Shown: one piece after another, positions 1 to 64,000 of the stretch | Layout of the letters: the number at the start of each line of letters is the position of its first letter | Position numbering within the stretch: position 1 is the stretch's first letter | From: Desulfovulcanus ferrireducens | GTDB lineage: Bacteria; Desulfobacterota; Desulfovibrionia; Desulfovibrionales; Desulfonatronovibrionaceae | Length of the DNA: 64,000 nucleotides | Assembly (NCBI RefSeq): GCF_018704065.1 | Contig: NZ_JAGUQP010000001.1 | Coordinates: 179,368 to 243,367 of the forward strand | Direction: 5' to 3' | Notes under the pieces: generated by a model | What the model saw: the letters and a program-made list of their open reading frames with translations, nothing else | What the model was told of the DNA's origin: nothing | Databases searched by the model: none | Made by a program: the position numbers and the translations under genes

Positions 1-91
1 GGAGAGGGTGGGATTCGAACCCACGTGCCCTGCCTTCACAGGACAAAGCGATTTCGAGTCGCCCCCGTTACGACCACTTCGGTACCTCTCC
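1..91 (-). tRNA. tRNA-Ser (anticodon CGA)
   Basis: Read on the minus strand the segment folds as a class II tRNA. It has a 7-bp acceptor stem (GGAGAGG/CCTCTCC), a D arm, an anticodon stem with loop CTCGAAA giving anticodon CGA, a long variable arm and a TTCGAAT T-loop. It should decode UCG serine codons. The 3' end lies exactly at the window edge, so an encoded CCA cannot be judged. Confidence 0.95.
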
Positions 92-151
92 GTTTTTTAA
101 TGTTGAATTTAATAAGCATTGGATGCGGTTGATATTTCCTGGCTGCAATAT

Positions 152-685
152 CTAAGCTCTGTCAGTCTGTTTTCTTTTAAGAGCAAAGAAGCTTTTTAAA
201 AGGGAGCCGCATTCTTGTTCCAGGACGCCGCCCAACACCCAAAATTTGTGGTTAATCCAGTCCATTTGCTTATAGTTTACGCGAGAGCATATCGCGCCTG
301 CCTTGGGGTCTTTGGCCCCAAATACCAATCCCTCAATACGAGCCTGCACCAGGGCCCCGAGACACATTAGACAGGGCTCTAGGGTTACAGCCAGAATAGT
401 ACCGGGTAAACGATAATTTTGTCTTATTTTACTGGCCATGCGCAGGGCCGTTATCTCGGCATGGGCAGTAGGGTCACTTAAGCTAATAGGAGAATTTTTG
501 CCTTTACCGATAATTTGGCCTGTATGTGTGTCAATGAGCACAGCTCCAACGGGTACTTCTTGGTTCCTTAGAGCATCAAAGGCCTGGTCCAGGGCTTTAA
601 GCATTATCTCTCGCCACGACTTCCAGCCTGGAGGAAGGACTGCAGTTTGTGTGTATTCGGAAAAGTAAGTAAAGGCGTTGTCCAT
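152..685 (-). CDS. tadA: tRNA-adenosine(34) deaminase TadA
   Basis: This 177-aa cytidine-deaminase-fold enzyme should convert A34 to inosine in tRNA-Arg(ACG). The zinc and catalytic motifs are intact: H75-A-E77 within TAHAEITAL and PCLMC at C105/C108. The family core starts near residue 28, so this protein has about 27 extra N-terminal residues. The long start is still favoured because its ATG lies one base after the purQ stop codon (TGACATG), which suggests translational coupling. A shorter start at 604 is possible. It is the last protein gene before tRNA-Ser in this minus-strand run. Confidence 0.93.
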   Translation of the reverse strand: MDNAFTYFSEYTQTAVLPPGWKSWREIMLKALDQAFDALRNQEVPVGAVLIDTHTGQIIGKGKNSPISLSDPTAHAEITALRMASKIRQNYRLPGTILAVTLEPCLMCLGALVQARIEGLVFGAKDPKAGAICSRVNYKQMDWINHKFWVLGGVLEQECGSLLKSFFALKRKQTDRA

Positions 686-686
686 G

Positions 687-1502
687 TCAACTAGCTTTAT
701 TACTCAAGTACTTCACTCCGTTAGCAATAAGCTCTGTTCCCAAGGTGGCGCTTACATTTCTGGTCCAGCTAGGATGGTTAGTAGGATGATTATAGGCTTC
801 TGGATGTGGCATAAGACCCAATATATGCCCGGATGGGTCAGTCAGACCAGCAATGGCTAAAGGTGAGCCATTTGGGTTGTATGGATATTCTTGAGTAGGC
901 TCTTTGCTCAAGGGATGAACGTATTGCAGGGCGATAAGGTTATTTTCTTCTAATTTTTTCAAAATATGCTCATCTTTGGCCACAATCTTTCCTTCTCCGT
1001 GGCGGACAGGCAGATAAAGATAATCCAGACCCTTAGTAAAAACACAGGGAGAATTTTGATTGCATTTCAAAGCAACCCAGCGATCTTCAAAGCGTGCGGA
1101 ATCATTATAACTTAAACTGACCTGACGCTGGAAATAATTTCCGTCAATGGCAGGCAAGAGGCCAAGTTTGACCAAAAGCTGGAATCCGTTGCAAATACCT
1201 AAAATAAGTTTTCCCGAAGAGTAAAATTTTTGCAGTTCTTCCTGTAGAGAGATCCCTGAGCTGGTTTTGGTATATTTCCAGCGTAAGGCCGCGGCCTGTG
1301 CCGCGCCCAGATCATCTCCATCTAAAAAGCCTCCGGGGAAAATGAGAAAGTTATAATCCGATAAAAAAAGTTTTTCTGCTACAAGGTCAGAAAAAAAGCA
1401 GATATCTACCTGCTCTGCACCGGCTTTTTGGGCCGCGTAGGCGGATTCACGTTCACAATTGGTACCATATCCGGTAATCACCAAAACTTTTACTTTGGAC
1501 AT
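687..1502 (-). CDS. purQ: phosphoribosylformylglycinamidine synthase, glutaminase subunit PurQ
   Basis: This 271-aa class I glutamine amidotransferase releases ammonia from glutamine for the FGAR-to-FGAM step of purine synthesis. The N-terminus has the PurQ signature GYGTNCERE. The nucleophile elbow GICNGFQLL places Cys104, and PHPEAYNHP near residue 232 supplies the His and Glu of the triad. It is longer than the Bacillus-type PurQ of about 227 aa, which fits the longer stand-alone form. No purL or purS is in the window. A family A repeat remnant lies about 35 bp upstream of its start. Confidence 0.9.
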   Translation of the reverse strand: MSKVKVLVITGYGTNCERESAYAAQKAGAEQVDICFFSDLVAEKLFLSDYNFLIFPGGFLDGDDLGAAQAAALRWKYTKTSSGISLQEELQKFYSSGKLILGICNGFQLLVKLGLLPAIDGNYFQRQVSLSYNDSARFEDRWVALKCNQNSPCVFTKGLDYLYLPVRHGEGKIVAKDEHILKKLEENNLIALQYVHPLSKEPTQEYPYNPNGSPLAIAGLTDPSGHILGLMPHPEAYNHPTNHPSWTRNVSATLGTELIANGVKYLSNKAS

Positions 1503-1809
1503 ATTTACCTCATTTGGAACTATTGTTTAACAGATTTTCCCTCAAGAGTCTGTGGCCAAACCCTACTTAAGAGGACAATTTTTCATATTTTTTTCAATCC
1601 TGATTTCTTTCATGCTGGCCGCAAATGCCCGGACCCAACCTATGGTTTACCAAGCTCTTTGCAATGCTATCAATAAAACAGGATTTCTAATCTGGTAGCC
1701 AAAACGGGGTTTGGCCACAGACTCTTAACATTGAATTTGAGATTCTAATGTAAGTTATGTGCTTAGTAAAGATGAGAGTTGAAGGAGTTATAAGGTGATA
1801 TCCAAAAAA
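1503..1809. other. intergenic region with family A repeat remnant
   Basis: This is a 307-bp gap between the metallophosphoesterase stop and the purQ start. It holds a 190-bp inverted-repeat element, listed separately. I see no credible ORF. Any purQ promoter would have to lie in the roughly 35 bp between the repeat and the start codon, or inside the repeat. Confidence 0.6.
1537..1728 (-). repeat. family A inverted-repeat element, short copy
   Basis: The segment is bounded by matching inverted ends, AGAGTCTGTGGCCAAACCC on the left and its complement on the right. Read on the minus strand its internal blocks (TTGGGTCCGGGCA, CAGCATGAAAGAAATCAGGATTG) align with the fuller copy near 46.6 kb. The middle hairpin segment (CAGAGCAT and flanks) is missing, so this looks like an internally deleted copy. 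It separates the metallophosphoesterase gene from purQ. Confidence 0.85.
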
Positions 1810-2580
1810 CTATAAAATTCTGGGGATCTCTATTTCTTTATAGTCTGAATTGTCATCTTTTGAACTGTTCTTTTCCCGGATAAGTCTCTCGATTTTTTCT
1901 AGCTCACCAGCGGGATCAAAGGATATCCTTTCCCGGCGCAGCATCTGTTTTTTTGTATCGTAAAGCAAAATATCCGCAGCTGCATCACTTTGAGGCAGGT
2001 AACCAACAGTGCCGGATTGTATCAGGATTTTAGTTTTTGATGGCAAAATTAGATCTTTCTGCGGACAGAGCTCTTTTCTCGATAAATTCCAGTGATTTTT
2101 TCTGGTCCAGATCTGAGTTTTATGGGTATGCCCGGTAAAAACAATTTTTGGACCAGATCGGATCAGATTGGCTCCAACTTGCCATTTGTGAATGAGATAA
2201 GGAAAAGATTTTGCCTTGGTCCAAGATGCATGAGTAAAGCCAAGGTTATTAATTTCTCTACGCAGGGGAAGTTTCTGTAGCCAAATTTTTTCTTCCTGAT
2301 GTAATATTTTTTGCGTCCAGATTAGACTGGCCAGAGCCCGTGGAGAATAACCTTCCAGACCAATAAAATCTCCGGCCACGCTTCGGTCATGATTGCCTTG
2401 AACAGCCAGCAGTCCTTTCCATTCAGAAAGTAACTGTATACATTCCCTGGGACTTGCCCCGTACCCTACAGCGTCGCCCAAAAAGATAGTCAGGTCGGGT
2501 TTTATTTTTTGAATGAATTGATACACTTTTTCCAGGGCGGTAAAATTTGCGTGAATATCAGAAAATATGGCTAAGAGCAT
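1810..2580 (-). CDS. metallophosphoesterase (YfcE/MJ0936-like)
   Basis: This 256-aa calcineurin-like phosphoesterase carries the dinuclear metal motifs in order: SDIHAN (D8, H10), LGDAVGYG, QGNHDRS, THASW and GHTHKTQ. The fold is common to phosphodiesterases and protein phosphatases, so the substrate cannot be named. Its ATG lies inside the last codons of the upstream Ser/Thr kinase gene (10-bp overlap). The two are therefore probably co-translated and may act as a kinase/phosphatase pair; that pairing is inference. The C-terminal 50 residues are charged and outside the core fold. Confidence 0.85.
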   Translation of the reverse strand: MLLAIFSDIHANFTALEKVYQFIQKIKPDLTIFLGDAVGYGASPRECIQLLSEWKGLLAVQGNHDRSVAGDFIGLEGYSPRALASLIWTQKILHQEEKIWLQKLPLRREINNLGFTHASWTKAKSFPYLIHKWQVGANLIRSGPKIVFTGHTHKTQIWTRKNHWNLSRKELCPQKDLILPSKTKILIQSGTVGYLPQSDAAADILLYDTKKQMLRRERISFDPAGELEKIERLIREKNSSKDDNSDYKEIEIPRIL

Positions 2581-3893
2581 TGGGTTACTTCCAATAAAGG
2601 TTTAAAGGTAGATTTTTGGATTTTTCTGACCACTCCTGGCTTAATAATAGCTTTTAAACCTTGTCGCCCGGGATTTCCAGCCAGAATTTTTTTTGGTTTA
2701 TATTTATTGACCATGTTCATGGCAGCAACAGAAGGAACAACGTCTTCAATAATGCGCAATCCCCAGATGAGTCTTTCCTGTCTTAATTTAATTAATACCT
2801 TGCTCAATAATGAAAAGGTTTTAATTCTGAAAATTTCAGCCTCCTGGGGAATAAGGTTATTGGGAATAAAGGTGATGTAAAGTATCCCCCAATTTTTGCG
2901 GGCAAGTTTTACACTTTGTTCCAAAATCTGGGCAGCATACTGGTCTGGTCGGATAAAGACTATGCACAGTGGTTTTCCGGCCAAGTATCCGGGATTGAAT
3001 AGTGGATGTCCACTTTCACCCAGGATGCATGGGGATAGGGAAGAAATATCTTTTAAATATGGTGAGAAAATTTTCCCTAGATAGACCAGGTCCGGTCTGT
3101 TTTCAGGTTTGGGTTCCAGACAGGCCATAATTGTCTCGGATATTTTCGTTGATAGCCCAGGTTTTAGTCTACTAAGTGGTGCCGGCTTTATCCATTTTCT
3201 AAGGTCGGACACAAACTTAGATTTGGCTTTGAGAAAAGGTAGCCGGCCTGTAATAAGCTCATAGCATAGTACACCTATGGAAAAAACATCACTTTGCCAC
3301 AATCCTCGTTCTCCTTGCAGGCATTCCGGAGCAATGTAGTCAGGAGTTCCTATTGGCCTGTTCGTTTCTAACCAGAAATCATCCCAGTTTTCCCGCCAGG
3401 CCAGGCCAAAATCAATGAATTTCATTCGTTGTGTCTGTGGATGGTAGAGAATATTTTCCGGTTTGAGATCATGATGGACTATGCCCAGACCATGGAGACA
3501 ACTTAATTCCAAAACTAATTTTGCGCATAAGTTTAGTGCCTGAGAAGTTTCCAAAGAGTGGTTTTGGAGATAAGTGCGCAGATCCTGTCCGGGAAAGTAG
3601 GGAAAAATTAGTCCCTTTTCCCATTCTTTTATAGGCCAGATAAAAGGGGAGGGATCAGATTTTTCTAATTCCAGAAAGCGTGATTCATTTTGCCAGGACA
3701 AAAATCCGTCCACAGTACTCCCTTTTAAAACTTTGATCACAAATTTTTGGCCATCAGATTCACCCAGATAGAGAAAGCTGAAAACACCCTGGTGGAGTAC
3801 CTTTTTTATGGTTATGCCCAGGACACTATCTCCTGTCTGGAGCGTTGGTCTCTCGGAGGCGGAGAGATTAATATTTTGGAAGGGAGTCCACAT
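2571..3893 (-). CDS. Ser/Thr protein kinase with C-terminal Usp-like domain
   Basis: This 440-aa protein starts with a Hanks-type kinase domain (about 25-285). It has a glycine-rich loop (GVFSFLYLG), ATP-anchoring K54 (FVIK), catalytic loop HHDLKPEN (D142, N147), DFG at 161-163 and APE at 188-190. The usual HRD arginine is His, so it is a non-RD kinase. Residues about 300-435 look like a universal-stress-protein fold, ending in a KKILAGNPGRQG-like nucleotide loop. There is no transmembrane segment, so it should be cytoplasmic. No clear Shine-Dalgarno precedes the start. The 284 bp upstream hold nothing convincing. It overlaps the downstream phosphoesterase by 10 bp. Confidence 0.85.
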   Translation of the reverse strand: MWTPFQNINLSASERPTLQTGDSVLGITIKKVLHQGVFSFLYLGESDGQKFVIKVLKGSTVDGFLSWQNESRFLELEKSDPSPFIWPIKEWEKGLIFPYFPGQDLRTYLQNHSLETSQALNLCAKLVLELSCLHGLGIVHHDLKPENILYHPQTQRMKFIDFGLAWRENWDDFWLETNRPIGTPDYIAPECLQGERGLWQSDVFSIGVLCYELITGRLPFLKAKSKFVSDLRKWIKPAPLSRLKPGLSTKISETIMACLEPKPENRPDLVYLGKIFSPYLKDISSLSPCILGESGHPLFNPGYLAGKPLCIVFIRPDQYAAQILEQSVKLARKNWGILYITFIPNNLIPQEAEIFRIKTFSLLSKVLIKLRQERLIWGLRIIEDVVPSVAAMNMVNKYKPKKILAGNPGRQGLKAIIKPGVVRKIQKSTFKPLLEVTQCS

Positions 3894-4177
3894 GGTAACT
3901 TTATAATTTGTAAAGTTTCAGTTTCGACCAGGGTGGAAGTGGAGATAGATGATGTTTAAAGTTGGAAGTGGTGGGTATAAATTGTGGCAGGACCGGATTC
4001 ACTTGTGGCTCACCCCATCCCTTGCGATGAATGAGGTGAGCGTTGGTTATATAAAGTAAAGTATTTTTTAATCCGTGCAGCGAAAGATTTTTATTTTCCC
4101 ATATATGATTAAAATAAGTTTGAGAGAGGGCAGGAGATTTAAGATTGCATTTGGAGCTTATCTCGACCCGATTGATG

Positions 4178-4495
4178 TTAAAATCCGGGCTGACTTTCGA
4201 TGTCAGAGTCACGGTAGTCACGGTAGTCGTGCCTCCTGAGAAAAGCATATCCTAGGGCAGCAATAGCTAAAATGCTTAAAAAAGAAATGAGCACCGGATG
4301 TGTCCAGTAAATACCTACCCACCAACTTCCATCAGCAGAGACACTTTTGTATAAAAAGATGCCTGGTAGATCTATCGCCAGCAGTCCAAGAAATTGGTAA
4401 ATTAGCAGAAATGGGAGCAGGATATGATTAAGAGAATAGAAGGCCATCCAGAAATGACGTAAAAAATTAAGCCATACAGGTTTGTTTTGGTCCAT
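4178..4495 (-). CDS. small membrane protein, two TM segments
   Basis: A 105-aa protein I do not recognise. It has two hydrophobic stretches, about 18-48 and 69-88, and a charged, aspartate/arginine-rich tail (RRHDYRDYRDSD). The tail is encoded by a short direct repeat (GTCACGGTA twice). The gene lies 9 bp downstream of the 194-aa membrane-anchored protein and is probably in the same operon. The context of stress proteins, a kinase and a transporter suggests an envelope-stress role, but nothing in the sequence gives a biochemical function. Confidence 0.6.
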   Translation of the reverse strand: MDQNKPVWLNFLRHFWMAFYSLNHILLPFLLIYQFLGLLAIDLPGIFLYKSVSADGSWWVGIYWTHPVLISFLSILAIAALGYAFLRRHDYRDYRDSDIESQPGF

Positions 4496-4504
4496 AATTG
4501 CCTC

Positions 4505-5059
4505 CTATTTGTTTTTAATATAAACAAAGTAACCTATGAGAATGGCTGCAATGAGGACCATCTCCACGAAAGTAAATTTGAAAATAAAGAGAGAGATTTT
4601 CCTCTGGGTGGGGTTCATGGGCAGCCAGATTTTATTCATGATAAAACGCCATATGGTCTTGTTTATGCCTTTACCCGTGTATAAACGGTAATACTCACGT
4701 AGACTTGTTAGCCAGTAAAGGGCCCATTTGCTTAAGTTCTCATCTTCGGGCTCAGAGAATGAATAGGCGATTTCCGTGTTGTTGCCTGCATCAGCCTCTC
4801 TCGCCCATAAGCTTAGGCCTAAAGGTTCTATCTTAGCCTGCCAGATTTTATCCTGAGGATTAAATTTTTGTTCCAGACTTATCTTTAGGTTTTTTTTCAA
4901 AAATGCATCTTCTACTTCGAAGCTTTTAGTCTCAAACTTTTTGGGCAGATACCAATGGGGATTAAGTCTGGCTAAATTGTGCAAATTTAGATCTTCCCAA
5001 AATCTGTTTATCCAGGGAAGATTGATTTTATGCCAGTTTATTTTTTGTTGTGTATCCAT
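4505..5059 (-). CDS. conserved-looking protein with C-terminal membrane anchor
   Basis: An unrecognised protein of about 184 aa. Most of it is soluble and rich in Trp and charged residues. The last 30 residues form one transmembrane helix (IFKFTFVEMVLIAAILIGYF) followed by KNK, so it looks tail-anchored. I chose the ATG 5 bp after the Usp stop. A longer start at 5089 would overlap the Usp gene by 25 bp, and neither start has a good ribosome-binding site. It sits between Usp and the two-TM protein in a tight minus-strand operon. Confidence 0.6.
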   Translation of the reverse strand: MDTQQKINWHKINLPWINRFWEDLNLHNLARLNPHWYLPKKFETKSFEVEDAFLKKNLKISLEQKFNPQDKIWQAKIEPLGLSLWAREADAGNNTEIAYSFSEPEDENLSKWALYWLTSLREYYRLYTGKGINKTIWRFIMNKIWLPMNPTQRKISLFIFKFTFVEMVLIAAILIGYFVYIKNK

Positions 5060-5064
5060 AATAT

Positions 5065-5517
5065 TTAGACAGCGATGACCAGAGGACATGGCATTATAGG
5101 ATGAAGATCCTTGTTTGTTAGTCTGGCCTTAAATCCAGGTGCCTGTTTTTTTTGATAAGCACCGATTATTGCCACGTCTGCATTAATATCTTCGGCGACT
5201 TGGGCCAGTACTTCTTCTAATTTGCCCGCTTTTCGTATATATTCAGTTGGCAGATGGTTAAACTTTTGTTTTAGCCTGTCCCATAGCTTGTCAATCTCCG
5301 AGTTTATCTCATTTTCGACATACTGGGCAAAACGATTACGCGTAGCAGAGGTATTTAGCCAATCATCACCCGTCATAAACTGCCAGTCACTGTTAATAAT
5401 ACTCAAAACATAGAGTTGGGCCTTACTTTTTTCTGCCCAACTTAAGGCCAGGTCTTCAGCCTTTTGTGCACCAGGCGTACCGTGTGTGGCTAAGAGAATT
5501 TTTTTAAACATAAACAC
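5065..5517 (-). CDS. universal stress protein (UspA family)
   Basis: This 150-aa single-domain Usp opens with FKKILLATHGTPGAQKAEDLA, the family's first strand and helix. It ends with the LHPIMPCPLVIAV strand. The usual G-2x-G-9x-G(S/T) ATP loop is poorly kept (IIGAYQKKQAPGFKARLT), so ATP binding is uncertain. It appears to head an operon with two small membrane proteins and the kinase-Usp fusion. A 13-bp motif (CAAGTTTGAGCTT, 5537-5549) upstream of its start also occurs upstream of the yeiH sigma-54 promoter. Confidence 0.85.
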   Translation of the reverse strand: MFMFKKILLATHGTPGAQKAEDLALSWAEKSKAQLYVLSIINSDWQFMTGDDWLNTSATRNRFAQYVENEINSEIDKLWDRLKQKFNHLPTEYIRKAGKLEEVLAQVAEDINADVAIIGAYQKKQAPGFKARLTNKDLHPIMPCPLVIAV

Positions 5518-5536
5518 CTTCGTTAATTGTATAGGG

Positions 5537-5549
5537 CAAGTTTGAGCTT
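5537..5549. promoter_or_regulatory. candidate regulator site, CAAGTTTGAGCTT
   Basis: This 13-bp sequence, 20 bp ahead of the Usp start, is identical to 7710-7722 upstream of the yeiH sigma-54 promoter. It is an imperfect CAAG-N6-CTT palindrome. The identity is seen directly; its role as a shared binding site is inference. Confidence 0.4.
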
Positions 5550-5572
5550 TACTCTTAAAATTTTTGATTAGA

Positions 5573-5593
5573 AAGGGGGCCTAAGGCCCCCTT
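5573..5593 (-). terminator. hairpin terminator after the yeiH operon
   Basis: A perfect 9-bp GC-rich stem (AAGGGGGCC/GGCCCCCTT) with a 3-nt loop. It is followed on the minus strand by TTT and an AT-rich tract. It lies 18 bp past the stop of the 58-aa protein and separates that transcription unit from the Usp operon. Confidence 0.75.
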
Positions 5594-5611
5594 AGTTTGT
5601 TTAAGCTGAGC

Positions 5612-5788
5612 TTAAGCCAGCCACTTGGTAAAAAGTAGAACAAAAAAGACAACGATCATGACCAGAACCAAGGCGGTCAGGTCTTCGTTGCGTTCGCTGG
5701 CAAACACAGACAGCGCACGCTCTTCCATTACTTTCTGGTCGTCTGCTCCAGGAACACCACATTTGTTTTCACAGTTATTTTCGGCCAT
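5612..5788 (-). CDS. 58-aa membrane protein, cotranscribed with YeiH-type transporter
   Basis: This is a small gene below usual ORF cut-offs. Its start is supported by a strong AAGGAGAT Shine-Dalgarno, and it lies 14 bp downstream of the transporter stop. The 58-aa product begins MAENNCENKC, with two cysteines at 6 and 10. A charged segment (DDQKVMEERALSVFASERNED) follows. It ends in one transmembrane helix (about 38-55) and TKWLA. It is followed directly by a hairpin terminator. Likely an accessory subunit of the transporter; I do not recognise the family and the function is inferred from context only. Confidence 0.8.
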   Translation of the reverse strand: MAENNCENKCGVPGADDQKVMEERALSVFASERNEDLTALVLVMIVVFFVLLFTKWLA

Positions 5789-5802
5789 ATTTTATCTCCT
5801 TT

Positions 5803-7443
5803 TTACTTTAAGACAACATCCTTTACAAAGAACATGACCACGATAAAGGACAGTACTGCCTTGGCGGTACCGGAAATGGCACCCATGACCAGTGGCCATC
5901 CACCAGCTTGCGCCAGGGCTTTCTTGGTAATTTGCATGCCCAGACCAATAAGACCGTAGGCAAAGAACCAAATCATGGCATCAGTAAGAACAACAATGGT
6001 CTTGGATTTTTTATGTACCTGTTTTACCGCGTGTTTAATAGCACTTTTTAGCTCTTTGGAGATTGAGATTTGTTTAGCCTTGGCCTTTGCTAAGATTGAT
6101 TGCAAGGCTTCCATTCTCTTGCGGGCTTTGGCATCAAATACTTTTTTATTGTTCCTGTCTTTGTAGTCACCAGCAATTTGTCTCTGTTTGTAAAGATCTT
6201 CCAGTGCTTCCTTTTCTGCCGCAGTTAGTCCTGGAACGCCTGCTTTTACAGCTTCACCAATGACAGCCAATTCTTCTGCTGTGACCTCAGTTCTCTTATT
6301 ATAGCTGAAATCCAGGTATTTACCCTTATAGTGGCTTGGAGGGCTGAATAAACCTAAAGAGGAGAGGAAGAATAAGAGCAAGAAACCAAGTACGAAGATA
6401 GGGAACTTATCAATGACAACTTCTTTAAAAGAAAGCTTGGTGCCTTCGCTTTTACCATACCAGGTGGCCAGTACCAAAACAATAATGGGCAAGAACAAAA
6501 CGCGTGTAATGTTGAAAATTTCACCCACTTTCAAGGTGTGAATATCAACAGCATTAAAAGCCAAGCAAGCAGCAGCTACCTGGGCGGAGTTCAGGATACC
6601 TGTTCCGGCCCAAGCACCGAACTGGGTGGGGTTCATACCCACGATCTTACCAATGGTTGGGAAAGCAAACATACAAAGGACACCCCAACCAAGAATAGTA
6701 CCTATTGTATAGGCCATCTCTGAACACTTGGCCCGGACAACAGGAGCACAGGCTACAGTTGCGGAAACACCACATACGCCCATACCCGCAGAAAGAACTC
6801 CAGTCATAGACTTAGGCTGACGGAAAATGTGTCCAAGCCAGAGAACAAAGAAAACAGTGCCCAATACAAAAAAACCGATCATCCAGACGGAAACCATACC
6901 CAGCTTGGCCAATTCAGCGAAAGAATAACGGGCACCCAAGAGGATAACACCCATCTTCAGAACGAACCGGGCTGTTTTAACGCCTGAGGCCGCAAAGTTG
7001 GGAATTCCCCAAGTGTTAGTGATAATAATACCGACCAGGATACCCAATACAACATAGTTCAGGTTGAGTACCTTGTGGATCTTGAAGCCAATAACCGGAA
7101 CCAGGTTGTTACTGATAATTTTAACAACTGGCTCTGCGTACCAGCGAATAGCCATGGCCAGAATCAAGATAAAAAGTATGCCTGGAATTGTTTCCAGGAC
7201 AAAGGTATCAAAATTTGTCATTGGCTTATCTTTTCTGGCCTGACGCAGTACGGCAGCAGCAACACCCAAAACACCGCCGACGATGCTTAAAATAAATTGC
7301 AGATCAGCACTTTTATGAGTGTGCAGGCTGTGCATGATCCCATCGAGAACGCCGGCTTTGACCAAAAACGCATAGCCCAGCATAATGATACTGATGATCC
7401 ACAAAGGACCATTGCTGGGACGACCAACTTGACCGTTTGCCAT
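5803..7443 (-). CDS. YeiH/UPF0324-family membrane transporter (putative sulfate/sulfur-oxyanion exporter)
   Basis: A 546-aa polytopic inner-membrane protein with roughly 11 hydrophobic helices. Family landmarks visible include LKMGVILLGARYS, the glycine-rich GMGVCGVSATVAC loop, and AWAGTGILNSAQVAAA. Annotation pipelines often call this family a putative sulfate exporter; the substrate is not proven. A lysine-rich soluble insertion (about 385-490) separates the last helices, and a GQVGRPSNGP leader precedes helix 1. A GGGAGG Shine-Dalgarno and a consensus sigma-54 promoter lie upstream. The gene is divergent from a two-component system of the sigma-54 activator class. Confidence 0.85.
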   Translation of the reverse strand: MANGQVGRPSNGPLWIISIIMLGYAFLVKAGVLDGIMHSLHTHKSADLQFILSIVGGVLGVAAAVLRQARKDKPMTNFDTFVLETIPGILFILILAMAIRWYAEPVVKIISNNLVPVIGFKIHKVLNLNYVVLGILVGIIITNTWGIPNFAASGVKTARFVLKMGVILLGARYSFAELAKLGMVSVWMIGFFVLGTVFFVLWLGHIFRQPKSMTGVLSAGMGVCGVSATVACAPVVRAKCSEMAYTIGTILGWGVLCMFAFPTIGKIVGMNPTQFGAWAGTGILNSAQVAAACLAFNAVDIHTLKVGEIFNITRVLFLPIIVLVLATWYGKSEGTKLSFKEVVIDKFPIFVLGFLLLFFLSSLGLFSPPSHYKGKYLDFSYNKRTEVTAEELAVIGEAVKAGVPGLTAAEKEALEDLYKQRQIAGDYKDRNNKKVFDAKARKRMEALQSILAKAKAKQISISKELKSAIKHAVKQVHKKSKTIVVLTDAMIWFFAYGLIGLGMQITKKALAQAGGWPLVMGAISGTAKAVLSFIVVMFFVKDVVLK

Positions 7444-7480
7444 AAAAAACCTCCCGTTATAATTTTTTTTCTTTTACATC

Positions 7481-7496
7481 AGCAAAACACGTGCCA
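7481..7496 (-). promoter_or_regulatory. sigma-54 promoter of the yeiH operon
   Basis: Read on the minus strand: TGGCACG-TGTT-TTGCT, which matches the RpoN consensus TGGCACG-N4-TTGCW at every defined position. The start would fall about 25 bp before the transporter ATG. The adjacent gene pair encodes a histidine kinase and a regulator with the sigma-54-contacting GAFTGA loop, which supports this promoter as its target. Confidence 0.88.
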
Positions 7497-7709
7497 CGTT
7501 CTTTGTTTTTCTAATGTGTTGAAATTATTAATTTTAATTTTTTGATTCCGTGTTGAGTGTAAACTTGAGTTAGCAGGATGTATGTTCGAGGTTGCAAAAT
7601 TTTGTTTTTTGTATCAGCTAGAGAGTTTGGGTTTGGGGGGAGGTTATTACGAAACTTGATTTACACGGTTGATTTTCGTTTCCCTATCTTAACTATTTTT
7701 AATAAATAC

Positions 7710-7723
7710 CAAGTTTGAGCTTG
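7710..7723. promoter_or_regulatory. candidate upstream activator site CAAG-N6-CTTG
   Basis: An imperfect palindrome (CAAGTTTGAGCTTG) about 215 bp upstream of the sigma-54 -12/-24 element, at typical enhancer distance for NtrC-class activators. Its first 13 bases recur at 5537-5549. The AAACTTG half-motif also occurs at 7561 and 7652. The binding role is inferred. Confidence 0.4.
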
Positions 7724-7751
7724 CTTATAGGTATTGTTTACGCTCATTTTC

Positions 7752-7768
7752 CCGGACATTCTGTCCGG
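7752..7768. promoter_or_regulatory. perfect palindrome, possible operator or terminator stem
   Basis: CCGGACA-TTC-TGTCCGG, a 7-bp perfect inverted repeat with a 3-nt centre, lies 118 bp ahead of the kinase start. It has no T-run after it on either strand, so an operator is more likely than a terminator. Alternative: leader hairpin of the kinase mRNA. Confidence 0.4.
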
Positions 7769-7886
7769 TTCCGAGGTATTTCTCCTCACTGAACAACATC
7801 GCTATAAGAAAATATAACATAAAATGACAGGGATTGAAACAAAAGCAACCAAAAAATTTGAGTTTTGAATTTTATATGGAGGAAAG

Positions 7887-10265
7887 ATGACTTTTTTTAA
7901 GTCTAAAAAGATACAGACCAAGTTTATATGCGGATTGACCTTAATCATGTTGAGCGTTGGGTTTTTTTTAGCTGCTACTCTTTATTTTCACTTAAAAAGC
8001 TTGCTAACATCCGAGGTTCAGCAAAAGGCACATCTTGTATTTGCCCAGGTTGATGCTGTCCAAAACTATGTTCGCCGTACACTCAGACCCCTGATGTATG
8101 AACTTTTGCCTAACAAGTTTTTACTTCAGGCCATGTCTACATCTTATGTTTCCCGCCAGATTATGGAGAACATGAATTTAATTAATGAGGATTTTTATTA
8201 TCGCCGAGTGGCCATTAATGCCAGGAATCCAAAATTTGAGGCCAACACCATTGAACTTGAGTTAATTAATCATTTTCGGAATAGTTCTGAAAGTGATTGG
8301 GAGGGATACAAAAAGATTAATGGAAATGAGTATTATTTAATGGCCAGACCGGTCAGGTTTGAAGAGAGCTGCATGCGCTGCCATGGTCATCCCCTGGATG
8401 CTCCAAAGGAGATATTAAATATTTATGGTTCCAAAAGAGGTTTTGGACATAAAGTCGGGGAACTTGCTGGGCTGGATGCTGTTGGAATTCCTGTTCAATC
8501 AGCTGTAACGCATATTCGTGAGGCCTCTGTTTCATACGCGTTGATGGTCTTTGCCGGTGGCATTTTTTTCTTTGCCGTAGTCAATGTCTTGTTTAATCGT
8601 CTGGTTGTACATAACTTACGAAGAATACTTGATATTTTTAAAACCTATTTTGACTATGATTACAAGCAAAAGAAACTAATAGAAAATATTGAAGTGGACG
8701 ATGAAATTGATGAAATTATTTATGCTACTGAGGATTTAGCCCAGCATTTGAGAAAGGCCAGAAAAGAATTACAAAACTATGCTCAGAACCTGGAAAGGAT
8801 GGTCAAGGAGCGGACCAAGGAATTGGCCCAGGAAGCTGAGGAAAGAAGGTTAGATGTAAATTTATTTGTCGAGCTTTTGTCGAGGTTGAATGTAAGCTTG
8901 AGTAGGGCGGATTTACTTTCTGCTTCCATGGAACTTATAGGCAAGCGTTTCCAGGTGGACCAGGTAACCTATATTTGTTCAATCGCCAGCCATTTTTTCT
9001 ATTCCTGGCCAGAAAAGGATAAGCCTCCCAGGCTACCCAAGAATTGGGAAATGCTGGTGGCTCAGAACCAGCCTGTGTTCGCTGAGGATCATTGTTATAT
9101 CCCTGTTCTATCCGGTGAGGCAGCCTGGGGGCTTTTGTGTCTTTTTTGGAACCAACCGGTGCGGATTTCAAGACAGATGCAGTCAGTACTCCTGGCCCTG
9201 GGTCAGCAATTGGCTATTGCTATTGAGAACCTCCAGGCACTTGATGAACTGCTTAAACAAAAAACCATGCTGCAATCAATTTTTGAAGGGATTTCTGATC
9301 CTCTGTTGCTCCTTGATGGTAACGGTTCGATAATAATGAAAAATTCTGCGGCAGATAAAGTCGTTCACCTTTTTGAAGTCTCTCATAAGAAGCCATCGTT
9401 GAAAACTATTGTTCTTGAACAGGCTGCTTTACTTAAAGAACAAGGGAGGGACCATGATCTTCCCTTAAGTAAAGAGTTAACAGTTGATTCTAGAATTTTT
9501 GTATTTAATTTTTATCCTTTAAAAGGTGCTGATAGAATTGTGCTGTATGTGCGCGATGTTACCAAGGAAAAAAATATGCTCGTTAAGATGCAGCAATCAG
9601 AAAAGATGATTGCCGTGGGTAGACTAGCTGCAGGATTGGCCCATGAGATTAATAACCCTCTGGGAGTAATTTTATGCTATGCTCAAATATTGAGAGGCAG
9701 CCTTGAAGATGAGCAGCAGATTAAAGATCTGAGCGTGATTATTAAACATACTAAAATGGCCCAGAAAGTTTTACAGGATTTACTTAACTTTGCCAGGCCC
9801 AAACAAGCGAAAAATACCGAGATTGACCTGGAAGAAGTGATTTCAGGGTTAATATCTGTGTTTAAAGTGCAGGCTGATATGCGCAAGGTGGAGTTCACCG
9901 CGCATATAGTTAAACCTTTACCTTTAATTGTCGCTGATAGAACAGCCCTCGAACAGGTTTTAACCAATTTGTTTTTAAACAGTTTGGATGCTGTTCCGTC
10001 AGGCACCGGGCGAATTGAGCTCAGGGTTGATATTGATAAAGAAAGTAATCGCATTGTGCTCAGTGTAAGGGATAACGGGCCAGGCATTGAGCTAGAGGAA
10101 AAGGCAAAGATCTTTGATCCCTTTTATACGACAAAAGAGCCAGGCAAGGGAACAGGACTTGGACTGGCTGTTGTTTATACCCTGGTTGAGGAAATGGGTG
10201 GAGAAATCAGGGTTAGAAATGACAATGGAGCTGTTTTTGAAGTGCTGTTTAATTGTGTTTGTTAA
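7887..10265 (+). CDS. membrane sensor histidine kinase with CxxCH (heme) sensory domain
   Basis: A 792-aa sensor. TM1 (about 14-37) and TM2 (about 217-237) flank a periplasmic domain of the Tll0287/DUF3365 type. That domain holds a c-type heme motif, C162-M-R-C165-H166, followed by GHP. A HAMP-like and coiled-coil linker, a GAF-like domain (about 325-450) and a PAS-like domain (about 457-560) follow. HisKA has phospho-acceptor H586 (AAGLAHEINNP), and the HATPase carries DNGPG and GTGLGL. A GGAGGAAAG ribosome site precedes the ATG. It is followed 80 bp later by the NtrC-class regulator and should phosphorylate it. A redox or gas ligand at the heme is likely but inferred. Confidence 0.88.
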   Translation: MTFFKSKKIQTKFICGLTLIMLSVGFFLAATLYFHLKSLLTSEVQQKAHLVFAQVDAVQNYVRRTLRPLMYELLPNKFLLQAMSTSYVSRQIMENMNLINEDFYYRRVAINARNPKFEANTIELELINHFRNSSESDWEGYKKINGNEYYLMARPVRFEESCMRCHGHPLDAPKEILNIYGSKRGFGHKVGELAGLDAVGIPVQSAVTHIREASVSYALMVFAGGIFFFAVVNVLFNRLVVHNLRRILDIFKTYFDYDYKQKKLIENIEVDDEIDEIIYATEDLAQHLRKARKELQNYAQNLERMVKERTKELAQEAEERRLDVNLFVELLSRLNVSLSRADLLSASMELIGKRFQVDQVTYICSIASHFFYSWPEKDKPPRLPKNWEMLVAQNQPVFAEDHCYIPVLSGEAAWGLLCLFWNQPVRISRQMQSVLLALGQQLAIAIENLQALDELLKQKTMLQSIFEGISDPLLLLDGNGSIIMKNSAADKVVHLFEVSHKKPSLKTIVLEQAALLKEQGRDHDLPLSKELTVDSRIFVFNFYPLKGADRIVLYVRDVTKEKNMLVKMQQSEKMIAVGRLAAGLAHEINNPLGVILCYAQILRGSLEDEQQIKDLSVIIKHTKMAQKVLQDLLNFARPKQAKNTEIDLEEVISGLISVFKVQADMRKVEFTAHIVKPLPLIVADRTALEQVLTNLFLNSLDAVPSGTGRIELRVDIDKESNRIVLSVRDNGPGIELEEKAKIFDPFYTTKEPGKGTGLGLAVVYTLVEEMGGEIRVRNDNGAVFEVLFNCVC

Positions 10266-10345
10266 GTTTATTGGATAGGGACAAGTGGCTAAGTCGTCCT
10301 TGGGTCAACTTTAACCGATCGCGGAATAATTAATCTTGGAGCGTC

Positions 10346-11734
10346 ATGGAAAAAAAGTTTGGTGTTTTAATCGTTGATGATCAAGAAGATTTTGCACACG
10401 GTCTGTGTAGGTTGATTGGAAGCCAGTACCCTGATCTGGTTTGTTTTGCTGTAAGATCAGGAGATGAGGCATTGGATATTCTGGAGAGAGAGTCTATTGC
10501 CCTGATGATAACAGACCTACGCATGCCGGAAATGGATGGATTACAGCTTCTGGACAGAACTCTGGAGATTGAACCGACTGTCAGTGTGGTCTTACTCACA
10601 GGATACGGCAGCGTGGAGACTGCTGTACAGGCTTTGAAGGCAGGTGCTTATGATTTTTTGACCAAACCCATTGATCAAGATCTGCTGTTTCGGGTTGTGG
10701 AAAAGGGGGTGGAGCGTAGCAGGCTGCTCAGGGAGAATTTTCGTCTGAAATCTCTGGCTGGAGAATGTGAACTGGACCAGGTCATAATAGGTCAGAGTAA
10801 AAGTGTTCAGAGGTTAAAGGAAACAATCTGTGCTGTAGCAGGATCTGACTATACAGTACTTATTCTGGGTGAATCCGGTGTAGGTAAGGAATTAGTGGCC
10901 AAAATGGTACATAAATTGAGTCCACGGGCCAATAAGCCACTTGTTAGTGTCAACTGTCCTGCTATCCCTAGTGAACTCTTGGAAAGTGAGCTCTTTGGTC
11001 ATGTTAAAGGTGCATTTACCGGCGCAAACAGAAACAGGAAAGGGCTGTTTCTGGCAGCCAATGGGGGAAGTATCCTTCTTGATGAAATTGGGGATATTTC
11101 ACCACAAATCCAGACCAAATTATTGCGGGTCTTGCAGGATCAGGAAATCAGGCCAGTAGGTTCGTCTACAGCCCACAAGGTGAATGTACGTATTCTGGCC
11201 TCTACCAATCAGGATTTGGAAAGCAAGATAAAAGATAATAGTTTTCGCGAGGACTTGTATTATCGTTTGAATGTATTGACTATTGAGGTACCTCCTTTGC
11301 GAGAGAGAAAAGAAGACATTCCTCTTCTGGCCCAGCACTTTGTTTTAAAAACATGCCAGGAGTTAAATATTCCGCCCAAAGAGATCAGTCCGGAAGTTAT
11401 GGCCTGGCTCAGTATCCAGGAATGGCCCGGGAATATTCGCGAACTGATCAACTTTGTCAGACGTCTGGTTGTCTTTTCAAGCAGGGATACCATTGATATG
11501 CCGGTTTTGTCCCTGGTAACTAAAGGAAACGGGGAAAAATCCATAGAATTGAAACCCTATAAACAGGCCAAGGCCGAGGTTATAGATAATTTTACGCGCA
11601 ATTATGTCACAGTGCTCATGCGCAAGACAAAAGGCAATATCTCTGAGGCAGCAAGAATGAGTGGATTGGAAAGGGTTTCCTTACAAAAAATTTTAAAGAG
11701 ACTAAATATTAATGCCCAGGAGTTTAAACAGTGA
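10346..11734 (+). CDS. sigma-54-dependent response regulator, NtrC class
   Basis: A 462-aa activator with three domains. The receiver has phospho-acceptor D57 (TDLRMPEMDG). The AAA+ domain has Walker A GESGVGKE (about 175-182), the sigma-54 contact loop GAFTGA (222-227) and a GSILLDEIGD Walker B. A C-terminal Fis-type helix-turn-helix ends the protein (NISEAARMSGL, about 430-445). It is paired with the upstream heme-motif kinase. The only consensus RpoN promoter seen in the window is in front of the divergent yeiH operon, so that operon is the most likely target. Confidence 0.92.
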   Translation: MEKKFGVLIVDDQEDFAHGLCRLIGSQYPDLVCFAVRSGDEALDILERESIALMITDLRMPEMDGLQLLDRTLEIEPTVSVVLLTGYGSVETAVQALKAGAYDFLTKPIDQDLLFRVVEKGVERSRLLRENFRLKSLAGECELDQVIIGQSKSVQRLKETICAVAGSDYTVLILGESGVGKELVAKMVHKLSPRANKPLVSVNCPAIPSELLESELFGHVKGAFTGANRNRKGLFLAANGGSILLDEIGDISPQIQTKLLRVLQDQEIRPVGSSTAHKVNVRILASTNQDLESKIKDNSFREDLYYRLNVLTIEVPPLRERKEDIPLLAQHFVLKTCQELNIPPKEISPEVMAWLSIQEWPGNIRELINFVRRLVVFSSRDTIDMPVLSLVTKGNGEKSIELKPYKQAKAEVIDNFTRNYVTVLMRKTKGNISEAARMSGLERVSLQKILKRLNINAQEFKQ

Positions 11735-11853
11735 TTTTCTTGCTGATCTCCTTGGTTGGGTTTGGGTTACTAGAGGCTAAGAAAGCCTTCTGTTTTGGGG
11801 GAAATCATGATTAGTAAAGTTGATTCTGAAGTGCAGACAAGGAGTGTCTTGTA

Positions 11854-12336
11854 ATGGTTGAAGAAAGCAGGGTATTGCTTTTGGCTGAACTTTTAGTCCG
11901 TAAAAAGTGGACTCTGTCCACGGCTGAATCTTGTACAGGTGGACTCTTGGGTCACACCCTGACCAATATCCCTGGTAGCTCAAACTGGTATGTCGGCGGG
12001 GTTATTACTTATGCCAATGAAATGAAGATTTCTCTTTTAAATGTAGAAGCCGAGGTTATTGAAAAATATGGCGCTGTAAGTGAAGCCTGTGTGCTCCAGA
12101 TGGTGCGTGGAGTATGCAACCTAGCCAACTCTCAGGTAGGGGTAGCCATTTCAGGCATTGCCGGGCCAGGCGGAGGAACAGAAGATAAACCAGTAGGTAC
12201 AGTGTTTATGGCCTGGCAGGTAGGAAATAGACATTGGGCGAAAAGGTTTAACTTTTCCGGAGACAGGCAGGAGGTTAAGTTACAAAGTGTGCAACAGGCC
12301 ATTGAAGGGTTGGTAAGTGGGTTGATGTGTAAGTAA
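11854..12336 (+). CDS. pncC: nicotinamide-nucleotide amidase (CinA C-terminal family)
   Basis: A 160-aa stand-alone CinA-C domain that deamidates NMN to nicotinate mononucleotide in pyridine nucleotide recycling. Family motifs are intact: STAESCTGGLLG, VGGVITYANEMK, and GIAGPGGGTEDKPVGTV. It is the usual length for the single-domain form. An AAGGAG site lies 9 bp before the ATG. The next gene starts within 16 bp. The 119 bp upstream hold only a short hydrophobic 27-codon frame overlapping the regulator stop, which I do not call. Confidence 0.88.
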   Translation: MVEESRVLLLAELLVRKKWTLSTAESCTGGLLGHTLTNIPGSSNWYVGGVITYANEMKISLLNVEAEVIEKYGAVSEACVLQMVRGVCNLANSQVGVAISGIAGPGGGTEDKPVGTVFMAWQVGNRHWAKRFNFSGDRQEVKLQSVQQAIEGLVSGLMCK

Positions 12337-12351
12337 GTGAGAGAGGGGAAA

Positions 12352-12903
12352 ATGCGTTTGTTTATTGGTATTTCGGTACCCGAAGCATATCAACAAAAGC
12401 TGCAGGAAGTTCAGGACAAGTGGAAAAACCGTTTTAAATCCAGACTATCCTGGACCAAGAAAGGCAATTGGCATTTGACGTTGAAGTTTTTAGGAGAGGT
12501 AGAAGAGGCAGACCTGCAGGGGATAAAGAATGCCCTTGATAAGATTCATCTTCGTTCGGCCTGGTTAAAGGGTGGGCAAGCAGGATATTTTGCCAGTAGA
12601 AATGGAATTCGAGTGCTTTGGCTGGGGCTTTCAGGTGAAGTAGGTGTGCTTGAAGACTGGGCCAGAGAAATTGAAGAAGAGTTTTATGCTCTAGGTTTTA
12701 GTAAAGAGAACAGGCCGTTTCATCCTCATTTGACCATCGCCCGCGTGAAAAGGTTTTCGGATCATGATCCCTGGACCGAGTTTAGGGAATATGTTTCCGG
12801 ACTTGAGTGGCCTGACTTCAAGGTACAGAGGATAAATTTGTGGCAGAGCAAGTTAACTCCCAATGGGCCTGTGTATAAACTGGTCTATTCGATTAAAGGT
12901 TAA
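12352..12903 (+). CDS. thpR: RNA 2',3'-cyclic phosphodiesterase (2H family)
   Basis: A 183-aa 2H phosphoesterase that opens 2',3'-cyclic phosphates on RNA. Both catalytic tetrapeptides are present: HLTL in NWHLTLKFLGEV (about residue 38) and HLTI in HPHLTIARVKR (about 127). I use the ATG preceded by GAGAGGGG. An in-frame GTG 15 bases upstream abuts the pncC stop and is less likely. Probably co-transcribed with pncC. Confidence 0.88.
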   Translation: MRLFIGISVPEAYQQKLQEVQDKWKNRFKSRLSWTKKGNWHLTLKFLGEVEEADLQGIKNALDKIHLRSAWLKGGQAGYFASRNGIRVLWLGLSGEVGVLEDWAREIEEEFYALGFSKENRPFHPHLTIARVKRFSDHDPWTEFREYVSGLEWPDFKVQRINLWQSKLTPNGPVYKLVYSIKG

Positions 12904-12938
12904 GCCCGTGCCCCAGATTCTAGCCTCTTAACCTTTAA
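12892..12938. terminator. bidirectional hairpin between thpR and a convergent gene
   Basis: TTAAAGGTTAAG near the thpR stop pairs with CTTAACCTTTAA about 25 bp later, between convergent genes. It can serve either strand. The loop is long and T-tracts are short, so its strength is uncertain. Confidence 0.55.
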
Positions 12939-12939
12939 A

Positions 12940-13401
12940 TTAAATATAGTCACCACGGTTGAACTTGATTTCTTCCGTGGTCGTCATAATTTCCAGCTCT
13001 TCTAGAATAGATCTAAGTTCAGGTTTTTGGGAAGTTAGATTGATATTTTCTTTTAACTCATTAATTTGCCCGGATATTTCCTGTAAAGTGGCATAGAGCC
13101 CGCGTAGGTCAGCCTGGGGGTTCTCCAACCCGGCGGCATAATTTTCCCATTTGCTTAAAAGTTGATCAACCTGTTCCATAAGACTAGTTTCCACGGGTTG
13201 ATGGTTTAACAGGGCTGGCGAGAGTATGGGGTTTATTGATGGAGCTGAGATACCCGTCGAGCCAGAGACCCCACTGGAAGATACAGGTTTGGCACTTAAT
13301 TCCTGGTTTAAGATTTTTGAGAAATCGTCCGCGGTCTTACTTTTTTGAGTTTTATTTTGTTCACTAATTAGTTTAGCAACTTGTTCCGGATTTATTTTCA
13401 T
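12940..13401 (-). CDS. hypothetical protein, C-terminal coiled-coil character
   Basis: An unrecognised 153-aa soluble protein. Residues 1-35 are polar and helix-forming (MKINPEQVAKLISEQNK). Residues 38-70 are a Ser/Pro/Gly-rich low-complexity linker. Residues 72-145 are heptad-like helix (EQVDQLLSKWENYAAGLE, LQEISGQINELKENI). There is no signal peptide or membrane segment. It stands alone on the minus strand, convergent with thpR. The architecture resembles flagellar or secretion accessory proteins, but no motif proves that. Confidence 0.65.
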   Translation of the reverse strand: MKINPEQVAKLISEQNKTQKSKTADDFSKILNQELSAKPVSSSGVSGSTGISAPSINPILSPALLNHQPVETSLMEQVDQLLSKWENYAAGLENPQADLRGLYATLQEISGQINELKENINLTSQKPELRSILEELEIMTTTEEIKFNRGDYI

Positions 13402-13656
13402 GGCTATCCCCTTTGGAAAATTTTTCCCTTTTGGGTTGGTTAAAATCGATAAAGCAATAATTTTGCCAAGTGTACTTTTTTAGCAGGTCTGAGTCAAATT
13501 AAGCTTTAACAAATATCTAAGGGTTAAAGCTAAGCCGACTTTATAGGTTCTAATCATGAATTGCGTCTGCAAGGAATCCATAAAATGGATAACGTAATCC
13601 ATACTACTCAATAAAACATAAAACAACAAACTCAAAAAACTCATAAAAGGGACTCA

Positions 13657-14283
13657 ATGAACCTGATAAAGGATGCCATAAACACAGCCATAGATATTAT
13701 TCGGCAGGGTGGGATAATTGTTTATCCTACCGAGACTTTTTTGGGCCTGGGAGGAAATGGCCTTGAGCTGAGCGTGGTACAACGAATCCAGGCGCTCAAG
13801 AAACGGCCGGCGCATAAGCCCCTACCTTTGATCATAGGCGGCCTGGGACAATTGGAGGAAATATGTTATTTGACCCCGTTTAGTTTGGAGCTGGCCAGAG
13901 ATTTTTGGCCGGGCCCATTGTCCATTCTATTTCGGGCCAAAGAAATAATCCCTTTTGGAGTCAAAGATGCCGCCGGAATGGTCTCAGTTCGTTTGACCCC
14001 TCATCCGGTGGCCAGGCAACTTTGCACTTTTTCCGGATATCCTCTTATTGCTACTAGTGCCAACTTAAGCGGAAAACCACCCTGTACCTTGTGTAGTGAT
14101 TTGGATCCTGAAGTCCTCGAAAAAGTCGACTTCGTTTTGGATGTGCCTCCGGAGCCAACCGGTGAACTACCGTCCACTCTGGTTCGCATGTTGGGAGGAA
14201 AAGAAATCGAAATCTTGCGACATGGTGTTATAAGCGAAGGAGAGTTGAGTCAAAAAGGGTATAAAGTAGTGCGTAAGGCATAA
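13657..14283 (+). CDS. tsaC: L-threonylcarbamoyladenylate synthase (YrdC/Sua5 family)
   Basis: A 208-aa YrdC-fold enzyme that makes threonylcarbamoyl-AMP for t6A37 in ANN-decoding tRNAs. Conserved elements are GGIIVYPTETFLGLGGNG, KKRPAHKPLPLII, WPGPLSILF, and ATSANLSGKPP. It lacks the extra Sua5 C-terminal domain. The usual YPTET-YGLGC reads YPTETFLGLGG. The stop codon is immediately followed by the left end of a family A repeat element. Confidence 0.9.
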   Translation: MNLIKDAINTAIDIIRQGGIIVYPTETFLGLGGNGLELSVVQRIQALKKRPAHKPLPLIIGGLGQLEEICYLTPFSLELARDFWPGPLSILFRAKEIIPFGVKDAAGMVSVRLTPHPVARQLCTFSGYPLIATSANLSGKPPCTLCSDLDPEVLEKVDFVLDVPPEPTGELPSTLVRMLGGKEIEILRHGVISEGELSQKGYKVVRKA

Positions 14284-14757
14284 GCGGCTGTGGCCGAACC
14301 TTTTTATCAACTTAATTTCCATGGTTTATTCCAGTCTTGGTTCCTTTCATGCTGGTACAAAGCCTTGGACCCTTCTAGCACTTGCTTGCGGACAGAGCGT
14401 AATGGGATATTTTGAGTAAGCGAATAGTCTTTTAATTATACCTAAGTTGAGCGATTTTCACTCAATGGGTAGAGATTGCCACGGACAGCTTCGCTGCCCT
14501 CGCAATGACAATCTCGCCCCTGTCATTGCGAGTGGAACAAAGTGTAGCGAAGCAATCTCAAAGTTTGAACTGCAAAATAATCGCTCAATTTAAACTATAG
14601 ATAGTTATCGTAGGGCTCGCAAGATATTTATCTTTGTCGCCCCGATGCTCTGTTTTTCCGCAAGCTTCGTTGAGATTGGGTTACCCAAGTCGTTTGTAAT
14701 GCATTTCAGAAACCAGGACTTTCAATCAGCGCTAACAGGGTTTGGCCACGGGCTCAT
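14284..14757 (-). repeat. family A foldback repeat, interrupted copy
   Basis: This copy runs in the opposite orientation to the one at 46.6 kb. It shares blocks such as CATGGTTTATTCCAGT, CATGCTGGTACAAAG, GCGGACAGAGC, ATGCTCTGTTTT-CCGCAAGCTTCGTT and GTTTGGCCAC. It begins directly after the tsaC stop. Positions about 14441-14597 are a separate inserted element. Confidence 0.88.
14441..14597 (+). repeat. family B MITE-like element inserted in family A copy
   Basis: The element runs between CCTAAGTTGAGCGATTTT at its left end and AATCGCTCAATTTAAAC at its right. It contains palindromic GCTGCCCTCGCAATGAC and CATTGCGAG...GCAATCTCA blocks. A TA dinucleotide flanks both sides (14439-14440 and about 14598-14599). 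The uninterrupted family A copy at 46.6 kb shows the joined site. Boundaries are accurate to about 4 nt. Confidence 0.8.
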
Positions 14758-14998
14758 AGGGTGCATCATGGGGGTTCAAAAAATTTAACCGTTTCTTTGG
14801 TAGTGATTGTGAGGTTACCGCTTGAGTTTATTAACAAATCTACTTTAATCTACATTTAAGATTAAATTTTTGGTTTAAATTTTTGAACCAGTGTTGGGGC
14901 CGGATTGATTTGGTAACTTATTGAAAAATAAAGAAAAGAATAAGTTTTGTGTGTTGGCCCTGTTTTTGCTTGTAGATTGATATCTTCCTCCTTTTACC

Positions 14999-15045
14999 AA
15001 AGCCGGCTTTCTCTTTCTTTTTTTGGATATGGGAAAGCCGGCTTT
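14999..15045 (-). terminator. double palindrome, likely terminator for GT9 gene
   Basis: Two copies of the self-complementary 12-mer AAAGCCGGCTTT (14999-15010 and 15034-15045) flank a TTTCTTTTTTT tract, just past the stop of the minus-strand glycosyltransferase. They can pair with each other over 12 bp. The arrangement fits termination but lacks a classic T-run on the minus strand. Confidence 0.5.
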
Positions 15046-15057
15046 ATATTTGTGTAT

Positions 15058-16035
15058 TTATGTTTTCTGGAAAGGTGCAGCAGCTAATCTTTCCAAGTTT
15101 TCAACATCCCTCTCTCCCAATTTTCCTAGTATCTTCCTTGCTGTTGCTAGAACGCTCCGGACTTTTATTTCCGCCATGCATTCAGGTGCGGGGCAAGATA
15201 TCTTGCCTAAATCTGAGCAGGGGGCACATCCTTTAGGGCTGGTTAAGATGTGCATGCCTTGCGGTGCCCACTGTTTGGGCGAGGTAGGGCCGAATAGGGA
15301 TATGCCCGGAATGCCCATGTACCCGGCTAGATGCAAGGGGCCGGAGTCATTGCCAATAACCATTTTGGCCCGGGCCAAAATGTCGAGCAATTGGTTGAAG
15401 TCTTGTGGGGTGACAACAGGAAAATCATTGATTGTCAATTTTCTTTCAACTTCCACAGGTCCGAGCACAAACCGTATGTTTTCTTTATCTTTTTGCAGGT
15501 TTTTTGCTAACATAAAAAAGCTATGCAGAGGCCAGTTTTTAGCAGGATGCCCTGAGCCGGGAAAAATAATAATGCTCTCTGGTTTTAGCGTGGGTAAATA
15601 CAGATTTTGCCAGGCAAAAAGCCAGTTGTCATCCCAGATAAGTCCTAATGATTTTAATTTCCGGGCATAAACTTCGCGGACATGATTTTTACGGTTTAAG
15701 TCAATGCCTGTTAAAAAAATAAGGTTGGGATGAATTATTTTTATGATTCTTTGTTTTAGGCCAAACCAGAAAATCAGAGTATCTTTAAAGGTATCTGGCC
15801 ACGAGGGGGCCGAGTAAAGACTTTGGACTGCTTTCCTGGTCATAGGGTCAGCCCTATTTATGCCCATCTTTTCTATCCAGGGGAGGTAAATCTCCCGGCC
15901 CGCCCAAAAGACTTTTGTTCGGCTAAAGTTTTGCTTTATATTCCAGATAGTTGGCCAGGCCAGTAAAAAATCACCTAAAGCCCCATTGTGGACAATAATT
16001 ATCTTGCAAGCTTGGTTTATTTCATTTAAAAACAT
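15058..16035 (-). CDS. glycosyltransferase family 9 (heptosyltransferase-like)
   Basis: A 325-aa GT-B fold protein of the ADP-heptose:LPS heptosyltransferase family. It is expected to add a heptose or related sugar to lipopolysaccharide core on the cytoplasmic face. Visible features are an N-terminal IIIVHNGALGDFLLAWP loop, the mid-protein PGSGHPAKNWP segment and the donor-binding MVIGNDSGPLHLAGYMGIPGISLFGPT. A late CAPCSDLGKISCPAPECM stretch has four cysteines, common in this family. It stands alone on the minus strand; acceptor and donor are not determined. Confidence 0.85.
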   Translation of the reverse strand: MFLNEINQACKIIIVHNGALGDFLLAWPTIWNIKQNFSRTKVFWAGREIYLPWIEKMGINRADPMTRKAVQSLYSAPSWPDTFKDTLIFWFGLKQRIIKIIHPNLIFLTGIDLNRKNHVREVYARKLKSLGLIWDDNWLFAWQNLYLPTLKPESIIIFPGSGHPAKNWPLHSFFMLAKNLQKDKENIRFVLGPVEVERKLTINDFPVVTPQDFNQLLDILARAKMVIGNDSGPLHLAGYMGIPGISLFGPTSPKQWAPQGMHILTSPKGCAPCSDLGKISCPAPECMAEIKVRSVLATARKILGKLGERDVENLERLAAAPFQKT

Positions 16036-16064
16036 AATTTAATCTAAGAGTGTTAAACAGTTAA

Positions 16065-16091
16065 CGGCCATGAAAAGGCCGGGACTTTTTT
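16065..16091 (+). terminator. rho-independent-type hairpin upstream of Nudix gene
   Basis: CGGCC-ATGAAAA-GGCCG, then GGAC and TTTTTT. It reads on the plus strand, between the divergent GT9 and Nudix genes. It would stop antisense transcription across GT9, or act as an attenuator in the Nudix leader. Confidence 0.55.
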
Positions 16092-16173
16092 GTCGACCTC
16101 ACACTTGAAAAGGTTTCTGAAAATAGTTTAAGCGCTTTTGTCCGTTTTTAATTTTCGACCATTTTAACAAAAT

Positions 16174-16629
16174 ATGTCTTACTCTATATCCTGTCCTAAA
16201 TGTGGACAATCTATTCTTCATTATCGCAATCCGATTCCTACTGTTGATATTATTATTTTTTCTCCCCCCAAGCAGGTTGTCCTGATTGAGCGCAGGAACC
16301 CACCCCTTGGGTGGGCCTTACCAGGTGGATTTGTCGATTATGGAGAGTCTGTGGAGCAAGCTGCTCTGCGCGAGGCAAAGGAAGAGACCAACCTGGATGT
16401 AGTTTTAACAGGCCTTCTAGGTGTTTACTCTCATCCTCAGCGTGATCCCCGTTTTCATACCTTAAGTATTGTCTTTATGGCCAGTGCACAGGACTTAACT
16501 AGACTGAAAGCCAGTGATGATGCAAGACTAGCCAGATTGTTTTCCCTGGACGCGTTGCCTGAACTTGCTTTTGACCACGGTCAGATACTCAGGGATTTTG
16601 TAGCCTATCTTGAACGGTTCAAGGCTTAA
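16174..16629 (+). CDS. Nudix hydrolase
   Basis: A 151-aa Nudix-fold pyrophosphohydrolase. A short N-terminal zinc-ribbon-like start (CPKCGQ) precedes the fold. The Nudix box is complete: [10 protein letters not shown], then REAKEETNL, matching GX5EX7REUXEEXGU except for the last Gly. The substrate is unknown; ADP-ribose or nucleotide sugars are common for this subgroup. It is followed 11 bp later by the ROK kinase. No good ribosome-binding site is visible before the ATG. Confidence 0.88.
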
Positions 16630-16640
16630 ATAGGAGAGCG

Positions 16641-17549
16641 ATGTTTATTTGTCTTGACCTAGGGGGAACGCACGTACGCGGGACCTGGCTGGATGAACAG
16701 GGAAAACACGGTCCTGTCCTGGTTCTGCCCAGAAAGAAAACTCTAGAAGGAACAAAAGAGGCCTTAAGCGAACTTATTATAAGGCTTAAAGGTGACTGCC
16801 CGAGTCAGGTGCAAAAGATTGGCCTGGCCAGTGCTGGACCTTTTGACCGGCAAGGAAAAGTGTACCTCTCTCCCACCAATATGCCAGAACTTTCCGGTTT
16901 CAAAGTGGGCTCTTTTATTCAAGAACGGTTTGCTCTGGATGTTATTTTGGAAAACGATGCCCAGGCAGCAGCCCTGGGTGAGGTCTGGCAGGGGGGACTC
17001 AAGGGAGAAAACCATGCCATTGTACTTACTTTGGGTACAGGAGTTGGGTCGGGGGTGATTTTTAATGCTCGGATCTGGCGGGGTGCTCATGATACTGGAC
17101 CAGAGCTAGGACATATTTATCTGGGACCGGGCCTGGGGGAAAAGTGTGGTTGTGGTCAGGTCGGTTGCGCTGAGACTTGGTTAAATAAAAAGGCCTTATT
17201 GGATTTGTTTGCGAAACATGAGCTAGCCTTGAATGACCCGAAAGAAATCTGGCCGTATTTAAAAAATGGGCATGCTGGAGGCATTAAAGCCTTGAGAGAA
17301 TATGGTCACAGGCTAGGACTTTTTTTAACTCAGTTAATGATAATTTTTGACATCAAAGCTATTGGCCTTGCCGGAGGCATAAGTAGCCTTAGTAGGTATT
17401 TTTTGACAGGGACTTGGATAACAATAAAACAACGTTTGCAAAAAAGACCCTGGCTGTGGCCGGAAAAGATCGTCGCCAGTCCTGACCCCCAAATGAGCGC
17501 TCTATGGGGCATGGCCAGTTTGATGAGGGGGGATTATGAGGCTGAATAG
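16641..17549 (+). CDS. ROK-family sugar kinase (glucokinase-like)
   Basis: A 302-aa ROK kinase with N-terminal phosphate-binding loop DLGGTHVRG and catalytic ENDAQAAALGE (Asp of the END motif). It also has GTGVGSGVI and the zinc knuckle GxGxCGCGQVGCAETW, characteristic of the family. It probably phosphorylates glucose or an amino sugar in the cytoplasm. Its position between a Nudix hydrolase and glycogen synthase suggests glucose entering glycogen metabolism; the exact sugar cannot be read from sequence. Confidence 0.87.
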   Translation: MFICLDLGGTHVRGTWLDEQGKHGPVLVLPRKKTLEGTKEALSELIIRLKGDCPSQVQKIGLASAGPFDRQGKVYLSPTNMPELSGFKVGSFIQERFALDVILENDAQAAALGEVWQGGLKGENHAIVLTLGTGVGSGVIFNARIWRGAHDTGPELGHIYLGPGLGEKCGCGQVGCAETWLNKKALLDLFAKHELALNDPKEIWPYLKNGHAGGIKALREYGHRLGLFLTQLMIIFDIKAIGLAGGISSLSRYFLTGTWITIKQRLQKRPWLWPEKIVASPDPQMSALWGMASLMRGDYEAE

Positions 17550-17633
17550 TTAAGGGATAGTGATGATGGCAGGGGCTAGCGAGACGGGCGAGATACCTTA
17601 AAACCTAACCCTTAAAACTTAAAGTTTGTCAAA

Positions 17634-19091
17634 ATGCTTCAACAACCTGAAATTTGTTTTTTAGCTTCTGAGGTTTATCCCTTTTCTAAAACAGGAGGGC
17701 TGGGTGATGTCATGGGTATTTTGCCCCTGACCCTGTCAAAGATGGGGGTTAAGGTTTGCATTATCACCCCTCTATATGGCCGAATATGTACGGCCAGTTA
17801 TAAGCTGCGCCTGATGTATGAAAATATCCCTGTTGACTATCCCTGGCCGGGAGTTAAGGCTGATGTTTATAAAGCAGACTATCAGGGCATACCTGTTTAT
17901 TTTATTGAAAGGGGAGAATATTTTGATCGGCGTCATTATTATTGCACTTATAAAGGAGATTATTTTGACAATTGCGAGCGGTTTATCTTTTTGTGTCGTG
18001 CTAGCTTGTCTTTGATTAAAAAATTTGACCGGGCGCCCATAATTCTCCACGCCCATGATTGGCATACTGCCTTGGCTGTGGCTTATATTTATTTCTGGCG
18101 ACGAAACGATCCTTTCTGGTCCAAGACCTCTACAGTTTTTACAATCCATAACCTGGCCTTTCATGGCCGATTTTCTTCCAGGCTGTTCTGGGATTGTGGA
18201 TTGCCTTATGAGGCTTGGAACATGGATGGGGTGGAGTTTTACAACAGCTTTAATTTTCTCAAGGCAGGCATTGCCTACGCAGACCAGATTACCACTGTTA
18301 GCCCAACTTATGCTCAAGAAATCCTGACTCCGGAGTTTGGTTGCGGACTGGAGGGGTTGCTTCAAAAAAGACGCAATTTTTTATCGGGTATATTAAACGG
18401 TGCAGACTATAGTGTCTGGAGTCCAGAAAATGATGCCTTCTTGGATGCCAAATATTCTTGGCAGGACCTGGAAGGGAAAAAGCAGTGTAAAATTAAATTG
18501 TTCCGATCTCTGGGCTTAAGAGATGAAATGTTGGATCGGCCTTTGCTCGGATTTATTGGTCGCCTCAGGCGGCAAAAAGGCATTGATTTATTGCTGGAGA
18601 TAATACCTGACCTTGTACAGCGTAATGTAAGTGTGGTAGTTTTAGGTCAAGGCAATTCTTTTTTTGAAGTCAAGTTAATGGAAATGGTCGAGAAGTATCC
18701 CGGGTATGTAAGTGCAATTGTTGGCTATACAGAAGAGATGGCCCATAAAGTTTTAGCTGGTTCGGATATTTTTCTCATGCCATCCAGGTATGAACCGTGC
18801 GGACTGACTCAGATGTATAGTCTGCGCTATGGTACTCCCCCGGTTGCAACGGCTGTAGGAGGGCTTAAAGATACCATTATTCCCTATCCGCAAGAAGGGG
18901 CAACCGGGTTTATGTTTGATGAGCCACGGGCCGATGCTTTTTTGCACGGCATTGATCAGGCTTTGGATGTGTTTAAAAATAAAACAATCTGGCAGCAGAT
19001 TCAGATCAGGGCCATGGAGGCTGACTATTCTTGGGATATGTCCGCAAAGATATATTTAGAGATATATAAGAGGTTAGGGCTGGAAGCGTGA
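17634..19091 (+). CDS. glgA: glycogen synthase (ADP-glucose), GlgA
   Basis: A 485-aa GT5 glycosyltransferase that elongates alpha-1,4-glucan from ADP-glucose. The N-terminus has the ADP-glucose-binding KTGGLGDVMG motif. The HAHDWHTAL segment, GILNGADYSVWSP, and the C-terminal SRYEPCGLTQMYSLRYGTPPVA signature of starch synthases are all present. Length is typical. It lies 84 bp after the ROK kinase and may share its transcript. No branching or phosphorylase genes are in the window. Confidence 0.93.
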   Translation: MLQQPEICFLASEVYPFSKTGGLGDVMGILPLTLSKMGVKVCIITPLYGRICTASYKLRLMYENIPVDYPWPGVKADVYKADYQGIPVYFIERGEYFDRRHYYCTYKGDYFDNCERFIFLCRASLSLIKKFDRAPIILHAHDWHTALAVAYIYFWRRNDPFWSKTSTVFTIHNLAFHGRFSSRLFWDCGLPYEAWNMDGVEFYNSFNFLKAGIAYADQITTVSPTYAQEILTPEFGCGLEGLLQKRRNFLSGILNGADYSVWSPENDAFLDAKYSWQDLEGKKQCKIKLFRSLGLRDEMLDRPLLGFIGRLRRQKGIDLLLEIIPDLVQRNVSVVVLGQGNSFFEVKLMEMVEKYPGYVSAIVGYTEEMAHKVLAGSDIFLMPSRYEPCGLTQMYSLRYGTPPVATAVGGLKDTIIPYPQEGATGFMFDEPRADAFLHGIDQALDVFKNKTIWQQIQIRAMEADYSWDMSAKIYLEIYKRLGLEA

Positions 19092-19138
19092 ATTTTAAAC
19101 AAGAGCAAGGGCCGAACCTACAGGGAAAAAGATAAACC

Positions 19139-19159
19139 GGGCCGATTTTGAATCGGTCC
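19139..19159. repeat. hairpin GGGCCGATT-TTG-AATCGGTCC
   Basis: A 9-bp stem with one G-T pair and a 3-nt loop, between glgA and the small gene at 19183. No T-run follows; it may be a leader or processing hairpin. It ends 11 nt before the AGGAGG ribosome site of the next gene. Confidence 0.5.
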
Positions 19160-19182
19160 AATTGCTTCTAGGAGGATAGACA

Positions 19183-19380
19183 ATGAAGATGCAAGAAGTT
19201 CGTGAACTGGGTAGAAAATTGGGATTAAAATTCCCTGTAGGCACAACCAAGGTCCAGGCCATTAGACTGCTTCAAAAGGCAGAGGGCAATTTTGATTGCT
19301 TTGGCCGGGCTGAAAATGGTTTTTGTAACCAAAAAGAATGTTTATTTTATGTTGAATGCTTAAGAGTTTCAAAGAAATAG
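19183..19380 (+). CDS. 65-aa SAP-like small protein with cysteine cluster
   Basis: A short protein with a good AGGAGG ribosome-binding site. The N-terminal half (VRELGRKLGLKFPVGTTKVQ) resembles a SAP/LEM-like helix-extended-loop-helix nucleic-acid-binding motif. The C-terminal half has four cysteines (DCFG, FCNQKEC, VEC), possibly a metal site. It stands between glgA and pdxA. The SAP assignment is from pattern only; function is unknown. Confidence 0.65.
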   Translation: MKMQEVRELGRKLGLKFPVGTTKVQAIRLLQKAEGNFDCFGRAENGFCNQKECLFYVECLRVSKK

Positions 19381-19413
19381 GCAATAGACTGTAGCCTGTA
19401 ACGAGTAAGCGAA

Positions 19414-20433
19414 ATGGGTAGGGTGTTGAATCGGAACACGGATCAGGAGCCCCAATTTATAGTCTACACCATGGGGGATCCCAACGGGCTGGGACCGGAG
19501 CTTATATGTAGCCTGGAACTGGAAAAGATTTGTTCTGAAAAGAAGATGTTAATAATCGGGTTGGAGGAAGCTTTAGACTATCATTGTCGGCATTTGAAAA
19601 AGGACAAGTTCTGGAGCAGGATAGATGATATAGCAAAGCTTAACAAGCTTGGCCCAGGTATTTATCTCATGGAACCTGAAGGACTGGAAAAAGTGGCTTT
19701 GAAGCCTGGCCATGCCCATGTTCATGGGGGGCTTAGTGCAGGCAGGTCTCTGGATTTGGCCTGCACTTTGTTGAAAGTGGGCATGGCCGGAGCCTTGGTC
19801 ACCGGCCCTTTGAATAAAGCCATGCTCCAGGAGGCAGGATTTGATTTTGCCGGACATACGGAATTTTTGGGTGAACGGTTTGGAGTGGGTAAGGACAAAG
19901 TATGTATGCACCTCTGGGGTGAAAAGCTAAGGGTTAGTCTGGCCACCACACATCCTCCTCTACGCCAAGTGCCGGAATTGATTAGTATTGAACGCGTTGT
20001 GCGCTGCTTGAAGCTTACTTTTGAATTAATGAAAAAAATGGATCTGGCGAGCCTGCCGATTGGGGTGTGTGGATTAAATCCTCATGCTGGTGAGATGGGA
20101 AAAATCGGGCGCGAGGAAATCGAGATCATCGGGCCGGCCGTAGAAGAAGCCAAATCTTTGGGGGTAAATGCTGAGGGGCCATATCCTGCAGATACCCTTT
20201 TTTATCAAGCTGCCCAGGGCAAATTTTCTTCTGTATTAGCCATGTATCATGATCAGGGCTTGGGCCCTTTAAAACTTTTGCATTTTGGTCAGGCTGTAAA
20301 CATTACTTTGGGATTACCTATTGTGCGTACATCCGTAGACCACGGTACAGGATATGATTTGGTGGGTACGGGTAAAGCAGATCCTGGAAGCTTAAAACAG
20401 GCGATTTTTATGGCTGAGCAACTGGCAGGCTAA
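19414..20433 (+). CDS. pdxA: 4-hydroxythreonine-4-phosphate dehydrogenase PdxA
   Basis: A 339-aa enzyme of the DXP-dependent pyridoxal phosphate route. It oxidises 4-hydroxythreonine-4-phosphate with NAD. Conserved blocks are TMGDPNGLGPEL, TGPLNKAML, FAGHTEFL with a metal-binding His, the MYHDQGLGPLK metal site, and SVDHGTGYDLVGTG. Length is normal. The window also encodes dxs, whose product DXP is the other precursor of this pathway. Upstream is the 65-aa SAP-like gene. Confidence 0.93.
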   Translation: MGRVLNRNTDQEPQFIVYTMGDPNGLGPELICSLELEKICSEKKMLIIGLEEALDYHCRHLKKDKFWSRIDDIAKLNKLGPGIYLMEPEGLEKVALKPGHAHVHGGLSAGRSLDLACTLLKVGMAGALVTGPLNKAMLQEAGFDFAGHTEFLGERFGVGKDKVCMHLWGEKLRVSLATTHPPLRQVPELISIERVVRCLKLTFELMKKMDLASLPIGVCGLNPHAGEMGKIGREEIEIIGPAVEEAKSLGVNAEGPYPADTLFYQAAQGKFSSVLAMYHDQGLGPLKLLHFGQAVNITLGLPIVRTSVDHGTGYDLVGTGKADPGSLKQAIFMAEQLAG

Positions 20434-20552
20434 TGACTTGTTGGCATGAATTAGCGAAGAGCGCTTGTATTGAATAAATGTGTATAAAAATTCTTGACTT
20501 AAGACCAATGGTTATACGAAGTTAAATTTATCAAAATCAACTGGAGGGTAAT

Positions 20553-20843
20553 ATGGCCGAACAAGAACTTGTCCTGACTATTGATGGAGATATTGTTTCT
20601 ACTAGTTCGGAGGAATTAAAGGAAAAATTACATAAGGCCGTTGGTGAGGATCCCAAAATACTAGTTTTAGATTTTAAAAATGTAGAATATGTAGATTCTA
20701 TTGGTATTGGCATAATTATTGCTACACATAATAGCTTGAGAAATAAAGGTGCCAAACTGAAGCTTATCAATGTTAATAATGATATTTTAAATCTTTTTAA
20801 GACAATGCGTCTTGATAAGCATATTGATATGGAAGAAGCGTGA
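20553..20843 (+). CDS. STAS-domain anti-sigma-factor antagonist (SpoIIAA/RsbV-like)
   Basis: A 96-aa single STAS domain. The phospho-acceptor serine sits in VEYVDSIGIGIII (about residue 50), matching the SpoIIAA DSSG-type loop. The fold strands VLDFKNV and LKLINVN surround it. A CTGGAGGG ribosome site precedes the start. Genes for its expected partners, a SpoIIE-type phosphatase and an RsbW-like kinase, lie 4-6 kb downstream in the same cluster. It should switch between phosphorylated and free forms to bind the kinase. Confidence 0.88.
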   Translation: MAEQELVLTIDGDIVSTSSEELKEKLHKAVGEDPKILVLDFKNVEYVDSIGIGIIIATHNSLRNKGAKLKLINVNNDILNLFKTMRLDKHIDMEEA

Positions 20844-21034
20844 AAAAAATAAATGTTTGCCGCAAATTGAGCTTTAATTGAAAAGTTTAGATAGTTTGTT
20901 TGATAATCGTTTCTTTTTGCGACGCTATTTATTTTGTATGCTAAATGTTCGATTGTTTTAATATATTGTGTTGTAGATATGTTTGCCACAATTATAACAT
21001 CCTTAGTTAGCCTGCATCCTTAAAGAGGTGAATT

Positions 21035-24000
21035 ATGAGTATGATGGATGATGAAACCTTGCAAATGTATGTCGAGGAATCCAGAGAACATCTTGAAAAC
21101 ATTGAGAATGATCTTTTAGCTATTGAAGAAGCAGGTGAAAATATAGATGAAGAACTGGTAAATAAGGTTTTTCGAGCTGCTCACTCCATAAAGGGCGGTG
21201 CTGGTTTTCTGGGTTTAAGCAATATCAAGGAATTGGCTCATAAGATAGAGAATATCCTGGATATGATCCGGAACCGAGAAATTGTGCCTAACCCTGAGGT
21301 AATCAATATAGTCCTTTTGGCTTTTGATCGCTTGCGGGAACTGATTGAAAATATTTCTGAAAGCAATGAGTTGGATATTTCCGAACATATAGATGCTCTG
21401 ACCAGAATTACTTCGGCTTCTTTACCTCAGGATGAGAAACAAAGTGTAGTCAATGAGGTAGTAATTAAAGACCGGAATGAGCGAATCATTTTTGTTCTAA
21501 AAGAATTTGATCTTATGCAGGCTCAGAAAAGGGGCAAATTTATTTATTTGATTGAATTTGATCTCATCCATGATGTCCATAGAAAAGATAAAAGACCCAT
21601 GGATGTGGTCAAGGATATGCAGGCTACAGGAGATATTCTGGAAATTAAAGTCGATATTGATGCAGTAGGCACTTTGGAAGATGGCGGATTTTCCAATAAG
21701 CTTCCTATGTATGTCTTGTATGCCACAATTATCGAGCCGGATATTATTACCACTTTATTTGATCTCCCTGATGAGCAAATTAAAAATATTCAGACTGAAG
21801 ATATTTGGGTTGAGTCACCTAAAGATACGCTAGAAGAGTCAATTCAGGAACAAGAAACAGTTTTGGAAAAAGTTTCTGTGACAGAGCCTGAAATTGTTCC
21901 TCATCCACCTGAAGAAATTGAACAAATACTGGAGCAAGTTCAGGTTGAGCCTTCCAAAATGCAGCAGGAACAGGAAGAGGTGGAGCCTAAATCTGTTTCG
22001 AAACCCTTATCACCGGGAAAAGCAAAACCCGTCTCTACCTCGGCTAAAGCAGTGCACGCCGAGACATTACGCGTCCATGTCAGCCTTTTAGAGAATTTGA
22101 TGAATTTGGCGGGAGAGCTGGTTTTAAGTCGCAATCAGCTTTTGCAAGCTATATCCACAGATGACAAGCATGCCATTGCTATGGCCGGACAGCGTGTTGA
22201 TCTGGTCACTTCAGAATTGCAAGAAGCCATTATGCTCACCAGAATGCAGCCTGTGGGCAATATTTTTAACAAATTTCCTCGTGTAGTCAGGGATCTTGCT
22301 CGTGAACTAGGAAAGGATATTGAGTTGAAACTGGAAGGTAAGGAGGTCGAGCTGGACAAAACAATTATAGAAGGTTTGTCAGATCCTTTAACACATTTGG
22401 TGCGTAATTCAGCTGATCACGGAATTGAGCCTCCGGAAGAGCGGATAGCCAAGGGCAAGAGCCCGCGAGGAACAATTATTCTTAAAGCCTTTCATGCCGC
22501 TGGCCAAGTAAATATTGAAATCATTGATGATGGTCGAGGAATGGATGCGGAAAAGATAGCCCGCAAAGCAATTGAAAAAGGTCTGGTCTCAGAAGAGCAG
22601 GTCAGCAACATGTCAGAAAAGGACAAGTTAAATTTGATTTTTCTTCCCGGCCTATCCACTGCAGAAAAGGTTTCTGATGTTTCTGGCCGTGGGGTAGGCA
22701 TGGATGTAGTCAAAAGTAATTTGGATAAACTGGGTGGGCAGGTAGAAATCGAGACCCAAAAGGATAAGGGGACTTCTATCCGCATAAAATTACCACTTAC
22801 ATTAGCAATTATTCCAAGTCTGCTTATTTCCATGGGCCAGGAGAGGTTTGCTATCCCTCAGGTTAATGTTGACGAACTGATACAAGTTCCAGCCCATCAG
22901 GTTTCTGAGCGAATTGAAAGAGTCGGAGACGCAGAAGTGTTGATTTTACGGGGCGAGTTGATTCCTTTGATGAGCCTGGCCAATGTCTTGGGCTCCGGTA
23001 GAAGCTCAGATGAATTGAACTCTGCTCAGGATCAAAGTAGCCCTAGTGAATCGGAATTAGTTGAGGGTAGCCAGTCGTTAGTAAAAAAGACAAACGGGGA
23101 TGTTAATATTGTCGTTGTCCAGGCAGGCTCATTTAAATATGGTCTGGTTGTGGATGAATTGCATGATTCAGTGGAGATAGTGGTTAAGCCGCTGGGCAGG
23201 CACCTGAAAAATTGTGAGGGGTATGCCGGGGCCACTATTATGGGTGATGGTCGGGTGGCCCTGATTTTGGATGTGGTTGGCTTAGCCAGGCTTGGAGAGC
23301 TGTCTTCTGTAGCTGGCACTGATAAGGCTAAGAAATTGGCTTTAGAAGCGGAAAGGCGGGCTGCCGAAGAAATTCATTCTCTGTTTTTATTCAATAATGG
23401 TCCGCATGAGCATTGCGCGGTGCCTCTTGCGTTGGTTGCCAGAGTGGAAATGATTAAGGCTGAAGATATTGAGATTGTTGGCGGTAAAAAAGTTATTCAA
23501 TATCGTGGAGGAAGTTTGCCTGTTTTTGCCTTAGAAGAAGTGGCCGATGTTAATCACCTGGAATTGGAAGGAGAACTGGTGGTTATTGTTTTTGTTGTGG
23601 GCGGACATGAAGTTGGTCTTCTGGCTTCACCACCTGTGGATGCTGTTGAGGTTAAACTTAATATCGATCCTTTTACTTTAAAGCAGACTGGAATTTCCGG
23701 TTCAGCCATAATTAATGGTCATACTACCCTCATAGTGGATATTTTTGAGTTTGTGGAGACTTTGAATCCGGGGTGGTTTGAAGAAAGGGAAACTGTTACG
23801 GCCCTCCAGGAAGGAGCAAATAAGGTCTTGCTGGTTGAGGACTCGGATTTTTTCCGTTCTCAGGTCAAAAAATTTATTAAGGATGAAGGATATGAAGTGG
23901 TTACCGCTGAAGATGGAAGTGTTGCCTGGGAGTATTTAAATGAACATCCCAATGAGATCCAGGTAGTGGTCACTGATTTGGAGATGCCAAATATGGATGG

Positions 24001-24193
24001 TTTTGAATTAACCAAACTAATTAAAAATGATGAGCGTTTTGCTCACTTGCCAGTTATTGCTTTGACATCCTTGGCCGGAGAAGAAGATGTGGCCAAGGGT
24101 AAACAGATCGGCATTGATGACTATCAGATCAAGTTGGATAAAGAAAGGTTGTTACAAAGTATTTTTAACTTTTTAAATAAAAAAGCAGCATGA
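21035..24193 (+). CDS. cheA: hybrid chemotaxis histidine kinase CheA with receiver
   Basis: A 1052-aa kinase. The N-terminal HPt domain has phospho-acceptor H50 (AAHSIKGGAGFLG). A P2-like region of about 115-270 and an acidic Glu/Gln/Pro linker follow. The dimerisation helix LLENLMNLAGELVLSRNQLL leads to an ATPase with HLVRNSADHGIE, DDGRGMD and GRGVGMDVV. Two CheW-like domains follow, and then a C-terminal receiver with D981 (VTDLEMPNMDG). Ordinary CheA has one CheW domain and no receiver. No receptor or flagellar genes are nearby, so the output may be non-flagellar. Confidence 0.92.
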   Translation: MSMMDDETLQMYVEESREHLENIENDLLAIEEAGENIDEELVNKVFRAAHSIKGGAGFLGLSNIKELAHKIENILDMIRNREIVPNPEVINIVLLAFDRLRELIENISESNELDISEHIDALTRITSASLPQDEKQSVVNEVVIKDRNERIIFVLKEFDLMQAQKRGKFIYLIEFDLIHDVHRKDKRPMDVVKDMQATGDILEIKVDIDAVGTLEDGGFSNKLPMYVLYATIIEPDIITTLFDLPDEQIKNIQTEDIWVESPKDTLEESIQEQETVLEKVSVTEPEIVPHPPEEIEQILEQVQVEPSKMQQEQEEVEPKSVSKPLSPGKAKPVSTSAKAVHAETLRVHVSLLENLMNLAGELVLSRNQLLQAISTDDKHAIAMAGQRVDLVTSELQEAIMLTRMQPVGNIFNKFPRVVRDLARELGKDIELKLEGKEVELDKTIIEGLSDPLTHLVRNSADHGIEPPEERIAKGKSPRGTIILKAFHAAGQVNIEIIDDGRGMDAEKIARKAIEKGLVSEEQVSNMSEKDKLNLIFLPGLSTAEKVSDVSGRGVGMDVVKSNLDKLGGQVEIETQKDKGTSIRIKLPLTLAIIPSLLISMGQERFAIPQVNVDELIQVPAHQVSERIERVGDAEVLILRGELIPLMSLANVLGSGRSSDELNSAQDQSSPSESELVEGSQSLVKKTNGDVNIVVVQAGSFKYGLVVDELHDSVEIVVKPLGRHLKNCEGYAGATIMGDGRVALILDVVGLARLGELSSVAGTDKAKKLALEAERRAAEEIHSLFLFNNGPHEHCAVPLALVARVEMIKAEDIEIVGGKKVIQYRGGSLPVFALEEVADVNHLELEGELVVIVFVVGGHEVGLLASPPVDAVEVKLNIDPFTLKQTGISGSAIINGHTTLIVDIFEFVETLNPGWFEERETVTALQEGANKVLLVEDSDFFRSQVKKFIKDEGYEVVTAEDGSVAWEYLNEHPNEIQVVVTDLEMPNMDGFELTKLIKNDERFAHLPVIALTSLAGEEDVAKGKQIGIDDYQIKLDKERLLQSIFNFLNKKAA

Positions 24194-24347
24194 TAGTGAA
24201 GGAAGTCGAGACGGGTGAGTACCTCTGCTTTTGGCGGGGATTAATAAGACGGAAGACGGTAAACCAGGGAAAAGAGCTAAAATTATAAAAAATAATGCCA
24301 GGTTCTTGTGTTCGTCTTAAAGTGAAAGATTTTGATGGGGTCGTATT

Positions 24348-24809
24348 ATGGATAATGCCGAGAAAATTGCAGCTAAAGCGGGAAATTTTCAATTGTCTTG
24401 TTTTTATATTGGCGAGGCCCTGTGCGGTATAGATATTGATCAAGTTCAGGAGATCAATAAGCAGATATCGTTTACTGAGGTTCCCCATGCTCCTGAGTAT
24501 GTATTAGGAATTATGAATTTGCGTGGGCGGATTGTGACTATCATAGATTTGGCCAAAAAATTGGGTCTGGGGCTCTCAAATCTTACAGAGGAAAGCAGAA
24601 TTATCATTGTCAGTTCCAAAGAAGAACATATCGGTTTGTTGGTCGATAAAATCACAGATGTGATTATGGCTGATTGGAAGCAGGTGGCTCCACCACCATC
24701 TAATATTAAAGGCGTGCAGGGCAAATATTTTCAGGGTGTGCTCAATGTGAAAAATAAATTGGTGGCAATCTTGGATGTAGAAGAAGTCCTAGCAGTGGAG
24801 AGAGGTTGA
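24348..24809 (+). CDS. cheW: CheW adaptor protein
   Basis: A 153-aa CheW that bridges receptors and CheA. The typical core is seen: FYIGEALCGIDIDQVQEINK, APEYVLGIMNLRGRIVTIIDL, and HIGLLVDKITDV. It follows cheA by 154 bp and precedes the REC-phosphatase by 22 bp. The matching receptor must be encoded elsewhere. Confidence 0.92.
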   Translation: MDNAEKIAAKAGNFQLSCFYIGEALCGIDIDQVQEINKQISFTEVPHAPEYVLGIMNLRGRIVTIIDLAKKLGLGLSNLTEESRIIIVSSKEEHIGLLVDKITDVIMADWKQVAPPPSNIKGVQGKYFQGVLNVKNKLVAILDVEEVLAVERG

Positions 24810-24831
24810 TTTTTTAGTAAACGTTAGATCG

Positions 24832-25956
24832 ATGATTTATAATAGAACTCCTTTAATTCTTATTGTAGATGATTCTGCTTTAAACAGGCAGGTGCTGACT
24901 CTTTTACTAAAAAAAGCCGGCTATTTGACCGTAGAGGCTGGTAGTGGGGAGGAGTGTCGTAAGCTAGCTCGTGAACATAAACCAGACCTGGTTCTTCTGG
25001 ATATCATGATGCCTAAGGAGGATGGATTCACCACGTGTATTAAACTAAAAAGTGACCCTCAAACAAGAGAAATCCCTATAATTTTTATTTCTGCTTTGGA
25101 TGACACTGAAAATATTGTCAAAGGTTTGGAAGTGGGTGGAGTCGATTACATTGTCAAACCCTTTTCTCAGCCCGAAGTCCTAGCCAGAGTAAAGGTACAT
25201 TTAAGCTTAAAATTTGCACAAGAAAAATTAATTGAAAGCCAGGCTCAAAAATTAGCCGATATCAAACAGGTTCAAAAGTCATTTTTAGTCCTTCCCGAAG
25301 AATTGCCAGAGGCAAAATTTTATTACCTATACAAACCAGTGTTAGAGCTCGGGGGCGATTTTTTAGATGTCATTCCTGTTGGTGAAAACTCTTTTGCTTA
25401 CATAGTAGCCGACATAAGCGGACATGATTTGGGCACGGCTTATCTTATTTCAGCCTTAAAGGCCCTTTTTAACCAAAATATTAATGCCTTTACGCCCATG
25501 GAAGATAGTTTGAGGATGATTAATGCGGTTCTGCGACGGATATTTAAGGAAGGCCAATACCTGACAGCCAATGTTGCCCTTATTGAGCGAAATAAGCTTA
25601 AGCTTTCTATTTTCAATACCGGTCATCTTCCGGCTATTTTGTCTAAAAAGAATGGAGAAATTTTGGAAATCAATGGTGAGGGCGATATTTTAGGTGGATT
25701 TGAACATTTTCAGGTTCAAGAAGAAGTTATAGTTGTTGAAAAAGGTGATAGGGTTTTCTTGTTTACAGATGGGCTTATCGAAAAATTTAGAGGTCCCGGA
25801 CGGCAAAGAAAAGAAGGGCTTAATTTGCTTAAAAGAAATATTGCCAAATTCAATAAATTTGACCTGGATGAAGTTGTGCGCAGGGTTGTTAATTCTCTCT
25901 GTTCCGGTCAAAATAAGAGTGAAGACGATGTAATACTTTTAGCTACAGAAGTCTGA
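24832..25956 (+). CDS. response regulator with SpoIIE-type PP2C phosphatase (RsbU-like)
   Basis: A 374-aa protein. The N-terminal receiver has D57 (LLDIMMPKEDG) and switch lysine in YIVKPF. A short coiled linker (about 125-145) leads to a PP2C/SpoIIE phosphatase with GGDFLDV and DISGHDLGTAYLIS metal-binding aspartates, and DGLIEKF. It should dephosphorylate a STAS antagonist on receiver activation, most plausibly the product at 20553. This gives CheA a route into a partner-switch pathway. The final step is inferred. Confidence 0.88.
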   Translation: MIYNRTPLILIVDDSALNRQVLTLLLKKAGYLTVEAGSGEECRKLAREHKPDLVLLDIMMPKEDGFTTCIKLKSDPQTREIPIIFISALDDTENIVKGLEVGGVDYIVKPFSQPEVLARVKVHLSLKFAQEKLIESQAQKLADIKQVQKSFLVLPEELPEAKFYYLYKPVLELGGDFLDVIPVGENSFAYIVADISGHDLGTAYLISALKALFNQNINAFTPMEDSLRMINAVLRRIFKEGQYLTANVALIERNKLKLSIFNTGHLPAILSKKNGEILEINGEGDILGGFEHFQVQEEVIVVEKGDRVFLFTDGLIEKFRGPGRQRKEGLNLLKRNIAKFNKFDLDEVVRRVVNSLCSGQNKSEDDVILLATEV

Positions 25957-26128
25957 AAATAAGCTAAAATTCATGAAAATTAGTTTTTCGCTGATGGATA
26001 AGCTTACTTATTTGTTTTGTTATAGATAACTGGTTTAAGCATTTCAGAGTTTCAAGTTTTTCTTCTTTATCTATTTTTTTCAGAATTTTTTCAAAAAGCA
26101 ATTTTTTTAGCACATACTTAGGTTTGCT

Positions 26129-26551
26129 GTGTTTAAAATCAAGCACTCTTCCTCTTTAATTCAGATTGAATTTCCTGCAGTGTTTAAGAATGTGGATATT
26201 GTGCTTCAAATTGTTCAGAATTTTTTAAAAGAACGTAAAAAAAACATAAAGTTATTTAATTTGACTTTGGCCTTACGCGAAGCCTTAAACAATGCAATAG
26301 CTCACGGAGCTCGTAGAAACCCTGAGTTGTATATAAAGTGTATAGTTGAATTAAAAGATAATAAAGTTTTTTTTAGCGTTGAAGATCCTGGTAATGGGTT
26401 TGATTGGAAACATTTGGAAACAGATATGAGGCCAAGTGTCAATTCAGAACATGGTTGGGGTATTTTTCTTTTGAAACAGTGTAGTGATGGCTTGAGATTC
26501 TATGGTTCGGGAAATAAAGTAACTTTTTGGTTTAATGTGGATAATAGTTAG
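26129..26551 (+). CDS. RsbW-like anti-sigma-factor serine kinase
   Basis: A 140-aa GHKL-type ATPase of the RsbW/SpoIIAB family. The N box is LALREALNNAIAHGA, the G1 box VEDPGNGFD, and the G2 region SEHGWGIFLLKQCSDGL. It should bind or phosphorylate the STAS protein and hold a target, classically a sigma factor. No sigma factor gene is in the window. It lies 172 bp after the phosphatase gene, within the che cluster. Codon usage is AT-rich like its neighbours. Confidence 0.88.
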   Translation: MFKIKHSSSLIQIEFPAVFKNVDIVLQIVQNFLKERKKNIKLFNLTLALREALNNAIAHGARRNPELYIKCIVELKDNKVFFSVEDPGNGFDWKHLETDMRPSVNSEHGWGIFLLKQCSDGLRFYGSGNKVTFWFNVDNS

Positions 26552-26610
26552 TTTTGTATTTTAATAAATTTTGAGTTGATGCAGGATTAGGTATATAAAG
26601 GTTGGTGAAT

Positions 26611-27702
26611 ATGAAATTAAGGGTATTAGTCGTCGACGATACCATTTTCTATCGCAAAATTATCAGTGATGTTTTGTCTCAGCTTTCTGAAGTTGAAGTA
26701 GTTGGAACGGCAGGCAACGGCCGAATTGCTTTGACTAGAATTGAATCCCTGAAACCGGATTTGATTACTTTAGATGTTGAAATGCCTGTTTTGGATGGTT
26801 TGGGGGTTTTAAAAGAAATAAAAAAGAGAGGTCTGGATATTGGTGTAATTATGGTCAGTACACTGACCAAGCGTGGCACAGAAATAACTATGAAGGCCTT
26901 GGAATTGGGGGCCTTTGATTTTATTACCAAGCCAGACGCTGAGACTCTCGAGGAGAATTTTAAGGCTTTGCTGCTGGCTTTGCGCCCTCGCATTCGGGCC
27001 TTTGTTAGAAGATACGAGTTAAGGAAGGCCCTGAGGAGAAAAAAAACAGATTTAAAGCTGAAGGAGAAGGTTGTTCATGTCCCAGGTGAGGTGGTCAGAA
27101 AAGTTGAGCTTGAAAGACGTGTGGAGAAGTCAGACATCGTGGCTATTGGCATTTCAACCGGAGGGCCCAATGCCCTGACTACAATGCTGCCTATGCTTCC
27201 GGGAGACCTGGGCGTCCCTGTGGTTGTCGTCCAGCATATGCCGCCCATGTTTACTAAGTCTCTCGCTGACAATCTGGATCAAAAATGTGCTTTGAAGGTT
27301 AAAGAGGGTGAAGATGGGGAGCCACTTGTGCCTAATACGGTATATATTGCCCCGGGTGGAAAACAGATGAAAGTAGCTGCAGGTGTGGCCGGAACCAAGG
27401 TCCTTCGCATAACTGATGACCCACCAGAAAATAATTGCAAACCCGCAGCTGATTATCTTTTCCGGTCAGTGGCCAGGCAGTTCAAAAGCAAGGCTACAGG
27501 GGTAATTATGACTGGTATGGGCAATGATGGGACTCTGGGTTTAAAAGTCATGAAGTCATTTGGTGCGGTGACCATCGCCCAGGATGAGGAGACATCTGTA
27601 GTTTATGGAATGCCCAAAATGGCTATTGAAGCCGGGGTGATAGATATTATAGCCCCGTTGGATAAAATTGCCCAAGAAATAGTTAACACTGTGCGTAGGT
27701 AG
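26611..27702 (+). CDS. cheB: chemotaxis protein-glutamate methylesterase CheB
   Basis: A 363-aa CheB. The receiver has D55 (LITLDVEMPVLDG). After a basic linker the methylesterase has the catalytic serine in GISTGGPNAL, histidine in VVVQHMPPMFT, and aspartate in GMGNDGTLG. It removes methyl groups from receptors and may deamidate them. I use the ATG at 26611. An in-frame TTG and GTG lie 9 and 6 bases upstream, but the AAAGG element fits the ATG. Confidence 0.93.
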   Translation: MKLRVLVVDDTIFYRKIISDVLSQLSEVEVVGTAGNGRIALTRIESLKPDLITLDVEMPVLDGLGVLKEIKKRGLDIGVIMVSTLTKRGTEITMKALELGAFDFITKPDAETLEENFKALLLALRPRIRAFVRRYELRKALRRKKTDLKLKEKVVHVPGEVVRKVELERRVEKSDIVAIGISTGGPNALTTMLPMLPGDLGVPVVVVQHMPPMFTKSLADNLDQKCALKVKEGEDGEPLVPNTVYIAPGGKQMKVAAGVAGTKVLRITDDPPENNCKPAADYLFRSVARQFKSKATGVIMTGMGNDGTLGLKVMKSFGAVTIAQDEETSVVYGMPKMAIEAGVIDIIAPLDKIAQEIVNTVRR

Positions 27703-27734
27703 GTTTAAACGCAGGGCTAAAGGCTGTAGAGTAG

Positions 27735-28586
27735 ATGAAGATTACCCCTGAAGAGGTTAAATTACTGGCTCAGTATATCTACAATATTTCAGGAATTTAT
27801 TTAGACCAAAGCAAGGCTTATTTGCTAGAAACAAGGTTAAAGAGGCTCTTAGAGCAGGAAGGACTAAGTAGTTATAGGGAGCTCTATAATAAGGCCAAGT
27901 CTGATCCCACCAAGCGGTTGGAAAAGGCTATTATTGACGCTGTCACAACTAAGGAAACCCTGTTTTTTCGCGATAACGCCCCTTTTGAACTCCTCAAGTA
28001 CAAAATACTTCCGGATTTAATCGATCGTCGGGTTAAAAAAGCATCTAAATTTATGCCTATTAAAATTCGGATCTGGAGCGCGGCCTGTTCAACAGGTCAA
28101 GAGGTATACAGTATAGCCATGGCGGTCAAAGAGGTTATTCCGGATTTAAACAAATACCAGATTTATATTTTGGGCTCGGACATATCTAATGAGGCTATTG
28201 CCCGCGCCAGTTATGGTAAATATAATAAGTTTGAGATTGAGCGGGGTATGCCCAAAGATAAATTGATCAAATATTTTAACCGCACACCTGATGGTAACTG
28301 GCGGATTAAAGACGAAATAAGGGCAATGGTCACTTTTAAAAAGATTAATTTAATGCAACCTTTTTCTATTTTGGGCAAATTCGATATAATTTTTTGTCGC
28401 AATGTGGCCATTTATTTTAAACCAGAGGACAGAAAAAAATTATTCGACCGTCTGGCCGAGGTTCTTCAGCCAGACGGCTATCTGGTAATCGGGGCTACGG
28501 AGTCTTTGGCCGGAATATCAGACAAATTTGTACCAAAAAGATATCTGCGGGCTATTTTTTACCAGTTTAAGGAATTTAAAGGTTAG
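27735..28586 (+). CDS. cheR: chemotaxis protein methyltransferase CheR
   Basis: A 283-aa SAM-dependent methyltransferase that methylates receptor glutamates. The N-terminal helical domain has VTTKETLFFRD. The catalytic domain has the SAM loop IWSAACSTGQEVYSIAM, then DIIFCRNVAIYF and YLVIGATESL. It is the last plus-strand gene of the cluster. Its stop codon is one base from the stop of a convergent CheY-like gene. Confidence 0.93.
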   Translation: MKITPEEVKLLAQYIYNISGIYLDQSKAYLLETRLKRLLEQEGLSSYRELYNKAKSDPTKRLEKAIIDAVTTKETLFFRDNAPFELLKYKILPDLIDRRVKKASKFMPIKIRIWSAACSTGQEVYSIAMAVKEVIPDLNKYQIYILGSDISNEAIARASYGKYNKFEIERGMPKDKLIKYFNRTPDGNWRIKDEIRAMVTFKKINLMQPFSILGKFDIIFCRNVAIYFKPEDRKKLFDRLAEVLQPDGYLVIGATESLAGISDKFVPKRYLRAIFYQFKEFKG

Positions 28587-28587
28587 G

Positions 28588-28986
28588 TTAATTGATTAAT
28601 CCAGCTTCTTTTAAGGCCTGGATAAGTTTGTCTCGTGAAATGGGTTTAGTCAGATAACTATCAGCCATTCCTTTGAAAAAGGCGGTAGTCACATTTTTAG
28701 TATCTGAAAGGGCTGTAGTCATTATGGCCTTTGTTTCCTGTCCAATGGGTACATTTTTTTGTTTTTCGATGTTGCGGATTTCTTTCAATGATGTTTGCCC
28801 ATCCATAACCGGCATCATAATATCCATGAAAACTACATCATAAGGATGGTTTTCATCCAAGGCTTTGGTAAAAAGGTCAATTGCTTCCTGGCCGTTCTGG
28901 GCTACGTCGCACTGGCCAAACTCAGATAGAAGTTTAGTCATCAATTTCTGATTTACCGGGTTGTCTTCAACTATGAGCATACGCAT
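28588..28986 (-). CDS. CheY-like single-domain response regulator
   Basis: A 132-aa stand-alone receiver with D55 (VVFMDIMMPVMDG), acidic pair E7-D8, switch Thr in IMTTALSD and Lys in YLTKPIS. There is no output domain. It is transcribed against cheR with a 1-bp gap, so it has its own promoter. The sequence resembles receivers attached to hybrid kinases (MRMLIVEDNPVNQKL) more than motor-binding CheY, which argues against a flagellar switch role. Confidence 0.88.
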   Translation of the reverse strand: MRMLIVEDNPVNQKLMTKLLSEFGQCDVAQNGQEAIDLFTKALDENHPYDVVFMDIMMPVMDGQTSLKEIRNIEKQKNVPIGQETKAIMTTALSDTKNVTTAFFKGMADSYLTKPISRDKLIQALKEAGLIN

Positions 28987-29090
28987 GCTATTTCTGTCCC
29001 CTTTTAAGTTTATTAAGTTGTTAAAGTTATATAATTAACTAAGATGCATTTTTTGGTCAATAATTGATATAGATAATCTTTTACGGGCTT

Positions 29091-29927
29091 ATGAAAACCA
29101 TTTACATAAAAAAGGTTTATCCTCGACTAGCATATCCGGTAGATAACAAAAAAAAGTCTGAAATTTTTGGTTTGAAAGATACCCAAAAATATCCAGGGTT
29201 TTCAGGTCGGATATATGTGGCGGGCAGGTGTTCTTCCAGTCTTGATCTCGCCTGGGCCTTAATGGATGAAGGCGAAATCCGTACCTGGGACTCTGTCCTG
29301 TGTCTTGAACAATGGGCTGGGAGAGGACAGTTGCGCAGAACCTGGGTTTCACCAGCAGGGAATATTTATGCAGCTTGGTCTTGGCCAGCTCTCCCAGCAA
29401 AATGGAAGCCACAGACTTCTATTTTAGCCGGTTATATCTTTGCTCGAGCCCTTGCGGAGTTGGGAGCAGAGGTTAAAGTTAAATGGCCTAATGACTTGCT
29501 GTTTCAAGGTAAAAAGGTTGGCGGTGTTTTAGTGGAGGAGAAGAAGGATAAAGTGATGGTGGGTTTTGGTCTGAATGTGGCTTCTAGTCCGGATAGAACG
29601 AGTTTGCGCGATGATACCGTTGTGGAGGCGGGAAATCTGGGGCGGGTATTCGGGAAACTAAATCCAATAATGTTTTGGGGCAAACTTGTGTATAAGAGCT
29701 ATAATTGGTATATGCATATTTTAAGCCATTATACTCTGGGTCAGTTTACCTGCGCGGTTACCAAGTTATTGGCTTATTTGGGCCAGGAAGTGGCTGTGGG
29801 TTGGGGTAAAGATATTAAATATGGTCAAGTGCTTGGATTGGATGTGGATGGCAGTCTTCTTTTAAAGAATGGCTCGAAACTAGTTCGGGTTACTTCCGGA
29901 AGTATTATGTTGGAAGATGCTGGTTGA
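29091..29927 (+). CDS. birA: biotin--[acetyl-CoA-carboxylase] ligase, BirA without HTH
   Basis: A 278-aa biotin protein ligase that should biotinylate the carboxylase lysine. The catalytic core starts near residue 40, with CSSSLDLAW, EQWAGRGQLRRTWVSPAGN and KVKWPNDLLFQGKKVGGVLVE. The adenylation loop reads GRGQLRR instead of the usual GRGRxGR. There is no N-terminal winged helix, so it is not a repressor. A C-terminal SH3-like domain (GQEVAVGWGKDIKYGQVLGLD) is present. The next gene is pyruvate carboxylase, its likely substrate. Confidence 0.88.
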   Translation: MKTIYIKKVYPRLAYPVDNKKKSEIFGLKDTQKYPGFSGRIYVAGRCSSSLDLAWALMDEGEIRTWDSVLCLEQWAGRGQLRRTWVSPAGNIYAAWSWPALPAKWKPQTSILAGYIFARALAELGAEVKVKWPNDLLFQGKKVGGVLVEEKKDKVMVGFGLNVASSPDRTSLRDDTVVEAGNLGRVFGKLNPIMFWGKLVYKSYNWYMHILSHYTLGQFTCAVTKLLAYLGQEVAVGWGKDIKYGQVLGLDVDGSLLLKNGSKLVRVTSGSIMLEDAG

Positions 29928-30076
29928 ATTGATTTGCTTAGTTGTGCTTGAACCATGAATTTTTTCGCTCCATCTGTGTTGCAAGAGACCCGTACACAAA
30001 CGTTGTTTTGGCGCGCCTTATTAAAATTATATTCTTTGAATATTGAATAAAATAACGTATTGTTTGACCTCACGGT

Positions 30077-30093
30077 AAGTTATTCAATAACTT
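30077..30093. terminator. small perfect hairpin after birA
   Basis: AAGTTATT-C-AATAACTT, an 8-bp AT-rich perfect inverted repeat 150 bp after the birA stop. It lacks GC and a following T-run, so terminator function is weakly supported. Confidence 0.3.
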
Positions 30094-30145
30094 GTCTGGT
30101 TTATGTTAGCCTGTTTGCCATAGGATAGATATTCAAAAATCTAAA

Positions 30146-30354
30146 CCTAAGTTGAGCGATTTTTTGCAGTTTAAAGTTTGAGATAACGTCAAGGGTAACG
30201 CTTTTCGCAATGGCATAGCGCACATCCTGTCATTGCGAGGGCAGCGAAGATGCCCGTGGCAATCTCACCCATTAGGTGAAAATCGCTGGTTCAAAATGTA
30301 CTTTTATTTCAATGTGTTTAATGTAAAATTAAATTAAAAATCGCTCAACTTAGG
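30146..30354. repeat. family B MITE-like element
   Basis: Terminal inverted repeats of about 21 bp, AACCTAAGTTGAGCGATTTTT and its complement, enclose a CATTGCGAGGGCAGCGAAG...GGCAATCTCA core. The same ends and core occur in the nested element at 14441-14597. No coding capacity. Confidence 0.85.
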
Positions 30355-30484
30355 TTAAAGTTGTTGTTATTATCTGTCACATTGTGCCAGAATCTGAATT
30401 TGTTTATTTGCACTTATACCTAACTAAAAGGATTGACAGGTAACTTCAAACTCTAACCTCCAAACTATATACGGGAGAATTATT

Positions 30485-33400
30485 ATGGCCATGAAGAAAT
30501 TTGAGCAGGTAGTAGAGGAGCTTAAAGGTAAGAAGATACTGGTGGCCAACCGCGGTATACCAGCCAGACGGATAATGCGTTCTATTCACGAAGTTTTTCA
30601 GGCCACTTCTGTTCTTACAGTTACAGACGTCGATAAAACCGCACCATATACTTCCAGCGCGGCCGAACTTCTTCTTTTGGGTAAAGAGCATCAGGCCTAT
30701 CTTGATATTGATCGGATTATCAGGAAAGCCAAATCATTAGGAGTCGTGGCAATTCACCCGGGATGGGGATTTGCCTCGGAAAATTTTTCTTTTGCCGATA
30801 AATGTAGAGAGGCCGGAATTGTTTTTATTGGTCCGGAATCCCGGGCCATGGAACTTTTGGGAAATAAGGTTGCCCTGCGCAATTTGGCCAGAAAGCTGGA
30901 TGTTCCTATTGTGCCCGGCTCAGACGGTGCGGTGAGCATTGAAGAGGCCAGAAAAATAATCAAGGAGATGGGGTTGCCGGTCATGCTTAAGGCCGAAGGC
31001 GGCGGTGGAGGCCGTGGTATTTACGAGGTCTTTGACGAGGATCAGCTAGAAGATGCTTTTATTAAGGCCTCAACACTGGCCCAGGCCTCTTTTGGTAATC
31101 CCCGCCTCTTTATTGAAAAATTGCTCACCTCTGTCCGGCACATTGAGATTCAGGTGGTGGCCGATAAGTATGGTAATGTTTTTGCTTTTGATGAACGCGA
31201 TTGCACAATACAGCGCAACCATCAAAAACTCATAGAGATTACTCCATCACCCTGGCCAAAAATGACTGAGGAACTCAGGGAAAAATTAAAGGAGTATGCT
31301 GTTCGCCTGATTAAGGCCGTGAATTATCACTCCTTGGCAACGGTAGAATTTCTGGTTGACCAGGAAGGAAATCCCTATCTTATTGAAGTAAATACCAGGT
31401 TACAGGTCGAACATGGTATTACCGAATGTCGTTATGGAGTGGACTTGGTAGAGGAGCAGATAGCAGTTGCTTTTGGAGCCGAGCTGCGTTTTAATGAAAA
31501 GAATACCATCCCCCTTCATCATGCCTTCCAGGTGCGTATAAATTGTGAAGACCCACAAAATGATTTTGCTCCTAATGCAGGATTGATCACCAGATACCAG
31601 TCCCCTGGCGGGCAGGGTATTCGCGTGGATTCATGTATTAGTGTAGGATACAATTTCCCTTCGCAATATGATTCTGCTGCTTCCTTGCTTATTGCCTACG
31701 GCAATAGCTGGCCAAAGGTATTGGGGATCATGAATCGTGCCTTGCGCGAGTATATTATCGGAGGGGTAAAGACAACTATTCCTTTTCATCGCAACGTAAT
31801 TAACCATCCTGAGTTTAGAAAGGGAGAATTTGATACCAGTTTTGTGCAGAAGAATCCTGACTTGAGGATCTATCGGGACAGAGAGCCCGAAGCCTTGCGT
31901 TTATCCAGGCTGGTGGCCGAGATTTCAGCTAAAGGATACAATCCTTATGTTCAGCTCGGAGAATATCGAACAGTTCATGATAAACGTTTGGGCCGTTTTA
32001 CTCCTGTTCTTCCGGAAATTGAAGAAGAGGGCTATGATTATCCATACCCGCGCGGAGATAGAGATGCAGTTTTAGATTATATTCGTGATTCCGGCTATGT
32101 TCATTTTACGGATACAACCCCCCGGGACATTACCCAGTCCAATAGCGGTAACAGATTTCGTCTGGCCGAAGACAGACTTATTGGGCCTTATCTGGATAAT
32201 TGCGGATTTTTTTCCATAGAAAATGGAGGCGGAGCCCATTTTCACGTGGCTATGCTAGCCAATATGACTTATCCTTTTACTGAAGCCGAAGAATGGAATA
32301 GGTTCGCTCCCAAGACTTTGAAGCAGATTTTGATTCGCTCGACTAATGTCTTGGGATACAAGCCTCAGCCAAAGAATTTGATGCGTCTCACCGGTGAAAT
32401 GATCTGCGAACACTATGATGTTATTCGCTGTTTTGACTTCTTGAACCATATTGAAAATATGCGTCCTTTTGCTGAGGTAGCTTTAAATTCCAAGAGCAAT
32501 ATTTTTGAGCCTGCCATTTCCTTATCCTATGCGGAAGGCTTTGATGTGCCTCATTATATGGGAGTGGTGCAAGAAATTCTGGATATGGTAAAAGATGTGG
32601 CCGGGGTTTCAAGCAAAAAGGCTCAGAAAATGATTATCCTTGGCTTAAAAGATATGGCCGGGGTTTGTCCTCCTAAGTTTATGCGCGAGCTGGTTTCAGC
32701 TATTCGCGAGAAGTATCCGGAACTGGTTCTTCATTATCATCGCCATTATACAGACGGCCTTTTTGTACCTACTGTAGTTGAAGCAGCCAAGGCAGGGGCC
32801 CATATTGTTGATACAGCTATCGGTCCGGCTGTGCGTTGGTACGGTCAGGGCGATGTTATGGCCACGGCTGCGTATATGGAGGAGATGGGCCTGAAGGTCA
32901 ATTTGAACAAGGAGATGATCAGAAACTGCAGTTTTGTTCTCAAGCAGATTATGCCATACTATGATCGATATACAGCCCCATATTTTCAGGGCATTGATTA
33001 TGATGTGGTTGAACACGGCATGCCGGGCGGAGCCACATCTTCATCCCAGGAAGGGGCTATGAAACAGGGCTATATCCACCTCTTGCCCTATATGTTGAAA
33101 TTTTTGGCTGGAACTCGAAAGATCGTTCGTTACCACGACGTAACACCTGGTTCTCAAATCACCTGGAATACAGCGTTTCTGGCAGTTACTGGAGCTTACA
33201 AGCGCGGTGGAGAAAAAGGCGTGCGTAAATTGTTACGGGTTCTCGAAAAGGTGATCACAACTCCGGAAAATGAATTGGATGCTGAGACCAAGAAGGAGAG
33301 GTTGGAACTTTATCGGGAAAGTAACGATGCTTTTCGTGACCTCTTATTAGGTAAATTTGGGCGTTTGCCCTTAGGTTTTCCACCGGCATGGGTTTATGAG

Positions 33401-34171
33401 AGCGCCTTTGGAGAGCATTTTGAACAAGCCCTCTTGGAGAGAACTGAAAATTCTCCGTTAGTCGATTTGCAAGATGTTGATATTGAAGCCGAACGAAAGG
33501 CTCTGGCCGAACATCTGGGCCGAAATCCTAATGCCGAAGAGCTGGTTATGTACTTAAACCATCCGGGTGATGCTTTAAAGACAATAGAGTTTAATCGTCA
33601 GTTCGGCGATCCTAACCGCGTACCTTTGGATGTCTGGTTCGAAGGCTTAAAACCTGGCGATTCTCTTGATTTTGACGACTCTAATGGAAAGCCTCATCAC
33701 ATGGTTATTCTGGATATATCCAATATGGACGTCAATGGAATGAGTGTGGTCAGGTACAGTCTTGATTCCGAGTTCTTTACCTACCAGGTCAAGGTGGGCG
33801 AAGCCACAGGAGGTGAACAGAAAGGTATCGAGATGGCTGATCCTGATAATCCATACCATGTGGGCTCACCAAGCACAGGTGATTTATGGGTCATGCATGT
33901 AAAGCCGGGAGATAGAGTGAAAAAGGGTGAAGAACTCTTTAACATTTCCATCATGAAACAGGAAAAGGCAGTTCTTTCTCCTGTGGACGGTATAGTCAAG
34001 AGGGTACTCAAATTTGCTGACTATCAAGAAGATAAGAAAATGGTCCCGGTTAAGGAAGGAGAGTTGTTAGTCGAACTTATGCCTATTCCCACCCTTTGTC
34101 TTACTTGTAAGGAACCTGTTCTTCTTGAAGAGGCCAGATTCTGCCATCATTGTGGCCAAAAAATTGCTTAA
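30485..34171 (+). CDS. pyc: pyruvate carboxylase with C-terminal zinc-ribbon tail
   Basis: A 1228-aa single-chain biotin enzyme (pyruvate + HCO3- + ATP to oxaloacetate). The biotin carboxylase part (about 15-470) has KAEGGGGGRGI, HIEIQVVAD and EVNTRLQVEHGITE. The carboxyltransferase part (about 540-830) has DTTPRDITQSNSG and HYHRHYTDG. The biotinyl domain has K1158 in SIMKQEKAV, replacing the common AMKM. The last 24 residues (CLTCKEP...CHHCG) form a CxxC-CxxC zinc ribbon not usual in PYC. A GGGAG site precedes the start. The 3' end of the gene is duplicated downstream. Confidence 0.92.
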   Translation: MAMKKFEQVVEELKGKKILVANRGIPARRIMRSIHEVFQATSVLTVTDVDKTAPYTSSAAELLLLGKEHQAYLDIDRIIRKAKSLGVVAIHPGWGFASENFSFADKCREAGIVFIGPESRAMELLGNKVALRNLARKLDVPIVPGSDGAVSIEEARKIIKEMGLPVMLKAEGGGGGRGIYEVFDEDQLEDAFIKASTLAQASFGNPRLFIEKLLTSVRHIEIQVVADKYGNVFAFDERDCTIQRNHQKLIEITPSPWPKMTEELREKLKEYAVRLIKAVNYHSLATVEFLVDQEGNPYLIEVNTRLQVEHGITECRYGVDLVEEQIAVAFGAELRFNEKNTIPLHHAFQVRINCEDPQNDFAPNAGLITRYQSPGGQGIRVDSCISVGYNFPSQYDSAASLLIAYGNSWPKVLGIMNRALREYIIGGVKTTIPFHRNVINHPEFRKGEFDTSFVQKNPDLRIYRDREPEALRLSRLVAEISAKGYNPYVQLGEYRTVHDKRLGRFTPVLPEIEEEGYDYPYPRGDRDAVLDYIRDSGYVHFTDTTPRDITQSNSGNRFRLAEDRLIGPYLDNCGFFSIENGGGAHFHVAMLANMTYPFTEAEEWNRFAPKTLKQILIRSTNVLGYKPQPKNLMRLTGEMICEHYDVIRCFDFLNHIENMRPFAEVALNSKSNIFEPAISLSYAEGFDVPHYMGVVQEILDMVKDVAGVSSKKAQKMIILGLKDMAGVCPPKFMRELVSAIREKYPELVLHYHRHYTDGLFVPTVVEAAKAGAHIVDTAIGPAVRWYGQGDVMATAAYMEEMGLKVNLNKEMIRNCSFVLKQIMPYYDRYTAPYFQGIDYDVVEHGMPGGATSSSQEGAMKQGYIHLLPYMLKFLAGTRKIVRYHDVTPGSQITWNTAFLAVTGAYKRGGEKGVRKLLRVLEKVITTPENELDAETKKERLELYRESNDAFRDLLLGKFGRLPLGFPPAWVYESAFGEHFEQALLERTENSPLVDLQDVDIEAERKALAEHLGRNPNAEELVMYLNHPGDALKTIEFNRQFGDPNRVPLDVWFEGLKPGDSLDFDDSNGKPHHMVILDISNMDVNGMSVVRYSLDSEFFTYQVKVGEATGGEQKGIEMADPDNPYHVGSPSTGDLWVMHVKPGDRVKKGEELFNISIMKQEKAVLSPVDGIVKRVLKFADYQEDKKMVPVKEGELLVELMPIPTLCLTCKEPVLLEEARFCHHCGQKIA

Positions 34172-34172
34172 A
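34148..34172 (+). repeat. direct repeat copy 1, end of pyc
   Basis: This 25-bp segment covering the last zinc-ribbon codons and the stop recurs at 34266-34290 with one mismatch (24/25). The two copies flank the pyc terminator. Confidence 0.9.
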
Positions 34173-34188
34173 CCTAAGATGAAGCCGG

Positions 34189-34263
34189 GAAGTTGAGAAG
34201 TTAGGCAAGAAAGGAGTTTTTTTTCTTAATTGCCTAACTTCGTATCTTCTTAACTTCTTTTTT
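34189..34263 (+). terminator. rho-independent terminator of pyc
   Basis: GAAGTTGAGAAG (34189-34200) pairs with CTTCTTAACTTC (34246-34257), and an inner AAGTTAGGCAA (34198-34208) pairs with TTGCCTAACTT (34230-34240). TTTTTT follows. This gives a long stem with a T-tract 18 bp after the pyc stop. Confidence 0.75.
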
Positions 34264-34265
34264 CC

Positions 34266-34290
34266 CATTGTGGCCAGAAAATTGCTTAAA
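34266..34290 (+). repeat. direct repeat copy 2, displaced pyc gene end
   Basis: CATTGTGGCCAGAAAATTGC plus TTAAA: a near-perfect second copy of the pyc 3' end located 118 bp after the first, beyond the terminator. It encodes nothing on its own. Confidence 0.9.
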
Positions 34291-34296
34291 TATCTA

Positions 34297-34326
34297 TTGA
34301 CTAGTCAAACAAGTCCGGGATAATGA
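34297..34326 (+). promoter_or_regulatory. candidate sigma-70 promoter of ppsA, with palindromic -35
   Basis: TTGACT (34297-34302), an 18-bp spacer, and TAATGA (34321-34326). The -35 lies in a perfect 12-bp palindrome, TTGACTAGTCAA, that could be an operator. Confidence 0.5.
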
Positions 34327-34408
34327 GGCATAAAATTTTAGCTGGACTGAAAAGGTTGTGACGATAGGCGTGGACAGAAGAGAGTTTATTTTAGGTGAGC
34401 CATAAAAT

Positions 34409-34447
34409 AATGTGGATAGGAAAGGTTTAACCTTTCCTATCCACATT
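34409..34447. promoter_or_regulatory. 17-bp perfect inverted repeat before TATAAT in ppsA leader
   Basis: AATGTGGATAGGAAAGG and its exact complement, separated by TTTAA, end 1 nt before a consensus TATAAT (34449-34454). TTTAAC in the loop (34426-34431) would be a weak -35 at 17-bp spacing. It could be an operator over a second promoter, or a leader hairpin if transcription starts at 34.33 kb. Confidence 0.6.
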
Positions 34448-34531
34448 CTATAATATGATATTTGTTGCACACTTTTTTCTAAACATAAACTTTAAATCAA
34501 GAATTACGAAATACGAAAAAAGGAGATGGTA

Positions 34532-37500
34532 ATGGCCAAAGAAGAGAAGCAACAGGGTCAATGTAAAAAAAAGGCGGCCAAAAATCTGGAAAAGATCAAA
34601 CAAAAATTGGTCTTAACCGGTGAGGATATTAAAGCCATTGGTGAAGAAGCAGAGCTATTAGTCGGTGGAAAAAATTATAATACTGCCATAATAAGTACCA
34701 TCGATGACATCAGAGCCCCCCAATTTAGAGCCATTTCCTCTTTAGCCTTCCATAAACTCCTAGATGAAACCAAAGTCAATGCCGCAACAATTCGCTCTGT
34801 TGTGGATAAAGAATATGACGCCATTGATTGGAACGATGCTGAAATAAACAAGGATCCTGAGTATTTGAAAAAATTTGTTCGGAAAACTGCCAGGAAAGTG
34901 AGAAATACAACTGGGAAAGAGGGGACTCTTATTCCTTTGCGCACTTTTATCAACAATGTGGTTGAAGGGTTTGCCACTTCGCCAGAAGGAATCGATCAGC
35001 TAAGAAAGCGTTCTGTATTGGTTCAGGTAGCCATTCTTAGTGTGGATTTGCCGAAAGATGTTCAAGAGGCGGTGCGTCAGGCTTATCGGGAAATATGCAA
35101 GGAAGCTGGTCTTGAAAACGTCCCTGTTGCTGTACGTTCTTCAGCTGCTGGTGAGGACAGCAGAAAGAAAGCTTTTGCCGGACTCCAGGATACATATTTA
35201 AATATTGTTGGAGAAAATGCTGTAGTTGAAGCATATCACTGGGATTGTGCTTCGGCCTATAATTTACGGAGTATGACCTATCGCCGGGAGGCCATTCTGG
35301 ATGCGGTAGCCAAGGCAGAAAGTACAGGCGATGATTCCATTGCCATTCAGGCTAAAAAGGAATGGGCCATTGAAAATACTTCATTGTCTGTATGTATCAT
35401 GCGCATGATAAACCCGGTTATTTCCGGGACTGCTTTTAGTGCCGATACTGCGACTGGCTGCCGGGGTACAGACCGCAAGGATCTGGTATCTATCGATGCA
35501 AGTTACGGTCTGGGCGAGGCTGTGGTCAGTGGCATGGTCACACCGGATAAATTTTATGTCTATCAGCGTGACGATGGACAAGAAGTAGTAATCCGCTTCA
35601 TGGGTTATAAAGGAAAGAAGATCGTCTATGATGATGACGGAGAAGGCACAAAGGTAGTTGAGGTGCCGGAAGATCAGGCATGTCGCTGGTCTTTGTCTCT
35701 TGCTCAGGCCGAAATGGTGGCCAAGGGGGTTCGGGCCATCAGCAAAGCCTACGGCGGCATGATCATGGATACAGAATTCTGCATTGATAAATGGGACAGG
35801 TTATGGTTTGTCCAGGCCCGTCCAGAGACAAGATGGAACGAGGAGTTAGAAAAGCATCCCCATACTATTTTCATGCGTCGGATGGAGGTTGATCAACAGG
35901 CTCTGGAAAATGCAGAGGTGATAGTTGAAGGTAATGGAGCTTCCAGGGGTGCCGGGCAAGGAACTGTACGTTTTCTAAGGTCCGCACTGGAATTAAATAA
36001 GATTGGCAAGGGGGATGTGCTCGCTGCTGAACGTACTGATCCGGATATGGTTCCGGGTATGCGTGTTGCTTCGGCTATTATTGCCGACGCAGGCGGAGAC
36101 ACAAGCCATGCCGCGATTACCTCCCGTGAACTTGGTATCCCTGCTGTGATTGGGGTGAAACGGTTGGAGGTATTGCGCAATCTGGATGGTGAAGAGGTCA
36201 CAGTAGATGGTTCCAGGGGTAAAGTATATCGAGGTCTTCTGCCTTTAGTTGAGGTTGGTGGCGAGATTGATGTGAGCAAGCTTCCTGCTACCAGAACTAA
36301 AGTGGGGTTAATCCTGGCTGATGTCGGGCAGGCGTTATTTTTGTCCCGGTTAAGAGAAGTACCTGACTTTGAGGTGGGCTTACTTCGGGCCGAGTTTATG
36401 CTTGGCAATATAGGGGTGCATCCCATGGCCCTGGAAGCTTATGATAACGGAAGTTTGCAGATGCTGGTCGAAAAGAAATTAAAAGAAATGGAAGATGATT
36501 TGACCAAAATTATTAAAGACCAGCTTGCTGCCGGCGTTGTTACCCTTGATCTGAAACTTAGAAAATATGTGGGCATAGTCACGGGGCTGGCCCAAGAGAT
36601 AAAAAAACTTACCGAGCAGGAAGGGGCTAAAGGTACGGACGAGGTTCTGGCCATCCATCGCCAGCTAAGAGAGTTGGATCATAAATGGGATGAACACCTT
36701 GATCTGGCCACCAAGAGATTGGATACATTAAAGACTTCCACTGATCTTCGTGAACATATAGCAGTAATTATGGGTTATACTGATGAACTTCTCCTGCATG
36801 GGGGAAATGATCCTGAGTCTACTCAAAAACGGCAGGAGATTGAAGACAGGATCAAAGAAATCGAGGAACGAATTAAGGACGATCCTTTTGTCCAGGAAGT
36901 AATGGCCAAAATTAAGGCTTTACGCACAGATGTAGCCCAGAAGGTGAGTTTGAAGCAGGGGATGGATGATGTGCGTTCTCTGCCTCAGAAAATTGCCGAA
37001 ATTTTACACCTCAAAGGTTACCGTAGCGGAAAGGAACTCTACGTGCAGACCCTGGCCCAGGGTCTGGCTCTTTTTTCCATGGCCTTTTACGGCAAGCCGA
37101 TTATTTACCGGACAACTGACTACAAGACTAATGAATATCGCAACCTTTTGGGTGGATTGCTTTTTGAAGACTATGAAGACAACCCCATGCTTGGTTATCG
37201 GGGCGTGGCCAGGGATGTGCATGATTGGGAGTTGGAGGCCTTCAAACTCGCTCGCGGAGCCTTTGGCGGTAAGAACCTACAGCTGATGCTTCCCTTCGTG
37301 CGTACCCTGGAGCAGGCCAGAAGTATGAAGCGTTACCTTGCTAATGTGCACAAGTTGCGCTCTGGCGAAGACGGCCTGAAGTTGATTTTGATGTCAGAAA
37401 TACCAAGTAATGCCATTTTGGCAAAAGAATTCATCAAGGAGTTTGATGGATTTTCCATTGGCTCCAATGATATGACTCAATTGGTTCTGGGAACTGATAG

Positions 37501-38104
37501 AGACAATGCCAGATTGAGGCATATTTATGATGAAGAAGATCCCGCTGTTGTCTGGGCTATTTTAGTGACCATTTTTACCGGTCAAAAGTATGGAAAAAAA
37601 GTTGGCTTCTGCGGTCAGGGCGTATCCAATAGTAAAATAATCAGAGGGTTGGTGTGCATTGCCGGTATAGTCTCTGCTTCAGTTGTTCCTGACACCTATG
37701 CCCAGACTAAATATGATATTGCAGCCATGGAAAAGGAGAACATCAAACCTAAAGATTTGGGTAAGTGGCTTAAAAAACAACATTTAGAGAGGTTGCATAA
37801 TCTGCTTAAAGAACATGGCTATGAGCATATTTTGAAGAAATATTCTTCAGATAGAGACCTTATGGATTGGTACGAGGGAGAGCTTTCTCGTTTACATGAA
37901 CAATTGTATTCTAACTTAGGTTCGCCTAAAGAAGATTTTTATCGTCAGGAATTGGAAGCTTTTCGCTCCATTTTCCATAAACCAGTCATTTATGCCAACT
38001 GGGATTGGCAGACCACCGTAAACGATGCTCTCCATCAGGCAGGGTTTACTTCGTTTGAAGAGCAGGAAAAGGCAATGCAGGAACAGGCCGAAAAAGTCTG
38101 GTAA
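34532..38104 (+). CDS. ppsA: phosphoenolpyruvate synthase (pyruvate, water dikinase), long form
   Basis: A 1190-aa enzyme (pyruvate + ATP to PEP). The N-terminal ATP-grasp part has VAVRSSAAGEDS and SIDASYGLGEAVVSG. The swivelling phosphohistidine domain has H526 in GGDTSHAAITSRELGIPAV. The C-terminal PEP-binding barrel has SIGSNDMTQLVLGTDRD and GFCGQGVSN. It is much longer than the usual ppsA of about 800 aa. A charged, helical insertion of about 180 residues (about 645-815) lies between swivel and barrel, and about 150 residues follow the barrel. The start is set by AGGAG 6 nt before the ATG; an upstream ATG overlaps that site. Confidence 0.88.
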   Translation: MAKEEKQQGQCKKKAAKNLEKIKQKLVLTGEDIKAIGEEAELLVGGKNYNTAIISTIDDIRAPQFRAISSLAFHKLLDETKVNAATIRSVVDKEYDAIDWNDAEINKDPEYLKKFVRKTARKVRNTTGKEGTLIPLRTFINNVVEGFATSPEGIDQLRKRSVLVQVAILSVDLPKDVQEAVRQAYREICKEAGLENVPVAVRSSAAGEDSRKKAFAGLQDTYLNIVGENAVVEAYHWDCASAYNLRSMTYRREAILDAVAKAESTGDDSIAIQAKKEWAIENTSLSVCIMRMINPVISGTAFSADTATGCRGTDRKDLVSIDASYGLGEAVVSGMVTPDKFYVYQRDDGQEVVIRFMGYKGKKIVYDDDGEGTKVVEVPEDQACRWSLSLAQAEMVAKGVRAISKAYGGMIMDTEFCIDKWDRLWFVQARPETRWNEELEKHPHTIFMRRMEVDQQALENAEVIVEGNGASRGAGQGTVRFLRSALELNKIGKGDVLAAERTDPDMVPGMRVASAIIADAGGDTSHAAITSRELGIPAVIGVKRLEVLRNLDGEEVTVDGSRGKVYRGLLPLVEVGGEIDVSKLPATRTKVGLILADVGQALFLSRLREVPDFEVGLLRAEFMLGNIGVHPMALEAYDNGSLQMLVEKKLKEMEDDLTKIIKDQLAAGVVTLDLKLRKYVGIVTGLAQEIKKLTEQEGAKGTDEVLAIHRQLRELDHKWDEHLDLATKRLDTLKTSTDLREHIAVIMGYTDELLLHGGNDPESTQKRQEIEDRIKEIEERIKDDPFVQEVMAKIKALRTDVAQKVSLKQGMDDVRSLPQKIAEILHLKGYRSGKELYVQTLAQGLALFSMAFYGKPIIYRTTDYKTNEYRNLLGGLLFEDYEDNPMLGYRGVARDVHDWELEAFKLARGAFGGKNLQLMLPFVRTLEQARSMKRYLANVHKLRSGEDGLKLILMSEIPSNAILAKEFIKEFDGFSIGSNDMTQLVLGTDRDNARLRHIYDEEDPAVVWAILVTIFTGQKYGKKVGFCGQGVSNSKIIRGLVCIAGIVSASVVPDTYAQTKYDIAAMEKENIKPKDLGKWLKKQHLERLHNLLKEHGYEHILKKYSSDRDLMDWYEGELSRLHEQLYSNLGSPKEDFYRQELEAFRSIFHKPVIYANWDWQTTVNDALHQAGFTSFEEQEKAMQEQAEKVW

Positions 38105-38107
38105 AAG

Positions 38108-38131
38108 AGGCGGCTTGATGGCCGCCTTTTT
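38108..38131 (+). terminator. rho-independent terminator of ppsA
   Basis: AGGCGGC-TTGATG-GCCGCCT followed by TTTT, 4 bp after the ppsA stop and 17 bp before dxs. A compact GC stem with T-run. Confidence 0.85.
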
Positions 38132-38148
38132 CGTGAGAGTATGCAACA

Positions 38149-40041
38149 ATGACTAAAAAAATTCTTGCCCGAATTGATAGGCCGCAAGATATTTCCTCTC
38201 TTTCATTAGACGATCTGACCGAACTAGCCAAAGAGATTAGAGAGCTGATTATAGAAGTAGTGGCCAAAAATGGGGGGCATTTGGCTCCATCTTTAGGGGT
38301 CGTTGAGCTGACTTTGGCTTTGCTTAAAGTATTTGACCCGGGCCACGATAAATTTATCTGGGATGTGGGGCATCAGGCATACGCTTATAAGATTTTGACA
38401 GGCCGGAAAGACAATTTTCATACTTTGCGCCGCCTTGGTGGTATCAGCGGGTTTCCCAAACCATCAGAAAGTGTTTATGACCATTTTGGGGTCGGTCATT
38501 CCAGCACATCTATTTCCGCAGGGTTAGGTATGGCTGTGGCCAGGGATATTTTAGGGCAAAGTCAAAAGGTGCTGGCCATTATTGGCGACGGGTCCATGAC
38601 CGGAGGTCTGGCCTACGAGGGGTTGAATCAGGCTGGCGACCTGGACAGGGATTTGATTGTAATCTTAAATGATAATGAAATGTCCATTGCCAAAAATGTT
38701 GGCGCCTTGTCTTCGTTTTTAAGTAGAAAGTTGACTTCTCGCTGGGTGCTCAGGTTGAAAAAAGAGATGGAAGCCTGGATGCGCCAGATTCCCAAAATTG
38801 GCGATGAACTTGTCCATTATGCCCGTCGGAGCGAAGAGTCTTTAAAGATTTTTTTTACTCCTGGTATGCTGTTCGAGGCCTTTAAGTTTAATTATTTGGG
38901 CCCTATTGATGGACATAATCTAAAAAGGCTTATTGAATTTTTTGACCACATCAAGACCTTGGAGGGGCCACTTCTGGTTCATGTGCTGACCAAAAAGGGT
39001 AAAGGGTATAAACCAGCAGAAAACAATCCTACTTATTTTCACGGTGTTGGCTGCTTTGAACCTGAAACAGGAGCAGCCAAGAAGTTTGGCACATGTTTTT
39101 TGCCCAGTTATACGGACGTATTTGGTCAGACACTATGTTCATTGGCTGAAAAAGATGACCGGATCGTAGCTATTACAGCTGCAATGCCGGAAGGAACAGG
39201 TCTGTCTTCCTTTGCCCAAAAATTTCCTGATAGATTTTTTGATGTGGGAATTTGTGAACAACATGCAGTGACTTTTGCTGCCGGACTTGCCACCCAGGGG
39301 TTTAAGCCGGTAGTGGCCATATATTCTACCTTTCTGCAGCGGTCTTATGATCAGATTGTGCACGATGTGTGTTTGCAAAACCTGCCTGTTACTTTCTGTC
39401 TGGATCGGGGTGGGCTGGTTGGTGAGGATGGGCCGACACATCATGGAGCTTTTGATCTGTCATACTTACGCCATGTTCCGAACATGACTTTAATGGCTCC
39501 CAAAGATGAGGCAGAGTTGCAGGATTTACTTTACACAGCTATAAACTATCCTGGTCCCAGTGCTGTCCGCTATCCGCGCGGGGTAGGAGTAGGCGTCGAA
39601 TTAAAGGATAATTTTCAAAATATTCCCTTGGGCCAGGGGGAGCTGCTTCGCGATGGGCAGGATGGACTTATTGTAGCTATCGGCAGCCGCGTGTATCCAG
39701 CTTTGGAAGCTGCCCAGGAGTTGGAAGAAGAAAATGATTTACAGATAGCAGTTTATAATGCCCGTTTTGTTAAACCTTTGCCAGAGGATGATTTAAGGCA
39801 ACTAGCTTCCAAGTTTAATAAACTCCTGCTGGTAGAAGAAAATGTTCTGGCCGGGGGGTTTGGCTCGGCAGTTTTAGAATTTTTAGCTGACAATGGTCTT
39901 TTAACCAATTTGATGATAAAAAGGATTGGACTTCCGGACAAGTTTGTTGAACATGGTCCGCAAAAGGTTTTGCGGCAAATGTTGGGTTTAGGGAAAGATG
40001 GCATAAAAAAGAGCGTGCTTAAATTGGTACAAGGAGAATAA
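38149..40041 (+). CDS. dxs: 1-deoxy-D-xylulose-5-phosphate synthase
   Basis: A 630-aa thiamine-diphosphate enzyme joining pyruvate and glyceraldehyde-3-phosphate to DXP, for isoprenoids, thiamine and PLP. The ThDP-binding [18 protein letters not shown]...[12 protein letters not shown] and the transketolase-type [23 protein letters not shown] are present, as is the catalytic glutamate segment [15 protein letters not shown]. Length is typical. The next gene starts two bases after its stop. The closeness of a ThiC-family gene fits DXP use in thiamine synthesis. Confidence 0.95.
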
Positions 40042-40043
40042 AG

Positions 40044-41312
40044 TTGGATATGCTTACCAAAAATAAAGTTTTAGCTGAAATTTTAGATAAAAATCTAGAT
40101 GCCATTGCACAAGCTGAACAATTATCAAGTGAGACAATTAAGCAAAGTGTGCAAAAAGGCTCCATGGTTGTCCTGGCAAATCCTAAACATGGTAATGTGT
40201 TACCGATTTTAATTGGCCAGCCAGCTCGTATTAAAGTTAACGCCAATATTGGTACTTCCCCCTTTATCAATGATCTGGAGTTGGAACTGAAGAAAGTTCA
40301 GGTAGCTTACAACAGCGGGGCACATACGATAATGGATTTATCTACAGCAGGCAATCTGGATGAAATCCGTAAACTAATAATTGAACATTCTCCTTTGCCT
40401 GTGGGCACGGTGCCTATTTATTCAGTGGCTCAAAAATATATTAGTCAGGGACAAGACCCGAGCCGGATGTCCACTCAGGAGATTTTTGAAGAGATCCACA
40501 AACAGGCTGAGCAAGGTGTGGACTTTATGACCGTGCATTGCGGTGTGACAAAGAGGGCGACCAGCCTGGTGAAAGAGGGACAGCGACTCTTGGGCATTGT
40601 TTCGAGGGGCGGGTCGATTCTGACCAAATGGATGCAAGTAAACGACAAGGAAAATCCACTTTATGAACATTATGATGATCTTTTGAAATTGGCCAAAGAA
40701 TATAATCTGACTCTAAGTCTGGGTGATGGTATGCGTCCGGGAGCAGGCGCTGATGCCGGCGATGCACCTCAGTGGGAAGAGGTAATTGTCCTTTCAGAGC
40801 TTACCTTAAAGGCCTGGGAAGAAGGGGTCCAGGTTATGATCGAGGGTCCCGGGCATGTTCCTTTGCATCTTATAGAGAGTCAGATTCGAGGCATAAAACA
40901 ACTTTGCCACAATGCCCCTCTATATGTACTTGGACCTCTCACTACGGATGTTGCCCCTGGTTATGATCATATTGCCGGAGCCATTGGCGGGGCTTTGGCT
41001 GCTATAAACGGGGCAGACTTTTTATGTTATTTAACCCCTGCTGAACACTTAACTTTGCCTACTTTAGAAGATGTCCATGAAGGAGTGGTTGCTTCCCTTA
41101 TTGCTGCTCATAGCGCAGAAGTTGCCATGGGTCGGAAAGATGCAACTGAGCGTAATAACGAGATTTCCAAGGCCAGAAAAGAGCTTGACTGGGAGCGCAT
41201 AACTACCTTGGCGCTTGCTCCTGAGACGGTAAAGAGAAGACGTAAGGATTTTGCGGGTAAAGAAGAATGTGCCATGTGCGGTGAATTCTGCGCAGTGAAG
41301 ATGCTTAGATAA
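40044..41312 (+). CDS. ThiC-family radical SAM enzyme (phosphomethylpyrimidine synthase or BzaF-type)
   Basis: A 422-aa protein with the ThiC fold. Family blocks include NANIGTSP, STAGNLDEIR, DFMTVHCGVT, SRGGSILTKWM, SLGDGMRPG, MIEGPGHVPLHLI, GPLTTDVAPGYDHI. It ends in the 4Fe-4S motif CAMCGEFC. ThiC makes HMP-P from AIR; the close paralogue BzaF makes 5-hydroxybenzimidazole from the same substrate, and I cannot separate them by eye. A TTG start is favoured: AAGGAG (40031-40036) is 7 nt away, versus 13 nt for the ATG at 40050. No TPP riboswitch is seen upstream. Confidence 0.85.
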   Translation: MDMLTKNKVLAEILDKNLDAIAQAEQLSSETIKQSVQKGSMVVLANPKHGNVLPILIGQPARIKVNANIGTSPFINDLELELKKVQVAYNSGAHTIMDLSTAGNLDEIRKLIIEHSPLPVGTVPIYSVAQKYISQGQDPSRMSTQEIFEEIHKQAEQGVDFMTVHCGVTKRATSLVKEGQRLLGIVSRGGSILTKWMQVNDKENPLYEHYDDLLKLAKEYNLTLSLGDGMRPGAGADAGDAPQWEEVIVLSELTLKAWEEGVQVMIEGPGHVPLHLIESQIRGIKQLCHNAPLYVLGPLTTDVAPGYDHIAGAIGGALAAINGADFLCYLTPAEHLTLPTLEDVHEGVVASLIAAHSAEVAMGRKDATERNNEISKARKELDWERITTLALAPETVKRRRKDFAGKEECAMCGEFCAVKMLR

Positions 41313-41390
41313 GAAAACGAGGAAGCGGAGAAACGTATAAATGGTTAATCAAATAATCCCCGCATCCCAGCTTCTCCGCTTCCTCGTTTC
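41313..41390. terminator. bidirectional terminator between convergent genes
   Basis: AACGAGGAAGCGGAGAA and its complement TTCTCCGCTTCCTCGTT form a 17-bp stem between the ThiC-family gene and the convergent DUF190 gene. The right arm reaches the DUF190 stop. The 39-nt loop is long for a terminator. Confidence 0.65.
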
Positions 41391-41721
41391 AGCTGTGCCG
41401 ATAGAAAATAACCTGCACTGGTTCTCTGGTGATTAACCCTTCCTTGAGCATGGGGTCGATGGTTTGTAAAAAGGTATTGATTTTGTCGGATGTATCCACG
41501 ATTTCAATAACCAGGGGCATATCTTCTGAAAGGCGCAAAATTTTTGAGCTGTGGATCCGGCTGTTTGCTCCATAACCCAGGACCCCGCGTAGCACCGTAG
41601 CCCCTGCCAGGCCCATTTCTCTGGCTTTAAGCACTAGCTGTTCAAATAAAGGTTTGTTATCAAACTTATCATTTTCTCCGATAAAAATACGGATACGTTC
41701 GGCTCGTTCAGGTAAATGCAT
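41389..41721 (-). CDS. DUF190 family protein
   Basis: A 110-aa ferredoxin-like-fold protein of the DUF190 (PF02641) type. Family features are an RIRIFIGENDKF start, PLFEQLVLKAREMGLAGATVLRGVLGYG, and a PLVIEIVDTSDKI strand. These proteins resemble PII-like small trimeric regulators and often sit beside fluoride channel crcB; no crcB is here. A strong TAGGAGGTAAC ribosome site precedes the start. No fluoride riboswitch is visible in the 60-bp leader. Confidence 0.85.
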   Translation of the reverse strand: MHLPERAERIRIFIGENDKFDNKPLFEQLVLKAREMGLAGATVLRGVLGYGANSRIHSSKILRLSEDMPLVIEIVDTSDKINTFLQTIDPMLKEGLITREPVQVIFYRHS

Positions 41722-41781
41722 CTTGTTACCTCCTATTGTTTTTTATATTAAAGCAAAGCCTTATCAGGTGCAAGGAGACAA

Positions 41782-42369
41782 ATGGCTTTAGAAGTAGAAC
41801 TCAAGTTCCCGCTAGAAAGTTTTGACTCACTTGTCTCGATTTTGGAAAACAAAGGGAAAAAGCTTTCGACCTGGTATTTTGAACAAAATATTGTCCTGGA
41901 TACGCAGGAGCAGCTACTTAAAGGGAAAGATATACTTTTGCGTTTGCGCAAAGGCTTAGATCATGTCCTTACCTTAAAATTTCCTGAGGTAGACACGGAT
42001 GGCCTAGTGAAGAAAAGAGAAGAACTGGAAGCCAAAGTGGAGGACATTTATATTTTAGAAGATATTTTTAAGACTTTGGGTTTTTTCCCTTTTTTAACTT
42101 ATGAGAAATTCAGGCAGAAGTGGGAACTAGAGGATTGTAAAATTTGCCTGGATATTTTGCCTTTTGGAAATTTTATAGAAATCGAGGGCGATAAAATTTT
42201 TCAGGCAGCCAAAATATTACGATTGGCAGTCGAACAAGGAACAAAAAAGACCTATTATGAATTGTTTCAAGATTTTTTGAAAAGCCATAACTTGCCTTTG
42301 GAAGAGAGTTTTGTTTTTTCTGAGAAAGAAAAGGAGTTGATTGCCGCAAGACTTGGCGTGAAAATTTAA
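41782..42369 (+). CDS. CYTH-domain protein (class IV adenylate cyclase/triphosphatase family)
   Basis: A 195-aa CYTH fold. The N-terminal EVELKF gives the metal-binding ExExK motif. Basic lining residues follow in LLRLRKGL, LTLKFPE, and KKREELEAKV, and the late acidic strand has LPFGNFIEIEGD. Possible roles are class IV adenylate cyclase or inorganic/thiamine triphosphatase; sequence alone does not decide. An AAGGAG site lies 5 nt before the start. The aminopeptidase gene follows at 16 bp. Confidence 0.85.
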   Translation: MALEVELKFPLESFDSLVSILENKGKKLSTWYFEQNIVLDTQEQLLKGKDILLRLRKGLDHVLTLKFPEVDTDGLVKKREELEAKVEDIYILEDIFKTLGFFPFLTYEKFRQKWELEDCKICLDILPFGNFIEIEGDKIFQAAKILRLAVEQGTKKTYYELFQDFLKSHNLPLEESFVFSEKEKELIAARLGVKI

Positions 42370-42385
42370 AGACTTGGAGAAAGAT

Positions 42386-43600
42386 ATGTTTACAGATACA
42401 CAGTTGGACAAATATGCTAAAGTGTTGATTTGGGGGATGAGAAAGGCCCGCACAAAGCAATTTAGCAAAGGCGATGTTGTTCTGCTGCGCACAGACAAAT
42501 CCGCTTTGCCTTTGGCAGACAAGGTGTTTCAAAAATTACTGGAACTTGGATTAAATCCCGTGGTGCGCATTAATTTGCCCGAGGACATGGAGAAGACCTT
42601 TTTTACCCATGCCTCTGACGAACAGATCACTTTCAAGGTGCCTGGAGATGAAGAACTTTATAATCATTTGAATGGTCTTATTTCCTTGCTTGGGCCTGAA
42701 TCATTAACCCACCTCAAAGATATTGACCCGTCCCGTATCGGCAAACTGGCTGTGGCCAAAAAGTATTTGCGCGATATCCTGGAAAAGAGGGAAAACCAGG
42801 GGGATTTTGGCTGGACCTTGTGTCTTTATCCTACTCAGGAGCTTGCCAGCAAGGCCGGCTTAAGTTTTGAAGAATATACTGAACAGGTGATAAAGGCAGT
42901 ATATCTGGATCATGACGACCCTTGTTCGGATTGGGAAAGGGTCTATAACCTGGCTCAAGAAGTAAAAGATTGGTTGAACAGCCTGGAAGTAGAATACTTT
43001 CATGTCCTGTCCGAAAACACAGACATGAAGGTTTACCAGGGAGAGATGCGGCGCTGGCTAGGTGTTTCCGGGCATAATATCCCTAGTTTTGAACTCTTTT
43101 TATCGCCGGACTACCGTTATACCGAAGGCGTTTATTTTGCGGACCAGCCATCCTATCGCAGCGGCAATGTCGTCCGCGGAGTGCGTCTGGAATTTAAAGA
43201 AGGCCAGGTGATTGATGTAAAGGCTGAGGAAGGAGAGGAGTTTGTGCGCAAACAACTGAACATGGATAGAGGCGCTTCCTTCCTTGGCGAGTTTTCACTG
43301 ACCGACAAGCGTTTTTCCCGTATCAGTAAATTTATGGCCCATACCCTTTATGATGAAAATTTCGGAGGAGAATTTGGCAATTGCCATGTTGCTGTTGGAG
43401 CTTCTTATGCCGATACCTATGCGGGTGACCCGAAAGAATTGACTCCCGAGAAGAAAAAAGAACTCGGGTTTAATGATTCAGCTCTGCACTGGGATCTGGT
43501 GAATACGGAAGCCAAGGTTGTTTATGCCTATCTTAAAAACAAGGAACGGGTAACCATTTACGAGAATGGAAAGTTTTTGATGGATGGCCTGGAAGATTAA
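42386..43600 (+). CDS. aminopeptidase, M29 family
   Basis: A 404-aa dinuclear-metal aminopeptidase of the AmpS/aminopeptidase T family. Visible landmarks are EGVYFADQPSYRSGNVVRGV, an ENFGGEFGNCHVAVGASYADTY run with the metal-ligand glutamate and histidine, and the acidic NDSALHWDLV close to the end. It should release N-terminal residues from cytoplasmic peptides. I use the ATG with GGAG 6 nt upstream; a TTG 12 bases earlier is in frame. It is probably co-transcribed with the CYTH gene. Confidence 0.88.
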   Translation: MFTDTQLDKYAKVLIWGMRKARTKQFSKGDVVLLRTDKSALPLADKVFQKLLELGLNPVVRINLPEDMEKTFFTHASDEQITFKVPGDEELYNHLNGLISLLGPESLTHLKDIDPSRIGKLAVAKKYLRDILEKRENQGDFGWTLCLYPTQELASKAGLSFEEYTEQVIKAVYLDHDDPCSDWERVYNLAQEVKDWLNSLEVEYFHVLSENTDMKVYQGEMRRWLGVSGHNIPSFELFLSPDYRYTEGVYFADQPSYRSGNVVRGVRLEFKEGQVIDVKAEEGEEFVRKQLNMDRGASFLGEFSLTDKRFSRISKFMAHTLYDENFGGEFGNCHVAVGASYADTYAGDPKELTPEKKKELGFNDSALHWDLVNTEAKVVYAYLKNKERVTIYENGKFLMDGLED

Positions 43601-43617
43601 TGCCTGCCAAGCCAAGC

Positions 43618-43699
43618 TGCCGCCAACACAGAGTGCCCCAGACATACTCAGCACCAGCGAAATGAGGAGTGGGCACTTCAAAAATAGTTGTTGGCGGCA
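43618..43699. terminator. inverted repeat after aminopeptidase gene
   Basis: TGCCGCCAACA (43618-43628) pairs with TGTTGGCGGCA (43689-43699), and inner GTGCCC/GGGCAC can extend the structure. It begins 18 bp after the aminopeptidase stop. The T-run is missing, so terminator or mRNA-end hairpin. Confidence 0.5.
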
Positions 43700-43932
43700 T
43701 TGAGCGCCTTGTTGGTCGCTCTTCTCCCTTCTTACTTGCTTGCCTCAAATTTTACGCATTGCATCTTCATGATAATCCTTCCCTTAATCGTTCGCTATCA
43801 TTTAACATCATTTTGTCATTGATTATACCCCATGAAATTTTTGCCAAGGTGTTGTTATCACAGAATATAATCAAATTGTTTTGGTGGGTTACTGGGGACT
43901 GGCTCCTTTTGCGAAGCAGAAGCACCTGTTCA

Positions 43933-44280
43933 CAGATATAGCAGGGCAAACCCTTCTGATTTTTAATAAAAAACCTCGCGCCAAGCCGCCAAGTCGCCAA
44001 GGAAAACAAAGGCTTTTGTTCGGCTTAAGGGAACAAGCCGAACAAAAGATTCTCAGCCCTTTGGGCCGATGTTTGATGTGCAATAACGATTTGTTAGATA
44101 TATAAATTTTCGAATTCAGCTTAGGTTAGCTCATTTATCCTGGCCTGAAAGGCCAGTAAGTCAGGTCTGTCAGCGTCTTGCTGACAGACCTGACGCTTTC
44201 GCTATTTCTACCCTTGGCGTCTTTGCGTCTTGGCGCGAGAATTTTTGTAATTTAGGTGCGTTTGCCCTGGCAGATATATG
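43933..44280. repeat. family C inverted-repeat element
   Basis: Outer ends CAGATATAGCAGGGCAAAC (left) and GTTTGCCCTGGCAGATATATG (right) are inverted. Inside them a second pair is CTCGCGCCAAGCCGCCAAG (43976) against CTTTGCGTCTTGGCGCGAG (44221). Internal perfect hairpins are CTTTTGTTCGGCTT/AAGCCGAACAAAAG (44013-44048) and TCAGGTCTGTCAGC/GCTGACAGACCTGA (44161-44193). No ORF. Confidence 0.82.
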
Positions 44281-44666
44281 GTTTAGGCTGTAAATTTTCG
44301 CGGATTTAAGTTAACATTAAAAAATTGCTCTTTTAGTCTGTTTCCAGTGGAATAATGCTGATTAAAAATTTTGTGGGAATACTAGCTTATAAAGGCCATA
44401 TGGTTTATAGGGTATAATCATCAGGCGAATCAGAAAAGTTTTTTACTTTAACGTCAAGAGAAGGCTCTATTCCCGCCTTGTTTCCTCTTCCTCAACTAGT
44501 CACATACTCAGAGGAGACTCCGGAAAATCATCAGCCCCATACTCGCCTGTCACTTCGCCTGTCTCTGATACAGCGTTTGGCTAATTTGGACTGTTTGTCG
44601 TTATGTTTATGACTGGCTAAATTGTTGGACCAAAGAAGTTCTATTTGTCATCAAAATTTAGCATTC

Positions 44667-44688
44667 CTGTAACAAAACTGTAACAAAT
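44667..44688 (+). promoter_or_regulatory. Pho box
   Basis: Two adjacent 11-bp direct repeats, CTGTAACAAAA and CTGTAACAAAT, match the PhoB half-site pattern. They lie 50 bp ahead of the pstS start. A TACATACT stretch about 10 bp downstream could be the -10. The phoB and phoR genes are in the same cluster. Confidence 0.85.
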
Positions 44689-44738
44689 AAGTTCTACATA
44701 CTTGTCAACAAAATTGGACAAGTCAAAAGGAGGTTAAG

Positions 44739-45554
44739 ATGAAGAGGAAGTTATTTTTGTTTATGGCTGTTATAGCCAGTTTGTTGCTTACAGTTTCGGC
44801 GTGGGCCGGTTCCATCCAGATTAAGGGGTCAACCACGGTTTTGCCTGTGGCTCAAAAGATTGCCGAGCAGTTTATGAAAGAGTTTCCGGACATTAGCATT
44901 TCCATATCCGGAGGAGGTTCTGGAAATGGTATCAAAGCCTTGATTGATGGGACTACAGACATAGCTGACAGTTCAAGGTTTATTAAAGACAAAGAGATAA
45001 AACTTGCTGTTTCCAAAGGCAGGTATCCAGTTCCCTTTGCCGTGGCTTATGATTGTATTGTCCCGGTTGTTCATCCTTCTAATCCGGTGTCCAACCTAAC
45101 ATTGGAACAACTCAAGGCTATTTATACCGGCAGAGTTAAAAATTGGAAGGATGTTGGTGGAGAGGACAGAAGAATTGTAGTTATCTCAAGAGATACATCT
45201 TCCGGAACTTATGAAGTGTGGGAAAAGAAGGTCTTAAAGGGAGCACGTGTCTATGCCGGGGCGCAGCTCCAGGCCTCAAACGGAGCCGTGGCCCAGGTAG
45301 TGGCCAAGAATAAATATGCCATTGGTTATTTAGGTATTGGTTATTTGAACAAAGATATAAAAGTGGTTAAGGTTAATGGGGTGACCGGGACTCCAGCTAC
45401 TGCCTTGGACGGCAGTTTTCCTATTGCACGCAGCCTGTTCATGTTTACACAAGGTTGGCCAAAAGGTGATGTAGCTAAGTTTATCCGGTATGTTCTCCAT
45501 CCGCAAAAAGGACAAAAACTGGTCAGAGAAGTTGGTTTTGTGCCTCTTTATTAG
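44739..45554 (+). CDS. pstS: phosphate ABC transporter, periplasmic binding protein PstS
   Basis: A 271-aa exported phosphate-binding protein. It has a signal peptide (KRKLFLFMAVIASLLLTVSAWAG) with likely cleavage after AWA. Phosphate-binding loops follow: IKGSTTVLPVAQ, SGGGSGNGIKALIDGTTDIADSSR and SRDTSSGTYEVW. It lies directly after the Pho box with an AGGAGG ribosome site. A hairpin follows, which would allow more PstS than channel subunits. Confidence 0.94.
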   Translation: MKRKLFLFMAVIASLLLTVSAWAGSIQIKGSTTVLPVAQKIAEQFMKEFPDISISISGGGSGNGIKALIDGTTDIADSSRFIKDKEIKLAVSKGRYPVPFAVAYDCIVPVVHPSNPVSNLTLEQLKAIYTGRVKNWKDVGGEDRRIVVISRDTSSGTYEVWEKKVLKGARVYAGAQLQASNGAVAQVVAKNKYAIGYLGIGYLNKDIKVVKVNGVTGTPATALDGSFPIARSLFMFTQGWPKGDVAKFIRYVLHPQKGQKLVREVGFVPLY

Positions 45555-45571
45555 AGGGAGCTAGCTTATGA

Positions 45572-45616
45572 GGCTAAAGGCTTAGGGCTAAAAAAATACC
45601 CCTAATGCCTTTAGCC
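45572..45616 (+). terminator. hairpin between pstS and pstC
   Basis: GGCTAAAGGCTTAGGG pairs with CCCCTAATGCCTTTAGCC (one mismatch and a bulge), with an A-rich loop. It could attenuate read-through or protect pstS mRNA. No T-run follows. Confidence 0.5.
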
Positions 45617-45733
45617 CTTGGTTGTTGAATCGTGCCTGTCTCCAATGCAGCATTTAGCTGTTCTGGAGTTTTTTGTTGTTGCTACTGATGTGTAGGTAAA
45701 AGTCGGGTCGTTAATGAGAGGATAAGAAGAAGT

Positions 45734-46624
45734 ATGTTTAGTCGTCAGAAAAGAGAACAACTGATAAAACTTGCTTTTTTAAGTATTGCCTGTGGGTCTA
45801 TAATTATTTTGGGTCTGATCATGTTTTTTTTATTTTATGAAGGTCTACCCATTTTCAAGCACGTTTCATTTAAAGAATTTTTTCTGGGTACTGAGTGGTA
45901 TCCAACATCTGAGCCGCCCTCTTTTGGTATCTTTCCTCTTTTTATAGGCTCGTTATTGGTCACGATTTTGTCTTCGCTTATTGCTGTGCCTTTAGGGATC
46001 ATGACTGCCATTTATCTGGCGGAAATCGCGGGACCAAAGATACGGGGTATAGTTAAACCTGTGGTTGAACTTTTGGCAGCATTGCCTTCCGTAGTGATTG
46101 GTTTTTTCGGAATGGTAGTGGTGGCACCTTTTTTACAGGAATATTTTGATCTGCCCACCGGACTTAACGTTTTTAATGCCTCCCTAATGCTTGCTTTTAT
46201 GTCCATACCCACTATTTGTAGTATTTCAGAAGATGCTATTTACAGTGTGCCCACAGAACTTAAGGAGGCTTCCTTAGGTTTAGGAGCAACTCACTTGCAA
46301 ACCATTGTTCGGGTTGTCTTGCCGGCTTCGTTATCCGGTATAAGCACAGCAGTTATTTTAGGCATGTCCAGGGCTATTGGCGAGACCATGGTTGTGCTCA
46401 TGGTCGCTGGCGGCGCAGCCATGATTCCGGAGAGTGTCTTTGATCCTGTCCGGCCCATGCCTGCAAGTATTGCTGCAGAAATGGCCGAAGCTCCCTTTAG
46501 GAGCGATCACTATCACGCATTATTCGCTATCGGCGTTGTGCTTTTTGTCTTTACCTTGCTTTTTAACATGGTTGCTGACCACATAGCTCACAAACATAAG
46601 CAAGTGGGGGCAGCTACATTATAG
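45734..46624 (+). CDS. pstC: phosphate ABC transporter permease PstC
   Basis: A 296-aa inner-membrane permease with six hydrophobic helices and the EAA-loop (ELKEASLGLGATHLQTIVRVVLPAS). The sequence IGETMVVLMVAGGAA is typical of PstC. It pairs with PstA and PstB. Its TAG stop abuts the left end of a family A repeat element, which separates it from pstA by 412 bp. Confidence 0.93.
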   Translation: MFSRQKREQLIKLAFLSIACGSIIILGLIMFFLFYEGLPIFKHVSFKEFFLGTEWYPTSEPPSFGIFPLFIGSLLVTILSSLIAVPLGIMTAIYLAEIAGPKIRGIVKPVVELLAALPSVVIGFFGMVVVAPFLQEYFDLPTGLNVFNASLMLAFMSIPTICSISEDAIYSVPTELKEASLGLGATHLQTIVRVVLPASLSGISTAVILGMSRAIGETMVVLMVAGGAAMIPESVFDPVRPMPASIAAEMAEAPFRSDHYHALFAIGVVLFVFTLLFNMVADHIAHKHKQVGAATL

Positions 46625-46947
46625 AGTCTGTGGCCAAACCCCATTTTAACCGCTGATTGAAAGTCTTGGTTTCTGAAATGCATTACAAACGGCTTGGGTA
46701 ACCCAATCTTAACGAAGCTTGCGGGAAAACAGAGCATCGGGATGAATGGGCTAAATATTTTGCGATATTGACCATAACTATCGATAATAAAAAAATATTT
46801 GTTTACCTAAAATATCCCATTATGCTCTGTCCGCAAGCAAGTTTTAGTTGGGTCCAAGTCTTTGTACCAGCATGAAAGAAACCAAAACTGGAATAAACCA
46901 TGGAAATTAAGTTTATAAAAAGGGTTGGCTACAAGCTCTATAGTTCT
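46625..46947 (+). repeat. family A foldback repeat, fullest copy, inside pst operon
   Basis: The left half (AGTCTGTGGCCAAACCCC, AGTCTTGGTTTCTGAAATGC, ATTACAAAC, CTTGCGG, ACAGAGCAT) is mirrored by the right half (ATGCTCTGT, CCGCAAG, CTTTGTACCAGCATGAAAG, AAACCAAAACT, GGGTTGGC). The whole segment can therefore form one long imperfect hairpin. Related copies are at 1.5 and 14.3 kb. Confidence 0.88.
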
Positions 46948-47036
46948 AGAAATTCGGTAACTAAAGATAGTTGAATAGTTAACTAGTTGAATAAATTGTA
47001 CCTGTAATCTAATAAACCATTAAACCAATAAAGCTT

Positions 47037-47888
47037 GTGATGAAGAAAAGAAAAGTTACTCAGGCTATAGCCTTTGGATTCTTGCGTAGCTCAGCTATGA
47101 TTAATGGCTTGGCCTTGGCTATTATCGTTTATTTTTTATTACAAAACGGTCTTACGGCCATAAGTTGGGAGTTTATCAGTCAACCTCCCAGGAATATGAT
47201 GACCGAAGGGGGCATTTTGCCCTGCATTATCGGGACAATTATATTGAGTTTTGGCTCTATACTTGTGGCTTTGCCTTTGGGCGTGGCCTCGGCTATTTAT
47301 CTCAATGAATATGCCCGTCCGGGCAAATTGTTACGGATTATACGTCTAGGCATAAATAATCTGGCTGGAATTCCTTCTATAGTTTTTGGTCTTTTTGGGC
47401 TTGCTTTTTTTGCCACAAAGTTGGGTTTTGGCATTAGTATTTTGTCCGGTATTCTGACCCTGGGATTTTTAATCCTGCCGGTTATGATCGGGACAACAGA
47501 AGAGGCCTTAAAGTCTGTTCCTCAAACTTATCGCGAGGCTTCTTTGGGGCTAGGGGCCACAAAATGGCAGACTATTTTTAAGGTAGTTTTGCCGGCAGCC
47601 ACGCCAGGAATTTTAACCGGGGCTATTTTGAGCCTGAGCAGGGCTGCCGGCGAAACAGCAGCTATTATGTACACAGCAGCCGTGTTCTTTTCGCCTCATT
47701 TACCAGATTCAATTTTTGACGATGTTATGGCCTTGCCTTATCATATTTATGTTTTGGCTACGGCCGGTACAGAAATTGAGAAGACCAGACCTTTGCAGTA
47801 TGGTACGGCCCTGGTGCTTATTGCTTTGGTTTTTGCCATGAATTTTATAGCTATTTATTATCGGGCAAAGATGCAAAAGAAACAATAG
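47037..47888 (+). CDS. pstA: phosphate ABC transporter permease PstA
   Basis: A 283-aa permease with six hydrophobic helices. The PstA pattern is seen: GGILPCIIGTIILSFGSI, NNLAGIPSIVFGLFGLAFF, and the EAA loop YREASLGLGATKWQTIFKVVLPAA followed by SRAAGETAAIMYTAA. It follows pstC after the repeat element. Whether transcription crosses that element is not visible from sequence. phoB starts 46 bp downstream. Confidence 0.93.
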   Translation: MMKKRKVTQAIAFGFLRSSAMINGLALAIIVYFLLQNGLTAISWEFISQPPRNMMTEGGILPCIIGTIILSFGSILVALPLGVASAIYLNEYARPGKLLRIIRLGINNLAGIPSIVFGLFGLAFFATKLGFGISILSGILTLGFLILPVMIGTTEEALKSVPQTYREASLGLGATKWQTIFKVVLPAATPGILTGAILSLSRAAGETAAIMYTAAVFFSPHLPDSIFDDVMALPYHIYVLATAGTEIEKTRPLQYGTALVLIALVFAMNFIAIYYRAKMQKKQ

Positions 47889-47934
47889 AAAAAAGCTAAA
47901 GAGAAATAACATAGAAGCGTAGAACTTTTATATT

Positions 47935-48618
47935 ATGCCTAGAATTTTGATTGTTGAAGACGAGCCGGATATTCTCGCCCTTTTGAGTCTAAATTTAAAC
48001 CGGGCAGGGTTTGAGACCATTGAGGCAGACAATGGTCTTGATGGCCTTAAACTAGCTCAGGATAAAGTTCCTGACTTGATAGTTTTGGATCTCATGCTTC
48101 CAAAAATGGATGGGTTGGAAGTTTGCCGGCAGGTTAAGGCTTCAGACAGGACCAGTCAGATTCCTGTCTTAATGCTTACTGCCAGAGCGGAAGAAGTCGA
48201 TCGTATTGTAGGATTTGAACTAGGTGCAGACGATTACGTGATCAAACCATTTAGCATTCGGGAATTAATTCTGCGTATAAAAGCCATTTTACGTAGAAAG
48301 GTGGGAGAACATACAGAAAAGAAGTCCATATGGAAGGTTAAAGGTCTGGAGTTTGATCGAGATAAAATGCAGTTTAAGGTGGATGGAGAATTAGTCAAGC
48401 TGACCTCAACAGAGTTTAAACTTTTGAGCGAATTAATTGATGCACAGGGAAAGATATTATCCAGAGAGCAGCTTTTGGACAGAGTGTGGGGGTATGATTT
48501 TGCAGGTTATGCCCGGACAGTGGACACTCATATTCGTAGATTAAGGATGAAGATGGGGCCTTATTCTGATGTGATCGAAACAGTGCGCGGCATGGGGTAC
48601 AAAATAAAAAACGGATAG
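47935..48618 (+). CDS. phoB: phosphate regulon response regulator PhoB
   Basis: A 227-aa OmpR/PhoB-family regulator. The receiver has D52 (LIVLDLMLPKMDG) and K in YVIKPFS. The winged-helix DNA-binding domain has LTSTEFKLLSELI, WGYDFAGYARTVDTHIRRLRMKM and VIETVRGMGYKI. Genomic placement directly after pstA, and a PHO box upstream of pstS, support the assignment over other OmpR paralogues. Confidence 0.92.
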   Translation: MPRILIVEDEPDILALLSLNLNRAGFETIEADNGLDGLKLAQDKVPDLIVLDLMLPKMDGLEVCRQVKASDRTSQIPVLMLTARAEEVDRIVGFELGADDYVIKPFSIRELILRIKAILRRKVGEHTEKKSIWKVKGLEFDRDKMQFKVDGELVKLTSTEFKLLSELIDAQGKILSREQLLDRVWGYDFAGYARTVDTHIRRLRMKMGPYSDVIETVRGMGYKIKNG

Positions 48619-48737
48619 CTGTTTTAACGTGTTAATGGGGTGGATGGGTTGATGGGGTAGTGTCAACTGTTGAACTATTAAACCGGTTAGCTATTACTAC
48701 CTGCTTCGTGTCCCCTGGCAACTGAAAAGTAAAGAAC

Positions 48738-50519
48738 ATGAATAGTTTATCCTTAAAGTTAAGAATTATTTTATTGTTTTGGGCAGTTTTAACACTGGCC
48801 TTAATTTTACCAAGTTCATATTTTATAAATATTTTAAAACAAGAAGTTAGAAGAGATGTAATTTTTAATGTCCAAAAGGAAACGGATCTTGTCCAGTGGA
48901 TACTTTTAAATCAAGCTGTTAGAAAAGAACAATCGGATCTGGACAAATTAATTAAAGAGATTGGCCGGAGAATAGAAGATAGGATCACCTATATTACAGA
49001 GAATGGTATTGTTATTGCCGACTCTCAAGTTTCTGAGAAGAGATTAAAAAAACTGGACAATCATGCTACCAGGCCAGAGATCATTCAGGCCAGGTCCGAA
49101 GGTGAGGGTGTAAGTATCCGGTTTAGCCCTACCCTAAAAAAAGAGCTGGTTTACTATGCTCGGCGCATTGACCAAGATGATGGTTTGCCTGAAGGTTATT
49201 TGCGCATTTCGCGGCCATATTCGACCATAGCTGCGGTTTTGTCCAGGATAAAGACTAATATCTGGAGCGTTACTATATTTTCCCTTTTTGTTTCGGGAAT
49301 ACTGGTCTATTTTTTGATTTATAATTTGACCAGAAGATTTGATGCTATGGTTAAAGTTACTCAGGCCATAGGCCAGGGCGATTTGGCCAAAAGACTTTAT
49401 TCATCTCCTGGCAAAGAATTTGAGCCCCTTGTCCAGGCCATTAATGAAATGGCAGAAAATATAGAGAAAAATGTCGAGACTATATCCAGGCAGAAAGTAG
49501 AGTTGGAGGCAATTTTAAATGGCATGGATGCAGGAATCGTTGCTCTGGATAAACAAGGACGAGTACTCAAGTTTAATCGGGCTTTTGAACAAATATTTTC
49601 TTATACCCCGAGTTATTTGGGGAAAAAGCTTTTGGAAATAAGTATTAATCCCAAACTCCAAGAGGCTTGTAACAAAGCATTAAAAAGCAATACGGATATT
49701 AAAAATTTGGAGTTAAGTGTTGGTTCTAATTATTACAGTGTAAATATTGTCGTTACAAAAAAATCAAAAGATTTAGGGGCAATTGTAGTCTTTCATGATA
49801 TATCAAAATTGAAAAAAGTAGAGAATATGCGCAAAGATTTTGTGGCCAACGCCTCGCATGAATTAAGGACTCCTTTAACTTCAATCAAAGGCTACACTGA
49901 AACTTTACTCGAGAATGAAGAGCTTTTAAAAGAAAAGGGAAGAGAACTTTTAAAGGTAATTTTGAAAAATACTGAGCAGATGATTTATCTGCTCGAAGAT
50001 ATACTCAAACTGTCCCGAATAGAGTCGGGTAAGACAAAATTCAGAATAGAAGAAGTAGATGTTGGTAAGGTTGCTCAAAAGGCCTGGGAGAATAGCCAAC
50101 ACATGGTCGGCGATAAAGAAATTGTATTTCGAGGTTTAGTCAAAGATGGATGTCCGTATGTCTTGGCGGATGAAGAAGCCTTGCTTCTCGTCTTTCAAAA
50201 TTTAATTCAGAACAGTATCAAATTTGTGCCAAAAGAAAATGGTGAAATTAAAATAGTTTGTGAGGATAAAAATGATAAGGTCTGGATAGGAGTGGAAGAT
50301 AATGGTCCTGGTATCCCCCAAGAAGATCAGGGCAGAGTTTTTGAGCGGTTTTATCAGGTGAAGAAGTATCGGGATAGGGGAGTAAAGGGAACCGGTCTAG
50401 GTTTGTCCATTTGTCGAAATATTATCCGCAATCTAAATGGGCAGATCTGGGTGCAAAGTCCTGTTCCGAATAAGGAAAACGGCTGCATAATTTGGTTTTC
50501 ACTGCCAAAAGCGAATTAA
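48738..50519 (+). CDS. phoR: phosphate regulon sensor histidine kinase PhoR
   Basis: A 593-aa membrane kinase. TM1 (about 8-29) and TM2 (about 173-197) enclose a sensor of about 140 residues. HAMP (about 200-250) and PAS (about 255-355) follow. HisKA has H374 (VANASHELRTPL), and the HATPase has DNGPGIP and GTGLGLSI. The PhoR of enteric bacteria has a short periplasmic part; this one has a true extracytoplasmic domain as in many other phyla. It precedes pstB by 6 bp. Confidence 0.9.
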   Translation: MNSLSLKLRIILLFWAVLTLALILPSSYFINILKQEVRRDVIFNVQKETDLVQWILLNQAVRKEQSDLDKLIKEIGRRIEDRITYITENGIVIADSQVSEKRLKKLDNHATRPEIIQARSEGEGVSIRFSPTLKKELVYYARRIDQDDGLPEGYLRISRPYSTIAAVLSRIKTNIWSVTIFSLFVSGILVYFLIYNLTRRFDAMVKVTQAIGQGDLAKRLYSSPGKEFEPLVQAINEMAENIEKNVETISRQKVELEAILNGMDAGIVALDKQGRVLKFNRAFEQIFSYTPSYLGKKLLEISINPKLQEACNKALKSNTDIKNLELSVGSNYYSVNIVVTKKSKDLGAIVVFHDISKLKKVENMRKDFVANASHELRTPLTSIKGYTETLLENEELLKEKGRELLKVILKNTEQMIYLLEDILKLSRIESGKTKFRIEEVDVGKVAQKAWENSQHMVGDKEIVFRGLVKDGCPYVLADEEALLLVFQNLIQNSIKFVPKENGEIKIVCEDKNDKVWIGVEDNGPGIPQEDQGRVFERFYQVKKYRDRGVKGTGLGLSICRNIIRNLNGQIWVQSPVPNKENGCIIWFSLPKAN

Positions 50520-50525
50520 ATATTT

Positions 50526-51299
50526 ATGAGGGAGTTAATGGGTAAGAAATTAAAAATACGGGTTAGAGACTTGGATTTTTACTATGGGAATTTTCAGGCT
50601 CTGCATAAAATATCCATGGACATCTTTGCACAAGAGGTCACAGCTTTGATCGGACCTTCCGGATGTGGCAAAAGCACTTTTTTGCGCTGCATTAACCGGA
50701 TGAACGATTTAATCCCCGGGACAAAGGTGGAAGGCGAGTTAACTCTTGAAGGCGAGGATATTTATGCGCCAAAAATAGATGTAGTCGAAATCAGGCGTAG
50801 GGTAGGGATGGTTTTCCAAAAGCCCAATCCTTTCCCTAAATCTATTTTCGAGAACGTGGCCTATGGATTACGAGTTAACGGTATTAAAGATAAGGAGTTT
50901 ATTGCCCATAAAGTTGAAGAAAGTTTAAAAATGGCTGCCTTGTGGGATGAAGTAAAGGACAGACTGCACAGCTCTGCCCTTGGGCTTTCTGGCGGACAAC
51001 AGCAGAGATTGTGTATTGCCAGGGCTTTGGCTGTCGAACCAGAGGTTTTGCTTATGGATGAGCCTGCTTCAGCGCTTGATCCCATTGCCACCCAGAAAAT
51101 CGAGGAACTTATTTTTGAACTGAAGAAAAAATTTACCATCATCATTGTCACCCATAATATGCAGCAGGCAGCGCGTGTCTCTGAGGTAACGGCCTTTTTT
51201 TACATGGGTAAGCTTATTGAAATAGACGCTACAGACAGAATTTTTACAAGGCCCAAGGAGAAACAAACTGAAGAATACATAACTGGTAGGTTTGGTTAG
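50526..51299 (+). CDS. pstB: phosphate ABC transporter ATP-binding protein PstB
   Basis: A 257-aa ABC ATPase that powers PstAC. Walker A is GPSGCGKST, the signature [16 protein letters not shown], and Walker [14 protein letters not shown]. The start could instead be the ATG at 50538, since GGGAG lies 3 nt before it and the first ATG has no ribosome site. That would remove four residues. PstB here is separated from its permeases by phoB and phoR. Confidence 0.94.
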
Positions 51300-51307
51300 G
51301 AGAAAAT

Positions 51308-51979
51308 ATGAGAAAACAATTGCATCAAGAATTGGATAATTTGAAAACTAGTGTCCTGAATATGGTTGCTCAAGTTGAGCAAACCCTAAAAAAGACCATT
51401 GATGCCTTTGCCACATTGGACGCCGACTTGGCCCAGGAGGTTATTGAAGGTGATCAAGTTATCAATGAAATGGAAGTAGAGATAGACGAGTTGTGCCTGA
51501 AGCTTTTAGCCTTGGAAGGACCTGTGGCCAGAGATTTAAGGTTTATTCTTGGATGTATGCGTATTTGTGTGGATTTGGAAAGAATTGGTGATGAATCTGT
51601 TAATGTTGCCGAAGCAACGATTATGCTTAGTTTTAAGCCCAGGCTTCCTTTTTATGATCAGCTTCAAATCATGGGGCAGAAGGCCAATAATATGTTAAAA
51701 CAGGCCGTAATATCTTTTTTTGCTCCTGACCCTGATAAAGCCTTGCAGGTGTGCAGGATGGATTTTGAAGTTGATGAATTAAATTCCAAGATAATTAAAG
51801 AAATTGTGCAGTACATGTCTAAAGAAAGCCCAGCTATTGTGCGTTCTGTTCATGCCATAAATATTGCGCGTCGATTTGAGCGTATAGCTGACCTCTCCAC
51901 AAATATTGCTGAGAGTGCTGTGTTTATTACTCGCGGAATTAATATTAAGCATTATTGCCAGTTCGATAATCGCATCTAG
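51308..51979 (+). CDS. phoU: phosphate signalling accessory protein PhoU
   Basis: A 223-aa all-helical protein with two PhoU repeats (about 10-100 and 115-205). Each carries the metal-binding acidic helix: DLERIGDESVNVAE and FERIADLSTNIAE. It represses PhoR signalling when phosphate is plentiful, through Pst. An AGGAG site and an 8-bp gap follow pstB. It is the last gene of the pst-pho cluster. Confidence 0.93.
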   Translation: MRKQLHQELDNLKTSVLNMVAQVEQTLKKTIDAFATLDADLAQEVIEGDQVINEMEVEIDELCLKLLALEGPVARDLRFILGCMRICVDLERIGDESVNVAEATIMLSFKPRLPFYDQLQIMGQKANNMLKQAVISFFAPDPDKALQVCRMDFEVDELNSKIIKEIVQYMSKESPAIVRSVHAINIARRFERIADLSTNIAESAVFITRGINIKHYCQFDNRI

Positions 51980-52340
51980 TCAGAGTGACTTCGCGCAACT
52001 TTTATTGTGCCTGTACTAACACAAGAACGGATGCACGCTAGAAAACATACTTGTCTGTTGAGAAGTTACAAAAAAAAATATCTGAACAATTGGCTAGATT
52101 ATTCGAAAAGGTCCTCATCAAGGCAAAAGATGTCAAGGCAGAACTCCTATGGAAGCATTCTTGGAAAACTTCGCATTGGCAAAATAAAAAATTATAATAG
52201 ATATGCAGTACGAGACATCTGACAACATTAACTAAATCTTACAACTGCCAGAAAGGATAATCACTGTCAGATTTAGTATTGACTAGTACACTTATAACGG
52301 CGTTCTTCTGTCTCTGAAATAAGAATTACCCTGTATGACT
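51980..52340. other. intergenic region with possible short ORF
   Basis: A 361-bp gap between convergent phoU and the EAL-GGDEF gene. It holds one short frame with protein-like character (52051-52197), listed separately. I see no repeat or terminator with a strong stem. Confidence 0.5.
52051..52197 (+). CDS. possible 48-aa small protein or gene remnant
   Basis: An in-frame run bounded by TAG (52039-52041) and TAA. It would start at TTG, without a ribosome site. The product is an amphipathic helix-like peptide (EKLQKKISEQLARLFEKVLI, then KAKDVKAELLWKHSW), unlike a random frame. It may be the tail of a decayed gene or a small protein. Unrecognised. Confidence 0.3.
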   Translation: MSVEKLQKKISEQLARLFEKVLIKAKDVKAELLWKHSWKTSHWQNKKL

Positions 52341-54560
52341 TTAGCCTTTTTTTTTAACTTCAGCGGCCCGCTCGCAAATTTGCTGGAGACTGCATTTGCC
52401 GCTTTTGTTTTGACAATCCACAATAGCGAGGGAAACAGAAACCAGTCTGAACCAGGCGCTCTTGCCGTCTCGTCCTCTGGCTTTTATCCTGCCTCTTTTT
52501 TGATCCTGCTCTGAATAGCGACTTTTTATCAGCCTTTTAAAACACCTGACAATGGCTATGGATATTCGCTCAGCCTTATCCGGAGTAGTAATTAAAACAA
52601 AGTCATCTCCGCCCACATGTCCCAAAAAATCTTCTGAATTGCCATGTCTTTTGACAGCCCAACTCATAATATGTCCCAGCAGGGTGATTATTTCATCTCC
52701 TTTTTTAAACCCATAGGTGTCGTTATATACCTTAAAATTATCAAGATCAGCATAAATGATACTGAAAGGAAGACCAATGGCCAACCTTCTTTCCATTTCT
52801 TGTTCTATTGAACGATTGCCCGGCAATCCTGTTAATGGATTACTTCCCCTGGCCATTTCTATCTGAACCTGGGCCATGTAGTCTATTAATTTTTGAACAG
52901 ACACTACGCCCAGAAGTTTATTTTCTTTTGTGACAACAATGTCATCGTAGGCCTTGAATCGTTCCCTGGACGTAGCTTTTTGCGCTACAATTTCAACCGG
53001 AGTGGCTTCATCAACGATTACAGGCTCTTTGTCCATTATTACAGAGACAGTTTTTTTATAGTATAGAGCAACGCCAAATTGTGATGCCAGTTTTTTGGTA
53101 AGGTGATAAGCCATTATCAGACCAAGTGGCGTCTTATCGTTATCGCATACCACAATGCTGGCTATGGAAGGATCTTTATCCAATGTTTGATGTACCACTT
53201 TTATTTTTGTATCTTTATGAACAGAATTGGCCTGGTCAACCAAGTTGCCAATGGGCAAAAGGCATGTTGCCTGTTTAATCTTATTGATTTTCGAGCCGTT
53301 AGCTACCTTGAAAAGGGTAAAATTTGCTGTAGTATCTGGCTTTGGATATTTCGGCCTGGCAAGATAATACCCCTGTCCAAAATGGACGCCCATATCTATA
53401 AGCGCGTTTAGTTCTGTCCTGGTCTCTATTCCTTCTGCAATAATTTTCGAGCCTACTTTATCCGCAAAAGTTACCAGAGTCTCCATTAGAGCTCTTTTTA
53501 TGGGATTGCGGTCAATATTGTGAACAAGTTCCCTATCAATTTTTATATAATCAGGGCGTAGTTCAGCAATTGTCCATAACCCAGAATATCCAGCTCCGGC
53601 ATCATCAACAGCTATCTGAAAGCCCTGGTTTCTATAGTGATTAAGTGTTTTATAAAAAAGAGAAAAGTCTTTGATGCTGTGTTTTTCTGTTATTTCGAAC
53701 ACTATATTTTCAGGGGCAAGACCATGTTTTTGCAAAATTTTTTGTGTTCTGCCCGGAGTAAATTCAGGGTCAGCGAGGGTGCGCGGATGAATATTTAAAA
53801 ACAATTTTTGTCCATTCTTAAGCGGCCCCAGTTTGCAAATAGAATTTTCCCTGCATATTTTTTCCAGAGTAAATAGCTCGCCTGCTTCTTCAGCAAAATC
53901 AAACAGTGCTATGGGAGAGTGAAAAAAACTGCCTTCCGGCCCTCTGGTTAAAGCTTCCCATCCAAAAATATCGGTACTGCCAAAGTTTATTATGGGCTGA
54001 TAAATGATGTTGACTTGTTTTTTTTGTAGAATGGAATGAAATTCATTTGCCAGTTTTAACTGTTTGACCTTAATCTTTACCTTTGCCTGATTTCTGAGCC
54101 TGGACAGACATTGTAAAAAAGATTTTTCCCATTCGTTCTCTTTGATAGGCAAAAAAGATGTACATGCTATTTTTAATCTTGGTTTTTGGCCAATTGTTTG
54201 AAGAAATTTGTGTTTGAGGTTGTTTTCCAGATTTATTTTGAGAGAAAAAGTTGTGTCCAAATCCCATGTGTGATTATGTATTGGAGATATGTTGCCCCAG
54301 AATATAACAAATTCATATTTAGTCGGGGTGATGTAATCAATATGACTTTCTATGTTGTTTTGTAATTTTTTAATTTCTTTCTTTAATATAATATTTAGCT
54401 CATCCATAAGAGAATTGATAAAATTTTTACCATAAAGTTCTTCTAGAAGTTCAGCATCATGTAACCGTAGATACGCTACACTGATAAGTGGATATTGAGA
54501 AATGATTTGTTGTATTTTAAAAGATATGTTTTCTGCTTTTTTATGGTTATCTTGAAACAT
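52341..54560 (-). CDS. EAL-CBS-GGDEF cyclic-di-GMP protein
   Basis: A 739-aa cytoplasmic protein. Residues about 1-170 look like a degenerate diguanylate-cyclase-like domain. EAL (about 180-425) has WEALTR, DDAGAGYSG, IKIDRELV and IIAEGIET, so phosphodiesterase residues look intact. Two CBS motifs (about 440-560) may bind nucleotides. GGDEF (about 570-735) has LTGLPGN, DLDNFK and signature GGDDF, allowed for cyclases. Both activities may therefore be present. A GGGAG site precedes the start. It is convergent with phoU. Confidence 0.88.
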   Translation of the reverse strand: MFQDNHKKAENISFKIQQIISQYPLISVAYLRLHDAELLEELYGKNFINSLMDELNIILKKEIKKLQNNIESHIDYITPTKYEFVIFWGNISPIHNHTWDLDTTFSLKINLENNLKHKFLQTIGQKPRLKIACTSFLPIKENEWEKSFLQCLSRLRNQAKVKIKVKQLKLANEFHSILQKKQVNIIYQPIINFGSTDIFGWEALTRGPEGSFFHSPIALFDFAEEAGELFTLEKICRENSICKLGPLKNGQKLFLNIHPRTLADPEFTPGRTQKILQKHGLAPENIVFEITEKHSIKDFSLFYKTLNHYRNQGFQIAVDDAGAGYSGLWTIAELRPDYIKIDRELVHNIDRNPIKRALMETLVTFADKVGSKIIAEGIETRTELNALIDMGVHFGQGYYLARPKYPKPDTTANFTLFKVANGSKINKIKQATCLLPIGNLVDQANSVHKDTKIKVVHQTLDKDPSIASIVVCDNDKTPLGLIMAYHLTKKLASQFGVALYYKKTVSVIMDKEPVIVDEATPVEIVAQKATSRERFKAYDDIVVTKENKLLGVVSVQKLIDYMAQVQIEMARGSNPLTGLPGNRSIEQEMERRLAIGLPFSIIYADLDNFKVYNDTYGFKKGDEIITLLGHIMSWAVKRHGNSEDFLGHVGGDDFVLITTPDKAERISIAIVRCFKRLIKSRYSEQDQKRGRIKARGRDGKSAWFRLVSVSLAIVDCQNKSGKCSLQQICERAAEVKKKG

Positions 54561-54909
54561 TGTTTCTCCCTATTTTTGAAAATCTGTTAATGATTTTGCT
54601 TTAAAACCATAATCTAGCTACAAAAGGCATATTTTTAAAGATTAATCCATTTTATGATAACTTTTTTTTGTTACAAAAATATGACAGAAAGGGTGTATTC
54701 TTAAAAAAAATTATGTATGTAAAATATCTCTATTCATGATTCAGTTTGTAATGGGTCTTGATTAAGTCAGAGCTATGAAATTGATTTTTTGTAGATTAGC
54801 TAAACAGGGTACTGAAAAGTGTTTAGAAAATTTAATATATTTGTAATGCTTATGTCATAATTGATGGTTTATTGCCTCCTAAAACAAGTGAAAAAAGGGA
54901 GGTAAACAA
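54561..54909. other. 349-bp intergenic region upstream of EAL-GGDEF and orfA genes
   Basis: AT-rich divergent region with no ORF. It should hold promoters for both genes. The only clear structure is the TTGCCTCC/GGAGGTAA pair around the orfA ribosome site. Confidence 0.5.
54872..54905 (+). promoter_or_regulatory. ribosome-site-sequestering hairpin before orfA
   Basis: TTGCCTCC (54872-54879) can pair with GGAGGTAA (54898-54905, one G-T pair), which contains the GGGAGG Shine-Dalgarno 5 nt before the start codon. It could limit translation, as many insertion sequences do. Pairing is seen; the effect is inferred. Confidence 0.45.
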
Positions 54910-55170
54910 ATGAGAAGGTTTGATGCTGATTTTAAGGACAAAGTGGCTTTAGAAACAATAAGAGGTGAGAAATCAGTTGAAGAGATTGCTAGGTATTACC
55001 AAGTTTGTCCTGGCAGGATCAGTAATTGGAGGAAAAAAACTTTGGAGGAAATACCAACTCTATTCAGTGATGGAAATCGTTCTCAACAGCGTACTATGGA
55101 GAGGAACAAATTTGCTGCGTTGAATAGAGAAGTACAATTATACCGTTACAGATTAACTCTGTATCGTTAA
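54910..55170 (+). CDS. IS3-family transposase OrfA, orphan
   Basis: An 86-aa HTH_Tnp_1 protein. FDADFKDKVALETIRGEKSVEEIARYYQVCP forms the helix-turn-helix, and ISNWRKKTLEEIPTLF matches IS3/IS150-group OrfA. The C-terminal leucine-zipper part is short (LNREVQLYRYRL) and there is no OrfB or frameshift window after it. A terminator follows 36 bp later. It is a remnant or a domesticated DNA-binding protein. Confidence 0.8.
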   Translation: MRRFDADFKDKVALETIRGEKSVEEIARYYQVCPGRISNWRKKTLEEIPTLFSDGNRSQQRTMERNKFAALNREVQLYRYRLTLYR

Positions 55171-55425
55171 ATTCGTAAAATTTATATCTGATGCGATAGT
55201 AAAGACCCTGTTTCACAGGGCCTTTTTAATTAGTTAACTCCATTTTTGGAGTTAACATACGAGGCAACTGTTCGGGTTTTAAGGGGAAAGGCGTGGCGAC
55301 CAAAGCTGACTTACGGTGTCGAGGTGCACCTGAAAGTTGAACGATCTACCACGCCCAAATTCAAATGCTATCTCTTCATTCTTTAATCCTCAAAATGGAT
55401 GATGTAAACATACGAGAAAGTTGAA
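55171..55425. other. intergenic segment with palindromes and GC-rich island
   Basis: After the terminator comes a perfect hairpin GTTAACTCCA-TTTT-TGGAGTTAAC (55233-55256). Then follows a locally GC-rich stretch closed by GGCGTGG (55290-55296) and CCACGCC (55349-55355). The whole is flanked by a 10-bp direct repeat, AACATACGAG, at 55254-55263 and 55407-55416. No gene. Confidence 0.6.
55202..55227 (+). terminator. terminator after orfA
   Basis: CCCTGT-TTC-ACAGGG followed by CCTTTTT, 36 bp after the orfA stop. Confidence 0.75.
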
Positions 55426-56796
55426 TTAGTTAAGCAAGGCTGCGGCAAAATCCTGACCGTTAAATGGTCTTAAATCTTCCATTTTTTCGCCCAGGCCAAT
55501 AAAGGTGATGGGTATGTTGTGTTCTAGGGCTATGGCCACTACAACCCCGCCTTTGGCAGTGCCATCCAACTTGGTCAGCACTATTTCGTCAATCGGTACA
55601 GCCTCAGAAAATAACTGGGTCTGAGAGAGGGCATTCTGGCCTGTGGTCGCATCAAGAACCAGGATGGTTCGATGTGGTGCGCCCGGACATTTTTTGTTCA
55701 GGACTCTTTTTATTTTTTTCAGCTCCTCCATGAGATTGACTTTGGTATGGAGTCTGCCGGCTGTATCCACAAACACAATATCATAACCCTGATCCATGGC
55801 CTTGTCTAAGGCTTCATAGGCCACCGCAGCCGGGTCAGATCCATGTTCTTTAGCATAAAAGCCAGCCCCTACTCTGCCTGCCCAGATTTTGAGTTGTTCA
55901 ATGGCGGCAGCGCGGAAGGTATCACCAGCTACCATCATTACTTTTTTACCTTGCATCTGGGCTCTGTGTGCCAGTTTGGCAATGGTTGTGGTTTTGCCCA
56001 CGCCATTTACGCCGATCATCAGGACCACTTCAGGCGGTTTGGATACCTTTATTTTTTTGGGTTCAGGAAACAGGGAGGCCAGTTCTTGCTTGAGCAATCC
56101 TTTAAAGGCTTCTCCATCTTCAATTTTTTCTTTACGAACTTTTGGCCTTAAGCGCTCTAGAAGTTTTTGAGTGGCAGTAAAACCCACGTCAGCCATGATC
56201 AAAATTTCTTCCAATTCTTCCCAGAACTCATCATCAAATTTGCTGGTGATGCTTAAAAGTTGATCAATACGTTTGGATAACTGTTCTTTGGTCTTGGAGA
56301 GTCCTTCGGAAAGTTTTAAGAACAGCCTGTTTCGTTCATCTTCTTCATCTTCCAAATCCAGGGCCAGGGCCAATCTATACTGCAATTCAGAACGAAATTC
56401 AGAAATCAATTCATAATCCATTTCGTCCAACCAGTGGGCGAACTTGGATACGAAGTTTTCTGCTTCTTCCCTGGGGACTTCCAAGTTTTCAAAGAGAAAA
56501 TGAAGCCTGGCCCAGAGTTCATCTCCTTTCTTTTCTACGCCTTGAAGTAGGTGGTCCAGCCAGATACTGAGCTTTGGTTCGGCATTTTCCAGGGCCTTAC
56601 GTACATTTTTTTGCCAATCAGTATCAGCAATGACTTGTTTTTCTTCAGCTTGCACCGGCTCCTGTTCAGGAACAACCTTTTCCTCTTCAATCTTAGGTGC
56701 AGATATTTTTTCTTCTTCAACGGACGGTTCGGTTTTTTCAGGAGCTGGCTCCTCTTTTCTGTTCCACAATTTTTTTATTTTACTAAAAAAACCCAT
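55426..56796 (-). CDS. ftsY: signal recognition particle receptor FtsY
   Basis: A 456-aa SRP GTPase that docks SRP-ribosome complexes at the inner membrane. The acidic, Glu/Lys/Pro-rich A domain (1-65) and an extended helical region lead to the NG domain. G motifs are GVNGVGKTTTIAKLA, DTFRAAAIEQL, FVDTAGR, and TKLDGTAKGG. The protein ends in GQDFAAALL. The N-terminal extension is longer than in minimal FtsY. An AAGGAG site precedes the start. Confidence 0.95.
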   Translation of the reverse strand: MGFFSKIKKLWNRKEEPAPEKTEPSVEEEKISAPKIEEEKVVPEQEPVQAEEKQVIADTDWQKNVRKALENAEPKLSIWLDHLLQGVEKKGDELWARLHFLFENLEVPREEAENFVSKFAHWLDEMDYELISEFRSELQYRLALALDLEDEEDERNRLFLKLSEGLSKTKEQLSKRIDQLLSITSKFDDEFWEELEEILIMADVGFTATQKLLERLRPKVRKEKIEDGEAFKGLLKQELASLFPEPKKIKVSKPPEVVLMIGVNGVGKTTTIAKLAHRAQMQGKKVMMVAGDTFRAAAIEQLKIWAGRVGAGFYAKEHGSDPAAVAYEALDKAMDQGYDIVFVDTAGRLHTKVNLMEELKKIKRVLNKKCPGAPHRTILVLDATTGQNALSQTQLFSEAVPIDEIVLTKLDGTAKGGVVVAIALEHNIPITFIGLGEKMEDLRPFNGQDFAAALLN

Positions 56797-56963
56797 TTTT
56801 AGACTCCTTTATTTAATTTCTGAGCTATGAGCTTAATGGATAAGCCTGTTGTTTCGAGTAGCAGCATAAATCGTTTATAAAACTTTGCGAGTCTTTTGTC
56901 ATGTTTCTATGTCTTCAAAATTTTTGTTTTTGCCCACAGCTCACAACTCTTAATTTCTTTTTT

Positions 56964-57641
56964 TTAAGGCTGTAAATCCAGCAGATACTTATCCCATATT
57001 ATTTTTCCTCTGGTCTTTTTATATTTGCGGAGCAAAACATATAGGGCACCTGTTCCGCCATGTTTGGGCAAAGCAGTACAAAAGGCCAGGACTACTCTTT
57101 TTAGTGGTTCTCTGGTTAGCCAGTGTTGAACTTCCTTCTTTAATACTCCCATCCCCAAAGGGGAATTTTTCCCTCGGCCGGGAATCAGTAAAACACATCT
57201 TTTATTGTGCACATATTGCTCGCGCATAAAGTATAGTAGGGCTAACTTTGCCTGGTCAGTATTCATGCCGTGCAAATCCAGGTGAGCCTGGATGCTGAAT
57301 TGACCATTTTTAAGTTTGCGAAATATCCTGGAGTCAAGTCCATGCACGTAACCATGAACGTATTCATCACTAAACTCTATATCAAATTCGATTTCGCCAC
57401 GTAAAAATTTTTCCAGGGCATCTTGTTCTGCGCTGTCTTTGTTTGGACGAGACTGCAGAAAATTTTTATGCCCAGGAACTTGGCGTCCCTTTTTTTTTAA
57501 AGGCTTAACTCCGGCCATGGCACTTAAAAAGAGGGCCTTTTCATCCTCGTCCTGGTCAACAGTTTCTTCCTTAATAGGAACAGGCTTTGGTTGCCTGTCC
57601 GGGATTTTTATTTTTTTCAGTTTGTCAAAAGGCTTGTACAT
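56964..57641 (-). CDS. Smr-domain protein
   Basis: A 225-aa protein with a C-terminal Smr domain (about 130-215): LDLHGMNTDQAKLALLYFM, VLLIPGRGKNSPLGMGVLK, and LPKHGGTGALYVLLRK. The LDxHG and GxG motifs match endonuclease-type Smr domains, which act on branched DNA or stalled mRNA. The N-terminal half is basic and probably disordered. It lies 167 bp after ftsY's start and is on the same strand. Confidence 0.87.
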   Translation of the reverse strand: MYKPFDKLKKIKIPDRQPKPVPIKEETVDQDEDEKALFLSAMAGVKPLKKKGRQVPGHKNFLQSRPNKDSAEQDALEKFLRGEIEFDIEFSDEYVHGYVHGLDSRIFRKLKNGQFSIQAHLDLHGMNTDQAKLALLYFMREQYVHNKRCVLLIPGRGKNSPLGMGVLKKEVQHWLTREPLKRVVLAFCTALPKHGGTGALYVLLRKYKKTRGKIIWDKYLLDLQP

Positions 57642-57689
57642 AGTAATGTATAGGAAGCAACAAATATTATTTCTCGTCTCGCTTTTTAA

Positions 57690-58346
57690 CTAAATTATGA
57701 CTAACCGTCTGATGATTTTTACCACTTCATCTGGTTCGTCTACAATATAAAAAAGATCCAGGTCTTTTTCATTAATGTAATTATTTTTGAGCAACTGCTC
57801 CTTGAACCACTCAACCAATCCAGCCCAAAATTCCTTGCCGACCATGATAATAGGGAAGGGCTTTATCCTTTTGGTCTGGGTCAGTACCAGAGCTTCGCTG
57901 AGTTCATCCAGGGTTCCGAATCCTCCGGGCATAACCACATAAGCCATGGCGTACTTTATGAACATGACTTTTCGTACAAAAAAGTAGCGAAAGTCACATT
58001 TCAGGTTGAGATAGTCATTTGGTTTTTGTTCAAAGGGCAGATGAATGTGCAGTCCTACAGAACGTCCACCACCGTCAACCGCTCCCTTGTTCCCGGCTTC
58101 CATAAGGCCTGGCCCGCCACCCGTGATCACGGCGTATCCGGCCTGAGCCAGTTTTTGGGCGATATCATAAGTAAGTTGGTATATTTTGTCTTCGGGATGA
58201 GCACGGGCAGAACCGAAAATGGATACAGCCGGTCCCAAGTCGTGTAAATCTTCAAAACCATCCACAAATTCGGCCATAATTTTAAACAGGCGCCACGGAT
58301 CTTTGTAGGATAATTCGTCGATAACAAATTGTCTGCTTAAGGGCAT
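57690..58346 (-). CDS. LOG-family Rossmann protein (nucleotide 5'-monophosphate nucleosidase-like)
   Basis: A 218-aa LOG/TIGR00730 protein. The family motifs are TGGGPGLMEAGNKGA and VVMPGGFGTLDELSEAL. Enzymes of the family cleave the N-glycosidic bond of cytokinin or other nucleotide monophosphates, and older annotation calls them lysine decarboxylases. An AAGGAG site precedes the start. Exact substrate not determined. Confidence 0.88.
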   Translation of the reverse strand: MPLSRQFVIDELSYKDPWRLFKIMAEFVDGFEDLHDLGPAVSIFGSARAHPEDKIYQLTYDIAQKLAQAGYAVITGGGPGLMEAGNKGAVDGGGRSVGLHIHLPFEQKPNDYLNLKCDFRYFFVRKVMFIKYAMAYVVMPGGFGTLDELSEALVLTQTKRIKPFPIIMVGKEFWAGLVEWFKEQLLKNNYINEKDLDLFYIVDEPDEVVKIIRRLVII

Positions 58347-58451
58347 TTTATTCTCCTTAATTTTTTATTGAATGATAGACTTCATTTAACTTGTTGAGTT
58401 GATAGCATTTGGATATGTAAGCTGACCGGAACTAACAAAATAAGTTGTATG

Positions 58452-59252
58452 TCATTTAAGCTTTTTTTGGACAAAGGAGAGCATTTTCTGGGCCTGTTCA
58501 AATTGAGGATTTAACTCCAGGGCCTTTTTGCTCATCTGAATCGCCTTTTCCCAGTCTTTATTTTCAAGATAGAGACGGCCTATATTAAAATAAAGATATT
58601 CGTCTTTTGGATTAAGTTTGAGGGCTTGGAGGTAGGCCTTCTCCGCTTCAGCAAAGCGTCCCAGTTTGCGCAGAGCCATGCCCAACCGGTTGAAGATGTG
58701 CACTGATTGAGGATTATCTTTGTACGCCAACTTCAGGTATTCGATGGCCTTTTTGTACTCCTCAGCATCGATTAAGCTGTCACTAATATCGATTTTGAGT
58801 TTAAAATCTTTGTCAAATTCTTTGATCAGTTGTTGAAAAATTCGATCAGCTTGGTCAATTTCCTTTTCTTCAAGGAGTTTTTTGGCCTTTTTTAGAGACT
58901 CCTGTTTCTTCCTTTCCAGCTCAGCCAATTGTTTTTGGGCCTCGTTGGCCAAATCTTCCTGGAGCACGTCGATTATTTCTTTGAGTTGCGATAGTAGTTT
59001 TTTTTCATTGCCAGGCTTGTATTCCAGTAGAATGGGATATACTTCTCTTAACTGTTGGTTGTTGTTTAAAATATAGACATTTTTTTCTATGAGTTCAGCC
59101 AGTTCTTTCTTTTCTCTGGCCATCAGTTTGCAGCGCAGAATTCCAAGTAGCCCTTCATACATAGCTATAACAGCAGCCTGGGTTTTTTTTTGTTTTAACA
59201 ACGTGCCCACACTGTTTAGCTGATTTCTGCTTTTGGTTAATTCAACTGACAT
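58452..59252 (-). CDS. tetratricopeptide repeat protein
   Basis: A 266-aa cytoplasmic protein. The N-terminal half is helical and coiled-coil-like with a Lys/Glu-rich stretch (AEKQ-type, about 95-145). The C-terminal half holds about three TPR units (KKAIEYLKLAYKDNPQSVHIF, AEAEKAYLQALKLNPKDEYLYF, EKAIQMSKKALELNPQFEQA). TPRs mediate protein contacts; no partner is indicated. A GAGGAAAA site precedes the start. Confidence 0.85.
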   Translation of the reverse strand: MSVELTKSRNQLNSVGTLLKQKKTQAAVIAMYEGLLGILRCKLMAREKKELAELIEKNVYILNNNQQLREVYPILLEYKPGNEKKLLSQLKEIIDVLQEDLANEAQKQLAELERKKQESLKKAKKLLEEKEIDQADRIFQQLIKEFDKDFKLKIDISDSLIDAEEYKKAIEYLKLAYKDNPQSVHIFNRLGMALRKLGRFAEAEKAYLQALKLNPKDEYLYFNIGRLYLENKDWEKAIQMSKKALELNPQFEQAQKMLSFVQKKLK

Positions 59253-59422
59253 TTTTCCTCTGTTTACTGAAAATTTATGCAGATATAATTTCTATAAACT
59301 CGACTTTCGGGGCTGACGAGTAACAACTAGACTATTTTATTGACATAACTAAGTGAAAAGAAGAACCAGAGAGGAAAAGTGTACAAATCAAAAAAGCATT
59401 CTCATCCCCGAAAGCAGACTTG

Positions 59423-60535
59423 CTAACTTATTAATTCTCGAAATCTTGTAAAAAAATAACGGCTATCATGCGGACCTGGAGCAGCTTCAGGGTGATATTG
59501 CACTGCTATAATAGGTCTTTTTTTATGTCTAAAACCTTCCAGTGTTCGATCGTTTAGATTTATATGAGTCTGTTCCAGAAAATCAAGATGATCAACCTGA
59601 ATGCAGAATCCATGGTTTTGAGAAGAGATTTCAATATGCTTGGTTGAAAGTTCCTGTACCGGATGATTCAAGCCATGATGGCCAAACTTTAATTTAAAAC
59701 TTTTTCCACCCAGGGCCAGTCCTAAAAGCTGATGCCCAAGACAGATCCCAGCCATTGGGTAGTGTTCGCTTAAAAGGGAAATAGTGTGTATAGTGTCTTC
59801 TAAAGCAGCAGGATCACCCGGTCCATTGGATAGAAAAATAGCATCCGGAGATAATTTGTGCACCTGTTCATAGGTAAAATGGGCCGGAACGACTAATAAA
59901 TCCAGGCCCTCTTCTTTTAGGAGTCTTAAAATATTCCATTTGATGCCAAAATCAAAGACCACTACTTTGGGTCCCGATCCTGGCCACGCATACCGGCTAT
60001 TTTCAAGGCTTACTTTTTGAGGGCCACTATCTGTCCAAATGTAAGGGTGTTTGCATGTGGCCTCATAGGCCAGGTTGGCCCCTTCCATGCTTGGTAGTTC
60101 CTTGGCATGTTCAGCCAGTTTTTTCGGATCAAGTTCTTCAGTAGAAATAATGCCGCGCATGGCCCCAAAAATACGCAGATGTCTGGTCAGGGCCCGTGTA
60201 TCTATGCCTTCTATGCCCATGACATTGTGTCTTTTTAAATAAGCCGGCAGGCTTTCCTGGGCCCGCCAGTTGGATGGAATATGACAACATTCTTTGACAA
60301 TAAAAGCAGCTACCTGGACTCGATCCGATTCCACATCTTCTAAATTTACTCCATAATTACCGATCAGGGGATAGGTCATACACACCATCTGGCCCAGGTA
60401 AGAAGGGTCAGTTAATACTTCCTGATAGCCGGTCATGCCGGTATTAAAAATTACTTCTCCCTGGGCTTTACCATGTCCGGTAAAGGATTTGCCTTCAAAC
60501 CAAGTGCCATCTTCGAGGGCTAAAATTGCCTGCAT
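59423..60535 (-). CDS. carA: carbamoyl-phosphate synthase small subunit
   Basis: A 370-aa glutaminase subunit feeding ammonia to CarB for pyrimidine and arginine synthesis. N-terminal domain: [38 protein letters not shown]-type signature. Class I amidotransferase domain: [15 protein letters not shown] with nucleophile Cys near 267, and [11 protein letters not shown] with the His/Glu pair. An AAGGAGA site lies 6 nt before the start. carB is not in the window. Confidence 0.95.
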
Positions 60536-60622
60536 TGCGTTTCTCCTTTTTTCGTGAACAGTAAACCGTGAACAGTGGGCAGTGATAAGGGGAACAGTGC
60601 AGAAGTGTTTCCCTTACCCCTT

Positions 60623-61369
60623 CTACCCCTCACTTAAAAGCTGACAAACTCTTGGGATATCTTCTGGTCTATCTACACCATGACACTCAAAATTAGTCTG
60701 TACGACTAAAATGGGAATATCTGCTTCTAATAATCTTAATTGTTCCAGTTTCTCCCACTTCTCAAGGCGACTTTCGCCTAAAGTTTTAAATTTGGCAAGT
60801 ATATTCATGCGCATGGCGTATAGGCCAATATGACCCAAGTATTTTGGTTGATTATCTCGGCCAAAGGGAATGGGTGAGCGGGAAAAATACAGGGCTCGGC
60901 CGCTACTTGAGCAGACAACTTTAACTATATTCGGATCTTTTGCCTGTTCGAAAGAGATTTGTCTGGCTAAAGTGGTTACTTGAACTTCGGAACTTGTAGT
61001 AAAAGGCATTAAAAGTTCTGTGAGCATCTCTGGGTTTAGAGCTGGTTCATCGCCTTGGATATTAACTACTACACTGTCATCCGGTAACTTCAGCTTTTGT
61101 GCAGCCTCTAGGACCCGGTCCGTGCCACTTTTATGTTCTTCACTGGTCATAAGCACTGGTACACCTAAATCAGAAGCGGCCTTAAAAATACGATTGTCAT
61201 CCGTGGCCAGGTAGACTTCCTTGAGCATAGAACACTTTTTGGCGCGAGCATAAACATGCCAGAACATTGGTTTGCCCAGGATATTGGCCAGGGGTTTGCC
61301 TGGAAAGCGGCTGGATTTATATCTGGCTGGAATGATTGCGTAAAAATTTATTGATTTGGTCGCAGACAA
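60623..61369 (-). CDS. kdsB: 3-deoxy-manno-octulosonate cytidylyltransferase (CMP-Kdo synthetase)
   Basis: A 248-aa enzyme activating Kdo with CTP for lipid A-Kdo assembly. Motifs: [57 protein letters not shown] and [12 protein letters not shown]. It is the normal length. The ATG lies inside the waaA 3' end (53-bp overlap), and no later start would keep the IIPARY strand, so the overlap is real. Confidence 0.94.
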
Positions 61370-62609
61370 GGTCTGTTCCCCCTTTTTTGTCCTGAATATA
61401 CTCTAGAAACCTTGCATGAACTTCATCCCTGGAAATAGTTTTGGTCTTGGTTAGCTCAGTATATAATTCCTGGGCATCATTAACTTGAATGACCAGGTGC
61501 TGCTGGATAATTTCTTGACCAACCCATTTAAAATTATCCCAAAATGGCCCTATGCAGGGAATAACGCCCTGGGAGATGGGCTCAAGAAAATTTTGCCCTC
61601 CGCATGGTACAAGGCTTCCGCCCACATAAACTGATCTGGCCAAGGCATAAGCCGGAATAAGTTCGCCAAATGTATCCCAGACAATCACAAGGGAATTAGA
61701 AATCTGTTCTTTTAGCCTGGAGCGTAAGACCCAGTTGATTTCCTCTCTGCTTAAAAATTCTTTCCAGGCATCCAGCCTGTGCATGTGTCTGGGGAAAAGG
61801 CCGATAATGGTCCGTGGATGGCTGGACATAATTTTTTTGATCAGCCATTTGATCTTGTCTTCTTCCTGTTCGCGTACGGATCCTAAAACAATCAAGGGTG
61901 ATTTGGGCTTAAAATATTTGGCCAAGGGGTTTTGCACGTAATTTAATGGTGGGGCCACAGAGATCTGGTCGAATTTAATATTAGGCATTGTTTTTATTTT
62001 GGCCTTTGAGAAAATATCGGCAAATCTTCTGGCATCATTTTCAGAGATGGCTAAAATTTTGCTTGGGCCGATGGCGCGTAACAAGCCCCTTATTTTTAAA
62101 TACCTGCTATAGCTTTTAGTACTCATGCGTGCGTTGGCTAAAATAACCGGAATGGATTTTACTTTACATATTGATAAAAAAGAGGGCCATATCTCTGTTT
62201 CCAGAATAAGGACCAGTCTGGGGGAGATTTTAGCCAGTGACCTGTACATTATGCACAACGGATCAAAGGGGAAATAGGCCAGATGGATATGAGGATTGTT
62301 TATTTTCTTTTTTAACACCTCAAATCCTTGACTGGTACAGGTGGTAATCAGGATCTTGGTTGAGTGGTTGAGTGGTTGAGTAGTTGAGTTGGCCGGACTG
62401 GTTAAATGGTTGATGATGGTTATTGCCAGCTGCGCTTCTCCCACCGAGGCTGCCTGAATCCATAAGTCAAAAGGCCCTTTTGGCAGGCAGAACCCCCAGC
62501 GTTGTTTCAGCCCCTGACGCAGGCGGGAGGAGAAAAAGGTAAAAGGCAGGAAAAGATACCATGCCAGGGTGTAAAGTAACAATATAAGCCAGTGGTGCAT
62601 TTTGATCAT
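61317..62609 (-). CDS. waaA: 3-deoxy-D-manno-octulosonic acid transferase (Kdo transferase)
   Basis: A 430-aa GT30 inner-membrane enzyme adding Kdo to lipid A precursor. N-terminal membrane anchor ([20 protein letters not shown]), catalytic base region [25 protein letters not shown], and donor motif [17 protein letters not shown]. Residues about 72-90 include an in-frame Asn/Ser/Thr/Gln-rich insertion encoded by a tandem octamer repeat (62358-62389). It overlaps kdsB by 53 bp, so the two are probably coupled. Confidence 0.93.
62358..62389 (-). repeat. tandem octamer repeat inside waaA
   Basis: Four consecutive units on the plus strand: GGTTGAGT three times, then AGTTGAGT. Degenerate units (GGTTAAAT, GGTTGATG) follow at 62400-62415. 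Because 8 is not a multiple of 3, gain or loss of one unit shifts the waaA reading frame. Confidence 0.85.
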
Positions 62610-62625
62610 TGTATCCTGCTTTTTT

Positions 62626-62752
62626 GTTCAACGTTCAATGTTCAACGTTCAATGTTCAAAGTTCGATGTTTAAAACTGAATACTTCCATGTTAAATTGTT
62701 TTAACATCATGCATAATACCAACTATTCGACATTGAACGTTGAACATTGAAC
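62626..62752. repeat. inverted tandem heptamer array between waaA and ddl
   Basis: Seven heptamers of type GTTCAAY/GTTCRAW run from 62626 to 62674. Three complementary units (ATTGAAC, GTTGAAC, ATTGAAC) run from 62732 to 62752. The two arms can pair into a long stem, leaving about 57 nt of AT-rich loop. Possible terminator or processing hairpin downstream of ddl on the minus strand. Confidence 0.8.
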
Positions 62753-62753
62753 A

Positions 62754-63647
62754 TTATTTTCTGAGCGCCAGAGAAATAAGTTTATCTATAAGTTCCTCAA
62801 AACTTAGTCCAAAAGCCTTGGCTGCCTTGGGTAAAAGGCTGGTTTTGGTCATGCCCGGCAAGGTATTTACCTCAAGTATATAAATATTTTCTTCTTCATC
62901 TACAATGAAATCAGTCCGGCTATAGTCTTTTAGACCTAAGCTCCGGTGAGCTTTTAAGGCCATATCCATAAGTTTTTGGGCCAGAGTTTTAGATATGGGA
63001 GCGGGGCAGATTTCTTCTGCGCCATCCGGGTCGTATTTACTTTGGTAATCAAAAAAAGCGCCTTTTTGCGGTCTGATAAGTACGGGTGGTAAAGCCTGGT
63101 TATCAAGTACACCGCAGGTCAGTTCCTGGCCGGGGATAAATTGTTCAAGGAGAAATTCCTGGTTATTTAGCGAATGGGCCAACTTTTTGAGCTCGTCAGA
63201 AGAATGAACAATTTTTATGCCCAGGCTTGAGCCTCCTGTGTTTGGTTTTAAAACCAGGGGAAAAGTCAAATTTTGAGGGATAAAATCTGTTCTCCCAGTG
63301 TAGATAGACCAGTCGGGTGTTGGTAAGCCGTGGTTCACGAAAATCTGCTTACTAATAGCTTTGTTCAGGGCCAGAAAAGATGCTTTGGGACCTGAACCCT
63401 GGTAGGGGAGGCCAATGTCTTCGAGTAGGGCCTGAATGGTTCCGTCTTCACCTGGTGAGCCATGTAAATTGATAAAGGCTACATCGCTTTGTCTGGCTTT
63501 TTGAATTAAAAGATCAAGTTGTGGACTTAAGTCAAAAAAAATTGTTTCGTGGCCTAGGTTTTGAAGAGCTTTTTGAATCTCTTTAGCCCCATTTAGTGAA
63601 ACCTCTCGTTCGCTAGACCAACCGCCGGCTATCAAAAGGACACGCAT
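62754..63647 (-). CDS. ddl: D-alanine--D-alanine ligase
   Basis: A 297-aa ATP-grasp ligase making D-Ala-D-Ala for peptidoglycan. Motifs: GGWSSEREVSLNGAK, HGSPGEDGTIQALLEDIGLPYQGSG, PLVLKPNTGGSSLGIKIV, and LEVNTLPGMTKTSLLPKAA. The length is normal. Its 5' end overlaps the upstream HD-domain gene by 35 bp, and the ribosome site is weak, so coupling is likely. A heptamer array begins right after its stop. Confidence 0.94.
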   Translation of the reverse strand: MRVLLIAGGWSSEREVSLNGAKEIQKALQNLGHETIFFDLSPQLDLLIQKARQSDVAFINLHGSPGEDGTIQALLEDIGLPYQGSGPKASFLALNKAISKQIFVNHGLPTPDWSIYTGRTDFIPQNLTFPLVLKPNTGGSSLGIKIVHSSDELKKLAHSLNNQEFLLEQFIPGQELTCGVLDNQALPPVLIRPQKGAFFDYQSKYDPDGAEEICPAPISKTLAQKLMDMALKAHRSLGLKDYSRTDFIVDEEENIYILEVNTLPGMTKTSLLPKAAKAFGLSFEELIDKLISLALRK

Positions 63648-64000
63648 TTAAATCTACCCCAAGAATTTTGCTAAAGTTTGAAGCTATGGCCAGGACCTGG
63701 TCCTTGGATTTTTGAATCAGGTTCCGCTTTTTTATATTTGTCCCGTAGCGTTGAAATAGATCCTCAAACCTTTCTTCTATGGAAACAACTTTGGTATGTT
63801 TGACCCGCTTGTCACTATAAATTATGACCAAAGGAAGAAAAAATTGTTTAATATTGTTAATATTAATGTCGCCCGGCCAGAATACATGGTGCATAACTCC
63901 CTGGGCAATTGCCGGGTTGCCAGTATGTTCCATTACAAGGCTGGCCCCTAACTGGCTATGTGCTCCGCCGTGTTTGATACAGTAGGCCTTGCCCAGGTCA
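63613..64000 (-). CDS. HD-domain phosphohydrolase, C-terminal part, truncated by window edge
   Basis: The frame stays open to the edge, where it reads DLGKAYCIKHGGAHSQLGA. The base at 64000 fits the third base of a His codon, giving HDLGK. HD-domain metal ligands would then be at this point and beyond. Downstream SLVMEHTGNPAIAQGVMHHV is typical of HDIG hydrolases. About 129 residues are visible; the internal ATG at 63933 is not the true start. It overlaps ddl by 35 bp. Confidence 0.75.
   Translation of the reverse strand, partial: DLGKAYCIKHGGAHSQLGASLVMEHTGNPAIAQGVMHHVFWPGDININNIKQFFLPLVIIYSDKRVKHTKVVSIEERFEDLFQRYGTNIKKRNLIQKSKDQVLAIASNFSKILGVDLNACPFDSRRLV

Follow-up and report, generated by a model that had tools for sequence, protein, structure and literature searches.

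The window, i.e. the whole 64,000-nucleotide (64-kb) stretch of Desulfovulcanus ferrireducens DNA that was analysed, carries a gene for a PF03601 (PSE) family transporter on the minus strand, followed by a gene for a 58-aa membrane protein and five further genes. A sensor histidine kinase and an NtrC-type response regulator are encoded divergently on the plus strand. Coordinates of all features are given in Table 1. A BLAST survey of relatives covered 25 loci from Desulfovibrionales and 41 from elsewhere (Desulfobulbales, Desulfobacterales, a few MAGs); counts are given among eligible loci.

Table 1. Genes and regulatory features of the transporter locus, in window coordinates.
Feature	Position	Strand	Remarks
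Calcineurin-like metallophosphoesterase, 256 aa	1810..2580	-	PF00149/PF12850; overlaps Ser/Thr kinase gene; 1/24 Desulfovibrionales, 17/21 other eligible loci
Hanks-type Ser/Thr protein kinase, 440 aa	2571..3893	-	PF00069, 111.8 bits; 17/24 Desulfovibrionales, 23/27 other eligible loci
P105, two-helix membrane protein, 105 aa	4178..4495	-	C-terminal SQPGF; 24/24 Desulfovibrionales, 0/31 other eligible loci
P194, 194 aa	4505..5089	-	C-terminal membrane anchor; no Pfam family; conserved in 24/24 Desulfovibrionales, 31/32 other eligible loci
Universal stress protein (Usp), 150 aa	5065..5517	-	PF00582; conserved in 25/25 Desulfovibrionales, 34/35 other eligible loci
Single-helix membrane protein, 58 aa	5612..5788	-	Conserved EERALSVFxSERNEDxTALxLxLIxTFxVLLFTKW
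PF03601 (PSE) transporter, 546 aa	5803..7443	-	Charged insert of ~110 aa (~residues 369-482), followed by the final two predicted helices
RpoN (sigma-54) promoter, TGGCAC-GTGTT-TTGCT	7481..7496	-	Sole perfect match in window; kept in 25/26 Desulfovibrionales loci
IHF-like site, TTTCAACACATTA	7512..7524	-	1 mismatch to WATCARNNNNTTR; 15 bp upstream of the -24 element
Activator site (UAS), TGCTAAC-TCAA-GTTTACA	7558..7575	-	Predicted target of the NtrC-type regulator; 61 bp from the RpoN site
Sensor histidine kinase, 792 aa	7887..10265	+	Helix, periplasmic Tll0287/sCache_heme domain, helix, HisKA, HATPase_c
CMRCH c-type heme attachment motif (kinase residues 162-166)	8370..8384	+	Between two predicted membrane helices
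NtrC-type response regulator, 462 aa	10346..11734	+	GAFTGA; HTH GNISEAARMSGLERVSLQKILKR

The transporter scored 155.7 bits against PF03601 (cut-off 24.5), and 86.9 bits against the NCBIfam model TIGR00698 (YeiH), which is below the cut-off of 232.6. The original prediction of a YeiH-type transporter therefore stood at the level of the PSE superfamily, but not as an assignment to the curated YeiH equivalog. The protein was unusually conserved, with 74-84% identity across Desulfovibrionales and 61-70% elsewhere. No relative was found in the PDB by sequence. In the structure model (mean pLDDT 63.8) only the helical insert (residues ~389-476) was confident and all PDB matches had E > 0.01; the model was set aside as a basis for mechanism because of the low pLDDT and the lack of a significant match. 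The 58-aa protein was conserved in 25/25 Desulfovibrionales and 39/39 other eligible loci and is probably a subunit of the transporter. In the region 6262-16221 of locus L013 (contig C24 of the same genome), a second PSE gene is accompanied by a Usp gene and flanked by two other NtrC-type two-component systems without heme domain.

A pattern scan of the window for TGGCACN5TTGCW returned TGGCACGTGTTTTGCT upstream of the transporter as the only perfect match. With up to one mismatch, 7 sites were found against 2.6 expected. An RpoN site with at most two mismatches was located 53-81 nt upstream of the transporter ATG in 25/26 Desulfovibrionales loci, compared with a background rate of 4.5% in random 450-nt windows from the same loci. 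The exception was Desulfonauticus, which keeps a perfect palindrome next to a diverged promoter. Transcription of the operon is expected to start near 7470. Of the features of an enhancer-dependent sigma-54 promoter, GG-N10-GC, upstream activator site, GAFTGA activator and rpoN in the genome were present. The IHF-like site, which lies between activator site and RpoN site, was found at 14-17 bp from the -24 element in many relatives, or at 5 bp where the spacer is one turn shorter. With at most one mismatch it occurred in 12/26 spacers (mean 2.6 and maximum 7 in 300 shuffles); the site is degenerate, and about half of the spacers were without such a match. Many Desulfobulbales loci have a degenerate palindrome ~95 bp from an RpoN-like site, both lying some 380 nt ahead of the gene; in L042, L056 and L061, for example, the position of the RpoN-like site leaves a long leader upstream of the transporter. 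Elsewhere in the window, two near-consensus RpoN sites with one mismatch each, 20708-20723(+) and 20739-20754(-), lie on opposite strands less than 50 bp apart and may serve a divergent gene pair.

Footprinting by alignment of upstream regions gave the palindromic consensus TGYWAAC-N4-GTTWRCA. With at most one mismatch it was present in 24/26 Desulfovibrionales promoters of the PSE operon (window counted in), a count that is partly circular because the pattern was derived from these promoters; the genome-wide tests and those on other PSE types are independent. The distance between palindrome and RpoN site was 52 bp in four Desulfovibrionales loci and 60-65 bp in the remaining 21, and spacings of 73 and 82-84 bp were also seen with other PSE types. 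Since these spacings are stepped by about one helical turn, they fit an activator that needs a given face of the DNA.

Within the host genome (2.59 Mb) the palindrome had two exact matches. Both were followed by an RpoN-like site within 40-110 bp, each at exactly 61 bp, while none of the one-mismatch palindromes of this genome had an RpoN-like site in that range. The only two activator-plus-RpoN pairs of the genome thus precede the PSE operon and a split-Soret cytochrome c gene (ssc). The latter (locus L122, contig C7) has its activator site at 8670-8687 and its coding region at 8912-9625; the 237-aa product matched split-Soret cytochrome c of PDB entry 1H21 at 8.5e-39. In five genomes of another genus (g35) ssc was also preceded by exact palindromes. 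When 247 genomes of the class were scanned for a stricter version of the palindrome, 32 had it, compared with 4 for the reversed control, and most of these palindromes adjoin a PSE gene (including quite different types of 26-45% identity) and/or a CxxCH kinase. The predicted palindrome regulon is small and dedicated. Matches resembling ssc in G002, G005, G008, G014 and G037 contain a single in-frame TGA and are possibly selenocysteine versions of the C_GCAxxG_C_C domain.

The regulator consists of receiver, sigma-54 AAA and Fis-type HTH domains. Its HTH motif GNxSEAARxSGLxRVxLQKI was common to the regulators of these loci and absent from two other NtrC regulators of the genome. Synteny in relatives had been suggested as a check of the original prediction, and a divergent kinase adjoined the transporter operon in 23/25 Desulfovibrionales and 27/36 other loci. 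Adjacency alone never proves regulation, and in Desulfonauticus the pair stands at the far end of the operon, so that kinase and regulator might be neighbours without functional link, with a different activator driving the transporter. The unique activator site of fixed geometry beside the pair, the shared HTH and the fact that the pair is retained next to PSE genes of different types make this very improbable, and coincidental adjacency was rejected on the activator-site and synteny evidence. The RpoN promoter, the divergent membrane kinase with c-type heme motif and the GAFTGA activator were all borne out, and their connection with a PF03601 transporter into one circuit is supported by synteny and by the dedicated predicted activator site. 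In G004 (L190:7637-14314, corresponding to window 5803-12903) the neighbourhood of kinase, regulator, CinA and ThpR is kept beside a quite different PSE type (27% identity); this looks like an exchange of the transporter gene at a single chromosomal position.

The operon had been thought to comprise two genes, for the transporter and the one-helix 58-aa protein. Both are present, but by the gene order of relatives the operon very probably runs past 5612 to 1810, and seven genes, from 7443 down to 1810, probably belong to it. In the Desulfonauticus relative G007 (locus L009) one run contains transporter, 58-aa type protein, Usp, P194, P105, Ser/Thr kinase, phosphoesterase, kinase and regulator. 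In G019 the kinase pair is divergent, with the operon downstream. The 58-aa gene and the Usp gene, second and third in the operon, are separated by 94 nt, with a hairpin at 5573-5593; both features would fit an operon that stops after the 58-aa gene, with the downstream genes under their own promoter. This is unlikely, as gene order is kept across orders and the T-rich tail of the hairpin is on the plus strand, opposite to the operon, so that termination at this site is not the simplest reading; the hairpin could cause partial attenuation. The Ser/Thr kinase and phosphoesterase, together with the charged insert of the transporter, suggest control by phosphorylation. Usp, Ser/Thr kinase and phosphoesterase are additions to the original prediction, as are the activator site, the second target gene and the precedent in D. 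vulgaris described below.

The sensor region of the histidine kinase matched PF11845 (Tll0287) at 138.6 bits; no HAMP domain was detected by Pfam in this protein. CxxCH was present in 55/55 kinases examined, and in none of them, the window's included, was there another Cys in the 125 residues preceding it. The model of the sensor domain (pLDDT 84.5) had Tll0287 (5B82) as best PDB match (E 1.5e-8) and showed a Cache fold with a strand at 147-157, the CxxCH-bearing helix at 160-166 and a strand at 193-202. Stand-alone sCache_heme domains possess a Cys ligand and behave as redox proteins, whereas tight binding of NO, with no stable O2 complex, is described for a signalling member that lacks this Cys; a slow-releasing Fe(II)-NO complex is characteristic of the signalling cluster (PMC12889525). 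The window kinase shares with these sCache_heme (DUF3365/Tll0287) receptors PF11845 and CxxCH, and with the signalling type the absence of an axial Cys. As the Cys ligand is missing in all 55 kinases, binding of NO or another small ligand at an open heme site would be expected by analogy (PMC12889525), and our best guess is that such a ligand is the leading signal candidate, with a redox switch as main rival. NO as a proven signal was dropped, since the one NO transcriptome showed ssc falling: NO given to D. desulfuricans 27774 lowered ssc (PMC5701242), which calls for caution against simple activation by NO, although that ssc gene may lack the palindrome. In the rival reading the circuit is the same, but the heme reports the potential of the periplasmic cytochrome pool, including the co-regulated split-Soret cytochrome c, and the transporter answers respiratory imbalance. 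The ssc decrease points in this direction, as do the split-Soret cytochrome c gene being the sole other activator-site target of the genome and the link drawn by Rajeev 2011 between lactate-oxidation genes and the counterpart in D. vulgaris (PMC3333781). The absence from all 55 kinases of the Cys ligand of redox-type domains argues against it, and we regard the redox switch as a real, if tentative, possibility.

For the transported substrate, the nearest evidence comes from Salmonella, where sulfite resistance depends mainly on YeiH (PMC12880088). The host had been described as a putative sulfate- or sulfite-metabolising anaerobe, and its genome does contain a dissimilatory sulfite reductase gene (dsrA) as well as rpoN. 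From the YeiH phenotype and this reductase, sulfite export when sulfite reductase is blocked is the most economical hypothesis; molybdate, sulfate and other anions are also possible. Reading the protein as a sulfite exporter may over-read family names, and it may carry another anion (molybdate, sulfate, thiosulfate, an organic acid) or act in import. PMC4641369 states that the substrates of Desulfovibrio and D. vulgaris PSE proteins are unknown, a molybdate response is on record for D. vulgaris DVU0539-0545 (PMC10102598), and the weak fold matches of the low-confidence transporter model, none of them significant, include citrate and bile-acid carriers. As the one tested family relative confers sulfite resistance (PMC12880088) and the system is found in sulfate reducers and related Desulfobulbales, this alternative is possible but rather doubtful. 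The original prediction had also proposed sulfite- or redox-gating. Both are hypotheses, to which the closest data are NO binding by a single related domain (PMC12889525), YeiH-dependent sulfite resistance (PMC12880088) and the D. vulgaris molybdate phenotype (PMC10102598).

Two known systems were compared with the locus. In D. vulgaris, DVU0540:0539 and DVU0542-0545 (genes for Usp, PSE, a one-helix protein of 133 aa and Usp) run divergently, and activation in E. coli and a molybdate phenotype have been shown (PMC3333781, PMC10102598). DVU0943-0946 and DVU2133-2132 form a related set (Rajeev 2011 PMC3333781; Kazakov 2015 PMC4641369; Trotter 2023 PMC10102598). The paralogous regulator DVU0946 shares the DVU0539 motif, which in two relatives (G20 and Miyazaki orthologs) precedes a split-Soret cytochrome gene (PMC3333781). 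As judged by these published descriptions, the locus resembles the DVU0539/DVU0946 type in the kinase and GAFTGA regulator beside a sigma-54 operon with PSE transporter, Usp and small one-helix protein, in having a palindromic activator motif, and in the occurrence of such a motif before ssc. It differs in the leading position of the transporter gene, in the large insert of the transporter and in the genes downstream, which add further membrane proteins, a Ser/Thr kinase and a phosphoesterase. A divergent dedicated regulator is likewise paired with a PF03601 transporter in the YeiE-YeiH system of Salmonella and E. coli (PMC12880088). In contrast to the window system, YeiE is LysR-type and binds sulfite directly, with no heme kinase, and the window transporter stays under the TIGR00698 cut-off. 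The locus appears as a richer, conserved version of the D. vulgaris circuit, with the same logic, a much larger operon, a defined heme sensor class and a defined promoter geometry. New are the long operon across three orders, of which no description was found in the openly accessible literature, the promoter architecture, the consistent absence of the heme Cys ligand and the heme-Cache/Ser-Thr-kinase fusion that ends the Desulfobulbales operon.

Taken as a whole, we consider it rather probable that the locus is a sigma-54 two-component switch in which the heme kinase acts through the regulator on a seven-gene operon led by a sulfite or oxyanion exporter. The wiring is computationally well supported by domain content, promoter parts, conservation and co-targeting; from these and the cited systems we infer a redox or NO-type heme signal, sulfite-type export as substrate and direction, and the roles of the partners. 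A stressor in the periplasm, at best guess NO or another oxidising or nitrosative signal, would change ligation or redox state of the c-type heme in the Cache domain, whereupon the kinase would phosphorylate the regulator. The regulator would bind the palindrome, and bending of the DNA at the IHF-like site would bring it into contact with RNA polymerase-sigma54 at the promoter. The output would be the seven-gene operon and the split-Soret cytochrome c. The transporter would most likely export sulfite or a related oxyanion and thus protect the cell when sulfite reduction is blocked, with the 58-aa protein as probable subunit and its activity adjusted post-translationally by Ser/Thr kinase, phosphoesterase and Usp. 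Activation of the DVU0542 promoter by DVU0539 in E. coli (PMC3333781) counts for this circuit. Against it count the absence of distinctive energy-related fitness genes in D. alaskensis G20 with sulfite as acceptor (PMC4215793), the clearest D. vulgaris phenotype being with molybdate, where some operon genes are detrimental (PMC10102598), and the sub-cut-off YeiH score and the hairpin at 5573-5593. PSE transporters in sulfate reducers are widespread, sigma-54-controlled and of unknown substrate. The locus offers a promoter, an activator site, a sensor and a set of accessory genes that are all defined and conserved across three orders, so that signal and substrate become directly testable. It also links this switch to split-Soret cytochrome c, a structure whose role is unclear.

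In 19/19 scanned Desulfobulbales-type loci the last operon gene encodes PF11845 fused to a protein kinase domain, i.e. a second heme-Cache receptor in the same operon. In L042:16868-18571 and 18 similar genes (L044, L045, L046, L054 and others) the fusion joins a Tll0287 heme-Cache domain on one side of the membrane to a Hanks-type Ser/Thr kinase on the other. This output is unmentioned in the text of PMC12889525 (2026) and extends heme-Cache receptors to Ser/Thr kinases. A speculative and quite improbable generalisation is that in Desulfobacterota a single periplasmic heme-Cache signal governs both the synthesis of the sulfur-oxyanion transporter, by way of kinase, regulator and sigma-54, and its activity, by way of a Ser/Thr kinase; this would be a heme-gated, phosphorylation-controlled sulfite valve protecting respiration when sulfite reduction is poisoned. 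Two metagenome bins of unrelated taxa carry this Desulfobacterota-type operon, L043 under the label Bacteroides sp. and L079 under Anderseniella sp.; they are probably mis-binned contigs.
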